A DNA stretch of 64,000 nt from Microcella alkalica. Lineage in GTDB: Bacteria; Actinomycetota; Actinomycetes; Actinomycetales; Microbacteriaceae. A program made the position numbers and the translations under genes. Position 1 is the stretch's first letter. Each line of letters starts with the position of its first letter. Below, in pieces: positions 1 to 64,000 of this stretch. The DNA lies in the NCBI RefSeq assembly GCF_014137945.1, contig NZ_JACGWX010000001.1:62001-126000 (forward strand). Direction: 5' to 3'. The notes beneath the pieces are model-generated. The model was not told the origin of the DNA. It did no database searches and saw only the letters and a program-made list of their open reading frames with translations.

Positions 1-1
1 C

Positions 2-817
2 GTCTACGCCATCATCCGCGTCGAGACGGTCATCTTCCCCGGGCCCGAGCTCAATCCGGCCCTCATGGTGCTCGCGCTGCTCACGATGGTCGTCGGCGCG
101 CTCGGCGCGGTCGCGCAGGCCGACATCAAGCGGATCCTCTCATTCACCCTCGTGAGCCACATCGGGTACATGATCCTGGGCGTCGCGCTCGGCACGGCGG
201 AGGGCACCGCGGCGGCGATCTTCTACATCGTCCATCACATCGTCGTCCAGACCACACTCTTCCTCGCCGCCGGTCTCATCGAGCGCGAGGCGGGCAGCAC
301 CTCCATCACGCGCATCGGCGGGCTGCTCGCGAGCGCGCCCGTCGTCGCCGCTCTCTTCTTCATCCCCGCCCTGAATCTCGGGGGCATCCCGCCCTTCTCC
401 GGCTTCCTCGGCAAGCTCGGACTCTTCCAGGCGACCGCGCAGCAAGGGGATGCCCTGGCCTACGCCCTCATCGGCGCCGGAGCCCTCGTCTCCCTGCTCA
501 CCCTCTACGCCCTCGTTCGCGTCTGGAACCTCGCGTTCTGGCGCTCGTCCGACGCCGTGGAGGGTGACGAGTCGCGCCTCCTCCGCTCGGTCGAGGAGGC
601 GCCATTGAGCACGTCGACCGTCTCGGGAGCCCGCACCACCCCGCGCCTCATGACCCTCTCGACGGCGGGTATGGTCGTGGTCGGCATCGGGCTCACCGTC
701 TTCGCCGGCCCGGTCTACGGCGTTGCGACCCGCGCGGGCGAGAAACTCGACGGGCCGGGCGCGTACATCCAGATGGTATTCCCGCTCTCGACCGAGGAGG
801 GGAGCCCGCGTGACTGA
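2..817 (+). CDS. mrpD: Na+/H+ antiporter subunit MrpD (C-terminal part; 5' end outside window)
   Basis: The reading frame is open from the first bases, so the gene starts upstream of the window. The visible 271 residues are a run of hydrophobic helices with proton-channel family features (a helix beginning QADIKRILSFTLVSHIGYM, then NLGGIPPFSGFLGKL) typical of the NuoM/MrpD half of multi-subunit Mrp antiporters. MrpD is a membrane subunit that exchanges cytoplasmic Na+ for H+ together with MrpA, E, F and G. Its stop overlaps the GTG start of mrpE and the next two genes are mrpF and mrpG, which separates it from a respiratory complex I subunit. MrpA, B and C presumably lie upstream. Confidence 0.9.
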   Translation, partial: VYAIIRVETVIFPGPELNPALMVLALLTMVVGALGAVAQADIKRILSFTLVSHIGYMILGVALGTAEGTAAAIFYIVHHIVVQTTLFLAAGLIEREAGSTSITRIGGLLASAPVVAALFFIPALNLGGIPPFSGFLGKLGLFQATAQQGDALAYALIGAGALVSLLTLYALVRVWNLAFWRSSDAVEGDESRLLRSVEEAPLSTSTVSGARTTPRLMTLSTAGMVVVGIGLTVFAGPVYGVATRAGEKLDGPGAYIQMVFPLSTEEGSPRD

Positions 818-1364
818 CCGGGAGCCGCGAGTGCTCGAGCGCGAGCGCGTGCCCATCCGGCAGCAGCTGCCGCTGCTGATCGCGCTCGTCCTGCTCTGGA
901 TGACGCTGTGGGGCTCCGTGGCTCCGCTCACGATCCTCACCGGAGTGATCGTGGCCCTCCTCGTCACCCGCGCGCTCTACCTGCCGCCCGTCGCGCTCTC
1001 CGGACGGTTCCACCTCGGCTGGATGCTCGCCTTCCTCGTCCGCTTCGCCGCCGATCTCGTCGTCGCCTCCTTCGAGGTCGCCTGGTACGCCTTCCGACCA
1101 CGAGGGGTGAGCCGCAATGCCGTCATCCGCGTCGATCTCACCACCCGCAGCGATCTCGTGCTCACCGGCACGGCGCTCGCCGTCTCGCTCGTCCCCGGCT
1201 CGGTCGTGCTCGAGGTCGATCGGCCGAACTCGGTGCTCTACGTGCATTCGCTCGGCGTCGACTCTCCTGAGCGCGTCGAGCGCACGCGCGCCCATGTGCT
1301 CGACTACGAGCGGCGCCTCCTGCGAGCGATCGGCTCGCCCGAGGAATGGGAGGCGGTGCGGTGA
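810..1364 (+). CDS. mrpE: Na+/H+ antiporter subunit MrpE
   Basis: This 184-residue protein has two or three N-terminal membrane helices (about residues 22-55 and 70-95). A cytoplasmic domain follows, with the family pattern for MrpE: a conserved TGTALAVSLVPGSVVLEVD stretch and an HSLGVDSPERVER-type tail. It is a small structural subunit of the Mrp complex in the plasma membrane. The frame runs further upstream, but the GTG at 810 is chosen because it overlaps the mrpD stop by a few bases, as is usual in mrp operons. The 3' end overlaps the GTG of mrpF by four bases, which implies translational coupling. Confidence 0.92.
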   Translation: MTDREPRVLERERVPIRQQLPLLIALVLLWMTLWGSVAPLTILTGVIVALLVTRALYLPPVALSGRFHLGWMLAFLVRFAADLVVASFEVAWYAFRPRGVSRNAVIRVDLTTRSDLVLTGTALAVSLVPGSVVLEVDRPNSVLYVHSLGVDSPERVERTRAHVLDYERRLLRAIGSPEEWEAVR

Positions 1365-1690
1365 GCACTCTCGTCATCGTCGCGAGCTCGATCCTGGCGA
1401 TCGCCGCCGTCGTCGCGCTGTGGCGGGTGATCCGCGGCCCGAGCATCGTCGACCGGGTCATCGGCTCCGACGTGCTGCTGACCACGCTGATCCTCGTCGT
1501 GGGCACAGAGATGGTCGCCACCGGTCACACCCGCACGATCCCGCTCATGGTCGTGCTCGCCGCGACGGCGCTCCTCGGCACGGTCGCCGTCGCCCGGTTC
1601 GTGACCCGCCCGGAGGGGACGGCGACGAACGCCGACGCCTCGACCCCCGCATCCTCCCGTCCTGACGAGACCGAGAAGGGAATGGACTGA
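1361..1690 (+). CDS. mrpF: Na+/H+ antiporter subunit MrpF
   Basis: The 109-residue product has three predicted membrane helices. It carries the MrpF/MnhF family motif RGPSIVDRVIGSDVLLT after the first helix, and a polar C-terminal tail rich in A, T, S and D. MrpF is a small integral subunit of the Mrp antiporter. The GTG at 1361 overlaps the mrpE stop (GTGA), and this coupling decides the start over the in-frame ATG at 1346 inside mrpE. The stop at 1688-1690 overlaps the ATG of mrpG by one base. Confidence 0.92.
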   Translation: MSTLVIVASSILAIAAVVALWRVIRGPSIVDRVIGSDVLLTTLILVVGTEMVATGHTRTIPLMVVLAATALLGTVAVARFVTRPEGTATNADASTPASSRPDETEKGMD

Positions 1691-2145
1691 TGGCCGACGC
1701 CGAACCCCTCTCGAGCATCCTCGACAGTGCCGCGGGCGTCCTGCTCGTCGGCGGGGCGCTCCTGTCGCTCGCGGCCGCGGTCGGTCTCGTCCGCTTCCCC
1801 GACGCGCTCAGCCGCCTGCACGCCGCCACCAAGCCGCAGATCCTCGGCCTCGTGCTCGTCGTCGTCGCGCTCGCGCTCAGCCAGCGCAGCTGGTCGGCGC
1901 TCCTGCTGCTCACGCCGGTGATCGTGCTGCAAATGCTCACCGCGCCCATCTCGGCGCACATGGTGGGTCGCGCCGGCTACCGCACGGGCGATTTCGACGC
2001 CTCGACCCTCGTCGTGGACGAACTGGCGGCGGATGTCGCCGACGCGGGCCGCTCGGATCTCCCGGGCTCGGCCGAGCCGACCGATCGCGCGACCCGTCGA
2101 TCGCCCCGGCTTGATGCGTCGGCGGAGCCCTCCGGCGAGGCCTAA
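1690..2145 (+). CDS. mrpG: Na+/H+ antiporter subunit MrpG
   Basis: This 151-residue protein has three N-terminal helices and the MrpG/MnhG signature VGLVRFPDALSRLHAATK between the first and second. It is the last gene of the mrp operon and completes the D-E-F-G order. The C-terminal 50 residues are hydrophilic and acidic to basic without recognised motifs, longer than in short MrpG proteins. The TAA stop is part of the -10 hexamer proposed for ilvD, so the two operons abut without a spacer. Function in monovalent cation and pH homeostasis follows from the family. Confidence 0.92.
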   Translation: MADAEPLSSILDSAAGVLLVGGALLSLAAAVGLVRFPDALSRLHAATKPQILGLVLVVVALALSQRSWSALLLLTPVIVLQMLTAPISAHMVGRAGYRTGDFDASTLVVDELAADVADAGRSDLPGSAEPTDRATRRSPRLDASAEPSGEA

Positions 2146-2148
2146 ACT
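2143..2148 (+). promoter_or_regulatory. -10 box of a leaderless ilvD promoter
   Basis: TAAACT ends six nucleotides before the ilvD ATG at 2155. In actinobacteria transcription starts about 6-7 nt after the -10 hexamer, so the mRNA would begin at the start codon. No Shine-Dalgarno sequence precedes the ATG. The hexamer includes the mrpG stop codon. Confidence 0.5.
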
Positions 2149-2154
2149 CGACCC

Positions 2155-3849
2155 ATGTCGGAGATCGACCACAAGCCCCGTTCCCGCGTCGTCACGGACG
2201 GCATCGAAGCCACCACCTCGCGCGGCATGCTGCGCGCCGTCGGGATGGGCGACGACGACTGGGACAAGGCCCAGGTCGGCATCGCGAGCTCGTGGAACGA
2301 GATCACGCCGTGCAACCTCTCGCTCGGGCGCCTCGCACAGGCCGCGAAGGAGGGAGTGCACGCCGGTGGCGGGTACCCCCTGCAGTTCGGCACGGTGAGC
2401 GTCTCGGACGGCATCTCGATGGGCCACGAGGGCATGCACTTCTCGCTCGTGAGCCGCGAGGTCATCGCCGACAGCGTCGAGACCGTCATGCAGGCCGAGC
2501 GCCTCGACGGGTCCGTCCTCCTCGCCGGCTGCGACAAGTCGATCCCCGGCATGCTCATGGCGGCGGCGCGCCTCGACCTCGCGAGCGTCTTCCTCTACGC
2601 CGGCTCGATCGCGCCCGGCTGGGTGAAGCTCAGCGACGGCACCGAGAAGCCCATCACGATCATCGACTCGTTCGAGGCGGTGGGCGCCGTCAAGGCCGGG
2701 AAGATGAGCGCGGAGGACGCCCGCCGCATCGAGTGCGCCTTCGCCCCCGGCGAAGGCGCGTGCGGCGGCATGTACACCGCCAACACGATGGCCTCGGTCG
2801 CGGAGGCGCTCGGGCTGAGCCTGCCGGGGTCGGCGAGCCCCGCGAGCTACGACCGCCGCCGTGACATGTACGCCCACCGCTCGGGCCAGGCCGTCGTCAA
2901 CCTGCTGAACAGGGGCATCACCGCCCGGCAGATCCTGACGAAGGAGGCGTTCGAGAACGCCGTCACGGTTGCTATGGCGCTCGGCGGCTCGACGAACGTC
3001 GTGCTGCACATCCTCGCGATCGCGAACGAGGCCGAGGTGCCCTTCACGCTCGACGATTTCAACCGCATCGGCAACCGGGTGCCGCACATCGGCGACCTCA
3101 AACCCTTCGGCAAGTACGTCATGAACGACGTCGACCGTCAGGGCGGCCTCCCCGTGCTCCTCAAGGCCCTCCTCGACGCGGGCCTCCTGCACGGCGACGT
3201 CATGACCGTGACGGGGAAGACGATGGCCGAGAACCTCGCCGAGCTGAACCCCGACCCGCTCGACGGGGAGGTGCTCCGCTCGCTCGACAACCCCATCCAT
3301 GCAACGGGCGGCATCACCATCCTCCACGGCTCGTTCGCGCCCGAGGGCGCGGTCGTGAAGACCGCCGGATTCGACGCGACGGTCTTCGAGGGCCCCGCTC
3401 GCGTGTTCGAGCGCGAGCGCGCTGCGATGGACGCGCTGACGAACGGCCAGATCTCCGCCGGCGACGTCGTCGTCATCCGCTACGAGGGCCCCAAGGGTGG
3501 GCCAGGCATGCGCGAGATGCTCGCGATCACCGCGGCCATCAAGGGGGCGGGGCTCGGAAAAGATGTACTACTCTTGACCGACGGTCGATTCTCAGGCGGC
3601 ACAACCGGACTGTGCATCGGCCACATAGCTCCCGAAGCGGTCGACGCCGGTCCGATCGCCTTCGTGCGCGATGGTGATCTCATACGGGTCGATATCGCTG
3701 CTCGCTCCCTCGACCTACTGGTCGACGCAGCCGAGCTGGAGGCGCGCCGCACCGGCTGGGCGCCCCTGCCTCCGCGCTACACCCGTGGCGTTCTCGCCAA
3801 GTACTCGAAGCTCGTGCGCTCCGCTGCGGAGGGCGCGGTCACCGGGTAG
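2155..3849 (+). CDS. ilvD: dihydroxy-acid dehydratase
   Basis: IlvD dehydrates 2,3-dihydroxy-isovalerate and 2,3-dihydroxy-3-methylvalerate to the keto acids that precede valine and isoleucine. At 564 residues it has full family length. Candidate Fe-S cysteines are in the family contexts TPCN (near residue 53), GCDKSIPGM (near 126) and [14 protein letters not shown] (near 203). The C-terminal region has the [23 protein letters not shown] motif region. It is followed after 43 nt by ilvB, so the ilv genes probably form one operon. Codon choice changes between about 3550 and 3730 (CTA, ATA, AAA and TTG codons that are otherwise rare here) although the protein motif is intact; this may mark an imported segment. 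Confidence 0.96.
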
Positions 3850-3892
3850 TCAGACGCTCACCCTTCCTCGCACACGACCTCAGGACTCCTTC

Positions 3893-5692
3893 ATGTCTAC
3901 GGAAGCAACCCCCGTGCCTGGCCCGTCCGTGCAGTCCCGCTCCGAGCCGCCCGTGCTCACCGGGTCGGGCGCGATCCTCGCTTCTCTCGAGAAGCTCGGC
4001 GTCACCGACGTCTTCGGCCTCCCGGGCGGCGCGATCATGCCGTTCTACGACGAGCTCATGGCCTCCACCGCCATCCGCCACATCCTCGTCCGCCATGAGC
4101 AGGGCGCCGGTCACGCCGCCGAGGGCTACGCCGCCGCGAGCGGCCGCCTCGGCGTCTGCATCGCCACCTCCGGCCCCGGCGCGACGAACCTCGTGACGGC
4201 GATCGCGGATGCCTACATGGATTCGGTGCCGCTTCTCGCGATCACCGGCCAGGTCTTCTCGACCTCGATGGGCACGGATGCGTTCCAGGAGGTCGACATC
4301 ACGGGCATCACGATGCCCATCACGAAGCACTCCTTCCTCGTCACCAAGCCCGAGGACGTGGCCGGCGTGCTCGCCGCCGCCGTGCACATCGCCACGACCG
4401 GCCGCCCCGGCCCCGTGCTCGTCGACGTTACGAAGGACGCCCAGCAGAAATCGGCCCCGTTCATCTGGCCGCCGAAGATCGACCTGCCCGGGTACCGCCC
4501 GGTGACGAAGGCGCACGGCAAGCAGATCAACGCCGCCGCCCAGCTCATCGCCGAGTCGCGCCGCCCGGTGCTCTACGTCGGCGGCGGCGTCGTCCGCGCC
4601 GGCGCGCACGCCGAGCTGCTGCGCTTCGCGGAGGAGACCGGCGCGCCCGTCGTCACGACCCTCATGGCGCGCGGCGCGTTCCCCGACTCGCACCAGCAGA
4701 ACCTCGGCATGCCGGGGATGCACGGAACCGTGCCCTCCGTGCTCGCCCTGCAGGAGAGCGACCTGCTCATCGCCCTCGGCGCCCGATTCGACGACCGCGT
4801 CACCGGTAAGGTGAGCGAGTTCGCTCCGCACGCCAAGGTCATCCACGTCGACATCGATCCGGCCGAGATCGGCAAGATCCGCGCCGCCGACGTGCCGATC
4901 GTGGGAGACGCCCGTGAGGTGCTCCTCGACCTGCTGCCCGCGTACCGCGATGCGACGAAGGCGGTGAAGCCCGACTTCTCCGACTGGTGGAAGCGCATCG
5001 AGAGCCTCCGCACGCAGTACCCGCTGGGCTACACGCTGCCCGACGACGGCCTGCTGTCGCCGCAGTGGGTCATCGAGAAGATCGGCGAGCTCTCCGGCCC
5101 CGAGGCGATCTACGCCGCGGGCGTGGGCCAGCACCAGATGTGGGCGGCGCAGTTCATCAAGTACGAGCGCCCCGGCGCGTGGCTGAACTCCGGCGGCGCC
5201 GGGACGATGGGCTACGCCGTGCCCGCCGCGATGGGCGCGAAGGTCGCCCAGCCCGACCGGCTCGTGTGGGCGATCGACGGCGACGGCTGCTTCCAGATGA
5301 CCAACCAGGAGCTCGCGACCTGCACGATCAACGAGATCCCGATCAAGGTCGCCGTCATCAACAACTCCTCCCTCGGCATGGTCCGCCAGTGGCAGACGCT
5401 GTTCTACGACGGCCGCCACTCGTTCACCGACCTCAACACCGGGCACGACACGGCGATGATCCCCGACTTCATCAAGATGGCCGACGCCTACGGCGCGCTG
5501 GGCATCCGCGTGACGAAGCCGGAGGAGGTCGAACCGGCCATCCGCCTCGCGATGGAGACCAACGACCGCCCCGTCGTCATCGACTTCATCGTCAGCCGCG
5601 ACGCGATGGTGTGGCCCATGGTCCCGCAGGGGGTCGGCAATTCGCAGGTGCAGTACGCGCGCGATCACGCGCCCGAGTGGGAGAGGGAGTAA
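3893..5692 (+). CDS. ilvB: acetolactate synthase, large catalytic subunit
   Basis: The 599-residue product is a thiamine-diphosphate enzyme that condenses pyruvate with pyruvate or 2-ketobutyrate. It contains [16 protein letters not shown], the catalytic-glutamate region [14 protein letters not shown], a central FAD/CoA-like domain and the ThDP-binding GDGCFQM...NN block near residue 463. The frame extends upstream into ilvD; the ATG at 3893 is chosen because it follows the ilvD stop and gives the usual N-terminus. It is four bases from ilvN, its regulatory subunit. Confidence 0.96.
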
Positions 5693-5695
5693 CCG

Positions 5696-7295
<1,600 letters not shown>

Positions 7296-7309
7296 GTCGC
7301 ACGCTCGCA

Positions 7310-7345
7310 CGACGGCCGGTCGCCCCACGGGGCTACCGGCCGTCG
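7310..7345 (+). terminator. intrinsic-type hairpin after ilvC
   Basis: CGACGGCCGGT (7310-7320) pairs perfectly with ACCGGCCGTCG (7335-7345), and the loop contains a further GCCCC/GGGGC pairing. A short T-containing tail follows. It lies 15 nt after the ilvC stop. Confidence 0.75.
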
Positions 7346-7413
7346 TCGTTGCGGAGCTCGCCCGCCGCTTACGCGCACTGACCGGCGTTCATCGGCGCAT
7401 CTCGTCCTGCTGG

Positions 7414-7449
7414 GGGCAGTTCGTGCGCCCTCGGGCGCACGAACTGCCC
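7414..7449. repeat. 36-bp perfect palindrome
   Basis: GGGCAGTTCGTGCGCCC (7414-7430) and its exact reverse complement (7433-7449) are separated by two bases. It lies between the ilvC terminator and the end of the opposite-strand gene at 7608. It could terminate transcription arriving from either side, but there is no T run on either strand. Confidence 0.8.
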
Positions 7450-7495
7450 GAAAGAGTACGGAGTGCGTGCGGACAGCGCCGCAGCAGGTCGCCAC

Positions 7496-7594
7496 GACGC
7501 GCAGGAGTGCGACGCGCAGGAGTGCGACGCGCAGGAGTGCGACGCGCAGGAGTGCGACGCGCAGGAGTGCGACGCGCAGGAGTGCGACGCGCAG
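7496..7594. repeat. 15-bp tandem repeat, six full copies plus a partial one
   Basis: The unit GACGCGCAGGAGTGC is repeated six times without a mismatch (7496-7585), then the first nine bases recur (7586-7594). The unit is a multiple of three, so open frames pass through it on both strands, but none has a start signal or family resemblance. I regard it as an intergenic minisatellite. It ends 13 bases before the stop of the minus-strand gene at 7608. Confidence 0.9.
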
Positions 7595-7607
7595 ACGCGA
7601 ACGCGGC

Positions 7608-8402
7608 TCAGCGCGGGGGAGTGGCGGCCCCCGCCGCGTGCTCGGGGCCGTACTCGTCCTTCCAGCGGATCGTCGGCTCGGCCTGCGGGCGCGGCCCGCG
7701 GCGCCCCGTGAGCAGCCACACCCCGAGGGCGATGAGCCCCTCGACGTGCGAGGCGAGGAACGCGCCGAGCACGAGCGGGGCGTAGAGCGCCCCGAGGTAC
7801 GCGGCCGCGATGACGAGACCCGCCGCGGGCCCCCACGGCGCGGCGAGCAGAGCGGGCGCCGCGAGCATCACGAGCCACCACGGCCCGAGCCCGCCGGCAT
7901 CGACGATCGCGAGCACGGTCGCCGCGATGAGCCACAGCGCCCCGACCGCGACCTGCGCGAACAGCAGCCGACCGAGCGCGCCGCCGTGGCGCAGCCAGCT
8001 CTCGAGCCCGACGGCGGCCCACATGACGCGCGCCCGCAGCAGGTGGATGCCGTTGTCGATGAGTGCGACCCGGAAGAGGTCGTCGGCGATGCGCCGCCGC
8101 GGGAGGCGCTCCGCGACGGGCGCGCGCCGGGCATCCTCGACCATCGCGTCGTGCAGGATCGCCGGGAGCGTCTGCGGGCCGTAGTTCGCGATGAGTCCCC
8201 ACAGGAACGGCGGCACCGACGCGAAGTCGGTCGAGTTGCCGAGCGTCGGCGGCCGCGAGACGTCGTGCGCGGGCACCGTCACGACCGAGCCGTCGCGCGG
8301 GTCGCGGTACGCGAAGGCCTCTGTGACCTGGAAGTCGCGCCCCATCCTGTACAGCAGCGGCACGCCTTCGAGCGGCCGCCCGTCGGCGGTGATGAACGGC
8401 AT
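7608..8402 (-). CDS. DUF1353 family protein with C-terminal membrane helices
   Basis: Of 264 residues, the N-terminal 120 match the DUF1353 pattern: a short beta-rich start, then NSTDFASVPPFLWGLI and a LPAILHDAM helix. The remainder has three or four hydrophobic segments (about residues 140-240), including IAATVLAIVDAGGLGPWWLVML. DUF1353 proteins are often phage-related or of unknown function. The ATG at 8402 is preceded by a GGAGGGGG Shine-Dalgarno sequence. It is divergent from the gene at 8483. No function can be assigned from context. Confidence 0.75.
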   Translation of the reverse strand: MPFITADGRPLEGVPLLYRMGRDFQVTEAFAYRDPRDGSVVTVPAHDVSRPPTLGNSTDFASVPPFLWGLIANYGPQTLPAILHDAMVEDARRAPVAERLPRRRIADDLFRVALIDNGIHLLRARVMWAAVGLESWLRHGGALGRLLFAQVAVGALWLIAATVLAIVDAGGLGPWWLVMLAAPALLAAPWGPAAGLVIAAAYLGALYAPLVLGAFLASHVEGLIALGVWLLTGRRGPRPQAEPTIRWKDEYGPEHAAGAATPPR

Positions 8403-8470
8403 GTCGACCCCCTCCGGCTCGACGCTACCCGGCCCCTCCGACCCTCAGCGGGCGTCGTCCCGAGGGTCGG

Positions 8471-8476
8471 TAGGGT
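8471..8476 (+). promoter_or_regulatory. -10 box of a leaderless promoter for the gene at 8483
   Basis: TAGGGT is followed by six nucleotides and then the ATG at 8483. No ribosome-binding site is present, which fits a leaderless transcript. Confidence 0.55.
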
Positions 8477-8482
8477 GGCCGC

Positions 8483-8950
8483 ATGACCGCCGACCGCCGC
8501 GAGGACGCCCTCGACTGGGGCGACCCGGATGACCCGAGCTGGGTCGATCCGGGCCGCGACGATCGAGTCGACGCCGACGAGCCCGCGCCCGGCGATGAGG
8601 GGGCGGATGCCCGCGACGGCGCCGCCGCGCCCATCGCGACCGCCGCATCCCCCGCCGATCGCCGCCGCAGCGCCGTGACGGCGGCGACGGGTCTCCTCGC
8701 CGGGGTGTACCTGGCCTACTCGGTCGGATGGATCCTGTCGATCGGCTCCCTGCCCCTGACAGGCGCGACGCTGCTGATCGAGGTCATGTACCAGTTCGGC
8801 GAGTTCCTCGCGATCATCGCGTGCGCGCTGTGGTTCGGCGCCGTCATGGCGCTCACGCGCGGTGGCCGGCCCGCCGTGCGGATCGGCTGGCTCGCGCTCG
8901 GCACGCTCGTGCTCGCGCCGTGGCCGCTACTGCTGGCGGTGCTGTCGTGA
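8483..8950 (+). CDS. small membrane protein of unknown function
   Basis: The 155-residue product has an acidic, disordered N-terminus (about 60 residues rich in D, E, A and P). Three hydrophobic helices follow at about residues 65-85, 95-120 and 130-153. I do not recognise a family. The stop overlaps the GTG of the next membrane protein (8947) by four bases, so the two are probably co-translated and may act together. A leaderless-type promoter precedes it. Confidence 0.7.
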   Translation: MTADRREDALDWGDPDDPSWVDPGRDDRVDADEPAPGDEGADARDGAAAPIATAASPADRRRSAVTAATGLLAGVYLAYSVGWILSIGSLPLTGATLLIEVMYQFGEFLAIIACALWFGAVMALTRGGRPAVRIGWLALGTLVLAPWPLLLAVLS

Positions 8951-9300
8951 ACGCCGAGGCGCAGGATGCGCCCGCCGCCGCCCGCCCCCGCTTCGGCGCG
9001 AGCCGGGTCGCCGTGACGATCGCGCTCGGGCTTCTCGCCGCCTGGTTCCTCTTCGACGGCGTCTCCAATCTGCTCGCCCTGCCGCAGCAGTTGCGTGCGC
9101 TCGGCCTCGCCGACCGCACGCCGTGGCCCGTTCTGGCAGCGAGCGTGCTCGCGCCACCCGTCATCTTCGCCCTCGGGCTCGTCGTGGGGCGGCGTCAGAC
9201 TCTCACGCGGTTCACGCTCGTGCTCATCGTCGCGCTCGCGACGATCGCCACGACGCGATTGAGCCTCGTCGCCGCGGCCTCGGCGATCGTCACGGGCTGA
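8947..9300 (+). CDS. small membrane protein of unknown function
   Basis: The 117-residue product has a short polar N-terminus and three hydrophobic segments (about 22-45, 60-80 and 88-112). The frame continues upstream; the GTG at 8947 is chosen because of its GTGA overlap with the preceding gene. Its end overlaps the convergent thiD by 11 bases. No recognised domain. Confidence 0.65.
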   Translation: MNAEAQDAPAAARPRFGASRVAVTIALGLLAAWFLFDGVSNLLALPQQLRALGLADRTPWPVLAASVLAPPVIFALGLVVGRRQTLTRFTLVLIVALATIATTRLSLVAAASAIVTG

Positions 9301-10141
9301 GCCGGTGCGAGGCCGCGCGCCCGTCGTCGCGCTCGCAGAGGTGGTGCAGCGGCCCGGCGCCGCGGCCGACATCGAGCACCTCGGCCGCGCGCAAGGCTCT
9401 GCCGAGCCACTGCTTCGCTCGGGCGAGCGACCGCGACCAATCGCGCTCGCCCACCTGCAGGGTCGCGAGCGCCGACGACAGCGCGCAGCCCGTGCCGTGC
9501 GTGTGGGGCGTGGCGACGCGCGGCGCCGATGCCTCGGTCAGCCGAGGCGCGTCGCCGCCGCGCGGCTCGACGAGAACGTCCACGGCGAGATCGCCGGTGC
9601 CGTCGCCGCCGGTGAGCAGCACGCGCGAACCCCACAGCGCGGTGGCGTCGACGGCATCGTCGACGGCATCGGCCCACGACGCCCGGCGCGGTCGCCCGAG
9701 CAGCGCGGCGAGCTCGTCGCGGTTCGGCGTCATGATGTCGACCCGTTCGATGAGCGCTCGCATGCCGCCGATCGCGACGGGCGAGGTGAGGGTGCGACCC
9801 GTCGTCGCGCGCAGCACGGGATCGAGCACGACGATCGGCGGTCGGGCGCGATCGAGCCAGGCCGCGACCGCGCGCGCCGCCGCGGCGCTGCCGAGCATGC
9901 CGATCTTCACCGCGTCGATCTCGACGTCGTCGCTCACGGCGTCGAGCTGGGCTGTCAGCAGTCGAGCGCTCACCGGCCGCACGGCCCGCACGTCCGTCGT
10001 GTTCTGGGCGACGATCGCCGTGATCGCGGCCATCGCGTAGCCGCCGTGAGCGCTGATGGTCTTGATATCGGCCTGGATTCCCGCGCCGCCGGTCGGGTCG
10101 GTGCCGGCGATCGCGAGCACTCGCGGCGGCCCGTCCCTCAC
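9290..10141 (-). CDS. thiD: hydroxymethylpyrimidine/phosphomethylpyrimidine kinase
   Basis: ThiD phosphorylates HMP and HMP-P to the pyrophosphate used by ThiE. The 283-residue protein has the ribokinase-fold motifs AIAGTDPTGGAGIQADIKT at its start, LDPVLRATTG in the middle, TPNRDEL and the catalytic HTHGTGCALSSA near residue 230. The frame extends upstream into thiE; the GTG at 10141 is chosen because it overlaps the thiE stop (GTGA), the same arrangement as the other thi junctions. It is the last gene of the thiCMED operon. Confidence 0.93.
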   Translation of the reverse strand: MRDGPPRVLAIAGTDPTGGAGIQADIKTISAHGGYAMAAITAIVAQNTTDVRAVRPVSARLLTAQLDAVSDDVEIDAVKIGMLGSAAAARAVAAWLDRARPPIVVLDPVLRATTGRTLTSPVAIGGMRALIERVDIMTPNRDELAALLGRPRRASWADAVDDAVDATALWGSRVLLTGGDGTGDLAVDVLVEPRGGDAPRLTEASAPRVATPHTHGTGCALSSALATLQVGERDWSRSLARAKQWLGRALRAAEVLDVGRGAGPLHHLCERDDGRAASHRLSP

Positions 10142-10802
10142 GGGCCCCACGCCGTGACGAGTCGTCGGGCCGCGCCGTGGGCGTCGTCGGCACCGCCGAT
10201 CGCCGAGGCGACGGCGACACCCGCGGCCCCCGCACGACGCAGAGCGGGCAGATCGTCGGCCTCGATGCCGCCGATCGCGATGCACGGCAGCGTCGTGCTC
10301 GCCACGAGCGCGCCGAGCCCCTCGATGCCGAGCGGGGCGGGGTGGTCGGGCTTGGTGGGGGTCTCGCGCACCGCACCGACCCCGAGGTAGTCGACGCAGC
10401 CCGGCGGCAGTCGTTCGATCTCGTCGAACTGCTGCGGCGTCTGCGCCGAGACGCCCACGATCGCCTCGGCGCCGACGAGCCGCCGAGCGAGCACGGCGGG
10501 CACGTCGTGCTGGCCCAGGTGCACGCCGTGCACCAGCGCGTGCGCAGCGTGCGCGGCGAGGAACACGTCGACGCGGTCGTTCATGATCACCGTCGCGCGA
10601 TCGCCGACCGCGCGGGCGACGGCCGAGAGCAGCTCAAGCTGACGCGCGGCCGAACCGAGCTTGTCGCGCACCTGCACGGTGCGGACGCCGGCGGCGACCG
10701 CCTGCCGCACCACCTCGACGAACCGCCCGTCGCCGCAGACCGCGTGGTCGGCGACGAAGTAGACCCCGCTCGGCGTCGGGCGCCGGTCGCTGAGCTCGAC
10801 CG

Positions 10803-10806
<4 letters not shown>
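10138..10806 (-). CDS. thiE: thiamine-phosphate synthase
   Basis: ThiE joins HMP-PP and hydroxyethylthiazole phosphate to give thiamine phosphate. This 222-residue TIM-barrel protein carries [10 protein letters not shown], the substrate-binding [12 protein letters not shown] region, [10 protein letters not shown], a GVSAQTPQQ segment and the phosphate loop AIGGIEADD. The GTG start at 10806 overlaps the thiM stop by four bases and gives normal family length; the open frame further upstream is thiM read out of frame. Confidence 0.93.
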
Positions 10807-13478
<2,672 letters not shown>

Positions 13479-13544
13479 TGGATGCCGCCTACGGTAGCGC
13501 ACGCCGCGCCCGGCCCGCACGCCCCGGCCCCGCGCATCCTCTGA

Positions 13545-13931
13545 TCAGGCGATCGCGACCCAGAGCACGACCGCGATGAGCGCGACCTGCGCGATGAGCC
13601 GGGGCCAGAACGGCACAGCGATGCGCCCGAAGCGCTCGGGGTGCTTCGCCGCGTAGGCGTTGGCCGGGAATACGCACACGAGGAACACAGCGAGCGCGAC
13701 GCCGGCCGCGACCCGCGTCGGCTCCCACAGCAAGCCGAGGCCGCCGGCGATCTCGCACGCGCCCGTGATCCACACGAGCCAGCGGGCGGAGAGGAGCCGA
13801 TTCCGCAGGGCGGGAGGAATGATCGCGGCCATGCCGCGCACGAGGACCGGTACGAAGTGGAGGGCGCCCATGGCGATGAACAGCGCCGCCGTGATTGCGC
13901 GCGCGAGCTCGACGGGCGTCATGGCCGCCAT
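13545..13931 (-). CDS. DoxX-like membrane protein
   Basis: The 128-residue protein has four hydrophobic helices and the DoxX-family layout: ALFIAMGALHFVPVLV, ITGACEIAGGLGLLW, VALAVFLVCVFPANAYAA and a C-terminal helix. The biochemical role of such proteins is mostly unknown, although some are linked to redox or quinone functions. The start could be the ATG at 13931 or 13922, both without a clear ribosome-binding site; the longer frame upstream lacks family residues. It is divergent from serA and follows no gene closely. Confidence 0.7.
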   Translation of the reverse strand: MAAMTPVELARAITAALFIAMGALHFVPVLVRGMAAIIPPALRNRLLSARWLVWITGACEIAGGLGLLWEPTRVAAGVALAVFLVCVFPANAYAAKHPERFGRIAVPFWPRLIAQVALIAVVLWVAIA

Positions 13932-14038
13932 TCTGCCTGCGATACCCTGAGAGCACCGATCGCCCCCGCCGGTGCGCGGCGATCGCACACCACCACCTCT
14001 CCTCGTTTCGCGTACACCCCTGCGTTAGGACCGTCCTC

Positions 14039-15631
14039 GTGACCAAGCCGGTTGTGCTCATCGCCGAAGAACTCTCCCCCGCCACGGTCGATGCCCTCGG
14101 GCCCGACTTCGAGATCCGTCAGGTCGACGGCACCGACCGCCCGGCGCTGCTGTCAGCGCTCGCGGACGCGAGCGCGGTGCTCATACGGTCGGCGACGCAG
14201 ATGGACGCCGAGGCGATCGCCGCGGGCCGTCAGCTCAAGGTCATCGCCCGCGCGGGCGTCGGCCTCGACAACGTCGACGTGAAGTCGGCGACGACCGCGG
14301 GCGTCATGGTCGTCAACGCCCCGACCTCCAACGTCATCTCGGCTGCCGAGCTCGCGGTCGGCCACCTGCTCGCCCTCGCGCGGCACATCCCCGACGCGAA
14401 CGCCTCGATGAAGCGCGGCGAGTGGAAGCGCTCGGCCTTCACGGGCGTCGAGCTGTACGAGAAGACGGTCGGCATCGTCGGCCTGGGCCGCATCGGCACG
14501 CTCGTCGCCCAGCGTCTCGCGGGCTTCGGCGTCGAGCTCGTCGGCTACGACCCCTTCGTCCCGCCCGCGCGCGCTCAGCAGCTCGGCGTGACCCTGCTGA
14601 GCCTCGACGAGCTCATGGAGCGCAGCGACTTCATCACCATCCACATCCCGAAGACGCCCGAGACGACGAACCTCATCAGCACGGCCCAGTTCGGGAAGGC
14701 CAAGCCCGAGCTGCGCATCGTCAATGCCAGCCGCGGCGGCATCATCGACGAGGATGCCCTGCGCGAGGCGCTCGCCACCGGCCGCATCGCCGGGGCGGGC
14801 CTCGACGTTTTCGTCTCCGAGCCGCCCGTCGGCTCGCCGCTGCTCGACCTTCCCTCGATCCAGCTCACCCCGCACCTCGGGGCATCGACCGACGAGGCGC
14901 AGGAGAAGGCCGGCGTCTCGGTCGCGAGGTCGGTGCGCCTCGCGCTCGACGGCGAGCTCGTGCCCGATGCGGTCAACGTGGCGGGCGGCGTCATCGATCC
15001 GAGCGTGCGCCCGGGCATCCCGCTCATGGAGAAGCTCGGCCAGGTGTTCGCGAGCCTCGCCGATCACGCCTTCGCGAGCATCGACGTCGAGGTGCGAGGC
15101 GAGATCGTCGAGCACGACGTCAGCGTGCTCAAGCTCGCCGCGCTCAAGGGCATCTTCGGGCGCATCTCGAGCGAGCAGGTCAGCTACGTCAACGCGCCGC
15201 TGCTCGCCGAGCAGCTCGGGGTCGCCGTGCGTCTCATCGCCGACGCGACGAGCGAGGAGTACCGCAACCTGCTCACGGTCCGCGGCGCGCTCGCGGACGG
15301 CACGCAGCTCTCAGTATCGGGCACGCTCGTCGGCGCGAAGCAGGTCGAGAAGATCGTCGAGATCAACGGCTACGACGTCGAGGTGCCGATGGCCGAGCAC
15401 TTCATCGTCATGCTCTACACCGATCGTCCCGGCATCGTGGCGGTCTACGGCAAGGAGTTCGGCGAGGCGCAGATCAACATCGCCGGCATGCAGATCGCCC
15501 GCCACGAGGCCGGCGGCCCCGCGCTGAGCGTGCTGACGGTCGACTCGCGCGTGCCCGAGGAGCTGTTGGAGCGCGTGCGCGCCGCGATCGACGCGACCGT
15601 CATGCGCGAGATCACGATCATCGACGGCTGA
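14039..15631 (+). CDS. serA: D-3-phosphoglycerate dehydrogenase
   Basis: SerA makes 3-phosphohydroxypyruvate, the first step to serine. At 530 residues it is the long form: catalytic domain, NAD-binding Rossmann motif VGLGRIGTLVAQRLAGFG near residue 148, the NASRGGIIDEDAL and LTPHLGAST catalytic blocks, an intervening ASB-type domain, and a C-terminal ACT domain (YTDRPGIVAVYGKEFG) for serine feedback. The GTG at 14039 gives the family N-terminus; the upstream extension is not conserved-looking. A strong hairpin follows. Serine feeds the glycine cleavage genes elsewhere in the window. Confidence 0.95.
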   Translation: MTKPVVLIAEELSPATVDALGPDFEIRQVDGTDRPALLSALADASAVLIRSATQMDAEAIAAGRQLKVIARAGVGLDNVDVKSATTAGVMVVNAPTSNVISAAELAVGHLLALARHIPDANASMKRGEWKRSAFTGVELYEKTVGIVGLGRIGTLVAQRLAGFGVELVGYDPFVPPARAQQLGVTLLSLDELMERSDFITIHIPKTPETTNLISTAQFGKAKPELRIVNASRGGIIDEDALREALATGRIAGAGLDVFVSEPPVGSPLLDLPSIQLTPHLGASTDEAQEKAGVSVARSVRLALDGELVPDAVNVAGGVIDPSVRPGIPLMEKLGQVFASLADHAFASIDVEVRGEIVEHDVSVLKLAALKGIFGRISSEQVSYVNAPLLAEQLGVAVRLIADATSEEYRNLLTVRGALADGTQLSVSGTLVGAKQVEKIVEINGYDVEVPMAEHFIVMLYTDRPGIVAVYGKEFGEAQINIAGMQIARHEAGGPALSVLTVDSRVPEELLERVRAAIDATVMREITIIDG

Positions 15632-15659
15632 GCGCGCTCGACGCGACAGGCCGCGCACA

Positions 15660-15702
15660 CGACGACGGCGCCGCCCCCACCAGGGGAACGGCGCCGTCGT
15701 CG
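15660..15702. terminator. bidirectional hairpin between serA and the DUF6458-type gene
   Basis: CGACGACGGCGCCG (15660-15673) pairs perfectly over 14 bp with CGGCGCCGTCGTCG (15689-15702), and the loop can extend the stem through CCCC/GGGG. It lies between two convergent genes and may serve both. Confidence 0.75.
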
Positions 15703-15720
15703 TAGTCGGGCGTGTTCGCG

Positions 15721-15960
15721 CTAGACGATGTCGTCGCGGCGCGTGACGCGGTCGCCCGTGACCGGGTCGACCGTCGTGTGCGACGTCGACGTGGAGCGGC
15801 GACGGCTCATCAGCACGACGCCGATGATGACCGTCACGACGCCGGCGACCATCAGGATGTACCCGATCGTCGACAGCTCGATCCAGTCGAGGCTGACGTT
15901 CACAGCGAAGGCGAGGATCGCCCCCAGTGCGAACAGGAAGATTCCGAATCCGATGCTCAT
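15721..15960 (-). CDS. DUF6458-type small membrane protein
   Basis: The 79-residue product starts MSIGFGIFLFALGAILAFAV, has a second helix (IGYILMVAGVVTVIIGVVLM) and ends in an arginine-rich cytoplasmic tail. This two-helix pattern is common in Microbacteriaceae and related actinobacteria and matches what I recall as DUF6458; function unknown. A good AAGGAGC ribosome-binding site precedes the ATG. It is divergent from leuB. Confidence 0.8.
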   Translation of the reverse strand: MSIGFGIFLFALGAILAFAVNVSLDWIELSTIGYILMVAGVVTVIIGVVLMSRRRSTSTSHTTVDPVTGDRVTRRDDIV

Positions 15961-16051
15961 GGTGGAGCTCCTTCCGTATCCGAGAGAGAACCTAGCGTTA
16001 CCTGGACGCTTCGCGAAAGCCCTCCGCGGCGCGACGATCGGCGCACGCGAT

Positions 16052-16057
16052 AGCCTA
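16052..16057 (+). promoter_or_regulatory. candidate -10 box for leuB
   Basis: TAGCCT would give a transcript start near 16064 and a leader of about 120 nt before leuB. That leader contains a perfect 14-base palindrome (16073-16086), but no obvious leader peptide rich in leucine codons. Confidence 0.4.
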
Positions 16058-16181
16058 GAGAGCCCTCGCGCCCCGGAATTCCGGGCATCCGAGCGTGATG
16101 CTGTGAATCAGCCGTGCCCTCCCCCACGCGGGGGTCGAACGCCCCGTCCGCCTCATTCCGCCCCCGCAGGAAAGGTCTTCT

Positions 16182-17231
<1,050 letters not shown>

Positions 17232-17280
17232 GCACGACCTGCTCCGCGACCGCGGCGGAGTACCCTGAACCCACACTCCA

Positions 17281-17301
17281 CCGTCGGAGAGCATCCGACG
17301 G
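17281..17301 (+). other. small hairpin in the ilvE leader
   Basis: CCGTCGG (17281-17287) and CCGACGG (17295-17301) form a 7-bp stem with a 7-nt loop, 18 nt before the ilvE ATG. A TACCCT hexamer at 17261-17266 could be the -10 box of a separate ilvE promoter. Its role is unknown. Confidence 0.4.
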
Positions 17302-17319
17302 CGATTCTCGAGGACGACC

Positions 17320-18444
17320 ATGACGAACCTCCTGCCGATGGCGGACCAGGGGCTGACCTTCCAGGTCACCCGCAACGAGCACGCGATGAGCGCGGAGCAG
17401 CGCGAGGCGATCCTCGCCGCACCGGGCTTCGGCAAGCACTTCACCGACCACATGGTCGACATCTGCTGGAGCGAGAGGGGCGGCTGGCACCGCCCGCGAG
17501 TGCAGCCGTACGGCCCGATCGCGCTCGACCCCTCGGCGGCCGTGCTGCATTACGGGCAGGAGATCTTCGAGGGCCTCAAGGCCTACCGTCGCGGCGACGG
17601 CTCAATCTGGTCATTCAGGCCCGACGCGAACGCGCGCCGCCTGCAGCGCTCCGCGAAGCGGCTCGCGCTGCCCGAGCTGCCCGTCGAGCACTTCCTCGAG
17701 TCGCTGCGTCAGCTCATCGCCGTCGACGGCGACTGGGTGCCGAGCGCGCCCGAGACGAGCCTGTACCTGCGCCCGTTCATGTTCGCCAAGGAGGCCTTCC
17801 TCGGCGTGCGTCCGGCCCACAAGGTCGCCTACTACGTGATCGCGTCGCCCGCCGGCGCCTACTTCTCCGGCGGCGTCGCCCCCGTCTCCATCTGGCTCAC
17901 GACCTCGTACTCGCGCGCCGGCAAGGGCGGCACGGGCGCGGCGAAGACCGGAGGCAACTACGCCGCCTCTCTCGTCGCCCAGGCGGAGGCCGCTGAGCAC
18001 GGCTGCCAGCAGGTGCTCTTCCTCGACTCGGTCGAGGGGACGTATCTGGAGGAGCTCGGCGGCATGAACGTCGTGCTCGTCACCAAGGACGGCACCCTCA
18101 TCACTCCGCACAGCGACTCGATCCTCGAGGGGATCACGCGCGATTCGATCCTGCAGCTCGCGGAGGATCGCGGCCACCGCGTCGAGCGCCGCCGCGTGAC
18201 GCTCGACGAGTGGCGCGACGGCGTCGCCTCCGGCGAGATCGTCGAGGCGTTCGCGTGCGGCACGGCCGCCGTCGTGACCCCCATCGGCCTGCTCAAGGGC
18301 GTCGTCGACGGCGAGGCCTTCGAGATCGGCTCGGCCGACGCCCAGCCCGGCGAGCTGACGATGTCGCTCCGCCAGGAGCTCACCGGCATCCAGTACGGCC
18401 GCCGCCCCGACACCCACGGGTGGATGCTCCGCCTGGACGCCTGA
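17320..18444 (+). CDS. ilvE: branched-chain amino acid aminotransferase
   Basis: IlvE transfers an amino group from glutamate to the keto acids of valine, leucine and isoleucine, using PLP. The 374-residue length fits the class IV, BCAT group II proteins of actinobacteria. Motifs include [30 protein letters not shown], the PLP-lysine region [22 protein letters not shown] and [19 protein letters not shown]. It lies just downstream of leuB and completes the branched-chain pathway with ilvDBNC. Confidence 0.95.
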
Positions 18445-18449
18445 GCGAC

Positions 18450-18878
18450 GTGACCACCCGCTCCGCCCGCCAGCGGGCGCTGCACCGCATCGGCGTGCTC
18501 GCGCTCTCGAGCCTGTGCGGCGCGATCATCGGGCTCGTGGGCTCCGCGACTCACCAGTCGCTCCCGCCGGTCGGCATCGTGCTCGCGGCCTCGACGACCG
18601 CGCTGTTCCTGACGGGGCTCCGCGCCTGGGGCGACGATCGCGGTCCCGCCGCCGCCGGCGCCTTCGGGATCGGCTCGGTCGTGCTCGCCCTCGCGACCCC
18701 GGGAGCCGGGGCATCCGTGCTCATCCCCGGCAACCTGCTCGGCTACGCGTGGACGGTCGGCATCATGCTCATCGCGCTCGTCGTGCTCGCTTGGCCCCGC
18801 GTTCAGCGCCTTCACCGTCGACCGGCGGGTAGCATCGAGACGACCGCTTCCGATCAGAGAGACCCTTCAGCGCCGTGA
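18450..18878 (+). CDS. small membrane protein of unknown function
   Basis: The 142-residue product has four hydrophobic segments (about 13-35, 40-58, 68-90 and 97-115) and a basic, then polar C-terminal tail. I recognise no family. The GTG at 18450, five bases after the ilvE stop, is chosen over the long upstream frame that lies inside ilvE. The stop overlaps the GTG of the ferredoxin gene by four bases. Confidence 0.65.
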   Translation: MTTRSARQRALHRIGVLALSSLCGAIIGLVGSATHQSLPPVGIVLAASTTALFLTGLRAWGDDRGPAAAGAFGIGSVVLALATPGAGASVLIPGNLLGYAWTVGIMLIALVVLAWPRVQRLHRRPAGSIETTASDQRDPSAP

Positions 18879-19192
18879 CCTACGTGATCGCCCTTCCCTG
18901 CGTCGACGTCAAAGACCGCGCGTGCATCGACGAGTGCCCTGTCGACTGCATCTACGAGGGCGACCGGATGCTCTACATCCACCCCGACGAGTGCGTCGAC
19001 TGCGGCGCCTGCGAGCCCGTGTGCCCCGTCGAGGCGATCTACTACGAGGACGACCTCCCCGAGCAGTGGAGCGACTACTACCGCGCGAACGTCGAGTTCT
19101 TCCAGGAGATCGGCTCGCCGGGCGGTGCGGCCAAGGTCGGCGTGATCCACGGCGACCACGAGGTCGTCACGGCGCTCCCGCCGCAGAACTGA
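18875..19192 (+). CDS. fdxA: ferredoxin (7Fe/8Fe type)
   Basis: The 105-residue FdxA-like protein has cysteines at 9, 17, 21 and 25 in its N-terminal cluster region (ACIDECPVDCIYEG) and a classical CVDCGACEPVCPVEAI block. This pattern holds two Fe-S clusters, usually one 3Fe-4S and one 4Fe-4S. The C-terminal extension DYYRANVEFFQEIGSPGGA is typical of actinobacterial FdxA. It transfers electrons in the cytoplasm; the partner is unknown. It overlaps the preceding gene and is 12 nt before dapC, an order often seen in actinobacteria. Confidence 0.93.
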   Translation: MTYVIALPCVDVKDRACIDECPVDCIYEGDRMLYIHPDECVDCGACEPVCPVEAIYYEDDLPEQWSDYYRANVEFFQEIGSPGGAAKVGVIHGDHEVVTALPPQN

Positions 19193-19204
19193 CGCGGGGC
19201 CCTC

Positions 19205-20356
19205 GTGCCCCTCTCGTTGCCCGACTTCCCCTGGGACTCGCTCGCGCCGTTCTCGGCCCGTGCGCGCGCCCACGCCGACGGCATCGTCGACCTCTCGGTC
19301 GGCTCGCCCGTCGACGAGACCCCCGCGGTCGTGCGCGACGCGCTCGTGGCCGCGACCGACGCGCACGCCTACCCGCAGACGATGGGGACGCCCGCCCTGC
19401 GCGAGGCGATCGTGCGCTGGTACGCGCGACGGCGCGGCGTGATCCTCCCCGGCACGGATGCCGTGCTCCCCACGATCGGCTCGAAGGAGCTCGTCGCGCT
19501 CCTGCCGCTCCTCCTCGGCCTCGGCCGCGACGACGTCATCGTGCATCCCCGCACCGCGTACCCGACGTACTCGGTCGGCGGCGCGCTGCTCGGCGCGACC
19601 GCGGTCGCGGAGGACGACCCCGCGCGCTGGCCAGACGGCGCGCGACTCATCTGGATCAACTCGCCCGGCAACCCCGACGGCGCCGTCCTCGGCACCGCCG
19701 GGCTGCGAGCGGCGGTCGCGCGAGCCCGCGAGCTGGGCGCCGTGCTCGTCAACGACGAGTGCTACGCAGAGCTCGGATGGGAGCCCGAGCGCTGGGGCGA
19801 GACGACCGAGGCCGGCGGCGCGGGCGACCCGCGCGGACCGGCGCTCGTGCCGAGCATCCTCGACCCCCGCGTCGTCGACGGCGACCTGACCGGCCTGCTG
19901 AGCGTGTACTCGCTCTCGAAGCAGTCGAACCTCGCCGGGTACCGTGCGGCCTTCCTGGCCGGCGACTCCGCGATCGTGCGGCAGCTGCTGGAAGCGCGCA
20001 AGCACCTCGGGCTCATCCCGCCCGCGCCCGTGCAGGCGGCCATGATCGCCGCGCTCGACGACGACGCGCACGTCGCCGCCCAGCGCGAGATCTACCGGTC
20101 GCGACGGGATGCCCTTGCCGGCGCCCTGCGCGCGTCCGGCTTCCGCATCGACCGCTCCGAGGCCGGGCTCTACCTGTGGGCCACGCGAGATGAGCCGGCG
20201 CTCGACACCCTCGCCGCGCTCGTGGAGCTCGGGATCCTCGCCGCCCCCGGAACCTTCTACGAGGGGGAGGGGTCGCGGCACGTGCGGCTCGCGCTCACGG
20301 CGACCGACGAGCGCATCGCGCAGGCGGCGGAGCGCCTGCGCGCGAGCGTGGCGTGA
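19205..20356 (+). CDS. dapC: N-succinyldiaminopimelate aminotransferase
   Basis: DapC converts N-succinyl-2-amino-6-ketopimelate to N-succinyl-LL-diaminopimelate with PLP. The 383-residue class I/II aminotransferase has LSVGSPVDETP, the INSPGNPDGAV substrate block, NDECYAELGW, and the PLP lysine in SLSKQSNLAGYRAAF. The assignment over a general aminotransferase rests on the ferredoxin-dapC order and on dapD and dapE nearby. The start is the GTG at 19205. Confidence 0.9.
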   Translation: MPLSLPDFPWDSLAPFSARARAHADGIVDLSVGSPVDETPAVVRDALVAATDAHAYPQTMGTPALREAIVRWYARRRGVILPGTDAVLPTIGSKELVALLPLLLGLGRDDVIVHPRTAYPTYSVGGALLGATAVAEDDPARWPDGARLIWINSPGNPDGAVLGTAGLRAAVARARELGAVLVNDECYAELGWEPERWGETTEAGGAGDPRGPALVPSILDPRVVDGDLTGLLSVYSLSKQSNLAGYRAAFLAGDSAIVRQLLEARKHLGLIPPAPVQAAMIAALDDDAHVAAQREIYRSRRDALAGALRASGFRIDRSEAGLYLWATRDEPALDTLAALVELGILAAPGTFYEGEGSRHVRLALTATDERIAQAAERLRASVA

Positions 20357-20364
20357 CGCGCATG

Positions 20365-20393
20365 CCGTGGCCGTCACTTGTGACGAGCCACGG
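20365..20393 (+). terminator. hairpin after dapC
   Basis: CCGTGGC CGTCA pairs with TGACG A GCCACGG around a CTTG loop; there is one bulged A. It begins eight bases after the dapC stop and precedes the citrate synthase promoter region. Confidence 0.6.
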
Positions 20394-20464
20394 TCATCCT
20401 TGGCGGACTTCCACAACGCCGGATCGGGCGTCTTGGTCGATGCGGTACTGGTCGCCGCGGTCGC

Positions 20465-20474
20465 CTAGGCTGTA
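20465..20474 (+). promoter_or_regulatory. candidate -10 region for citrate synthase
   Basis: CCTAGGCTGT includes TAGGCT, a common -10 form in this window, about 90 nt before the GTG of gltA. A convincing -35 box is not seen. The leader between it and the gene is C-rich with a GAGGAGG ribosome-binding site at 20551-20557. Confidence 0.35.
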
Positions 20475-20561
20475 GTCGGGTTCCTTCCGCGGACCGGCGC
20501 CACCCCGACGAACGCGGCCATCCCGCCACCACCCCCGACCCCACCAACGCGAGGAGGCGCT

Positions 20562-21845
<1,284 letters not shown>

Positions 21846-22115
21846 CCGCGCGGCGCGGGCCGCGTCTGCGCACTGCCGTCCGCCGCATGGTGTTCGCTCG
21901 TTCGGAGTCGGCGCTGTGGGACACGGCGTGTCGCGCGCCTCGGGCGGCGCGTCGCGACGCCGAACCGCGCGACGGTGCAGTCGGGGACGGTGCAAGTCCC
22001 GCAGCTCCGGTGGCGCGACTCACGCGCCCACTGAATCGGGCCACGGACGGAGTGCTGCGGCCCAGACCGGGCCTGAGCGAGACCCGCACCGGCGCGCGTG
22101 GCGCGGCGCGTCGCC
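21846..22115. other. non-coding spacer with a riboswitch-like segment
   Basis: No supported gene lies between gltA and the end of dapD. At 21981-22040 the plus strand reads GTCGGGGACGGTGCAAGTCC, then a GCAGCTCC and a GGTGGCGCGACTC segment. This resembles the core order of a cobalamin riboswitch (GGGAA, GGTGCGAATCC, CGCCACTGT), but the match is partial and no plus-strand gene follows. I treat it as unproven. Confidence 0.3.
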
Positions 22116-23081
22116 CTACGCGTGCAGCGCCTCGTTGAGCACGACGCCGGCGCCCGTGCGGGGCAGCACCTCGACCGCTCCGGTGAGCGAGTTGCGCCGG
22201 AACAGCAGACCGGCCACGCCCGAGAGCTGCGCAGCCTTCACGGTGAGTGGGCGGGCATCCTCGTCGAGTGCGCCGTCGAGCACGACGACCTTCGTGCCGG
22301 CGGTCACGTAGAGCCCGGCCTCGACGACCGAGTCGTCGCCGATCGAGATGCCGATCCCTGAGTTGGCTCCGAGCAGGGCGCGCTCGCCGATCGAGACGCG
22401 GTGCGCGCCGCCGCCCGAGAGCGTGCCCATGATCGAGGCGCCGCCGCCGATGTCGCTGCCGTCGCCGACGACGACGCCCTGGCTGATGCGGCCCTCGACC
22501 ATCGAGGCGCCGAGGGTTCCGGCGTTGAAGTTCACGAACCCCTCGTGCATGACGGTCGTGCCCGGCGAGAGGTACGCGCCGAGACGCACGCGCGAGGCGT
22601 CCGCGATGCGCACGCGCGGCGGCGTGACGTAGTCGAGCAGGCGCGGGAACTTGTCGATGCCCAGCGCCGAGACGCCGGCCCGCTGCAGCGCGGGGCGGTT
22701 CGCGTCGAAGTCGTCGGGGTGCACGGGGCCCGCGGTCGTCCACATGACGATGGGCAGGTGCCCGAAGACGCCGTCGAGGTTGACGGTGTTCGGCTTCACG
22801 AGGCGGTGGGACAGCAGGTGCAGTCGCAGGTACGAATCGGGCGTGGATGCGGGAGCCGCGGCGAGCTCGATCTCGACCGTGCGGGCCTCCATCTTCACTC
22901 CTCGGCGCGCGTCCTCCGCCTCCAGGTGCTCGATATCGGCCGGCACGATGTGGCGGTCGCGGCCCTCCGGAAGGGTGCCGAGGGCGGGGGAGGGGAACCA
23001 GGTGTCGAGAATCCCGCCGTCGGCGAGGCGGACGGTGGCGAGGCCGTAGCCCCAGGCGTGCGTGAGCGGGCTGTCGGGCAT
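22116..23081 (-). CDS. dapD: 2,3,4,5-tetrahydropyridine-2,6-dicarboxylate N-succinyltransferase
   Basis: DapD transfers succinyl from succinyl-CoA to tetrahydrodipicolinate. The 321-residue protein is of the longer actinobacterial type. A unique N-terminal domain is followed by a left-handed beta-helix with hexapeptide repeats ([59 protein letters not shown]). The ATG at 23081 is preceded by a leaderless-type -10 box. It is divergent from dapE with only 40 bp between start codons. Confidence 0.94.
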
Positions 23082-23088
23082 GGGATCC

Positions 23089-23094
23089 AGGCTA
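23089..23094 (-). promoter_or_regulatory. -10 box of a leaderless dapD promoter
   Basis: On the minus strand TAGCCT is followed by seven nucleotides and the dapD ATG. It mirrors the dapE promoter 15 bp away. Confidence 0.6.
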
Positions 23095-23108
23095 CCCGCG
23101 CCGCGAAC

Positions 23109-23114
23109 TAGGCT
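23109..23114 (+). promoter_or_regulatory. -10 box of a leaderless dapE promoter
   Basis: TAGGCT is followed by seven nucleotides and the ATG at 23122. No ribosome-binding site is present. The two -10 boxes of dapD and dapE are back to back, so their -35 regions must overlap the opposite gene's start. Confidence 0.6.
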
Positions 23115-23121
23115 CGTGCCG

Positions 23122-24240
23122 ATGAACGCGCAGCCGATGAACGCCCAGCCACTGGCCCCCGCCCTCCTCGACGACGTCGTGGCGCTCACCGCCGCGCTGT
23201 GCGACATCCCGAGCGTCTCGGCGGACGAGCGCGCTCTCGCCGACACGATCGAGGCGACGCTGCGCGTGCACGCCCCGCACCTCGAGCTCATCCGCGACGG
23301 GGATGCGATCGTCGCACGTACGAGCCTCGGCCGCGCCGAGCGCGTCGTGATCGCCGGCCACATCGACACGGTGCCCATCAACGACAACCTGCCCACGCGT
23401 CGCAGCGTCGACGACGGCATCGACACCCTGTGGGGGCGCGGCACGGTCGATATGAAGGGCGGCTGCGCGGTGCTCCTCGCCCTCGCGGTGCGGCTCGTCG
23501 ACCCCGCCTACGACATCACGTGGGTCTGGTACGACCACGAGGAGGTCGCAAGCGAGCTCAATGGCCTCGGCCGACTCGCGCGAACGCGCCCCGAGCTCCT
23601 CGAGGGCGACTTCGCGATCCTCGGCGAGCCGAGCAACTCGGGCATCGAGGGCGGCTGCAACGGCACTCTGCGCCTTGAACTGCGCACGGCCGGCCGCCGC
23701 GCGCACTCGGCTCGCTCATGGATGGGGGTCAATGCCGTCCACGCGCTCGCGCCGATCCTCGAGCGCCTCGCCGCCTACGAGCCCGTGACCGTGACGGTCG
23801 ACGGGCTCGACTACCGCGAGGGCCTCAACGCGGTCGGCGTGAGCGGCGGCGTCGCGGGCAACGTCATCCCCGACGCGGCGACACTGACCGTCAACTACCG
23901 ATTCGCCCCCGACAAGACCCTCGCCGAGGCCGAGCAGCACGTGCGCGATCTCGTGGCCGATCTCGACCCGCCCGTCGAGGTCGTCGTCACCGATGCGGCG
24001 GCGGGCGCCCGCCCCGGACTGGATGCTCCGCTCGCACAGCGCTTCGTCCAGGCCGTGGGCGCCGAGCCAGCCCCCAAGTACGGCTGGACGGACGTCGCGC
24101 GCTTCAGCGAGCTCGGCATGCCCGCCGTCAACTACGGCCCCGGCGACCCGTCGCTCGCCCACACCGACGACGAGCGCGTCCCGGTCGAGCAGATCGTCGC
24201 GTGCGAGCGCGGCCTGCGCGCATGGCTGACCTCGGCCTGA
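23122..24240 (+). CDS. dapE: succinyl-diaminopimelate desuccinylase
   Basis: DapE hydrolyses N-succinyl-LL-diaminopimelate to LL-DAP for lysine and peptidoglycan. The 372-residue M20 metallopeptidase has the metal-ligand motifs [19 protein letters not shown] and DHEEV, and a dimerisation domain with [15 protein letters not shown]. The start is the ATG at 23122; a second ATG at 23137 repeats the same MNAQP pentapeptide. The gene overlaps the following membrane protein by 19 bases. Confidence 0.93.
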
Positions 24241-25469
24241 GCTCCCGCCCGGTGGGGGAGCGACTGCTCGCCCTCCCCCGACGCCCGCCGTGGTGGCTGA
24301 GCATCCTCGCGCTGTACGCGGGGTCGCGCGTCGTCTCCACGGGCGTCCTGCTGCACTTCGCCTCGCGTCAGCAGGCGAACGCGTGGACGACTGCGCAGCC
24401 CGAGTACCTCGAGTTCGCCCGCCTGTGGGACGGCACGTGGTACTGGATCATCGCCGCGGGCGGCTACCCAGACGCTATCCCGCGCGACGAGGCGGGCCTC
24501 GCGACGGAGAACGCGTTCGCCTTCATGCCCGTCTATCCGTTCGTCGTGCGCGGGGTGATGGTGCTCACGGGGCTGCCCTTCGCTCCCACGGCCGTCGCGG
24601 TGTCGGTCCTAGCCGGGGCGGTCGCAGCGCTGCTGTTCCACAGGCTCGTGCGAACGTGGCTCGACGAGCGCGAGGCCCTCCTCGCGACGGCGCTGCTGTG
24701 CCTCGCGCCGGTCTCGCCGATCCTGCAGGTCGCGTACGCCGAGGCGCTGCACCTGGCGCTGCTGCTCGGGGCGCTCCTGCTCGTCGTCCGGCGCCGCTAC
24801 GCGCCGCTCGCGGTGATCGTCACGATCATGGCTCTCACGCGGCCGAGCGGTCTCGCGTTCGCCTTCGGGCTCGCGCTCCTGCTCGCCTGGCGGTGGTGCC
24901 GCGATCACCGCGCGCTCGAGCCTTTTCCGATGCGCGAGCGCATCGAGCTCGCGGCCGTGACCGTCATCGCGGGCCTCGCGGGTCTCGCCTGGCCGGGCCT
25001 CGTGGCCCTCCTCACCGGCGACCTGACCGGATACATCGACACCGAGCTCGCCTGGCGCCGCCCCTACATCGGACCGGTCGAGCTCGTTCCGTTCACGGCC
25101 TGGTGGCAGGGAGCGCAATGGTGGCTCGGCGACGCGGTCGGTCCCGTCGTCCTGGTCGTCGTGCTCGCGGCGGCGGCCGCGTCCTTCGCCCTCCCGCAGA
25201 TGCGCCGGATGCCCGTGGCGCTCCGCTGCTGGATCGTCGCCTACGCCGTCTACCTCCTCGCAGTGTTCTTCCCGCAGTCGAGCACGTTCCGACTGCTGCT
25301 GCCGCTCGCGCCCGTGCTCGGTGCGATCGGCGCCGGAGCCCTCGCGGTGCGGCCGCGCTGGCTGCGCGCCGCGCTCGTCATGCTCCTGCTCGCCGCCTCG
25401 GTCGCGGGCCAGCTCGGCTGGGTCCACATCGCGTGGTGGGTCGATGGCGCGGACTGGACCCCGCCCTGA
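24222..25469 (+). CDS. PIG-V-like polytopic glycosyltransferase
   Basis: The 415-residue protein has about ten membrane helices. After the first helix comes WDGTWYWIIAAGGYP, which matches the WDGxWYxxIAxxGY pattern of PIG-V-type mannosyltransferases (GT-C fold); YAEALHLALLLGALLL follows later. Such enzymes use a polyprenyl-phosphate sugar on the outer membrane face; the acceptor here is unknown. The ATG at 24222 lies within the end of dapE. The call is from motifs only, and a less specific membrane glycosyltransferase cannot be excluded. Confidence 0.7.
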   Translation: MADLGLSSRPVGERLLALPRRPPWWLSILALYAGSRVVSTGVLLHFASRQQANAWTTAQPEYLEFARLWDGTWYWIIAAGGYPDAIPRDEAGLATENAFAFMPVYPFVVRGVMVLTGLPFAPTAVAVSVLAGAVAALLFHRLVRTWLDEREALLATALLCLAPVSPILQVAYAEALHLALLLGALLLVVRRRYAPLAVIVTIMALTRPSGLAFAFGLALLLAWRWCRDHRALEPFPMRERIELAAVTVIAGLAGLAWPGLVALLTGDLTGYIDTELAWRRPYIGPVELVPFTAWWQGAQWWLGDAVGPVVLVVVLAAAAASFALPQMRRMPVALRCWIVAYAVYLLAVFFPQSSTFRLLLPLAPVLGAIGAGALAVRPRWLRAALVMLLLAASVAGQLGWVHIAWWVDGADWTPP

Positions 25470-25544
25470 CCGGGATGCGCGGCGCGGGCCGTGACGAATA
25501 TCCACGACCGGGCCTCCGTCGATTTAGCCGAACGACCCGCGTAC

Positions 25545-25552
25545 TAGATAAT
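25545..25552 (+). promoter_or_regulatory. candidate -10 box for the DUF3117 gene
   Basis: TAGATAAT lies 36 nt before the ATG at 25588, and TTTAGC at 25523-25528 could be the -35 box (spacing 16). The leader contains GAAAGGGG as ribosome-binding site. Confidence 0.45.
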
Positions 25553-25587
25553 GAGGGCAGAGCTTTCATCGAAAGGGGAAACCGCAT

Positions 25588-25755
25588 ATGGCCGCCATGA
25601 AGCCGAGAACCGGCGACGGACCGATGGAGGCTGTCAAGGAGGGGCGACTGATCATCGTGCGCGTACCGCTCGAGGGCGGTGGCCGCCTGGTCGTCTCCGT
25701 CAACGATGACGAGGCGAAGGAACTTCACGACGCGCTCGCCGCGGCGATCTCCTGA
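25588..25755 (+). CDS. DUF3117 protein (55 residues)
   Basis: The protein begins MAAMKPRTGDGPMEAVKEG and continues with RVPLEGGGRLVVSVNDDEA. This is the highly conserved actinobacterial DUF3117 family, whose members are about 55-60 residues and of unknown function. There is a GAAAGGGG ribosome-binding site eight bases before the ATG. The gene stands alone between the glycosyltransferase and a convergent methyltransferase. Confidence 0.93.
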   Translation: MAAMKPRTGDGPMEAVKEGRLIIVRVPLEGGGRLVVSVNDDEAKELHDALAAAIS

Positions 25756-25848
25756 CGACAGCACCCGATGCGTGAACGGGGTCGAGCCTCCGGGCTCGGC
25801 CCCGTCTCGTGTTTCCGGGCGCGCTCGCGTCGTCGACCCCGCAGGCGA

Positions 25849-26481
25849 CTACGCGCCGCGCTTGATGATCTGCAGGAGTCCGTCGCCGACTGGCGAGAGG
25901 GCGACGTGCACGGCGCTCGAGCCCGCGAGCTCGCCGATCACGGAGCGGAAGTCGCGCGTCGTCGCCTCGCGCTTGGCCGGGTCTGCGACGGTGTCGCGCC
26001 ACAGCGCGTGGGGGATGAGCACGACGCCGCCTACGCGGACGAGCCGCAGCGCGTGCTCCAGGTAGTCCAGGAGGCTCTTGGCGTCGGCGTCGACGAGCAC
26101 GGCATCGTAGCTCGACTCGTTCATGCGGGGGAGGACGTCGATCGCGCGGCCCGTGATCATTCTCACGCGAGCGGTCGCGTGCCCGGCGTCGGTGAAGAAC
26201 TTGCGGGCGTGCTGCTGGTGCTCGGCCTCGAGGTCGATCGTGGTCAGGTGGGCGCCGGGCGCGCCGCGGAGCATCCAGAGCCCGCTGACGCCGAGGCCGG
26301 TTCCGATCTCGATGATCGACTGCGCGTCGACGACGGCGGTCGCGAGCGCCAGGTGGGCGCCCGTCGCGGCGGTGACGGGGTCGACGCCCTGCTCGACGGA
26401 GTGGGCGCGGGCCGTGGCGATCTCATCGGGCTCGACCGTCGACTCCTCGACGTACTTCCACGACAGTTCCTTGCTGGCCAC
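25849..26481 (-). CDS. class I SAM-dependent O-methyltransferase
   Basis: The 210-residue product has the O-methyltransferase family 3 layout. Motif I is IIEIGTGLGVSGLWML near residue 70, then TTIDLEAEHQQHA, and a YDAVLVDADAKSLLDYLE metal/active-site region. The substrate is unknown; relatives include caffeoyl-CoA-type and tRNA-modifying enzymes. The GTG at 26481 is preceded by AAGGAGGG at good spacing, and a TAGGCT -10 box lies on the minus strand at 26502-26507. It is divergent from the TatB-like gene. Confidence 0.88.
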   Translation of the reverse strand: MASKELSWKYVEESTVEPDEIATARAHSVEQGVDPVTAATGAHLALATAVVDAQSIIEIGTGLGVSGLWMLRGAPGAHLTTIDLEAEHQQHARKFFTDAGHATARVRMITGRAIDVLPRMNESSYDAVLVDADAKSLLDYLEHALRLVRVGGVVLIPHALWRDTVADPAKREATTRDFRSVIGELAGSSAVHVALSPVGDGLLQIIKRGA

Positions 26482-26532
26482 GGGCCCTCCTTCTCGCTGA
26501 CAGCCTAGGGGTGGGGCTCCGGTTCGCCCGGC

Positions 26533-26538
26533 TATTCT
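26533..26538 (+). promoter_or_regulatory. -10 box of a leaderless promoter for tatB-like gene
   Basis: TATTCT is followed by six nucleotides and the GTG at 26545, so the mRNA would start at the start codon. Confidence 0.55.
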
Positions 26539-26544
26539 GAGCGG

Positions 26545-26937
26545 GTGTCCTTCGGCCTGACGTTCGAGAAGCTCCTGCTCATCGGACTCATCGCCGTGCT
26601 CCTCATCGGCCCTGACCGGCTTCCCGGATACGCGGCGCAGTTCGCGCGTTTCATACGGACGCTGCGGGACATGGCGAACGGCGCGAAGGAGCGCATGCGA
26701 GACGAGATGGGACCGGACTTCGACGACGTCGACTGGAAGAAGCTCGATCCTCGCCAGTACGACCCGCGCCGCATAATCCGCGAGGCTCTTTTGGAGGACG
26801 ATGCGCAGCCCGTCCGGCCCCGTGCGGGAAGCGCGGCCGCGACGGTCACGGCGCCGGTGCGGGAATCGGCGTACGCGCAGCGCCAGCGGCTCCAGAGGGA
26901 AGGCCGGCCGGCGCCGTTCGACGCCGAGGCGACATAG
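26545..26937 (+). CDS. tatB: Sec-independent translocase TatB-like protein
   Basis: The 130-residue product has the TatA/TatB layout. A short N-terminal helix (FEKLLLIGLIAVLLIGPDRLP) is followed by an amphipathic helix (YAAQFARFIRTLRDMANGAKERMRDEMG) and a charged disordered tail. The GPDRLP motif after the helix favours TatB over TatA. It would work with TatC in exporting folded proteins. A leaderless-type promoter precedes the GTG. It is convergent with the LysR gene. Confidence 0.85.
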   Translation: MSFGLTFEKLLLIGLIAVLLIGPDRLPGYAAQFARFIRTLRDMANGAKERMRDEMGPDFDDVDWKKLDPRQYDPRRIIREALLEDDAQPVRPRAGSAAATVTAPVRESAYAQRQRLQREGRPAPFDAEAT

Positions 26938-26956
26938 CCGCGACATCCCCCGGTGC

Positions 26957-27883
26957 TCAGCGCTCACCGACGGTGCGGTAGCCCGCGACGACGCGTTCGG
27001 CCTCGACCGCCAGCAGTTCGAGCACGCGGCGCACGCTCGGGCGCTCGGCGCGGTCGGCGCGCATGAGCGCCGAGATCTGCCGCTCGGCGGGGAGGCCCGT
27101 GATCGGCCGGGTGACGATGCCGTTGCCGTGGCTGCGCGTTGTGAAGCGCGGAAGGATCGCGATGCCGATGCCGGCCGCGACGAGCCGCTCGACGATGAGG
27201 TTGTCCATGACGCGCTGCACGATGCGCGGCTCGCGCCCGACGGTCGCCCCAAGGCGCTCGAGCACGCGATCGTACGGGTAGCCGACCGGCGCGCCGATCC
27301 AGTGCTCGTCGACGAGGTCGGTGCCCCGCACCACGGTCTTCTCCACGAGAGGGTGGCCGGCGGGCAGGGCGACGTCGAACGGCTCGATCATGAGCGGCAC
27401 GCACCGGAGCCCGTTCTCGTTCCAATGGGCGGGGATTCCCTGCGAGTCGGCGATGACGACGTCGTAGTCGGCCGTGAGCTGCGCGAAGTCGGGGAGGGGG
27501 AGATCATGGTCGGTCAGCACGATCTCGAGGCCCTCTTCGTCGCGCAGCGCGCGCAGCGCCCCGGGGAGGAGCATCTGCCCGGCCGTCGGGAAGGCGCTCA
27601 CGGACACCGAGCCTCGCGGACTCTGCTTGAACTCGAGCCAGAGCGCCTCGGCGGACTCGATCGCGACCGCGATCCGTCGAGCGGTGTCGGCGAGCGCGAG
27701 GCCCGCCCCGGTGAGCTCGAGGCCGCGCCCGCGCTTCTCGGTGAGAGCGACGCCCGCCTCCCGCTCGAGCAGCTTGAGCTGCTGCGAGACGGCACTCGGT
27801 GTGCGGTGCGTCGCTGCCGCAACGGCGGTGATGGACCCCCGATCGGCGAACTCGCGGAGCAGTTCGAGGCGGCGTACATCCAT
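26957..27883 (-). CDS. LysR-family transcriptional regulator
   Basis: The 308-residue protein has an N-terminal winged helix-turn-helix (LELLREFADRGSITAVAAATHRT, PSAVSQQLKLLEREAGVAL; residues 4-60). A periplasmic-binding-like effector domain follows with typical LysR spacing. Its ligand is unknown. LysR proteins usually control the divergent neighbour, which here is a 37-residue membrane peptide starting 101 bp away. A leaderless-type -10 box precedes the ATG. Confidence 0.92.
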   Translation of the reverse strand: MDVRRLELLREFADRGSITAVAAATHRTPSAVSQQLKLLEREAGVALTEKRGRGLELTGAGLALADTARRIAVAIESAEALWLEFKQSPRGSVSVSAFPTAGQMLLPGALRALRDEEGLEIVLTDHDLPLPDFAQLTADYDVVIADSQGIPAHWNENGLRCVPLMIEPFDVALPAGHPLVEKTVVRGTDLVDEHWIGAPVGYPYDRVLERLGATVGREPRIVQRVMDNLIVERLVAAGIGIAILPRFTTRSHGNGIVTRPITGLPAERQISALMRADRAERPSVRRVLELLAVEAERVVAGYRTVGER

Positions 27884-27889
27884 GAAGCC

Positions 27890-27895
27890 ATACTA
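27890..27895 (-). promoter_or_regulatory. -10 box of a leaderless promoter for the LysR gene
   Basis: On the minus strand TAGTAT is followed by six nucleotides and the ATG of the LysR regulator. No Shine-Dalgarno sequence is seen. Confidence 0.55.
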
Positions 27896-27983
27896 CATGG
27901 ACGCATAAGAAACATTCGATTGTGCTGAAACGTCACGTGAGGTCGAATAGGGGTGCTCAGGAAACGAAAAGGAGAACGCGGAC

Positions 27984-28097
27984 ATGCTCGCCGGATTGCT
28001 CATCATCGCTCTGCTCGGTATCGCCGGAGCGGTCTCGACCGCCGTGGTGACGGCGAAGGACGGCTACCGTCGCGTGCCGTCGCTTCCGCGCCCATAG
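27984..28097 (+). CDS. 37-residue single-helix membrane peptide divergent from LysR
   Basis: The ATG at 27984 follows an AAAAGGAG ribosome-binding site. The product starts MLAGLLIIALLGIAGAVSTA as one membrane helix and ends with KDGYRRVPSLPRP before TAG. Short proteins ending in a DGYRRVP-like tail are, as far as I recall, common in Microbacteriaceae, often beside LysR genes; function unknown. Its position suggests control by the adjacent LysR protein. It is below usual gene-calling limits, so it may be missed in annotations. Confidence 0.7.
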   Translation: MLAGLLIIALLGIAGAVSTAVVTAKDGYRRVPSLPRP

Positions 28098-28216
28098 CCG
28101 CCGACTCCGTCGACTGCCGTCGGATCCCGCGCTCACCATTCCAGGGGTGGGAGCGGGTTCCGGCGGCAGTCGTCGTTAACGCTCGGATGCTCGGCGCGGG
28201 CAGCCCGGAGCCCGAG

Positions 28217-29329
28217 TCAGCGCGGTGAGACGGTGAGCGGGCGCCCTGCAAGTCCGCGGCCCCGCGCTGCAATCGCACGGGCGAGATCTCTGATCGCCTC
28301 GGCCGCCGGGTCGCCGTCGACGAGCACGATCGGCTCGCCCTCGTCGCCGCCCTCCCGCAGCGCGATCGACAGCGGCACCCGCGCGAGCAACGGTACGCCG
28401 AGCCGCTCCGCCGTCTCGGCCCCGCCGCCGGAGCCGAACAGCTCGAGCACGCTTCCATCGGGCTGCGCGAGCCCCGCCATGTTCTCCACGACGCCGATGA
28501 CCGTCTGACCGGTCTGCCTCGCCACGAGCGCCGAGCGCTCGGCGACGTCTGCCGCCGCCTTCTGCGGCGTCGTCACCACGACGACTTCCGCGTGCGGCAG
28601 CAGCTGCCCCACCGAGATCGCGACATCCCCCGTGCCGGGGGGCATGTCGAGCACGAGCACGTCGAGGTCGCCGAAATACACGTCGGTGAGGAACTGCTGC
28701 ACCGTCCGGTGCAGCATCGGCCCGCGCCACGAGACGGCGGTGCGCTCGTCCACGAACATGCCGATCGAGATCACCGCGACGTCGTGCGCGCGCGGCGGCA
28801 TGATCGCCTCGCCGACGCGCGTCGGCTTCGCCCCGGCGATGCCGAGGAGGCCCGGGATCGAGAAGCCGAACACATCGGCGTCGACGAGGCCGACCCGCAG
28901 CCCCTGCTGCGCGAGCGCGACGGCGAGGTTGGCGGTGATGGTCGACTTGCCGACGCCGCCCTTGCCGCTTGTCACGGCGATGACCCTCGTGAGCGAATCG
29001 GGGGTGAACGGCATGGCGGGCCGGTCGCCGCGCAGGCGGGCGATGAGGGCATCCCGCACCGCCGGGGCCATCACGCCGACCGCGACGTCGACCGACGCGA
29101 CTCCCGGCACCGAGGATGCCGCGGCGCGGACATCGCGCTCGATGCGGTCGGCTGCGGGGCAGCCCACGATCGTGAGCTCGAGGTCGACCGTGACGCGGTC
29201 GCCCTGCACGCTCACGCGGGGCACCATGTCGAGCTCGGTGACGGGCCGGCGCAGCTCCGGGTCCATGACGCGGTCGAGTGCGCGACGCACGTCCTGCTCG
29301 GTCGGCGTCGGGGGAGCGGCGTCAGCCAC
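28217..29329 (-). CDS. mrp: Mrp/NBP35-family ATP-binding Fe-S carrier protein
   Basis: Mrp/ApbC proteins bind and transfer Fe-S clusters in the cytoplasm. The 370-residue protein has an N-terminal MIP18/DUF59 domain (residues 10-100) and a P-loop NTPase domain with the deviant Walker A SGKGGVGKST at 121-130 and VLDMPPGTGD. The usual CXXC near the C-terminal third is missing: the VVENMAG region reads AQPDGSVLELFGSGGG, a form I know from actinobacterial homologues. The GTG at 29329 overlaps the DUF1003 gene by eight bases. Confidence 0.9.
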   Translation of the reverse strand: MADAAPPTPTEQDVRRALDRVMDPELRRPVTELDMVPRVSVQGDRVTVDLELTIVGCPAADRIERDVRAAASSVPGVASVDVAVGVMAPAVRDALIARLRGDRPAMPFTPDSLTRVIAVTSGKGGVGKSTITANLAVALAQQGLRVGLVDADVFGFSIPGLLGIAGAKPTRVGEAIMPPRAHDVAVISIGMFVDERTAVSWRGPMLHRTVQQFLTDVYFGDLDVLVLDMPPGTGDVAISVGQLLPHAEVVVVTTPQKAAADVAERSALVARQTGQTVIGVVENMAGLAQPDGSVLELFGSGGGAETAERLGVPLLARVPLSIALREGGDEGEPIVLVDGDPAAEAIRDLARAIAARGRGLAGRPLTVSPR

Positions 29330-29882
29330 GGCGGTCGCGGTCGTCGGCGGCGACCGCGATCTGCTCGAGGTCGGAGCGGTCGAGCTCCTCCAGGAGGCTG
29401 CGCAGCTCGGCGCGGATGAACTCCTTGGTGGCGATGTCCTTCATCGCCAGTCGGAGTGCGACGACCTCGCGGGCAAGGTACTCGGTGTCGGCGAGGGTTC
29501 GCTCGGCGCGCTGGCGGTCCTGCTCGATCTGCACGCGATCGCGGTCGTCCTGGCGGTTCTGCGCCAGCAGGATGAGGGGCGCCGCGTACGAGGCCTGCAG
29601 CGACAGGATGAGCGTGAGGAGTGTGAAGTTGAGGGCGCGCGGGTCGAACTGCGCGCCCGCCGGGGCTGAGCTGTTGTAGGTGATCCAGACCGCGACGAAC
29701 AGCGTCATGCCGATGAGGAACCACGGCGTGCCCATCGCGCGGGCGAAGCCCTCCGAGAATCGTCCGATGCGGTCGCGGCTCGTGAACTGCGGGCGGAACA
29801 GCGATCGGCGCTGCGACTTGGGTGCGTCGAGTCCGTCGCGACGTGGCCCGGAGGACGGGCGGCGGCGGCGGTCAGCGGCCAT
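29322..29882 (-). CDS. DUF1003 membrane protein
   Basis: The 186-residue product has an arginine-rich N-terminus, a DUF1003 core with two membrane helices (WFLIGMTLFVAVWITYNSS and LNFTLLTLILSLQASYAAPLI) and the conserved RDRVQIEQDRQRAE region. A charged coiled-coil-like C-terminus follows. Function unknown. The ATG at 29882 overlaps the end of the MgtE/CBS gene by 11 bases and its own end overlaps mrp, so three genes form one unit. Confidence 0.88.
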   Translation of the reverse strand: MAADRRRRPSSGPRRDGLDAPKSQRRSLFRPQFTSRDRIGRFSEGFARAMGTPWFLIGMTLFVAVWITYNSSAPAGAQFDPRALNFTLLTLILSLQASYAAPLILLAQNRQDDRDRVQIEQDRQRAERTLADTEYLAREVVALRLAMKDIATKEFIRAELRSLLEELDRSDLEQIAVAADDRDRRG

Positions 29883-31203
29883 CGGCCGGCCTCCTCGACG
29901 ACGAGCCGCGACCGGCGCGCGGCACCGGCGCAGGCGATCGGCGGCGAGCGCGCGGCGGGAGGGGAGCGTCGTGCTCGGCGCTGCGCCAGTCGTCGGGCAG
30001 CAAGTAGTCGAGAACGTCATCGATCGTGACGAGCCCGACGAGGCGGCGCGTCTCGTCGACGACGGGCAGTGAGACGAGGTCGTAGCTCGCCAGGCGGCGC
30101 GACACCTCGGCGGCTGAGGTGTCGGGCGTCACCGGCTCGATCGACTGGTCGAGCAGAGTGCCGAGACGCTCGTGCGGCGGGTAGCGCAGCATCCGCTGGA
30201 AGTGCACCATCCCGAGGTAGCGCCCGGTGGGCGGCTCGTACGGCGGCAGCGTGACGCAGATGGCCGCGCCGATCGCGGGGGCGAGCTCGTGCCGACGGAT
30301 GAGCGCGAGCCCCTCGGCCACGGTCGCGTCGGCCGAAACGATGATGGGCTCGGTCGTCATGAGCCCGCCGGCGGTGTCGGCGTCGTAGGAGAGCAGGAAG
30401 CGGACGTCCTCCGCCTCCTGGGGGTCCATGAGCTCGAGCAGGTGCTCGCCGCGCGTCGTCGGCAGCTGCGCGATGAGGTCGGCGGCGTCGTCGGGCTCCA
30501 TGTTGTCGAGCACGTCGGCGGCGCGGTCGTCGTCGAGCTGGGAGAGGATGCGCACCTGATCCGACTCGGGCATCTCCTCGAGCGCGTCGGCGAGCCGGTC
30601 GTCGGGAAGCTCCTCCGCGACCTCCATGCGCCGCTCCTCGGAGAGCTCCAGGAGCGTGCTCGCGAGGTCGGCGGGAAGCAGGTCGGTGTACTGGGCGATG
30701 AGCTGCTCGGCGCTCTGGCCGGTAACCCCCGACGCCCGCTCGGTCACGTCGACCCAGCGCGCGAAGACCGTGCCGCCCTTGGCGAACGGCGCGGCTGCGG
30801 GGCGGGGGCGGCGGAGGAACAGCTGGCCCACGGCCCATTCGCCCGGCCCCGACTCCTCGATCGCGACGTCCTCGATCGTGGCCTCGCCGCTGCCGTCGCG
30901 CATGGAGACCCGGCGGCCGATCATCTCGGCGAGGACCCGCACCTCGCCTCCGCGCTGCTCGAACCGTCTGAGGTTGATGAGGCCCGTCGTGATGATCTGG
31001 CCCGAGCCGATGCTCGTGACGCGGCCGATGGAGAGGAACACCCGGCGCCGGCCGGGCACCTCGACCACGAGGCCGACCACGCGCGGAGCATCCGTTCGCC
31101 GGTACACGACCAGCACGTCGCGGACCTTGCCGACCTTGTCGCCCGCGGGGTCGAAGACGGAGCACCCGCTCAATCGGGCGACGAATACTTTCGCGGCGCT
31201 CAC
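29872..31203 (-). CDS. soluble MgtE N-domain/CBS-pair protein with PRC-barrel-like N-terminus
   Basis: The 443-residue protein has a PRC-barrel-like start (residues 1-140: VFDPAGDKVGKVRDVLVV), an MgtE_N superhelical domain (about 165-280, repeats such as LPDDRLADALEEMPESDQ) and two CBS domains (about 285-425). An arginine-rich tail follows. Unlike the MgtE Mg2+ channel it has no membrane helices, so it is probably a cytoplasmic Mg2+ or nucleotide sensor. It is first in an operon with DUF1003 and mrp, an association common in actinobacteria. The GTG start has a leaderless-type -10 box. Confidence 0.88.
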   Translation of the reverse strand: MSAAKVFVARLSGCSVFDPAGDKVGKVRDVLVVYRRTDAPRVVGLVVEVPGRRRVFLSIGRVTSIGSGQIITTGLINLRRFEQRGGEVRVLAEMIGRRVSMRDGSGEATIEDVAIEESGPGEWAVGQLFLRRPRPAAAPFAKGGTVFARWVDVTERASGVTGQSAEQLIAQYTDLLPADLASTLLELSEERRMEVAEELPDDRLADALEEMPESDQVRILSQLDDDRAADVLDNMEPDDAADLIAQLPTTRGEHLLELMDPQEAEDVRFLLSYDADTAGGLMTTEPIIVSADATVAEGLALIRRHELAPAIGAAICVTLPPYEPPTGRYLGMVHFQRMLRYPPHERLGTLLDQSIEPVTPDTSAAEVSRRLASYDLVSLPVVDETRRLVGLVTIDDVLDYLLPDDWRSAEHDAPLPPRARRRSPAPVPRAGRGSSSRRPADGR

Positions 31204-31209
31204 GCTGAA

Positions 31210-31215
31210 ACCCTA
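31210..31215 (-). promoter_or_regulatory. -10 box of a leaderless promoter for the MgtE/CBS gene
   Basis: On the minus strand TAGGGT is followed by six nucleotides and the GTG at 31203. Confidence 0.55.
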
Positions 31216-31227
31216 CCGTCGGGCTGA

Positions 31228-31233
31228 CACAAT
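31228..31233 (+). promoter_or_regulatory. -10 box of a leaderless promoter for the gene at 31240
   Basis: CACAAT is followed by six nucleotides and the ATG at 31240. It lacks the first T of TANNNT, so support is weaker than for its neighbours, but it is divergent from the MgtE/CBS promoter with the same spacing. Confidence 0.4.
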
Positions 31234-31239
31234 GAGCCG

Positions 31240-31803
31240 ATGACGAACAGCAGCCCCTTCGCGCGCCGCACCGCCGCTTCGCCGGTCGTTCCGCGGGGCG
31301 ACGTGCTCGGCACCTTTGACAGCTACCCCGAGGCGCAGAAGATCGTGAACCGCCTCGCTCTCGCCGACTTCCCCGTCAAGAAGCTGTCGATCGTCGGCAA
31401 CGATCTGAAGACCGTCGAGAAGATCACCGGCAAGCTCACCTACGCCCGCGCGGCGCTCGCCGGAGCCGCGAGCGGCGCCTGGTTCGGCCTGTTCATCGGC
31501 CTGCTGCTGTTCCTGTTCTCGCCGACCGGCGACTTCTCGTTCATCCTCGCCGCGGCGCTCATCGGCGCCGGCTTCGGCCTGCTCTTCGGGGTCGTCTCGT
31601 ACGCCCTCAATCGGCGGCGTCGCGACTTCACCGCCACCCATCAGGTGCTCGCGAGCAACTACCAGATCATCATCGATCCGAACCTGACCGCCCGGGCTCA
31701 GCAGGTGCTCGCCGAGGGCTCGGGCGGCTCGGCTCCGGCTGCGGTGGCGGCGGATGCTCCCGCCCCGGTCGAGCAGGGCCATGATCCCGAGCCGCCGCGG
31801 TGA
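31240..31803 (+). CDS. general-stress-type membrane protein
   Basis: The 187-residue product starts with a GSP17M/YflT-like domain (VLGTFDSYPEAQKIVNRLA, then KKLSIVGNDLKTVEKITG; residues 25-70). Two helices of a glycine-zipper type follow (GAASGAWFGLFIGLLLFLF and AAALIGAGFGLLFGVVSYAL), and a cytoplasmic end. Homologues are annotated as general stress proteins; the mechanism is unknown. It is divergent from the MgtE/CBS gene. Confidence 0.82.
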   Translation: MTNSSPFARRTAASPVVPRGDVLGTFDSYPEAQKIVNRLALADFPVKKLSIVGNDLKTVEKITGKLTYARAALAGAASGAWFGLFIGLLLFLFSPTGDFSFILAAALIGAGFGLLFGVVSYALNRRRRDFTATHQVLASNYQIIIDPNLTARAQQVLAEGSGGSAPAAVAADAPAPVEQGHDPEPPR

Positions 31804-31877
31804 CCTCCTCAGCGACTGACCCCGAGTCGGGCATCCCCGCCTAGCCGTCGTCAGCGGAGGGCGGCGCGACCAAGCCC

Positions 31878-32144
31878 ATGATGACCTTGGACACCCGTCG
31901 CTGGGTACGGCCGGAGGACCTCAACGCCAACGGCACGCTCTTCGGCGGCAGTCTGCTGCGCTGGATCGACGAGGAGGCGGCGATCTACGCGATTCTCCCG
32001 CTCGGCGACGAGCGCGTCGTGTTCGTCGATCTCGACGACGGCGGGATGCCTCTCGAGCCGGGCTACTCGACCATCACGGAGGACCGCGACCGCATTCCGC
32101 GGCGGCACGCGTCGGCGATCCCGCGGGGTCGACCCGACCGCTGA
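31878..32144 (+). pseudogene. remnant of a hotdog-fold acyl-CoA thioesterase
   Basis: The first 50 residues (TRRWVRPEDLNANGTLFGGS, then LLRWIDEEAAIYA) are a clear start of a YciA-like acyl-CoA thioesterase, including the NGTLFGG and WIDEEAA active-site region. After VVFVDLDDGG the similarity stops, and the frame ends at residue 88, whereas intact proteins reach about 130 or more. I infer a deletion or fusion to unrelated sequence. The promoter region of the inositol cluster starts directly after it. A short functional protein is possible but unlikely. Confidence 0.6.
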
Positions 32145-32185
32145 GCTCAGGGACGCGCTTCGCGAGCATCGCCCGCGCCGGGGGT

Positions 32186-32215
32186 TTGGCACGCCTACCC
32201 AAACGGGTATATGTT
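32186..32215 (+). promoter_or_regulatory. promoter of the 32273 gene
   Basis: TTGGCA (32186-32191) and TATGTT (32210-32215) are spaced by 18 bp and could be the -35 and -10 boxes. The -10 box overlaps the GntR-type operator at 32212-32221, a layout for repression. Confidence 0.5.
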
Positions 32216-32221
32216 AGGACA
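32212..32221 (+). promoter_or_regulatory. iol operator site 1 (TGTTAGGACA)
   Basis: The site is embedded in TATATGTTAGGACAAA (32208-32223). Its reverse complement recurs before iolC, and variants precede the ABC operon and the regulator gene. It is an imperfect TGT-N4-ACA palindrome of the kind bound by GntR/HutC dimers. Confidence 0.65.
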
Positions 32222-32272
32222 AACCGACAATTGCCTCACCGGTGGGGCGATCGCTCGATGAGGAGTCCTGAC

Positions 32273-33280
32273 ATGAAGCTCGGCGTCTACACCGCGATCC
32301 TGCACGACCGCGAGCTCCCCGAGGCGCTCGACGTACTCGTCGAGCTCGGCCTCGATGGGGCCGAGATCAACGTCGGAGGGTTCCTCCCGCCTCGCCACCT
32401 CCCGATCGACGCCGTCTTGTCGTCCGACGTCGCGCGCGACGAGTACCTCGCCCTCTTCGCCGATCGGGGCATCGCGATCACGGCGCTCAACTGCAACGGC
32501 AACCCGCTGCACCCCGATCCCGCCGTGACGCACCGCGCCGACCTCCTCGCCGCGATCCCGATCGCGGCGCGTCTCGGAGTCGACCGGGTCATCACGATGT
32601 CGGGCTCGCCGGCGAATCACGCCGGCGGAGTCCGCCCCGCCTGGGTGGTCAACCCCTGGAACAGCGTCGACATGGACTCGCTCGACTATCAGTGGGACGA
32701 GGTCGCGGTGCCGTTCTGGCGCGAGGTCGACCGCCTCGCCGCCGACCACGGCGTCAAGGTCGGCATCGAGATGCACCCTCAGAACGTCGTGTTCAACCCC
32801 GCGACTCTCATCCGCCTGGTGGAGCGCACAAATGCCACCCACGTCGGCGCCGAGATGGATCCGTCGCACCTGTTTTGGCAACAGATCGACCCGATCGTCG
32901 CTCTGGAGCACCTCGGTGAGCTCGTGATCACCGCCGCGGCGAAGGACGTGCGCATCAACCCCGCTGTGGCGCTGCACGGCGTGCTCGATGACCGCTTCCG
33001 CCGCATGCCGGCGGAGGAAAACCCACTCGCCCTCGGCGGCGGCTACACGCTGTGCGAGTGGCCGACCGAGGCGGCGTGGGACTTCGTCGCCGTCGGTCTC
33101 GGGCACGATCAGGAGTTCTGGAATCGTTTCGTCGCGACGCTCGCGCGCACGGCCCCCGATGTCGACCTCGCGATCGAGCACGAGGACGCATCGCTCGGAC
33201 GTATCGAGGGGCTCGAAGTCGCCGCCTCCACCCTGAAGGTCGCTTTGGCGAACATCTCGCGCGAGGCGACTGGACGTTAA
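32273..33280 (+). CDS. sugar phosphate isomerase/epimerase (TIM barrel), inositol cluster
   Basis: The 335-residue protein belongs to the xylose-isomerase-like TIM-barrel family (MKLGVYTAILHDRELPEALD, LNCNGNPLHPDPA, EMHPQNVVFNPAT, EMDPSHLFWQQIDP with likely metal ligands E, D and H). Close relatives occur beside inositol and sugar dehydrogenase genes in actinobacteria; the substrate is not established and could be an inosose or keto-sugar. The ATG at 32273 follows GAGGAG. It is transcribed alone from an operator-bearing promoter, and a second operator follows its stop. Confidence 0.85.
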   Translation: MKLGVYTAILHDRELPEALDVLVELGLDGAEINVGGFLPPRHLPIDAVLSSDVARDEYLALFADRGIAITALNCNGNPLHPDPAVTHRADLLAAIPIAARLGVDRVITMSGSPANHAGGVRPAWVVNPWNSVDMDSLDYQWDEVAVPFWREVDRLAADHGVKVGIEMHPQNVVFNPATLIRLVERTNATHVGAEMDPSHLFWQQIDPIVALEHLGELVITAAAKDVRINPAVALHGVLDDRFRRMPAEENPLALGGGYTLCEWPTEAAWDFVAVGLGHDQEFWNRFVATLARTAPDVDLAIEHEDASLGRIEGLEVAASTLKVALANISREATGR

Positions 33281-33304
33281 CATCTTAATGTCCTAACATA
33301 TAGG
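33277..33304 (+). promoter_or_regulatory. promoter and iol operator site 2 before iolC
   Basis: TTAACA (33277-33282) and TATAGG (33299-33304) are spaced by 16 bp. Between them lies the operator TGTCCTAACA (33289-33298), the exact reverse complement of site 1, within TAATGTCCTAACATATA. The -35 box overlaps the stop of the preceding gene. Confidence 0.55.
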
Positions 33305-33340
33305 CATTCCTCCCAACAGCAGAAAGCCGTACACAGACGT

Positions 33341-34306
33341 ATGAGCAGCTCGACCAGCCCAGCCCCACTCGATCTCGTCGCGATCGGGCGCGTGAGCGTC
33401 GACATCTACCCGCTGCAGTCCGGCATCGGGCTTGAGCAGGTCGAGACGTTCGGCAAGTTCCTCGGCGGCAGCGCGACCAACGTCACGGTGGCCGCCGCGC
33501 GTCACGGCGACGCGAGCGCGATCATCACGGGAGTCGGCTCCGACCCCTTCGGCCGCTTCGTCGTCGCCGAGCTCGAGCACCTCGGCGTGAGCAGCCGCTT
33601 CGTCGAGACTCGCGACGGTCTGCAGACGCCCGTCGTCTTCTGCGAGATCTTCCCGCCCGACGACTTCCCGCTCTACTTCTACCGCCCCGAACCCGTCCCC
33701 GACCTGCAGCTCGCGGCCGACCGCCTCGATCTCGGCGCTATCCGCGACGCGCGGGTCTTCTGGGCCACGGTGACGGGCCTGTCGGCCGAGCCGAGCCGCA
33801 GCGCGCACTTCGCCGCGTGGGACGCCCGCGCCCGCGCCCGCCACACGATCCTCGACCTCGACTACCGCCCCATGTTCTGGGCCGACCCGAGCGAGGCCTC
33901 GGCGCAGGTCGAGCGCGCTCTCGGGCACGTCACGGTCGCTGTGGGCAACCGCGAGGAGTGCGAGGTCGCCGTCGGCGAAACCGAGCCGCTGCGCGCGGCG
34001 GATGCGCTCCTCGAACGCGGCGTCGAGCTCGCGGTCGTCAAGCAGGGCCCCAAGGGCGTGCTCGCCAAGACCCGCGACGAGGTCGTCGAGGTTCCGCCGC
34101 ACTGGGTCGACGTCGTCAACGGGCTCGGCGCGGGCGACAGCTTCGGCGGCGCCCTTGTCCACGGCCTCCTGCAGGAGTGGCCGCTCGAGCGCATCCTGCG
34201 CTTCGCCAACGCCGCCGGCGCGATCGTCGCGAGCCGGCTCGAGTGCAGCACCGCCATGCCCACGACCGCCGAGGTCGACGCCGCGATCGAGAAGAGCAGT
34301 CGATGA
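33341..34306 (+). CDS. iolC: 5-dehydro-2-deoxygluconokinase
   Basis: IolC phosphorylates 5-dehydro-2-deoxygluconate, the fifth step of myo-inositol breakdown. The 321-residue pfkB/ribokinase protein has AIGRVSVDIYPLQ, the GGSATNVTVAAARHG substrate motif, RPEPVPDLQLA, and the catalytic NGLGAGDSFGGALVHGL near residue 265. The following gene starts within its last codons (ATGA overlap). It begins the main catabolic run, iolC to the 41646 gene, all on the plus strand. Confidence 0.92.
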   Translation: MSSSTSPAPLDLVAIGRVSVDIYPLQSGIGLEQVETFGKFLGGSATNVTVAAARHGDASAIITGVGSDPFGRFVVAELEHLGVSSRFVETRDGLQTPVVFCEIFPPDDFPLYFYRPEPVPDLQLAADRLDLGAIRDARVFWATVTGLSAEPSRSAHFAAWDARARARHTILDLDYRPMFWADPSEASAQVERALGHVTVAVGNREECEVAVGETEPLRAADALLERGVELAVVKQGPKGVLAKTRDEVVEVPPHWVDVVNGLGAGDSFGGALVHGLLQEWPLERILRFANAAGAIVASRLECSTAMPTTAEVDAAIEKSSR

Positions 34307-35220
34307 CCACCCTCGACCCGCGCCCCGCGAGCGCAACAGCGGCGTCCGCCCTCGATCTCGCGATGCTGCGCGACACCCGCGCCCACAACCCCGGCGCGAT
34401 CGGCCAGGTGCTCGCGACGCGTCAGCGCCGCGACATCCTCGGCGCCGACGGCCGTCTGTTCATCGTCGCCGCCGACCACCCCGCCCGTGGTGCGGTCGCC
34501 GTGGGCACCGACCCGACGGCGATGGCCAACCGCGAGGAGCTCCTCGGTCGGCTCGCGGCGGCGCTCTCGCGCCCCGGCGTCGACGGCGTGCTCGGCACGC
34601 CTGACATCATCGACGACCTCGCGCTTCTCGGCCTCCTCGACGACAAGGTCGTCGTGGGCTCGATGAACCGCGGCGGGCTGCGCGGCGCCTCCTTCGAGAT
34701 GGACGACCGCTACACCGCGTACACGGTCGACCGCATGCTGCGCGACCGCATCGACTTCGCGAAGAACCTCGTGCGCATCAACCTCTCCGATGCGGGCTCG
34801 CTCGCGACCCTCGAGACGACTGCCCGCGTCGTCAACGAAGCCTCCGATTCGCAGCTACCCATCATGCTCGAGCCCTTCATGAGCTCGTGGGTCGGCGGGC
34901 GCGTGCAGAACGACCTCTCGACCGACGCCGTCATCCTCTCGATCGCGATCGCCTCCGGTCTCGGGCACTCGAGCGCCTACTCGTGGCTCAAGCTGCCGGT
35001 CGTCCCCGAGATGGAGCGCGTCATGGCCTCCACGACGCTGCCGACCCTGCTGCTCGGCGGCGAGGTCTCCGACGATCAGGACGCGGCCTTCGACTCGTGG
35101 TCAAGTGCTCTCTCGCTGCCCAACGTCCGCGGCCTCGTCGTCGGCCGCAGCCTGCTCTACCCGCCCGACGGCGACGTCGTCTCGGCCGTCGACACGGCCG
35201 CCGCGCTCGTTCACGGCTGA
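34303..35220 (+). CDS. Cgl0158-type (beta/alpha)8-barrel aldolase
   Basis: The 305-residue protein matches the Cgl0158-like deoxyribose-phosphate-aldolase/LacD barrel group found in the Corynebacterium inositol cluster. Motifs include FIVAADHPARGAVAVG, VDGVLGTPDIIDDLALLG, VGSMNRGGLRGASFEMDD and MLEPFMSSW. I infer that it cleaves 6-phospho-5-dehydro-2-deoxygluconate to DHAP and malonate semialdehyde, the step done by IolJ elsewhere, because no iolJ is present and it is coupled to iolC by an ATGA overlap. That role is not proven from sequence. Confidence 0.8.
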   Translation: MTTLDPRPASATAASALDLAMLRDTRAHNPGAIGQVLATRQRRDILGADGRLFIVAADHPARGAVAVGTDPTAMANREELLGRLAAALSRPGVDGVLGTPDIIDDLALLGLLDDKVVVGSMNRGGLRGASFEMDDRYTAYTVDRMLRDRIDFAKNLVRINLSDAGSLATLETTARVVNEASDSQLPIMLEPFMSSWVGGRVQNDLSTDAVILSIAIASGLGHSSAYSWLKLPVVPEMERVMASTTLPTLLLGGEVSDDQDAAFDSWSSALSLPNVRGLVVGRSLLYPPDGDVVSAVDTAAALVHG

Positions 35221-35267
35221 CCCCGCCTTCCCTCCTTCAGTCCACCTCGAACGAAAAGAAGACCCTC

Positions 35268-36764
35268 ATGTCGAGCACCCCTGTCGTCCCGCACTGGATC
35301 GACGGCGCCGAATTCCCCGGCACCTCCGGCCGCACCGCCGCCGTCTTCGACCCCGCCCTCGGTGTCGAGACCAAACGCGTGGCGCTCGCTGACGAGAGCG
35401 AGATCCAGCGCGCCGTGGCGTCGGCGAAGGCGGCCTTCCCCGCGTGGCGCGACCTGTCGCTCGCGAAGCGCCAGCAGGTCATGTTCTCGTTCCGCGAGCT
35501 GCTCAACGCCCGCAAGGGCGAGCTCGCCGAGATCATCACGGCCGAGCACGGCAAGGTGCAGAGCGACGCCCTCGGCGAAATCACGCGTGGGCAGGAGGTT
35601 GTCGAGGTCGCGACGGGCATCCCGCAGCTCATGAAGGGCGAGTACAGCGAAAGCGTGTCGACCGGCGTCGACGTGTACTCTATCCGCCAGCCGCTCGGCG
35701 TCGTGGGCATCATCAGCCCCTTCAACTTCCCGGCCATGGTGCCCATGTGGTTCTTCCCCCTAGCGCTCGCGGCGGGCAACTCGGTCATCCTCAAGCCGAG
35801 CGAGAAAGACCCGTCGGCGGCGATCTGGATCGCCCGCCTGCTGAAGGAGGCCGGTCTCCCCGACGGAGTCTTCACGGTGCTGCAGGGCGACAAGGTCTCG
35901 GTCGACGGGCTGCTCGAGCACCCCGACGTCGCGAGCATCTCGTTCGTCGGCTCGACCCCGATCGCCCAGTACGTCTACGAGACGGGCGCCCGTCACGGCA
36001 AGCGCGTGCAGGCCCTCGGAGGCGCGAAGAACCACATGCTCGTGCTGCCCGACGCCGACCTCGACCTCGTCGCCGACTCCGCGATCAACGCCGGCTTCGG
36101 CTCGGCCGGCGAGCGCTGCATGGCGATCTCGGTCGTCGTGGCGGTCGAGCCCGTCGCCGACGCCCTCATCGAGAAGATCACCGAGCGCATGGCCACCCTG
36201 CGCATCGGCGACGGCCGTCGCAACTGCGACATGGGCCCGCTCGTCACCAAGGAGCACCGCGACAAGGTCGCGGGCTACATCGAGATCGCCGAGCAGGATG
36301 GCGCGACAGTCGTCGTCGACGGCCGCGGCGTTGAGATCGACGGCGACGCCAACGGCTTCTGGCTCGGCCCGACCCTCATTGACCAGGTACCGACGAGCTC
36401 GCGCGTCTACACCGAGGAGATCTTCGGCCCCGTGCTCTCGATCGTGCGCGTGAAGACCTACGCCGAGGGCGTCGAGCTCATCAACTCGGGCGCGTACGGC
36501 AACGGCACGGCCATCTTCACCAACGACGGCGGCGCGGCTCGCCGGTTCCAGAACGAGGTGCAGGTCGGCATGATCGGGATCAACGTGCCGATCCCCGTGC
36601 CGGTCGCCTACTTCTCGTTCGGCGGCTGGAAGAACTCGCTGTTCGGCGACACGAAGGCGCACGGCGCCGCGGGCGTACGGTTCTTCACGCAGGAGAAGGC
36701 CATCACCTCGCGCTGGCTCGACCCCAGCCACGGCGGCATCAACCTGGGCTTCCCGCAGAATTGA
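35268..36764 (+). CDS. mmsA: CoA-acylating (methyl)malonate-semialdehyde dehydrogenase
   Basis: MmsA/IolA oxidises malonate semialdehyde with NAD+ and CoA to acetyl-CoA. The 498-residue ALDH protein has GIISPFNFPAMVPMWFFPLA, KPSEKDPSAA, SFVGSTPIAQYVYE, and the catalytic cysteine in FGSAGERCMAIS near residue 285, plus GVRFFTQEKAITSRW at the end, all typical of the MmsA subfamily. The ATG at 35268 follows AAAAGAAG. It receives the product of the preceding aldolase and is followed directly by iolB. Confidence 0.94.
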   Translation: MSSTPVVPHWIDGAEFPGTSGRTAAVFDPALGVETKRVALADESEIQRAVASAKAAFPAWRDLSLAKRQQVMFSFRELLNARKGELAEIITAEHGKVQSDALGEITRGQEVVEVATGIPQLMKGEYSESVSTGVDVYSIRQPLGVVGIISPFNFPAMVPMWFFPLALAAGNSVILKPSEKDPSAAIWIARLLKEAGLPDGVFTVLQGDKVSVDGLLEHPDVASISFVGSTPIAQYVYETGARHGKRVQALGGAKNHMLVLPDADLDLVADSAINAGFGSAGERCMAISVVVAVEPVADALIEKITERMATLRIGDGRRNCDMGPLVTKEHRDKVAGYIEIAEQDGATVVVDGRGVEIDGDANGFWLGPTLIDQVPTSSRVYTEEIFGPVLSIVRVKTYAEGVELINSGAYGNGTAIFTNDGGAARRFQNEVQVGMIGINVPIPVPVAYFSFGGWKNSLFGDTKAHGAAGVRFFTQEKAITSRWLDPSHGGINLGFPQN

Positions 36765-36772
36765 GCACGGTC

Positions 36773-37735
36773 ATGACTCGTCCTTCCTCCGACACCGCGC
36801 AGCCGAACGCCTGGCTGCACCCGCGGGGCGCCCTCGCGCGCGACGCGTGGGAATCGGTCGTGGATGCTCGGCTCGAGGGCTGGCAGCACACGGGCATCCG
36901 CGTCGCCGAGCTGACGAGCGCACCGCTCGCGCTGCCCGCTGGCGAGGTCGAGCGCATCATCGTGCCGCTCGCGGGCAGCTTTCGCGTCGAGTACCAGACC
37001 GAGGGCGAGCGACTGCCGCACGAGCAGATCCTCGCCGGCCGGGCAGCCGTCTTCGACGGACCGACCGACGTGCTGTACCTGCCGATCGGCACGTCGGCCG
37101 CGATCAGTGGCGAGGGCCGCGTCGCGGTCGCCGAGGCGCCCGCCACGGTCTGGCACCCGGCGCGTCACGTGCTCGCCTCCGAGGTTCCCGTCGAGCTGCG
37201 CGGAGCCGGTCGCGCCACGCGCCAGGTGCACAACTTCGGCGTGCCCGGTGCGCTCGAGGCCGACCGCCTCATCGTGTGCGAGGTCATCACGCCTGCCGAC
37301 AACTGGTCGAGCTACCCGCCGCACAAGCACGACGAGCAAGTCGAGGGCGTCGAGAGCGCGCTCGAAGAGATCTACTACTTCGAAGCGGCCGTCACGCGCG
37401 GTGTCCCGGCGACCATCGCCGACGCGGCAGACCCGATCGGCTACGTGCGCACCTACGCCTCCCAGGCCGGCGAGATCGACACGCTCGCCGAGGTGCGTTC
37501 AGGCGACATCGCGCTCGTGCCGCACGGCTGGCACGGCCCGTGCATGGCCGCTCCTGGCTACGACCTTTACTACCTCAACGTCATGGCGGGCCCGGGAGCC
37601 GAGCGCGCGTGGCTCATCACCGACGACCCCGCCCACGCCTGGGTGCGGACGACGTGGGCCGACCAGGCCGCCGATGCCCGACTGCCCTACCTGACTCCCG
37701 CAACCGCGGACCGACCGGAGGACCCCCGCTCATGA
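36773..37735 (+). CDS. iolB: 5-deoxy-glucuronate isomerase
   Basis: IolB isomerises 5-deoxy-glucuronate to 5-dehydro-2-deoxygluconate. The 320-residue bicupin has the family features VFDGPTDVLYLPIGTSA, RQVHNFGVP, SSYPPHKHDE with likely metal-binding histidines, LEEIYYFE and VPHGWHGPCMAAPGYDLYYLN. The TTG at 36761, overlapping the mmsA stop, is an alternative start; the ATG at 36773 is preferred by codon only, since neither has a clear ribosome-binding site. It overlaps iolD by four bases. Confidence 0.92.
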   Translation: MTRPSSDTAQPNAWLHPRGALARDAWESVVDARLEGWQHTGIRVAELTSAPLALPAGEVERIIVPLAGSFRVEYQTEGERLPHEQILAGRAAVFDGPTDVLYLPIGTSAAISGEGRVAVAEAPATVWHPARHVLASEVPVELRGAGRATRQVHNFGVPGALEADRLIVCEVITPADNWSSYPPHKHDEQVEGVESALEEIYYFEAAVTRGVPATIADAADPIGYVRTYASQAGEIDTLAEVRSGDIALVPHGWHGPCMAAPGYDLYYLNVMAGPGAERAWLITDDPAHAWVRTTWADQAADARLPYLTPATADRPEDPRS

Positions 37736-39630
37736 TCACTCGACGCATGACCGTCAGCCAGGCGCTCGTCGAGTTCCTCGCCAACCAGTGGACTGTCGAT
37801 GGCGTTCATCGCGAGCGCACCATCCCGGGCGTCTTCGGGATCTTCGGCCACGGCAACGTCGCCGGCATCGGGCAGGCGCTCAGGCAGGCCAACGCGACGC
37901 AACCCGACCTCATGCCGTACTACCAGGCCCGCAACGAGCAGGCCATGGTGCATCAGTCGGTGGGCTACGCCCGCATCCACCGTCGCCTGGGCACGTTCGC
38001 GAGCGCTGCATCCGTCGGGCCGGGCGCCACCAATATGCTCACGGGCGCCGCTCTCGCGACGACCAACCGCATGCCCGCGCTGCTGCTGCCGAGCGACACG
38101 TTCGCCACGCGCGTCGCGGACCCCGTGCTGCAGCAGCTCGAGCAGCCGCACGACATCGGCATCACCGTCAACGACGCCTTCCGCCCGCTGTCGCGCTTCT
38201 TCGACCGCGTGCAGCGCCCCGAGCAGCTCTACTCGATCGCCCTCAGCGCGATGCGCGTGCTGCTCGACCCGGCTGAGACCGGCGCCGTCACGATCGCCCT
38301 GCCGGAGGACGTCCAGGCAGAGGCGATGGATGTTCCTCTCGAGTTCCTCGCGCCGCGGGAGTGGCACCTCCGCCGGCCGCTGCCCGAGCGTGCTCCGCTC
38401 GCCCGCGCGATCGAGGCCATCCGCGGTGCGAAGCGCCCCATGATCATCGCCGGCGGTGGAGTGCTCTACTCGGCGGCCGAGGAGCAGCTGCGTCGGTTCG
38501 TCGAGCTAACCGGCATACCGGTCGGCACGAGCCAGGCCGGCGGCGGCGTGCTCACGTGGGATCACCCGCAGAACCTCGGGGGAGTGGGCGCGACCGGCAC
38601 GCTCGCCGCCAACCGCCGCGCGACCGAGGCCGACGTCATCATCGGCATCGGCACGCGCTACAGCGACTTCACGACGGCCAGCCGCACCGCCTTCCAGAAC
38701 CCCGACGTCACCTTCGTCAACATCAATGTCGCGGCGTTCGACGCCTACAAGCACGGGACGCAGGTTGCCGTGATCGCCGACGCGCGCGAGACGCTCGACG
38801 CCCTCCTCGACGAGTTCGCGGGCTTCCGCATCGACGCCGACGACGAGGCCGCGCTCGCGCGGTCGAAGGCGGAGTGGGACGCGCTCGTCGACGAGGCCTT
38901 CGTGCCGAGCGGCAGCCCGCTGCCCGGCCAGCCCGAGATCATCGGCGCCGTGCAGGCGGCCTCCGACCCGACCGACGTCGTGGTCCAGGCCGCGGGCTCG
39001 CTCCCCGGAGACCTACACAAGCTCTGGCGCGTGCGCGACGCCCTCGGCTACCACGTCGAGTACGCGTACTCGTGCATGGGCTACGAGATCGCGGGCGGCA
39101 TGGGCGTGCGTCGTGGGGCGCCCGATCGCGACGTCATCGTCATGGTCGGCGACGGCTCGTACCTCATGCTCAACTCCGAGCTCGTCACGGCCGTGGCAGA
39201 GGGCCTGAAAATCATCGTCGTCCTCATCCAGAACCACGGGTACGCCTCGATCGGGCACCTCTCCGAGACGGTGGGCTCCGAGCGATTCGGCACCTGGTAC
39301 CGCGCATACGACCCCGAGCAGCGCAACTTCCAGGGCGACCAGGTGCTCCCCGTCGACCTCGCGGCGAACGCGCGCAGCTACGGACTCGATGTCATCGAGA
39401 TCGAGCCGTGCGAGGACGCGATCGCCCAGCTGAGCGCCGCGATGGCGACGGCGAAGGCCTCCGACCGGTCGACGGTAATCCACATTAACAGCGACCCGCT
39501 CGTCTACGCGCCCGACGGCGCGGGCTGGTGGGACGTCCCGGTCGCCGAGGTCTCGACGCTCGAGGCGACGCAGCAGGCCCTGACCGAGTACCGCGAGCAG
39601 CGTGCGCGCCAGCGCCCGCTCCTCGGCTGA
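37732..39630 (+). CDS. iolD: 3D-(3,5/4)-trihydroxycyclohexane-1,2-dione hydrolase
   Basis: IolD hydrolytically opens the trione ring using thiamine diphosphate. The 632-residue enzyme has the N-terminal ThDP domain (FGIFGHGNVAGIG, YQARNEQAMVHQSVGYAR), a central domain and a C-terminal ThDP-binding block MVGDGSYLMLNSEL through IQNHGYASIGHL. The length and GHGNVAG motif separate it from acetolactate synthase. The ATG at 37732 overlaps the iolB stop (ATGA). Confidence 0.95.
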   Translation: MITRRMTVSQALVEFLANQWTVDGVHRERTIPGVFGIFGHGNVAGIGQALRQANATQPDLMPYYQARNEQAMVHQSVGYARIHRRLGTFASAASVGPGATNMLTGAALATTNRMPALLLPSDTFATRVADPVLQQLEQPHDIGITVNDAFRPLSRFFDRVQRPEQLYSIALSAMRVLLDPAETGAVTIALPEDVQAEAMDVPLEFLAPREWHLRRPLPERAPLARAIEAIRGAKRPMIIAGGGVLYSAAEEQLRRFVELTGIPVGTSQAGGGVLTWDHPQNLGGVGATGTLAANRRATEADVIIGIGTRYSDFTTASRTAFQNPDVTFVNINVAAFDAYKHGTQVAVIADARETLDALLDEFAGFRIDADDEAALARSKAEWDALVDEAFVPSGSPLPGQPEIIGAVQAASDPTDVVVQAAGSLPGDLHKLWRVRDALGYHVEYAYSCMGYEIAGGMGVRRGAPDRDVIVMVGDGSYLMLNSELVTAVAEGLKIIVVLIQNHGYASIGHLSETVGSERFGTWYRAYDPEQRNFQGDQVLPVDLAANARSYGLDVIEIEPCEDAIAQLSAAMATAKASDRSTVIHINSDPLVYAPDGAGWWDVPVAEVSTLEATQQALTEYREQRARQRPLLG

Positions 39631-39658
39631 CCCGCACCACCTCGAAGGAGAGACGAGC

Positions 39659-40582
39659 ATGACGACCACCGACACCGCCCAGATCCGCGTCGGCACCGCG
39701 CCCGACTCGTGGGGCGTCTGGTTCCCCGATGACCCGAAGCAGGTGCCGTGGCAGCGCTTCCTCGATGAAGTGCAGGCCGCTGGCTACCACTGGATCGAGC
39801 TCGGCCCGTTCGGCTACCTGCCGACCGACCCCCACCAGCTCGAGGACGAGCTCGGCAAGCGCGACCTGAGGCTCACCGCCGGCACGGTCTTCACCGGCTT
39901 CCACAAGGGCGATGAGCAGTGGGAGCGCGCCTGGCAGCAGGCGCTCGACGTCGCGGGACTCGTCTCGAAGCTCGGCGTCGAGCACCTCGTCGTGATCCCC
40001 GACCTGTGGCGCAGCGACGCCACGGCCGAAGTGCTCGAGGCCCGCACCCTCACCGATGAGCAGTGGAGCCGACTCGCCTCCGGTCACGACCGCCTCGGCA
40101 AGGCCCTGCTCGAGGACTACGGCATCAAGCAGCAGTTCCACTCGCACGCCGACAGCCACATCGGCAGCTACGCCGAGGTCGAGCGCTTCCTCGCCGAGAC
40201 GGATGCTCGCTTTACAAACCTCTGCCTCGACACCGGACACTTCGCCTACTACCTCGGAGATAACGTCAAGTTGATGCGCGCGCACCCCGAGCGCATCGGC
40301 TACCTGCACCTGAAGCAGGTCGAGCCCGACATCCTCGCCGACACGCTTAAGAACGATCTGCCGTTCGTCGACGCGGTCGCCCGGGGCGTCATGACCGAGC
40401 CGGGAGGAGCCGGAGTGCCGGAGTTCGCCCCGATCCTCGAACTCGCCGCTGAGATCGACCCGCAGATGTTCGCGATCGTCGAGCAGGACATGTACGGCTG
40501 CGACATCGACTTCCCCTTCCCCGTCGCGCAGCGCACGCGATCGCACATCGCCGGCTGCACGGCCGCCGCGCGCTTCCACTGA
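39659..40582 (+). CDS. iolE: myo-inosose-2 dehydratase-like protein
   Basis: IolE removes water from 2-keto-myo-inositol to give the dione used by IolD. The 307-residue TIM-barrel protein begins IRVGTAPDSWGVWFPDDPKQ and has ELGPFGYLPTDP, QQFHSHADSHIGSYAEVERF, CLDTGHFAYYLGD and YLHLKQVEPD with metal-ligand residues E, D and H. It is the best of the three TIM-barrel proteins here for the iolE role because it follows iolD and matches actinobacterial IolE-like sequences. An AAGGAGAG site precedes the ATG. Other isomerase functions are possible. Confidence 0.82.
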   Translation: MTTTDTAQIRVGTAPDSWGVWFPDDPKQVPWQRFLDEVQAAGYHWIELGPFGYLPTDPHQLEDELGKRDLRLTAGTVFTGFHKGDEQWERAWQQALDVAGLVSKLGVEHLVVIPDLWRSDATAEVLEARTLTDEQWSRLASGHDRLGKALLEDYGIKQQFHSHADSHIGSYAEVERFLAETDARFTNLCLDTGHFAYYLGDNVKLMRAHPERIGYLHLKQVEPDILADTLKNDLPFVDAVARGVMTEPGGAGVPEFAPILELAAEIDPQMFAIVEQDMYGCDIDFPFPVAQRTRSHIAGCTAAARFH

Positions 40583-40614
40583 TCCGCCACCACCTCAGAG
40601 AAGAGATCCGACTC

Positions 40615-41625
40615 ATGGATGACCTCCGCATCGCCGTCGTCGGCGCCGGCATGATGGGCGCCGACCACATCACCCGCATCACCCAGCGCATCGTCGGCGC
40701 GACGGTCAGCGCCGTCGTCGAGCCCGACGCGGGCCGCGCGGCCGCCGCCATCGCGAACGCTCCCGGTGCCCAGCACTTCACCGCGATCGAGGATGCTCTC
40801 GCGAGCGCTGTCGTTGACGCCGTGCTCATCGCCACTCCCGGGCAGTTCCACGAGCCCGTGCTGCTCCCCGCGATCGAGGCAGGCCTGCCGATCCTCTGCG
40901 AGAAGCCGCTCACTCCCGACCCCGAGTCGAGCCTGCGCGTGCTCAAGGCCGAGCAGAAGGGCGGCAGGAAGCTCATCCAGGTCGGCTTCATGCGCCGCTT
41001 CGACAAGGAGTACATGCAGCTGCGCGAGCTCATCGCCTCCGGCGACGCCGGCGCGCTGCTCGCCCTCCGCTGCGCTCACCGCAACCCCGCCGTGCCCGAC
41101 AGCTACACGAACCCGATGCTCATCAACGACTCGGTCGTTCACGAGATCGACATCGTGCGCTACCTCACCGACTCGCCGGTCACGGCCATCGAGGTCAAGC
41201 GCCCGCGGCGCAACTCGCTGTCGCCCGCGCACCTCGACGAGCCGATCCTCGTGCTGCTCGAGACCGACCAGGGCGTGCTCGCCGACGTCGAGATGAACGT
41301 CAGCGTGCAGTTCGGCTACCAGGTCAGGACCGAGGCGGTCTTCGAGCGCGGCATCGCCGAGATCGGCCGCACCGGCGGCATGACCCTCTGGCAGGACGGC
41401 CGCTACGGTCACGCCGAGCACGTCTCGTTCAACACGCGCTTCGCCGAGGCATACGACGCGCAGATCCAGCGCTGGGTGCGCGCCGCGCAGGCGGGGGCCA
41501 TCGATGGGCCGAGCGCGTGGGACGGCTATCTCGTCGCCGCCGCCTGCAAGGCCGGCGTCGAGGCGCTCGAGACCGGCCGTCGCGTCGAGGTCGAGTACGC
41601 CGCGCGCCCGTCGTTCTACGCCTGA
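40615..41625 (+). CDS. iolG: inositol 2-dehydrogenase (Gfo/Idh/MocA family)
   Basis: IolG oxidises myo-inositol to 2-keto-myo-inositol with NAD+, the first step of the pathway. The 336-residue protein has the N-terminal Rossmann motif IAVVGAGMMGADH, the catalytic-lysine motif CEKPLTPD near residue 100, and the C-terminal INDSVVHEIDIVRYL region. It is the only Gfo/Idh/MocA gene in the cluster, so it is the probable entry enzyme, although substrate choice among inositol isomers cannot be read from sequence. Confidence 0.9.
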   Translation: MDDLRIAVVGAGMMGADHITRITQRIVGATVSAVVEPDAGRAAAAIANAPGAQHFTAIEDALASAVVDAVLIATPGQFHEPVLLPAIEAGLPILCEKPLTPDPESSLRVLKAEQKGGRKLIQVGFMRRFDKEYMQLRELIASGDAGALLALRCAHRNPAVPDSYTNPMLINDSVVHEIDIVRYLTDSPVTAIEVKRPRRNSLSPAHLDEPILVLLETDQGVLADVEMNVSVQFGYQVRTEAVFERGIAEIGRTGGMTLWQDGRYGHAEHVSFNTRFAEAYDAQIQRWVRAAQAGAIDGPSAWDGYLVAAACKAGVEALETGRRVEVEYAARPSFYA

Positions 41626-41645
41626 TCGTCACGAAGGAGACTGTG

Positions 41646-42530
41646 ATGAGAATCGCCCTTGATCCCACCCCGCTGCACCACACGCACGCGTTCCTGGAGT
41701 TCCCGCGCGTCGCCGCCGAGCTCGGCTACGAGTGGATTCAGCTGACGCCGCACGTCGACTTCATGCCGTTCTTCCGCCATCCTCGCGCCGACCGGGCGCT
41801 GATCTCAGCGACGAAGAAGGCGGCGAAGGACGCCGGAGTGGGCATCTCGTCGCTGCTGCCGGTGTACCGCTGGTCGTCGCCCGAGGAGGCTCAGCGCGAG
41901 GCCGCCGTGCGCAATTTCCGCCGTCTCATCGAGATCGCCGTCGAGCTCGAGGTGCGCGTCATCAACACCGAGTTCAGCGGGCGCCCCGAGCGCAGCGAGG
42001 ACTCGGAAGCGGGGTTCTTCCGCTCCATGGAGGAGCTCCTGCCGATCATCGAGCGCGAGGGTATCCGGGTGAACATCGACCCGCACCCCGACGACTTCGT
42101 CGAGGAGGGCCACGAGGCGGTGCGCGTCATCCGCTCACTCGACTCAGCGCACGTCGGCTTCGTCTACGTCGGCTCGCACACGTTCCACTACGGCGACGAC
42201 GCGCCCGGCATCATCGCGGCAGCGGGGGAGAGGCTGGGAGCGGCGTACGCAGCCGATTCCTTCGACCACCACCGCTCGCACGGCCTGCGCTACATCTCGA
42301 ACCCCCCCGGCAACACCGCTCGTGTGCACCAGCACCTCCGCATCGGCGACGGCGACGTCAACTGGGACGAGTACTACGACGCGCTGCATGCCGTGGGCTT
42401 CCTCGACCGCGATGATGCGCTCATCGTCTCGAACGTCTTCGCCGAGGACGAGCAGTGGGAGGCGATCAGCCGCTTCCAGCTCGAAGCCATCCGCGCGGGC
42501 ATCGCGTCGGCGCATCGTCGAGCATCCTGA
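41646..42530 (+). CDS. sugar phosphate isomerase/epimerase (TIM barrel), IolH-like
   Basis: The 294-residue protein is a third xylose-isomerase-like barrel of the cluster (MRIALDPTPLHHTHAFLEFP, WIQLTPHVDFMPFFRHPRAD, VINTEFSGRPERSEDSE, NIDPHPDDFVEEGHEAVR, DSFDHHRSHGLRYISNPPG). It resembles IolH/IolI-type proteins; the reaction is unknown and may be inosose isomerisation. The ATG at 41646 follows GAAGGAGA. It ends the catabolic run and is followed by a hairpin. Confidence 0.8.
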   Translation: MRIALDPTPLHHTHAFLEFPRVAAELGYEWIQLTPHVDFMPFFRHPRADRALISATKKAAKDAGVGISSLLPVYRWSSPEEAQREAAVRNFRRLIEIAVELEVRVINTEFSGRPERSEDSEAGFFRSMEELLPIIEREGIRVNIDPHPDDFVEEGHEAVRVIRSLDSAHVGFVYVGSHTFHYGDDAPGIIAAAGERLGAAYAADSFDHHRSHGLRYISNPPGNTARVHQHLRIGDGDVNWDEYYDALHAVGFLDRDDALIVSNVFAEDEQWEAISRFQLEAIRAGIASAHRRAS

Positions 42531-42537
42531 GCCCGGG

Positions 42538-42583
42538 CGGGGCGGGGTCCGCGGCGCCCTTCTCGGCGGCGAGACCCGCCCCG
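42538..42583 (+). terminator. hairpin after the catabolic iol genes
   Basis: A G-rich arm near 42538-42549 pairs with GACCCGCCCCG (42573-42583) with one bulged base. It separates the catabolic genes from the ABC operon. Confidence 0.55.
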
Positions 42584-42608
42584 CTCGTATGTTCGCTATA
42601 AGTACATA

Positions 42609-42618
42609 TGTCATGACA
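42609..42618 (+). promoter_or_regulatory. iol operator site 3 (TGTCATGACA)
   Basis: This is the only perfectly symmetric copy of the cluster's operator motif. It lies within ACATATGTCATGACAAAC, six bases upstream of the -35 box of the ABC operon. Confidence 0.65.
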
Positions 42619-42623
42619 AACTA

Positions 42624-42652
42624 TTGACCTTTTGACTCTCGCACCGTAGATT
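42624..42652 (+). promoter_or_regulatory. promoter of the inositol ABC operon
   Basis: TTGACC (42624-42629) and TAGATT (42647-42652) are spaced by 17 bp, the best sigma-70-type promoter in the window. The leader to the binding-protein gene is about 70 nt. Confidence 0.7.
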
Positions 42653-42728
42653 CAAAGAACAGCAACGTCGCTCCGGCTCCGCGCTACCCCTAGCGCCCGC
42701 GGAGCCCGCTATGAAGGGACACAACGAA

Positions 42729-43772
42729 GTGATCACCAGCACCATCAAGCGCAGCCTCTTGGGCTTCGGCGCTCTCTCCGCGTCCGCGATTCTCCTCGCC
42801 GGCTGCTCCGCGGGCGCCGCACCTGCAGCCAATGGCGAGGTCGCCGCCCTCGAGTCCGGCTTCGGCTCGCGCGCCGAGGAGCGCGACGTCTACTTCTTCA
42901 CCTACTACAACCCGGCGGGCGACGCTTTCTGGGCCCAGATCCTCCAGGGCGCCGAAGACGCCGCGGCACTCGGCAACCTCGAGTTCACCCACCAGACCGC
43001 AGAGGGCGACTCGGCCACAATGGTCAACCTCGTGCAGACCGCCATCGCAACCGACCCGGCGTTCATCTTCATGCCCTTCAACGAGGGCGAGGCCTGGGTC
43101 GACGTCGCGTGCCAGGCTGCCGATGCGGGCATTCCCGTCATCGCCTTCAACGTTCCGGCTCCCGAGAGTGCGGGCGACTGCGTCTCCGGATTCGTCGGCC
43201 AGGACTTCTACGAGGTCGGCACTATCGTCGCGCAGAACCTGCTCGACTCGGGTGTCGTCGCCGAAGGCGACAAGGTGCTCATCACTGCCGAAGAACCGGA
43301 CCAGCCGTACGCGCTCCAGCGCGGGGGCGGCGTCTACGACGTCCTCAAGGAGGCCGGCGTCGGCGTTATCGACCAGTCAGAATGGCTCCGCACCGGAGGT
43401 GAGGACGCCCCGGCTCTCGACGCGCTCACCACGTGGCTCGTCGCGAACCCCGACGTCAAGGCGGTCGTCCCCGTCGGTGGCACCCCGCACCGCAACCTTC
43501 CGGCAGCTCTTGCTGCTGCGGGCAACTCGACGACCAAGGTCATCGGCTTCGACACCGCTCCGGCGATCGTCCAGGGCCTGAAGGATGGCCAGATCCTCGC
43601 GACGGCCGACCAGCAGGGCTACATCCAGGGTTTCCAGTCGGTCATGCAGGGTGTGCTGAACCTCGACTTCGGCTTCTCGGCCGCGAACATCAACTCGGGT
43701 GGTCTCGGACTCATCACGAAGGAGACCGTCGAAAACATCGAGGCCCCGGACCTCCAGGGCGTCCGCTGGTAA
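42729..43772 (+). CDS. sugar ABC transporter substrate-binding lipoprotein (likely inositol)
   Basis: The protein is a type I periplasmic-binding protein (RbsB/IbpA-like) of 347 residues, anchored as a lipoprotein: a basic start, a hydrophobic segment and the lipobox LLAGC. Later blocks include YYNPAGDAFWAQILQGAEDA and AFIFMPFNEGE. The GTG at 42729 is chosen since AAGGGA lies nine bases before it; the in-frame ATG at 42711 would add six residues. Substrate is inferred as inositol from the cluster. A strong hairpin follows the stop. Confidence 0.87.
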   Translation: MITSTIKRSLLGFGALSASAILLAGCSAGAAPAANGEVAALESGFGSRAEERDVYFFTYYNPAGDAFWAQILQGAEDAAALGNLEFTHQTAEGDSATMVNLVQTAIATDPAFIFMPFNEGEAWVDVACQAADAGIPVIAFNVPAPESAGDCVSGFVGQDFYEVGTIVAQNLLDSGVVAEGDKVLITAEEPDQPYALQRGGGVYDVLKEAGVGVIDQSEWLRTGGEDAPALDALTTWLVANPDVKAVVPVGGTPHRNLPAALAAAGNSTTKVIGFDTAPAIVQGLKDGQILATADQQGYIQGFQSVMQGVLNLDFGFSAANINSGGLGLITKETVENIEAPDLQGVRW

Positions 43773-43792
43773 CTCCGCACCACTCGTAGCAC

Positions 43793-43831
43793 CGGTGGGG
43801 TCGACTGGAGCATTCCTGGTCGACCCCACCG
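43793..43831 (+). other. hairpin between binding-protein and permease genes
   Basis: CGGTGGGGTCGAC (43793-43805) pairs perfectly with GTCGACCCCACCG (43819-43831). There is no T run. It may terminate partly or stabilise the upstream mRNA, so that more binding protein than permease is made. Confidence 0.7.
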
Positions 43832-43900
43832 CCGCACCACCCCTCCCTCCCTCGGCGACGCGAGCCGCCCCCACTCTCATCAGCGTTGAAGGTAGAAACC

Positions 43901-45004
43901 ATGTCAGATAGGAAATCGACCGACGTCGACTCCCCGGTCCTCGAGGTGACCCTCGCGACCGAGGCCATCACGACGCAGCGACGGATGTCCGACGCTCAGG
44001 CATCGACGGGCTTCGGCGCCCGTCTGCGTCACGACCTGCAGTTCATCCGCGGCCGCGGAGCCCTCGAGATCTCCGTGGTCCTCGTGGTCCTGCTCACCGG
44101 GTACATCACCGCGAGCCTCATCTCGCCGACAGGATTCGCGTTCCTGAATCCGAACAACCTCTCGGGCGTCATCTCGCAGGCCGTGCCGGTGCTCGCCATT
44201 CTGGGCCTCGCTGCGGGCATCCTCATGATCGCCGGCGAGTTCGATCTGTCACTCGGCGCGAACATCACCCTCAGCGCCATCGTCTTCATCAAGACGGCCG
44301 AGAGCGTGAACCTCTGGGTCGCGATTCTCGCCGGTATTCTGTGCGGGGTCGTCGTGGCGCTCGTCAACGGCGCGATCGTCGTCTACACGCGCATCCCCTC
44401 GTTCATCGCTACGCTCGGTATGAGTTTCTTCTGGATGGGCGCGGGCATCTTCATCAACGGCACCACGCCCGCGACGCTCACGACCTCGCGCGACGAGACG
44501 ATGGTGTTCCTGTTCGCCCAGGACTTCGGCTTCTTCCGCTCGCAGCTCATCTGGCTCATCATCATCGGCGTGCTCGCGTGGCTGTTCCTGCACCGCCACC
44601 GTCGCGGAAACCACCTCTTCGCCGTCGGCGGCAACCCCGCAGCGGCCGAGGCCATCTCGATCAACCCCAAGCGGGTCAAGCTCATGGCCTTCGCGATCTT
44701 CGGCGGACTCGTGGGCTTCGCCTCAATCCTCATCGCCGTGCGCACCTCGTCGATGCAGCCGGGCGGTTCGGCCACCGAGGACTTCACGCTCTTCGCGATC
44801 GCTGCAGCGGTCGTCGGCGGCACCTCGCTGTGGGGTGGTCGAGGCACGGTGCTCGGCATCATCGTTGGCGCCGCGCTCATCGAGCTCATCCGGAACGGCC
44901 TGCTCCTCGCCAAGGCGCCCGGCTTCTACATCACCCTCTTCGTCGGCGTCACCATCGTCATCGCCGCGATTTTCAACAAGCTCATGGAAGGCAAAGCACG
45001 ATGA
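43901..45004 (+). CDS. sugar ABC transporter permease (RbsC-like)
   Basis: The 367-residue membrane protein has a 50-residue cytoplasmic N-terminus and about ten helices. It carries the BPD_transp_2 family features AGILMIAGEFDLSLGAN and RIPSFIATLGM, and a C-terminal GGTSLWGGRGTVLGIIVGA segment. It forms the channel of the importer. The ATG at 43901 follows GAAGGTAG; a TTG at 43886 is an unlikely alternative. The stop overlaps the ATPase start (ATGA). Confidence 0.9.
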   Translation: MSDRKSTDVDSPVLEVTLATEAITTQRRMSDAQASTGFGARLRHDLQFIRGRGALEISVVLVVLLTGYITASLISPTGFAFLNPNNLSGVISQAVPVLAILGLAAGILMIAGEFDLSLGANITLSAIVFIKTAESVNLWVAILAGILCGVVVALVNGAIVVYTRIPSFIATLGMSFFWMGAGIFINGTTPATLTTSRDETMVFLFAQDFGFFRSQLIWLIIIGVLAWLFLHRHRRGNHLFAVGGNPAAAEAISINPKRVKLMAFAIFGGLVGFASILIAVRTSSMQPGGSATEDFTLFAIAAAVVGGTSLWGGRGTVLGIIVGAALIELIRNGLLLAKAPGFYITLFVGVTIVIAAIFNKLMEGKAR

Positions 45005-45768
45005 GCGCTCTCTTCGCCCTGAAAGGCGTGACCAAGAAGTACGGCCCCAACACCGTCCTCAACGACGTGAGCTTCGAGATCGGCAAGGGTGAGGTCGTCG
45101 GCCTCCTCGGGGACAACGGCGCCGGCAAGTCCACGCTCGTCAAGATCATGTCGGGCGTCGTCCAGGCCGATCAGGGCGACTTCACGTGGGATGACGCACC
45201 CGTCGAGAAGATGAACCGCGACATCACCGAGCGACTCGGAGTCGAGACGATCTTCCAGGACTCTGCTCTCGTGCCGTTCATGACGATCACGCGCAACATC
45301 TTCATGGGCCGCGAGATCACCAACAAGCTCGGCTTCATGAAGATGAAGGAGATGGACTCGATCACCGCCGAGGTGCTTGACTCGGTCGTCACCATCGAGG
45401 GCATCAAGAGCCCCAAGCAACTCGTCGCCTCTCTCTCGGGCGGTCAGGCGCAGGCTGTCGCGATCGCGCGCGCCGTGCACTTCAAGCGCAGCCTGCTGAT
45501 CCTCGATGAGCCCACCTCGGCGCTCGCCGTGCGCGCGACCGAGGCGCTGCTGAATTACCTCACGCACCTCAAGAGCGACGGCGTGAGCTCGGTGCTCGTC
45601 ACCCACAACCTGCACCACGCGTATCAGGTGTGCGACCGCCACATCGTGATGAACCACGGTCGCAAGATTTTGGATGTCCGCCGCGAGGACACGACTGTGG
45701 AGGAGCTCACCGCCGCCGTCGTCGAGGGCGCGGAGGGCATCCGTCGATACCGAGAGGGTCGCTTCTAG
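45001..45768 (+). CDS. sugar ABC transporter ATP-binding protein, single domain
   Basis: The 255-residue ATPase has Walker A GDNGAGKST near residue 38, signature LSGGQAQAVAIARA, Walker B LLILDEPTSAL and the switch VTHNLHHA. It is a single-domain ATPase, whereas RbsA-type sugar importers usually have two fused domains, so a homodimer is expected. Relatives of this FrcA-type layout serve fructose and inositol uptake. The gene starts inside the permease stop, and a hairpin follows. Confidence 0.9.
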   Translation: MSALFALKGVTKKYGPNTVLNDVSFEIGKGEVVGLLGDNGAGKSTLVKIMSGVVQADQGDFTWDDAPVEKMNRDITERLGVETIFQDSALVPFMTITRNIFMGREITNKLGFMKMKEMDSITAEVLDSVVTIEGIKSPKQLVASLSGGQAQAVAIARAVHFKRSLLILDEPTSALAVRATEALLNYLTHLKSDGVSSVLVTHNLHHAYQVCDRHIVMNHGRKILDVRREDTTVEELTAAVVEGAEGIRRYREGRF

Positions 45769-45784
45769 CGAACCTCGAGGGAGG

Positions 45785-45824
45785 GAAGGCGGGGCTCGGC
45801 CGCGAGCCGGGCCCCGTTCCTTCG
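45785..45824. terminator. hairpin between the ABC operon and the GntR gene
   Basis: GAAGG-C-GGGGC arms near 45785-45797 pair with GCCCCG-TT-CCTTC to 45824 with small bulges. It lies between convergent genes and could serve both strands. Confidence 0.5.
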
Positions 45825-45901
45825 CTCCGCCGCACGAAGACTTGCACTTCACGGCTTGGCCGGGTCCCACTTGGTGGTGTTGGAAGGCCGGCGGGCCGTT
45901 C

Positions 45902-46690
45902 CTACTTTTCTACGAGCGTCACCTCGAATGCATAGACGTCGGGCTGGTAGCAGTGTCGGCCGAATTCGACCGCGCGGCCGGAGCCGTCGAAGGCGGTGCG
46001 CTCCATGGTGAGAACGGCCCCGCCGCGCTCGAGGCCGAGGATGTCCGCCTCCTCCGCGACCGCCTTGCGGGCGCCGATGCGTTGCTGGGCCACGCGCATC
46101 GTGATGCCGCGAGTGCGAAGCATCTGATACAGGCCGTGCTCCTCGATGTCAGAGGTCGACAGGTCGGCTACGTCGGCGGGGAGCCAATTCTCGAGGATCG
46201 CCACGGGGATGCCGTCGGCGCGGCGTACCCGGCGCAGGTGCACGACAGACGCGCCCTCGGCGACACCGAGGTGGGTGGCCACATGGCCAGGTGCCTCGAC
46301 GATCTCCATCGAGAGCACGTCGGTGCTCGGGTGCTTCCCGCTCTGCACGAGATCGTCGTAGAGGCTCGTGAGCTCGAGGCCGCGAGTGACCTGGCCCTGC
46401 ACGACCTGCGTGCCGATTCCGCGGCGTCGCACGAGAAGTCCCTTCGCGACCACCTCCTGGATCGCGCGGCGCACGGTCGGGCGGCTGAGGCCCAGCCGGT
46501 TGCCCAAGGCAACCTCGTTCTCGAGGCGGGCGCCGGGGGGCAGATCGCCCTGACGGATGGCCTTCTCTATGATCTGCGCGACCTGGAAGTAGAGCGGGAT
46601 GGGCCCTGACCGGTCGAGCTGCATGAAGGTGCTGAGGGGCAGCACGACCTCGGGCGAGGAGGTGCCGGCGGCGGGCGCGGAGGCTGACAT
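45902..46690 (-). CDS. GntR-family (HutC subfamily) regulator, likely repressor of the inositol cluster
   Basis: The 262-residue protein has a GntR winged helix-turn-helix at about residues 30-98 (IPLYFQVAQIIEKAIRQGDL, ARLENEVALGNRLGLSRPTV, RRRGIGTQVVQG). A UTRA effector domain follows (about 115-258) with VVHLRRVRRADG and ENWLPADVADLS. HutC-type regulators are usually released from DNA by a substrate or intermediate. Its own promoter and those of the iol genes share the TGTYMTRACA motif, so autoregulation and control of the cluster are inferred. The ATG at 46690 has GGAGGG upstream. Confidence 0.88.
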   Translation of the reverse strand: MSASAPAAGTSSPEVVLPLSTFMQLDRSGPIPLYFQVAQIIEKAIRQGDLPPGARLENEVALGNRLGLSRPTVRRAIQEVVAKGLLVRRRGIGTQVVQGQVTRGLELTSLYDDLVQSGKHPSTDVLSMEIVEAPGHVATHLGVAEGASVVHLRRVRRADGIPVAILENWLPADVADLSTSDIEEHGLYQMLRTRGITMRVAQQRIGARKAVAEEADILGLERGGAVLTMERTAFDGSGRAVEFGRHCYQPDVYAFEVTLVEK

Positions 46691-46709
46691 GCCCTCCACT
46701 ATGCCAGTT

Positions 46710-46719
46710 TGACCTAACA
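46710..46719 (-). promoter_or_regulatory. iol operator site 4 before the GntR gene
   Basis: On the minus strand TGTTAGGTCA differs from site 1 at one base (T for A). It lies 20 bases before the regulator ATG, next to a CATAGT candidate -10 box at 46698-46703, consistent with autorepression. Confidence 0.6.
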
Positions 46720-46865
46720 TTTCCGCACCGTGACATGGATCATGCGTCGGCGCCCGATCCCGAAGCGAAGATCTCGAGCACGCCGGTCGTGGGAGGAACG
46801 CCCCGCGGTTGATACGCTGACCCTGCACGATCGCTCCACCACAACCGAACATCGGGCCGCACAGC

Positions 46866-47098
46866 GAGTGCGGGAGAGCCGACGGGGCTGACGCCGCCGA
46901 CGGCACCGAAGGAGCAAGCCTCCCCGCCAATCTCTCAGGTACGCGTACCGCTCTCGCCAGGCCACTCTGAAAAGCAGAGCGCATCCCGGCACCGCTGCCG
47001 CGACGAGCGCTCTCGCCCACGGTGAAAGCTCGCCACGACCGGCACGACCGGAGAGGGCGCGTGAAGCTCTCAGGCACCATGACAGAGGGGGAGTTCCA
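46866..47098 (+). ncRNA. tandem glycine riboswitch
   Basis: Aptamer 1 (about 46866-46978) has GCGGGAGAGCC, CACCGAAGGAGCAA, CCCGCCAATCTCTCAGGTA and a CACTCTGAAAAGCAGAG end. Aptamer 2 (about 47001-47098) has ACGGTGAAAGC, CGTGAAGCTCTCAGGCACC and GACAGAGGGGGA. The second is more divergent in its GAAGGAGC box. Two aptamers upstream of gcvT allow glycine to switch on its own breakdown. A TACGCT hexamer at 46813-46818 may be the -10 box. Confidence 0.92.
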
Positions 47099-47127
47099 CC
47101 GGCCACCAGCTGCGTCAGGAGAACTCC

Positions 47128-48285
47128 GTGTCCGATCCCACCGTGTCCGATCCGTCCGCCGCATCCGCGCGGTTCTCGCCCCTGCACGAGCAGCACGTCG
47201 CGCTCGGCGCGAGCTTCACCGACTTCGCCGGCTGGCAGATGCCCGTCCGCTACACCTCCGACCTCGCCGAGCACCACGCGGTGCGCACGGCGGCCGGTCT
47301 CTTCGACATCTCGCACATGGCCGAGATCGCGGTCATCGGCGAGGCCGCCGGCGCCTTCCTCGACGAGGCGCTCGCCGGGCGGCTGTCGGAGCTCGCCGTC
47401 GGCAGGGCGAAGTACTCGCTCATCCTCGACGAGCGCGGCGGCATCATCGACGACCTCATCGTCTACCGCATCACCGACCACGAGTTCCTCGTCGTCGCGA
47501 ACGCCTCGAATAGGGATGCCGTGGTCGCCGCCCTCGAGGCGCGCACCGCCGAACACGGCGTCGCGATCGACGACCGCACCGACGCCACGGCCCTCATCGC
47601 GGTGCAGGGGCCCGCTGCGCGCGCGGTCCTCGAGGCGACGCCGCAGTTCCTCGCCCCCGAGCTCGACGACCTGAAGTACTACGCCTGGACGACCGGCACG
47701 TTCACCGGGCCCGAGGGCGAGAGTTCCGTCGAGATCCTCGTCGCGCGCACGGGCTACACGGGCGAGGACGGCTTCGAGCTCTACCTCGGCGTCGCGCACG
47801 CCGCGGCGCTCTGGCGGGCGCTCCTCGCCGCCGGCGAGCCGCTCGGCCTGCAGCCGTGCGGGCTCGCGGCGCGCGACACCCTCCGGCTCGAGGCGGGCAT
47901 GCCGCTCTACGGTCACGAGCTCGGCACGAGCATCCAGCCCGTTCAGGCGGGGCTGGGGCGCGTCGTCGTGACGTCCAAGGAGTCGTTCGTCGGCAAGGCC
48001 GCGGTCGAGGCGGGCCCCGGCGAGGACGCGCGCGTTCTGGTCGGCCTCACCGCGGAGGGCCGCCGCGCAGCCCGCGCCGGCTACCCCGTCATGAGCGGCG
48101 AGGAGGTCGTCGGCGAGGTCACCTCCGGCGCCCTGTCGCCCACCCTCGGTCACCCCATCGCGATGGCCCTCGTGCACCCGGCCCACGCCGAGCCCGGCAC
48201 GACCCTCGACCTCGACGTGCGCGGCAGCCGCATTCCCGCGACCGTCGTCCCGCTCCCCTTCTACACGAAAGAGGCCCGACCATGA
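47128..48285 (+). CDS. gcvT: glycine cleavage system aminomethyltransferase (T protein)
   Basis: GcvT releases ammonia from the aminomethyl-lipoyl H protein and makes methylene-tetrahydrofolate. The 385-residue protein has [22 protein letters not shown], the folate-binding [35 protein letters not shown] and a C-terminal barrel ([15 protein letters not shown]). The GTG start follows AGGAGA. The gene lies 30 nt after the riboswitch and overlaps gcvH by four bases. Confidence 0.95.
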
Positions 48286-48656
48286 GCGCAGTCCCCGCCG
48301 ACCTGCAGTACACCGCCGAGCACGAGTGGGTGCGCCTCGAGGGCGACGTCGCCACCGTGGGCATCACGCAGTACGCCGCCGACGCGCTCGGCGACGTCGT
48401 CTACGTCGACCTGCCGAAGGTCGGCTCGAGCGTGACCTCGGGCTCGATCGTCGGCGAGGTCGAGTCGACCAAGTCGGTCGGCGAGCTCTACGCGCCGCTC
48501 GACGGAGAGGTCGTCGAGGCGAACGACGCCGTCGTCGACGCGCCCGAGACCATCAACTCCGACCCCTACGGCGAGGGCTGGCTCGTCAAGGTGCGCGTCG
48601 CCGAGACCCCGACGCTCATGAGCGCCGACGAGTACCGCGCCCTCATCGGCGAGTAG
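48282..48656 (+). CDS. gcvH: glycine cleavage system H protein
   Basis: GcvH carries the lipoyl arm between P, T and L proteins. The 124-residue product has the full family pattern: [20 protein letters not shown], then the lipoylation lysine in [19 protein letters not shown], and [12 protein letters not shown] near the end. The ATG overlaps the gcvT stop (ATGA), and gcvP starts 15 bases after its stop. Confidence 0.96.
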
Positions 48657-48671
48657 GAGCATCCGACCCCC

Positions 48672-51626
<2,955 letters not shown>

Positions 51627-51669
51627 CGGCTCGTACCCGGCGGCCTCCTCGAATCTCGCGTGGTTGACG

Positions 51670-51746
51670 AAATGAAGGGAGCGACCGCGCCGTAGTCGGC
51701 GTGTCGCCAGCGACACGCCGGTGGAGGACCGCGGCTCCCTTCATTT
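51670..51746. terminator. nested double hairpin between gcvP and the peroxiredoxin gene
   Basis: Outer arms AAATGAAGGGAGC (51670-51682) and GCTCCCTTCATTT (51734-51746) are exact complements. Inside, CGGCGTGTCG (51697-51706) and CGACACGCCG (51711-51720) form a second perfect stem with a CCAG loop. Placed between convergent genes it may act as a bidirectional terminator; the A/T-bounded outer arms give short T tracts. Confidence 0.75.
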
Positions 51747-51792
51747 GGTTCAGGAAGAGCGGACGACCACGCCCGCGCGAGGAGCGCCGCGG

Positions 51793-52302
51793 CTAGGAGG
51801 CGGCGGAGGCGTCGAGACCGGGCGACCCCGGCAGTAGTGCGAGCTGCTCGCGGATCGTCCTGGCGCTCTGGTACGTCACGCCGACGAGCGCGACGTGCTT
51901 CCAGCGCAGCACCCCGCCGGCATCGATGATGAAGATCGAGCGGCGCACGCCGACGCCGAAGAGCCCGACCCCGTAAGCGTCGACGACGTCGCCGCGCTCG
52001 TCGGCGAGCAGCGGGAAGGTCAGCTTCGAGCGGCGGGCGAACGACTCGTGCGAGGCCGCGCTCTGGCGGCTGATCGCCCACACCTCGGCGCCGAGCTCCT
52101 CGAAGCCGGAGAGTTCGTTCTGGTAGTTGCAGAGCTGCGAGGTGCAGCCGGGCGAGGCGTCGGCGGGGTAGAACGCGAGCACGAGGGGCGAGCCGCGGTG
52201 CTCGCGCAGCGAGAAGAGCCGGTGCTGAGCATCCGCGCCCCGCATTGTCACGCCCGGCAGGGTGAAGTCGGGGGCGAGCTGGCCGATCTCGAGCTGAGTC
52301 AT
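51793..52302 (-). CDS. bcp: thioredoxin-dependent peroxiredoxin (Bcp/PrxQ type)
   Basis: This 169-residue AhpC/TSA-family protein reduces peroxides. It has LAPDFTLPG, LAFYPADASPGCTSQLCNYQ with the peroxidatic cysteine near residue 53 and the second cysteine five residues later, as in atypical two-cysteine PrxQ. GVRRSIFIIDAGGVL follows. The usual TPVCT-like motif is SPGCTSQ here. A leaderless-type -10 box ends six bases before the ATG and overlaps the stop codon of the protease gene upstream. Confidence 0.9.
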   Translation of the reverse strand: MTQLEIGQLAPDFTLPGVTMRGADAQHRLFSLREHRGSPLVLAFYPADASPGCTSQLCNYQNELSGFEELGAEVWAISRQSAASHESFARRSKLTFPLLADERGDVVDAYGVGLFGVGVRRSIFIIDAGGVLRWKHVALVGVTYQSARTIREQLALLPGSPGLDASAAS

Positions 52303-52308
52303 GCGGTG

Positions 52309-52314
52309 AGGCTA
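52309..52314 (-). promoter_or_regulatory. -10 box of a leaderless bcp promoter
   Basis: On the minus strand TAGCCT is followed by six nucleotides and the ATG at 52302. Its first three bases are the stop codon of the upstream gene. Confidence 0.55.
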
Positions 52315-53109
52315 GGCGGGCAAACCGAGAAGTTCCGGGAACTCTGACGCCGCCCAGGGGTATCCCACGAAGATCACTGCGTCGAGCGCTGTGTGGCCGA
52401 TGACAAGCGGCAGGACGCGGCCCGTGCGCGTGTAGATCCAGCCGAACACGATGCCCATGACGAAGTTGCCGATGAACGCCCCGAAGCCCTGGTAGAGATG
52501 GTACGTCGCGCGCAGCAGGGCGCTTGTGAGGATGATCGCCCACGGGCTCCAGCGGAGGTCGCGCAGGCGGGCGAAGAGATAGCCGACCGCGATGACCTCC
52601 TCGATCACCCCGGCGCGGACGGCCGCGAGCAGGAGGACGGGAACCGTCCACCAGTAGGTGTCGAGCGCGGTCGGTACGACGGTCACGGTGATGCCCAGCG
52701 CGCGGCCGACGACGTAGAGCGCGAGGCCCGGGACCCCGATCAGCAGCGCGAGCCCGAGCCCGTCGCGCGTATCGCGCCAGGGCCGCGCACCGTCGATGCC
52801 GAGCCTGGCGAGGTGCGGGCGGGCGACCTGCCACAGCAGGAACGCAACGAGAGCGACGGCCACGAGGTCGAAGAAGATCGCGAGCAGCTGGTAGATCAGG
52901 TCGAAAACCTCGCGATCGTCGCGGGAACGATTGATCGTCGCCGTCTGCTGCGACAGCGGCACCTCGCTCGTCACGCGGTTGGCGATGGCGACGAGCGAAT
53001 AGACCGCGCTCGCTCCGAGAGATAGGCCGAGCACGATGAGGATCTCCGCGCGGATGCGGCGACGAGAGGGGATGCCTGTGCTGACGTCGGTCGCGGCGGA
53101 GGCGGTCAC
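52312..53109 (-). CDS. CPBP-family intramembrane metalloprotease
   Basis: The 265-residue protein has about eight helices and the CPBP (Abi/CaaX) protease motifs: EEVIAVGYLFARL with the catalytic glutamate pair near residue 165, RATYHLYQGFGAFI, and IGHTALDAVIF with the conserved histidine and aspartate. Substrate unknown; relatives act in immunity to bacteriocins or protein processing. The GTG at 53109 has a GATACT hexamer six bases upstream. It is next to bcp but each has its own promoter signal. Confidence 0.87.
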   Translation of the reverse strand: MTASAATDVSTGIPSRRRIRAEILIVLGLSLGASAVYSLVAIANRVTSEVPLSQQTATINRSRDDREVFDLIYQLLAIFFDLVAVALVAFLLWQVARPHLARLGIDGARPWRDTRDGLGLALLIGVPGLALYVVGRALGITVTVVPTALDTYWWTVPVLLLAAVRAGVIEEVIAVGYLFARLRDLRWSPWAIILTSALLRATYHLYQGFGAFIGNFVMGIVFGWIYTRTGRVLPLVIGHTALDAVIFVGYPWAASEFPELLGLPA

Positions 53110-53485
53110 GGTAGAAGTATCATGCGTCGTCCCCGTGAGGTGCCGAGCTCAGTTGTGGGAGAGGAGCAGGATTCGCCCTCTTAACGGCGTTGCTCTTTAG
53201 AGCACGGCTACACATCAGGACGCGATGAATGCTCGGAACAATCCGGGCAAGCGCGCGCCGGAGCGGGGAGATCAGGCGTAACGCGCAGGAATTGTGCGTT
53301 CTGAGGGCGGATGGGCGCAGTTTATCGGATCTGTGCACAGGAATGCTCGAATGTCGTTACTGGTGTGTAACGAATGCGCCTATGGTTTGGCGGGGATGTG
53401 ACCCTCTCTCTAGGGTCATACCCAATAGGCGTGACGGCGCGCTCAACCTGCGGCCGACGCGTGTCCATCTTGCACAGGAGGAAAA
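53110..53485. other. intergenic region before the peptide ABC operon
   Basis: No gene is supported in this 376-bp spacer, which is less GC-rich than its surroundings. A candidate promoter for the binding-protein gene is TTACTG (53357-53362) with TATGGT (53381-53386), spacing 18. The minus-strand frame at 53120-53338 has no ribosome-binding site or recognisable product. Confidence 0.5.
53116..53121 (-). promoter_or_regulatory. -10 box of a leaderless promoter for the CPBP gene
   Basis: On the minus strand GATACT is followed by six nucleotides and the GTG at 53109. Confidence 0.45.
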
Positions 53486-55300
53486 TTGCGAATCAGCAGA
53501 ATCGGGGCAGCTAGCGCAGCCACGGTCGCGGCGAGCGCCCTCGTCCTCTCGGCTTGCGCTGCACCGCAGCAGGAGTCCGAGGTCGTCGAAGGAAGCTCCA
53601 TCACGGTCGCGTGGAACCAGCCGTTCTACTCGTACAACAGCAACACGTCGTTCGGCAACGCCACCGCGAACGCGAACATCGTCTACATGACGAGCGGCGG
53701 GTTCAACTACTACGACAACACGCCCGAGCTTCAGCAGGACGAGTCGTTCGGCTCCTACGAGGTCGTCTCCGAGGACCCGCTGGTCGTGGAGTACACGATC
53801 GCCGATGGCGTGCAGTGGTCCGACGGCACTCCCGTCGACGCCGCCGACATGCTCCTCGCGTGGGCCGCCAACTCGGGCGTGCCCAACACGCCCGACTTCG
53901 ACCCCGGCGAGTTCACGGACCCGGAGACCGGTGAGTTCACCGAGGACTACCCGACCGACGTCGTCTTCTTCGATGGCTCGCTCGGTAGCGGCCTCGAGAA
54001 CGTCTCCGAGGTTCCCGAGATCGATGGCAGCACCATCACGCTCTCCTACGACAACATCTTCGTCGACTGGGAGCTCGTGTTCGGCGTCGGCCTTCCCGCC
54101 CACGTCGTCGCGCAGCGCGCGCTCGGAATCGAGGACGCCCAAGAGGCGAAGGATGCCCTCGTCGAGGCCATCCAGAACAACGACGAGGAGGCGCTCGCCT
54201 CGATCTCGTCCGTCTGGAACTCCGACTGGAACTTCTCGGAGATGCCCTCCGAGGAGGACGCCAACCTGCTCGTCGTCAACGGGCCGTACGTGATCTCGGA
54301 CTTCGTGGCCGACCAGTACATCACGCTGACCGCCAACGAGAACTACACCGGCCAGAACACCCCTCAGATCGAAGAGGTCACGGTCCGCTTCATCACCGAC
54401 CCGCTCGCGGCCGTCCAGGCGCTCGCGAACGGCGAGGTCGACGTCATCAGCCCCCAGGCCACGGCCGATGTGGCTGACGCGCTGACCGAGCTCGACGGCG
54501 TGACCGTCCTGAGCGGTGTCGAGGCCGTCTACGAGCACATCGACCTTCAGTTCGACCAGTCGAAGAGCGGCACGTTCAACGACCCGATCGTCCGCGAGGC
54601 CTTCCTCAAGACGATCCCGCGCCAGCAGATCGTCGACACGCTCATCAAGCCGCTCAACCCTGAGGCCGAGGTGCGCAACTCGCAGCTCTTCGTCCCGGGC
54701 GCGCCGGGCTACGACGAGACCGTCGCGGGCAACGGCATGGCCGAGAAATACGGCGAGGTCGACATCGAGGGCGCCGCGGCGCTCCTCGCCGAGGCCGGCG
54801 TCACGAGCCCCGAGGTCTGCATCCTCTACGCCACGAACAACCCTCGCCGCGTGAACGAGTTCGCTCTCATCCAGGAGTCGGCCAACCAGGCAGGCTTCAA
54901 CGTGACCGACTGCGGCAGCGACGACTGGGGTGGCCTCCTCGGCACCCCCGGTGCGTACGACGCCACGTTCTTCGGATGGCAGTCGACGAGCCTCGGTGTC
55001 ACCAACAGCTCGGCGACCTTCCGCACCGGCGGCATCAACAACCTCAACTTCTACTCGAACACCGAGGTTGACGACCTGCTGACCGAGCTCGACACCGAGA
55101 TCGACCCGGAGCGCCAGATCGAGATCCAGCTCGAGATCGACCGTCTTCTCATGGACGACGCCTACGGCCTCACGATCTTCCAGTTCCCCGGCGTCACGGC
55201 GTACAGCGACCGTGTGGAGGGTGTCGACCCCGGCCCCCTCTCGCCGACGATCTTCTGGAACATCTGGGACTGGACGCCTCTCGGCAGCGACAGCGAGTAG
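53486..55300 (+). CDS. oligopeptide-type ABC transporter substrate-binding lipoprotein
   Basis: The 604-residue protein is a SBP_bac_5 family member (OppA/DppA-like). It has a lipoprotein signal (basic start, hydrophobic stretch, lipobox LSAC near residue 24). Family features follow: FNYYDNTPELQQDES, TIADGVQWSDGTPVDAADML, LVVNGPYVISDFV and DPIVREAFLKTIPRQQIVD. It captures peptides or similar solutes outside the membrane. The TTG start is supported by AGGAGGA four bases upstream. A 15-bp hairpin follows. The exact substrate is unknown. Confidence 0.9.
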   Translation: MRISRIGAASAATVAASALVLSACAAPQQESEVVEGSSITVAWNQPFYSYNSNTSFGNATANANIVYMTSGGFNYYDNTPELQQDESFGSYEVVSEDPLVVEYTIADGVQWSDGTPVDAADMLLAWAANSGVPNTPDFDPGEFTDPETGEFTEDYPTDVVFFDGSLGSGLENVSEVPEIDGSTITLSYDNIFVDWELVFGVGLPAHVVAQRALGIEDAQEAKDALVEAIQNNDEEALASISSVWNSDWNFSEMPSEEDANLLVVNGPYVISDFVADQYITLTANENYTGQNTPQIEEVTVRFITDPLAAVQALANGEVDVISPQATADVADALTELDGVTVLSGVEAVYEHIDLQFDQSKSGTFNDPIVREAFLKTIPRQQIVDTLIKPLNPEAEVRNSQLFVPGAPGYDETVAGNGMAEKYGEVDIEGAAALLAEAGVTSPEVCILYATNNPRRVNEFALIQESANQAGFNVTDCGSDDWGGLLGTPGAYDATFFGWQSTSLGVTNSSATFRTGGINNLNFYSNTEVDDLLTELDTEIDPERQIEIQLEIDRLLMDDAYGLTIFQFPGVTAYSDRVEGVDPGPLSPTIFWNIWDWTPLGSDSE

Positions 55301-55347
55301 GTCCGAGGCTCTCGGGCTGAACACGTCAGTCAGCTGACCCAGCACCA

Positions 55348-55383
55348 GGGGCGCTGGAGCCGCCACCGCGGCTCCAGCGCCCC
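55348..55383 (+). terminator. strong hairpin after the binding-protein gene
   Basis: GGGGCGCTGGAGCCG (55348-55362) and CGGCTCCAGCGCCCC (55369-55383) are perfect complements around a 6-nt loop. A TAGGGT -10-like box at 55413-55418 lies between it and the permease, so the permease genes may have their own promoter. Confidence 0.7.
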
Positions 55384-55428
55384 ACCGCTGGGCGCTCCAG
55401 GATTCAGTTAGGTAGGGTGCCATTTCCG

Positions 55429-56952
55429 ATGGCCACATTCGTTATCCGGCGACTCATCGCCTCCGTCTTCGTCCTCCTCGCCGCGACGTACATCATGTAC
55501 AACCTCGTGGCGCTCTCGGGTGATCCCCTCGAGGACCTCCGTCAGAGCAGCGCTCCCAACAAGGAGCAGCTCATCGAGTCACGAATACGACTCCTCAACC
55601 TCGATGTCGCACCGCCGCTGCGGTACTTCATCTGGTTCGCCAACGTCATCACCGGCAATTTCGGCGTCACCGTCGAGGGCCGCAGCGTCAATGCACTTCT
55701 CGAGCAGGCGCTCGGGTCGACCGTCCAGCTCGTGACGATCTCGACGATCGTCGCGATCTTCCTCGGACTGATCGTCGGCATCACGACCGCCCTGCGCCAG
55801 TACTCGGGATACGACTACAGCGTCACCTTCATCTCGTTCCTCTTCTTCTCGCTCCCGATCTTCTGGGTCGCCGTGCTCCTCAAGCAGTTCGTGGCCATCG
55901 GCTTCAACGACTTCCTCGAAGACGACCCCCAGCTGCCGGTGCCCGCTGTCGTGATCATGGCTCTGATCTCCGGAGCTCTATGGGCCTCGATCATCCCCGG
56001 CAACCCCCGGCGCAAGGCGATCACCTTCGGGATCGCCGCCCTCGCCACGGCCGCCGTGCTGACCCTGATGAACGCCACCGACTGGTTCAGCTACCCGGCG
56101 CTCACGATCGCCGGGGTCGCGGTCATGGGCATCGGCGCCGCGTTCGGCTTCACCGCCATGATCACGGGACTCCAGAATCGCCGTGCGCTCGTCGCCGCCC
56201 TCATCGTCGCGGGCCTCGGGATCGCGCTCTACTACCCGTTCCAGTTCAACCTCTCATTCTACGTGACCGAGTGGTGGATGCTTCTGGCGCTCGCCGTGCT
56301 CACGGTGATCGTCAGCGGAACGATCGGGTACTTCGCCGGCGGTCACGACCGTGGGCCGGTCATCCGGATCGCGATCTTCACCGGCGTCACGACCGCGTTC
56401 GTGATCGCGCTCGACCGCTTCATGCTCGTGTGGGACGACTACGCCCAGTCCGGGAGGATCCGTGGTCGCCCGATCGCGACCATCGGCGCATCGACGCCGA
56501 ATCTCGAGGGCTCCCTGTGGGTGCAGGGCGTCGACATCTACACGCACCTCCTTCTGCCGACCATGGCGCTGATCCTGATCTCGTTCGCGACCTACACGCG
56601 GTACTCCCGAGCGAGCCTCCTCGAAGTGCTCAACCAGGACTACATCCGCACCGCGCGCGCGAAGGGGCTCTCCGAGCGCACGGTCGTCGTCCGTCACGCC
56701 TTCCGCAACGCACTCATCCCGATCGCGACGATCGTGGCCTTCGACATCGGCGGCCTCATCGGCGGCGCGATCATCACTGAGCGCGTGTTCGGATGGACGG
56801 GAATGGGGTCGCTGTTCCAGAACGGCCTCCAGCGCGTCGATCCGAACCCCGTCATGGCCTTCTTCGTCATCGTCGGCGGGCTCGCGATTCTGTTCAACCT
56901 GATCGCCGACCTCGTCTACGCCGCCCTCGACCCGCGAATCCGAGTGAACTGA
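55429..56952 (+). CDS. ABC transporter permease, DppB-type with a central insertion
   Basis: The N-terminal 155 residues and C-terminal 170 residues match the DppB/OppB permease: FVIRRLIASVFVLLAATYIM, SLPIFWVAVLLKQFV, then LLPTMALILISFATYTRYSRAS and the EAA loop LNQDYIRTARAKGLSER. Between them (about 165-330) lie extra helices not found in the usual 310-340-residue permease, bringing the length to 507. The ATG at 55429 is chosen over the GTG at 55417 because the residues MATFVIRRL match the family start. The stop borders dppC. Confidence 0.88.
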   Translation: MATFVIRRLIASVFVLLAATYIMYNLVALSGDPLEDLRQSSAPNKEQLIESRIRLLNLDVAPPLRYFIWFANVITGNFGVTVEGRSVNALLEQALGSTVQLVTISTIVAIFLGLIVGITTALRQYSGYDYSVTFISFLFFSLPIFWVAVLLKQFVAIGFNDFLEDDPQLPVPAVVIMALISGALWASIIPGNPRRKAITFGIAALATAAVLTLMNATDWFSYPALTIAGVAVMGIGAAFGFTAMITGLQNRRALVAALIVAGLGIALYYPFQFNLSFYVTEWWMLLALAVLTVIVSGTIGYFAGGHDRGPVIRIAIFTGVTTAFVIALDRFMLVWDDYAQSGRIRGRPIATIGASTPNLEGSLWVQGVDIYTHLLLPTMALILISFATYTRYSRASLLEVLNQDYIRTARAKGLSERTVVVRHAFRNALIPIATIVAFDIGGLIGGAIITERVFGWTGMGSLFQNGLQRVDPNPVMAFFVIVGGLAILFNLIADLVYAALDPRIRVN

Positions 56953-58151
56953 TGACCAACGCACCCCTCCCCGAGCCCGGGCACACCGCGGGCAGCGTGA
57001 CCGACGCGGAGAACAACCTCGAGCTCAAGGAGATCGAGGGCCTCAGCCAGGGTCAGATCGTCCGCCGGCGCTTCTTCCGCCACCGCGGCGCGCTCGTCTC
57101 GATGGTTGCGCTCGCGCTCATCATCATCACGGCGTTCTCCTCCGTCGGTCTCGCCTTCAGCTTCTTCGGGATCGACATCCGCACCCCCGGCTGGTGGCAG
57201 TGGACGTGGACGCAGATCCCGACCCCGCAGAACGGCGGCGCGCCGACGCTGAGGCTCGTCCCCGAGTTCCTCGGCGGCGACGGCATCCGATTCGGTGACC
57301 ACCCGTTCGGTCAGGACGAGGTCGGCCGCGACATCTTCGCCGTCGTCATGCGCGGAACCCAGCAGTCGATCGTCATCATGTTCGTCGTCGGCATCATCGG
57401 CGTCACGATCGGCACCGTCATCGGCGCGATCTCCGGCTTCTTCCGCGGCTGGCGCGACTCGGTCCTCATGCGCTTCACCGACATCATCATCACGATCCCC
57501 GTGATCGTCGTCGGTGCGGTCGTCGGTCGAGCCGTCGGCAACCAGGGGGCGTTCGCTCTGGCGATCGTGCTCGGACTGTTCGCCTGGACGGGACTTGCCC
57601 GTCTCGTGCGCGCCGAGGTGCTGAGCCTGCGCGAGCGCGAGTTCGTCGACGCAGCCCGGGTCGCGGGCGCGAGCAACCGCCGGATCATCTTCAAGCACGT
57701 GCTGCCGAATGCGATCGGCGTGATCATCGTCAACGCGACGCTGCTCATGGCCGCGGCGATCCTGCTCGAGACGGCCCTGAGCTTCCTCGGCTTCGGCGTG
57801 CAGGCGCCCGACACCTCGCTCGGGAAAATCATCAGCGACAATCAGGCGGCCTTCGGAACGCGGCCGTGGCTGTTCTGGTGGCCCGGTGCGTTCATCATCG
57901 CGATCGCGCTGTGCATCAACTTCATCGGCGACGGCCTCCGCGACGCGTTCGACCCTCGCCAGAAGCGACTGCCCAGCTCGCGAGCCCTCGCCCGCGCGAC
58001 GGCCAACCGCAACGACCTCGCGCGCGCCGAGGCACTCGTGGGAACGCGCGGTGCCGACAACCAGGTCGACGGATCGCGCGCACCCCGCAGTACGACGACC
58101 CTCGACGAGGGCGACGAGCGGCCGACGCACGGCTCGCGAGGCGACGCCTGA
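56952..58151 (+). CDS. ABC transporter permease, DppC-type
   Basis: The 399-residue protein has the OppC-type N-terminus (LSQGQIVRRRFFRHRGALVSM), the DHPFGQDEVGRDIFAVVMRG motif, a BPD_transp_1 domain with LREREFVDAARVAGASNRR as EAA loop, and LLETALSFLGFGVQAPDTSLG. A polar 60-residue tail follows, longer than usual. It starts at an ATG overlapping the dppB-type stop by one base. The ATPase gene follows only after an opposite-strand gene. Confidence 0.9.
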   Translation: MTNAPLPEPGHTAGSVTDAENNLELKEIEGLSQGQIVRRRFFRHRGALVSMVALALIIITAFSSVGLAFSFFGIDIRTPGWWQWTWTQIPTPQNGGAPTLRLVPEFLGGDGIRFGDHPFGQDEVGRDIFAVVMRGTQQSIVIMFVVGIIGVTIGTVIGAISGFFRGWRDSVLMRFTDIIITIPVIVVGAVVGRAVGNQGAFALAIVLGLFAWTGLARLVRAEVLSLREREFVDAARVAGASNRRIIFKHVLPNAIGVIIVNATLLMAAAILLETALSFLGFGVQAPDTSLGKIISDNQAAFGTRPWLFWWPGAFIIAIALCINFIGDGLRDAFDPRQKRLPSSRALARATANRNDLARAEALVGTRGADNQVDGSRAPRSTTTLDEGDERPTHGSRGDA

Positions 58152-58174
58152 TGCTCGTCCTGGCTATCGCCGGA

Positions 58175-58780
58175 TCAGAGCACGAGGCCCGCGAGGCACA
58201 GCGCCACGAGGCCCACGACGACGCCGATCTCGAGAACGTGCACGGTGCGTCGTGGCTGCGCCTCCGGCGCCTCGGGGCGCAGCAGACCGTCGTCGCGGAG
58301 CTCCTCCCAGTGGCGCCGGATCACGTTCGCAGCGGCGCCGCTGTCCGTGTTGAGCGCGTCGCCGGGGCGGATCGACCCGGCCACGTGCGCCGACTCCGAG
58401 ACGCGAAGGTCGTCGCGACCGAGCGTCATGGGCGTCCAGCGCGAGCCGGCGGGCGCCGCCCAGGCCTCGATGCGCCGGCCGCCCGCGCGCAGGGTGAGCG
58501 CCCACTTCGTGTCGATGAGCTGGATGCCCTCCCAGGGCAGGTGCCAGGACACGAAGGGGTTCCGCACCACCACGCCGTCCTCGCGGACATCGACCTTCGG
58601 CAGCCAGAAGAGCAGCGCAGTGCCGTAGGCCATCAGGCCGAGCCACCAGCCGTAGCGCACGAGGCCGTCGATGTCGCCCGTCACCACGAACCCACCGAGA
58701 CCCGCGAACGCGAGAGCCGTCATGACGACGGTGAGCACGCGGCCGAAGAGCGGACGGAAGACGACGGGCTGGAATCGCAT
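58175..58780 (-). CDS. PH-like-domain membrane protein
   Basis: The 201-residue product has two N-terminal helices (about 15-35 and 43-60). A bPH-type domain follows (KVDVREDGVVVRNPFVSWHL, PWEGIQLIDTKWALTLRAGG; residues 62-110), then a linker and a C-terminal helix. Function unknown. It lies on the opposite strand between two genes of one peptide transporter. The six bases before its ATG follow a CAGGCT hexamer (58787-58792), a possible leaderless promoter. Confidence 0.8.
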   Translation of the reverse strand: MRFQPVVFRPLFGRVLTVVMTALAFAGLGGFVVTGDIDGLVRYGWWLGLMAYGTALLFWLPKVDVREDGVVVRNPFVSWHLPWEGIQLIDTKWALTLRAGGRRIEAWAAPAGSRWTPMTLGRDDLRVSESAHVAGSIRPGDALNTDSGAAANVIRRHWEELRDDGLLRPEAPEAQPRRTVHVLEIGVVVGLVALCLAGLVL

Positions 58781-58830
58781 GATGCCAGCCTGTCAGACCG
58801 CCGCGAACTGAACGCAGGGAAGGACCTCCC

Positions 58831-60504
58831 GTGAGCACCACCACCCCCACCGCCGTCGAGACCGTGCTCGAGGTCGAGAACCTCGGCGTCGACTTCTGGG
58901 TCGACGGCGAGTACTACCCGGCCGCCGTCGGCCTCGACTACCGCGTCAAGCGCGGCGAGGTCCTCGCGATCGTCGGCGAGTCCGGCTCGGGCAAGAGCTC
59001 GAGCTCGATGGCCCTCCTCGGGCTGCTCCCGCCCACCGCGCGCGTCACCGGCTCCATCAAGCTCCTCGGGCGTGAGATCGCCGGCCTCGACAACCGCGAG
59101 CTGCGGAAGGTGCGCGGCAACCAGATCGCCGTGATCTTCCAGGAGCCCATGACGGCCCTCAACCCCGTCTACACGATCGGATTCCAGATCGTCGAGACGC
59201 TCCGCACGCACTACGACCTCACGCCCGCCGCGGCGAAGGAGCGCGCGATCGAGCTGCTCGAGAAGGTCGAGATGCCCGACCCGCAGACGGCGTTCAACAA
59301 GTACCCTCACCAGCTCTCCGGCGGCCAGCGCCAGCGCGCGATGATCGCCCAGTCGATCTCGTGCGACCCTGTGCTGCTCATCGCCGACGAGCCCACGACC
59401 GCCTTGGACGTGACCGTCCAGGCCGAGATCCTCGAGCTGCTGCGCAGCCTGCGCACGCGGCTCGACTCCGCGATCGTGCTCATCACGCACGACATGGGCG
59501 TGGTCGCCGACCTCGCGGACTCGATCATGGTCATGAAGAACGGCGAGGCCGTGGAGCAGGGTACGGCGCTGGACATCTTCCAGCGCCCGCAGCATCCCTA
59601 CACGCAGTCGCTGCTCGCCTCGGTGCCGCACCTCGGCCTCGAGATCTCGGAGACCGGCACCTCGCGGGAGTCGCCGTCGACGACGGCGACTCCCGTGCTG
59701 TCATTCCAGGATGTCGCGATCGAGTACCCCAAGCGCGGTCGCGTGCCCGCGTTCCTCGCGGCGGACGAGATCAATCTCAATGTGTACCCCGGTGAGATCG
59801 TCGGCCTCGTCGGCGAGTCGGGGTCGGGCAAGACGACGCTCGGTCGCGCTGCGGTCGGCCTCCTCCCCATCAAGAGCGGCTCGCTCATCTCGGCCGGCGT
59901 CGACATCTCCCGCGGCGGCGTGAAGGAGCTCAAGTCGCTGCGCCGCAAGGCCGGCATCGTCTTCCAGGACCCGGGGTCGAGCCTCAACCCCCGCATGCCG
60001 ATCGGCGAGTCGATCGGCGAGCCGCTGTTCCTCGCCGGCGAGGCGGAGGGGAAAGATCTCGACAAGCGCGTCCAGGAGCTCCTGAGCTCGGTCGAGCTGC
60101 CGACGAGTTACCGCAACCGCTACCCGCACGAGCTGTCGGGCGGGCAGCGTCAGCGCGTCGGCATCGCCCGCGCCCTCGCGCTGACGCCAGAACTGCTCAT
60201 CGCGGATGAGCCGACGAGCGCGCTCGACGTCTCGGTGCAGGCCCGCTTCCTCGACCTGCTCCAGGATCTGCAGCAGAAGCTGCACTTCGCATGCCTGTTC
60301 ATCAGCCACGACCTCGCCGTCGTCGACATCCTCGCTCACCGCATCGCGGTCATGCACCGCGGGCGGCTGGTCGAGCAGGGAACTCGCGACGAGATCCTCC
60401 GCAGCCCCAAGGAGTCGTACACACAGCGCCTCATCTCTGCCGTACCGCTGCCTGACCCGGTAGCGCAGCGCGAGCGCCGCGAGAGCCGCCGCGCCGGGCT
60501 GTAG
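58831..60504 (+). CDS. dual ATP-binding protein of the peptide ABC transporter (DppD-DppF fusion)
   Basis: The 557-residue protein holds two ABC ATPase domains. Domain 1 has Walker A GESGSGKSS near residue 51, signature LSGGQRQRAMIAQS and LLIADEPTTALDV. Domain 2 begins near residue 290 with Walker A GESGSGKTT, signature LSGGQRQRVGIARALAL and LLIADEPTSALDV. Both have the C-terminal oligopeptide-type extensions (HPYTQSLLASVP, ESYTQRLISAVP). It energises the preceding permeases. The GTG start follows AAGGAC. Confidence 0.94.
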   Translation: MSTTTPTAVETVLEVENLGVDFWVDGEYYPAAVGLDYRVKRGEVLAIVGESGSGKSSSSMALLGLLPPTARVTGSIKLLGREIAGLDNRELRKVRGNQIAVIFQEPMTALNPVYTIGFQIVETLRTHYDLTPAAAKERAIELLEKVEMPDPQTAFNKYPHQLSGGQRQRAMIAQSISCDPVLLIADEPTTALDVTVQAEILELLRSLRTRLDSAIVLITHDMGVVADLADSIMVMKNGEAVEQGTALDIFQRPQHPYTQSLLASVPHLGLEISETGTSRESPSTTATPVLSFQDVAIEYPKRGRVPAFLAADEINLNVYPGEIVGLVGESGSGKTTLGRAAVGLLPIKSGSLISAGVDISRGGVKELKSLRRKAGIVFQDPGSSLNPRMPIGESIGEPLFLAGEAEGKDLDKRVQELLSSVELPTSYRNRYPHELSGGQRQRVGIARALALTPELLIADEPTSALDVSVQARFLDLLQDLQQKLHFACLFISHDLAVVDILAHRIAVMHRGRLVEQGTRDEILRSPKESYTQRLISAVPLPDPVAQRERRESRRAGL

Positions 60505-60558
60505 CGCACCGCGCAGAGGGCCGAGCGAGGCCAGGCCCCTCGCCGAGAGGGCGGTGGG

Positions 60559-60564
60559 TAGACT
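60559..60564 (+). promoter_or_regulatory. candidate -10 box for typA
   Basis: TAGACT gives a leader of about 65 nt before the typA ATG. No strong -35 box is visible. Confidence 0.4.
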
Positions 60565-60634
60565 GGTCGCATCGCTCGGCCCTTTCTGCGTGCCCTGAGC
60601 CCCGAAGCCTCCCCGAACTGAAAGCTGTTTCCGT

Positions 60635-62542
<1,908 letters not shown>

Positions 62543-62556
62543 CCCGAGGAGCACCC

Positions 62557-63066
62557 ATGCGCCGACCTCCCCACCGTCTCGCCGCCACTCTCGCCGCCGC
62601 TCTCGTCGGTGCGCTCGCCCTCGGGGCGAGCGGCTGCGCGACGGGCACGCCGCTCGACGACATCGTCGAGGGGCTCGTCGACCAGGGCGTCGAGCAGATC
62701 ACCTCCGGCATCGACGAGTCCGTCCGCGGTCTCGTCGATGACGTGCTCGGCGGCGTCGAGTTGTCGACCGACGGCGAGCCGCCCGCGAGCTTCCCGCGCG
62801 AGGTGCCGCTCGTCGGCGACGTCCTCGGCGGAGGAGCGGGCCCCGACAGCACCGGCTGGGTCGTCCGCACGCGCATCGACGACGCGGGCGCGTTCGCCGC
62901 GGCCGCCGCGGCCCTCGAGGGAGCGGGATTCGCCGCGAGCGGCGTCTCGAGCGACACCGATAGCGGGTACGGCGCGTTCACGTCGAGCGCGTACCGCGTC
63001 GACCTGTCGGTCGCGACGGATGCCCAGGGCGAGGTCACGGCGACGTACGTCGTCACGCCGGCCTGA
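62557..63066 (+). CDS. small secreted lipoprotein of unknown function
   Basis: The 169-residue product has a signal peptide (RRPPHRLAATLAAALVGALA) with a lipobox-like GASGC near residue 27. A segment with short acidic/hydrophobic helices (residues 35-70) precedes a C-terminal domain rich in small residues. I recognise no family. The ATG follows GAGGAG 14 bases after typA, so it is likely co-transcribed, an association whose meaning is unclear. Confidence 0.75.
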   Translation: MRRPPHRLAATLAAALVGALALGASGCATGTPLDDIVEGLVDQGVEQITSGIDESVRGLVDDVLGGVELSTDGEPPASFPREVPLVGDVLGGGAGPDSTGWVVRTRIDDAGAFAAAAAALEGAGFAASGVSSDTDSGYGAFTSSAYRVDLSVATDAQGEVTATYVVTPA

Positions 63067-63154
63067 GCATCCGCCCGATGGTCGGCGATCGCCGGTGCTC
63101 GCGTCCCCGACCGCGCACTCGATGCATTCGCATGAAGCTGGACTGCACAGAAGG

Positions 63155-63160
63155 TAGGCT
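63155..63160 (+). promoter_or_regulatory. -10 box of a leaderless promoter for the gene at 63167
   Basis: TAGGCT is followed by six nucleotides and the GTG at 63167. No ribosome-binding site is present. Confidence 0.55.
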
Positions 63161-63166
63161 CTCGCC

Positions 63167-63946
63167 GTGAAGATCGCCCGATTCAGCACCGACGGATCCC
63201 CCCGGTACGGCATCGTCGACGACGATGAGCTCGTCGTGCTCACGGGCGACCCGATGTACCACGGCTACGACACGTCGGGCGAGCGCGTGCCGCTGTCGGA
63301 TGCGAGAATCCTCGCACCGGTCATCCCGCGCTCGAAGGTGGTGTGCGTGGGCATGAACTACGCGGCGCACCGACGCGAGATGGGCCACGAGGGCCCGGAG
63401 ACCCCGCTCATCTTCCTCAAGCCCAACACCGCGGTCGTCGGCCCCGGCGACCCGATCGTCATTCCGCCCGTCGAGGGGCGCATCGTGCACGAGGGCGAGC
63501 TGGCGCTCGTGATCGGCTCGGTCGCCAAGCGGGTGAAGGCCGAGAACTGGCGCGACGTCGTCTTCGGAGTGACGATCGCCAACGACGTCTCGGCGCGTGA
63601 CGTCATGTTCGCCGACGGCCAGTGGGCGCGCGCGAAGGGCTACGACACGTTCTGCCCGCTCGGCCCGTTCATCGACACCGAGCTCGACCCCACGAACCTC
63701 GAGATAGAGACGTTCGTCGACGGCGAGCTTCGCCGCAAGGGCAACACGGGCGACCTCCTTCACACCATTCCTCAGCTCATCGAGTTCATCAGCGACGTGT
63801 GGACCCTCCTGCCCGGCGACCTCATCCTCACGGGAACCCCCGACGGGCTCGGCGGCTTCGTCGACGGTCAGACGATCGACATCACGATCGAGGGTCTCGG
63901 CACGCTCAGCAACCCCGCGAAGAACCGCGACGACCGCGACTACTGA
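63167..63946 (+). CDS. fumarylacetoacetate hydrolase family protein
   Basis: The 259-residue protein has a short N-terminal domain and the FAH catalytic domain from about residue 55: VVCVGMNYAAHRREMG, FLKPNTAVVGPGDPI, the metal-ligand region HEGELALVIG, ANDVSARDVMFADGQWARAKGYDTFCPLGPFI and LTGTPDGLGGFVDG. Family members hydrolyse or decarboxylate 2-oxo-acids with a divalent metal. In actinobacteria this gene often precedes gltX, which may lie beyond the window edge. Substrate unknown. Confidence 0.9.
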   Translation: MKIARFSTDGSPRYGIVDDDELVVLTGDPMYHGYDTSGERVPLSDARILAPVIPRSKVVCVGMNYAAHRREMGHEGPETPLIFLKPNTAVVGPGDPIVIPPVEGRIVHEGELALVIGSVAKRVKAENWRDVVFGVTIANDVSARDVMFADGQWARAKGYDTFCPLGPFIDTELDPTNLEIETFVDGELRRKGNTGDLLHTIPQLIEFISDVWTLLPGDLILTGTPDGLGGFVDGQTIDITIEGLGTLSNPAKNRDDRDY

Positions 63947-64000
63947 TCGGGGCCTCCGGCCCATGCGGCCCATACGGCGGATGCGCGGCAGGAGCATGAT

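Follow-up and report, generated by a model that had tools for sequence, protein, structure and literature searches.

The window (the whole stretch of 64,000 nucleotides of Microcella alkalica DNA that was analysed) contains a short open reading frame, running from ATG to TAG, that encodes the 37-residue peptide MLAGLLIIALLGIAGAVSTAVVTAKDGYRRVPSLPRP and is divergent from a gene for a LysR-family regulator (Table 1). Divergence from LysR and a strong ribosome-binding site were features of the original prediction for this frame and both are present, the latter as the 8-base element AAAAGGAG. The two genes are separated by 100 bp, within the range of about 70-270 bp of the LysR-class loci described below. 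The regulator is one of four LysR HTH matches above cut-off in its genome. Among solved LysR structures, it matches only 7w06 and two entries of the same sequence at E ≤ 1e-10 (E 1e-11), and this similarity is too distant to provide a ligand name.

The gene 3' of the peptide frame (28217-29329) lies on the minus strand and codes for an Mrp/ApbC-type ATPase. Thus, the small gene stands alone, and, since no codirectional gene follows in the neighbouring stretch, the likely product of the locus is the peptide. A hairpin without a clear T run sits between these convergent genes; its sequence is kept in two other loci (L101, L109). At 26545-26937, a frame that begins with GTG encodes a TatB-like protein (best NCBIfam match 94.3 bits; cut-off 96). 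A search of positions 26900-28300 against Rfam, by which only described RNAs are detectable, gives no match at the gathering threshold.

Table 1. Features of the peptide locus (positions in the window).
Feature	Position	Strand	Basis
LysR-family regulator, 308 residues	26957-27883	-	Pfam PF00126 (HTH_1) and PF03466 (LysR_substrate) above cut-off
GAAGCCATACTAC, one-mismatch copy of GTAG-N5-CTAC; probable LysR operator	27884-27896		Predicted from sequence
Promoter-like pair TTGTGC (27920-27925), 17 bases, TCGAAT (27943-27948); candidate promoter	27920-27948	+	Pattern match
Ribosome-binding site AAAAGGAG	27967-27974	+	9 bases before the peptide ATG
Single-pass membrane protein with basic DGYRRVP tail	27984-28097	+	Open reading frame, genus homologues, AlphaFold2 helix
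Very stable hairpin, possible terminator	28111-28172	+	Fold of 28090-28215: -76.8 kcal/mol, z -4.85

The first 24 residues of the peptide include no charged residue and are followed by the basic DGYRRVP tail that had been singled out initially. (Approximately 24 residues with few charges, then a [R/K]DGYRRxP-like basic tail, is the pattern by which members of the peptide family are recognised in what follows.) The predicted membrane helix is likewise borne out: the Kyte-Doolittle maximum, taken over 19 residues from residue 4, is 2.41, and an AlphaFold2 model computed from the single sequence has one helix, residues 2-29 (mean pLDDT 83.9, pTM 0.43). According to the positive-inside rule, the basic tail of such a protein is expected on the cytoplasmic side of the membrane; the N-terminus is therefore probably outside and the tail cytoplasmic.

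A search with the first profile matches all 26 genomes of the genus at E ≤ 0.1. Strong matches (E ≤ 6.5e-11), each accompanied by a divergent LysR gene, were obtained in 25 of these; the remaining genome (G688, completeness 71%) matches weakly (E 0.0013), and the short stretch examined there contains no LysR gene. Copies in the genus are 100%, 92%, 66%, 58% and 51% identical to the peptide over 35-36 residues, and an ATG start as well as a Shine-Dalgarno match five or more bases long are found in 25 of 25. Comparison of codons within the genus yields a mean pS of 0.35 and a mean pN of 0.16 (85 of 300 pairs, of 70-98.5% identity and not independent of each other). Among 29 aligned codons, invariant positions number 0 at third, 8 at second and 7 at first bases. 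The tail is better conserved than the helix. A column-reversed profile finds no match at E ≤ 1 in 1.89 Mb, as against 309 matches of the forward profile at E ≤ 1e-5; because that sequence was collected around family members and contains the same loci repeatedly, this control informs on composition only. The genus copies, the conserved frame and tail, the third-position change and the composition control rule out a chance open reading frame, and the frame is very probably a genuine gene for a tiny membrane protein. Lack of conservation of the frame or tail in close relatives, which would have told against the original prediction, was not observed. The window's genome has one copy by profile search; three single-peptide matches in the same genome (E 0.15-3.5) were rejected as further copies, being located inside open frames of 221-267 residues.

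A short frame beside a regulatory region might also be a leader peptide or uORF, with translation rather than the product being what matters. Conservation of the amino acid sequence and tail, accompanied by silent variation, makes this very unlikely. (In the window, a leader peptide or attenuator is rejected in any case: the next gene is on the minus strand and there is no codirectional target.)

Searching with the single peptide matches 261 of 398 genomes of the window's taxonomic family at E ≤ 1, with many matches weak and perhaps due to chance. A 35-row profile, scored on up to 50 candidates in each genome, matches at least 75 of 150 such genomes at E ≤ 1e-5, a count that may be low; the matches listed for those 150 genomes include 128 family copies, and all 128 were examined. 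Outside the taxonomic family, the peptide family is rare. At the level of the phylum, matches at E ≤ 0.001 were obtained in 7 of 296 genomes, four of these belonging to the window's taxonomic family. At the level of the order, 39 of 297 genomes match at E ≤ 0.01; 20 are in the window's family, and among the remaining 19 the E value exceeds 1e-4 in 15. A search at E ≤ 1e-4 for a longer-tailed form (DGRGHxP...LPSxPY), which comes from one other family, detects it in 17 genomes among 296 of the class. Plasmids yield no match to one peptide of the GlxA class (defined below).

In Pfam, the window peptide has no match at E ≤ 0.001, and the EamA model PF00892 is absent from the matches at E ≤ 0.1. 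For 35 members, Pfam gives chance-level matches only (best E 0.006) and NCBIfam gives four, also at chance level and each to 1 of the 35 (best E 0.04). MetS is an example of a known small transporter subunit; membership in a known family of this sort is rejected, no curated NCBIfam or Pfam model scoring above cut-off. No description of the peptide family was found in the open-licence literature. Small regulated membrane proteins are an already known kind, to which a peptide family linked with regulators of several types adds a new form.

The divergent upstream regulator of the 128 copies is LysR in 54, a GlxA-type protein in 37 and MocR in 22, and 15 copies have other neighbours, these proportions being in part a reflection of the census profile, which included members of all three classes. 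Thus 113 of 128 copies are linked to one of three kinds of regulator gene. Tail-bearing short frames do sit beside LysR genes, in the genus and in the 54 loci just mentioned, as the original prediction proposed; its single LysR pair is correct for the window and too narrow in scope for a family whose members accompany regulators of several kinds. The second class of regulators consists of DJ-1/PfpI and AraC-type HTH domains, and we take these to be GlxA-type proteins; MocR proteins combine GntR and aminotransferase domains. Regulators and EamA genes were assigned by profile or tblastn, since gene calls from codon composition are sometimes in the wrong frame. The MocR assignments are weak in L201 (44 bits) and L263 (22 bits), and for one of the 22 MocR copies the YczE neighbour gave the better score. 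Three sequences went into each of the MocR and YczE profiles. Among 35 named loci, LysR is divergent in 32, a GlxA-type gene in two (L053, L057), and one (L063, by clustering) is of the MocR-YczE kind.

In 17 of the 22 MocR-linked copies a further gene, codirectional with the peptide, lies between it and MocR; we take this gene to be YczE-like. Within the window's family the tiny membrane gene of these units comes after yczE (L149, L154, L176 and others), and in L299 and L304 it comes before the YczE-like gene. The one YczE-like protein tested has no Pfam match, so that its name is tentative and rests on the YczR (MocR)-YczE regulons presented in PMC4944035. These regulons resemble the MocR-linked loci in pairing a divergent MocR with a membrane gene; the available part of PMC4944035 makes no mention of the small gene, and the window copy differs in being LysR-linked and having no YczE neighbour.

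The spacing of helix and tail is nearly constant across the regulator classes (3 of 128 loci, for which no tail or start was found, are omitted from this comparison and that of starts). The regulator folds are unrelated. On the simplest view, different sensors govern a single type of membrane effector. Tight linkage to several regulator families and a conserved tail on the predicted cytoplasmic side might instead point to feedback from the peptide to its own regulator, which the tail could, for instance, tether at the membrane. A single binding mode for all of these regulators is unlikely, however, with folds that are unrelated and a tail that is much alike in all classes, and feedback of this kind seems improbable.

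TGCC stands directly before the start in 33 of 37 GlxA-class copies, and 2 have a five-base Shine-Dalgarno match, as compared with 31 of 52 in the LysR class and 17 of 21 in the MocR class; all of these counts are flattered, because the choice of start rewarded ATG, a Shine-Dalgarno match and a preceding TGCC. Judging by these sequences, the GlxA-class copies look leaderless. In L141, L145, L146, L155, L300-L303 and L311, TGCC directly adjoins the 5' side of ATG, mostly with no ribosome-binding site, and several of these copies have a TAG(A/C)(T/G)TT-like stretch just upstream.

The 15 copies with other neighbours are a mixed group (gene names were read by eye), and three are unclear. Six (L216, L223, L229, L236, L238, L256) face a CcdA-like cluster with thioredoxin-like or phosphatase genes, also named by eye; downstream of these six is an aminoacyl-tRNA-synthetase-like gene (4) or a small HTH gene (2). 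Some of the 15 are near large AAA/LuxR-type regulators, one precedes a regulator of AsnC type, and one (L251) follows a pyridoxamine-oxidase-like gene (Pfam PF12900).

The link to a regulator persists in part outside the taxonomic family. Among 16 class-level loci examined, a GlxA-type gene is adjacent and divergent in 9 (two of which, L306 and L309, are from the window's family), MocR in 3 (the YczE-like gene following the peptide in L299 and L304) and LysR in 1; L297 and L312 have no such regulator, and the only GlxA-type match of L310 is approximately 1.1 kb away. Elsewhere, L264 has a LysR gene and L138 a GlxA-type gene, and no such divergent regulator was found in L084, L088 and L265, which are outside the family. 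A long-tail copy in L137 is divergent from a BTAD-like protein, presumably of the SARP type, which scores just below the Pfam cut-off. In L297 and L298 a glutamate-cysteine-ligase-like gene (identified by eye) follows the peptide; L298 has a divergent MocR. L134 does not look like a family member.

Linkage of peptide and regulator is clade-specific. In 100 genomes of the taxonomic family, 62 proteins match the window LysR at E ≤ 1e-40, and all 62 were examined. For the 37 that are at least 50% identical to the window LysR, the peptide is present in 33 and an EamA gene in none. For the 25 that are 35-48% identical, the divergent gene is EamA in 22 (identified with six tblastn queries, of which Pfam confirms five), the peptide in 1 and an alcohol-dehydrogenase gene in 1, and 1 has neither. 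The GlxA-type proteins behave comparably: among 61 hits in 70 genomes, with the peptide scored at E ≤ 1e-3, it accompanies 18 of 27 with at least 57% identity and 0 of 34 with 52% identity or less. The peptide is dispensable, or too diverged to be seen, beside the 4 of 37 close LysR and 9 of 27 close GlxA-type proteins that have no detectable copy. In the four close LysR orthologues in question (L287, L288, L295, L319), a gene judged by eye to be aminotransferase-like lies upstream in the same orientation as LysR, perhaps reflecting a changed target.

A second shared feature is found in the intergenic DNA. GTAG-N5-CTAC is present in 50 of 54 LysR-class intergenic regions (32 exact, 18 with one mismatch), where 0.3 would be expected from shuffled sequence, and in 45 of these 50 it directly adjoins the LysR match. 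This element is probably the LysR operator. It also occurs, with up to one mismatch, in 5 of 22 EamA-paired relatives, for which a 90-base stretch was scanned as compared with 40 bases. The promoter-like pattern TTGT(C/G)C-N15-19-NNNAAT is found in 20 of the 54 regions (0.3 expected from shuffled sequence).

The conserved divergent pairing, the clade-confined linkage, the conserved intergenic element and the third-position change together argue that the peptide gene is the likely target of the divergent LysR. The proposal that it is the regulated target, made originally from the window sequence, is thus well supported by indirect evidence.

LysR-EamA pairs (PF00892) are the nearest comparison, with a related LysR and an identical divergent position of the partner, and with the putative operator present in part. 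The target here is, in contrast, a 37-residue protein with one helix rather than a transporter of the ten-helix type, and no sequence relation of the peptide to EamA transporters was found. The position of EamA and the company of YczE point, by analogy, to transport, which gives indirect backing to one of the two roles suggested at the outset; the other, membrane stress, finds no support. An obligate dedicated small subunit of an EamA-like or YczE-like transporter, induced by the regulator for movement of a metabolite, would account for occupation of the EamA position, for the operator-like element that five of the 22 EamA-paired relatives share, for the frequent YczE-like neighbour of MocR-linked copies and for the place of the peptide ahead of that gene in L299 and L304. 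On the other hand, no transporter is recognised in the divergent unit of LysR- or GlxA-linked copies, an EamA gene is divergent in none of the 37 close LysR loci, no small-subunit model matches above cut-off and no partner gene was found. We consider an obligate subunit unlikely.

Small single-pass membrane proteins such as SecE, TatA, DltX and others are described in PMC10903887, and SecE is conserved outside its membrane part. The peptide is like these in having fewer than 60 residues, one helix and (as in SecE) conservation outside the membrane, and unlike them in its linkage to several regulator families and lack of a family match. Its length and single hydrophobic helix also resemble type I toxins, Fst and similar (PMC10903887 has a general description), and the regulator might then be silencing a membrane-acting, toxin-like peptide. 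But conservation is higher in the tail, which is of cytoplasmic type, than in the helix, the linkage is to protein regulators in chromosomal clades across many genera, and Rfam, which covers described RNAs, detects no antitoxin RNA around the locus. A toxin is accordingly a poor candidate.

The reading that we favour, with a probability of about 0.5, is of a regulated small membrane effector or accessory that acts on a membrane partner, perhaps a transporter. The divergent LysR, probably sensing a small metabolite, would control transcription of the peptide gene; the helix would serve as a membrane anchor, and the tail, with its conserved [R/K]DGYRRxP sequence, would touch the partner and alter how active it is. 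With homologues controlled by LysR, GlxA-type and MocR regulators, different signals would lead to a similar output at the membrane. We infer translation, regulation by LysR, orientation, partner and effect. Counting against an effector are the close LysR and GlxA-type proteins that have no detectable peptide, the 15 of 128 copies that are not beside any of the three regulators, the similar situation of L084, L088 and L265 outside the family, and the genomes of the taxonomic family that have no copy at E ≤ 1e-5 (at most 75 of 150, among the matches listed). The regulators could be controlling only themselves, and the partner need not be a transporter.

More tentatively, and with the odds somewhat against it, these tiny membrane proteins can be thought of as a hitherto undescribed family and a shared output module, used in actinobacteria by one-component regulators of three or more unrelated families. 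Each regulator clade would have a peptide copy of its own, which in the LysR lineage occupies the place of the transporter gene of more distant relatives, and the conserved cytoplasmic tail would dock on one membrane partner common to all. For many bacterial regulators the target is not known. If the tiny genes are targets, three regulator families gain a concrete and testable output, and the contrast between peptide and transporter within one LysR lineage constitutes a natural experiment on the role of the peptide. If true, this would be a layer of membrane control that annotation may miss.
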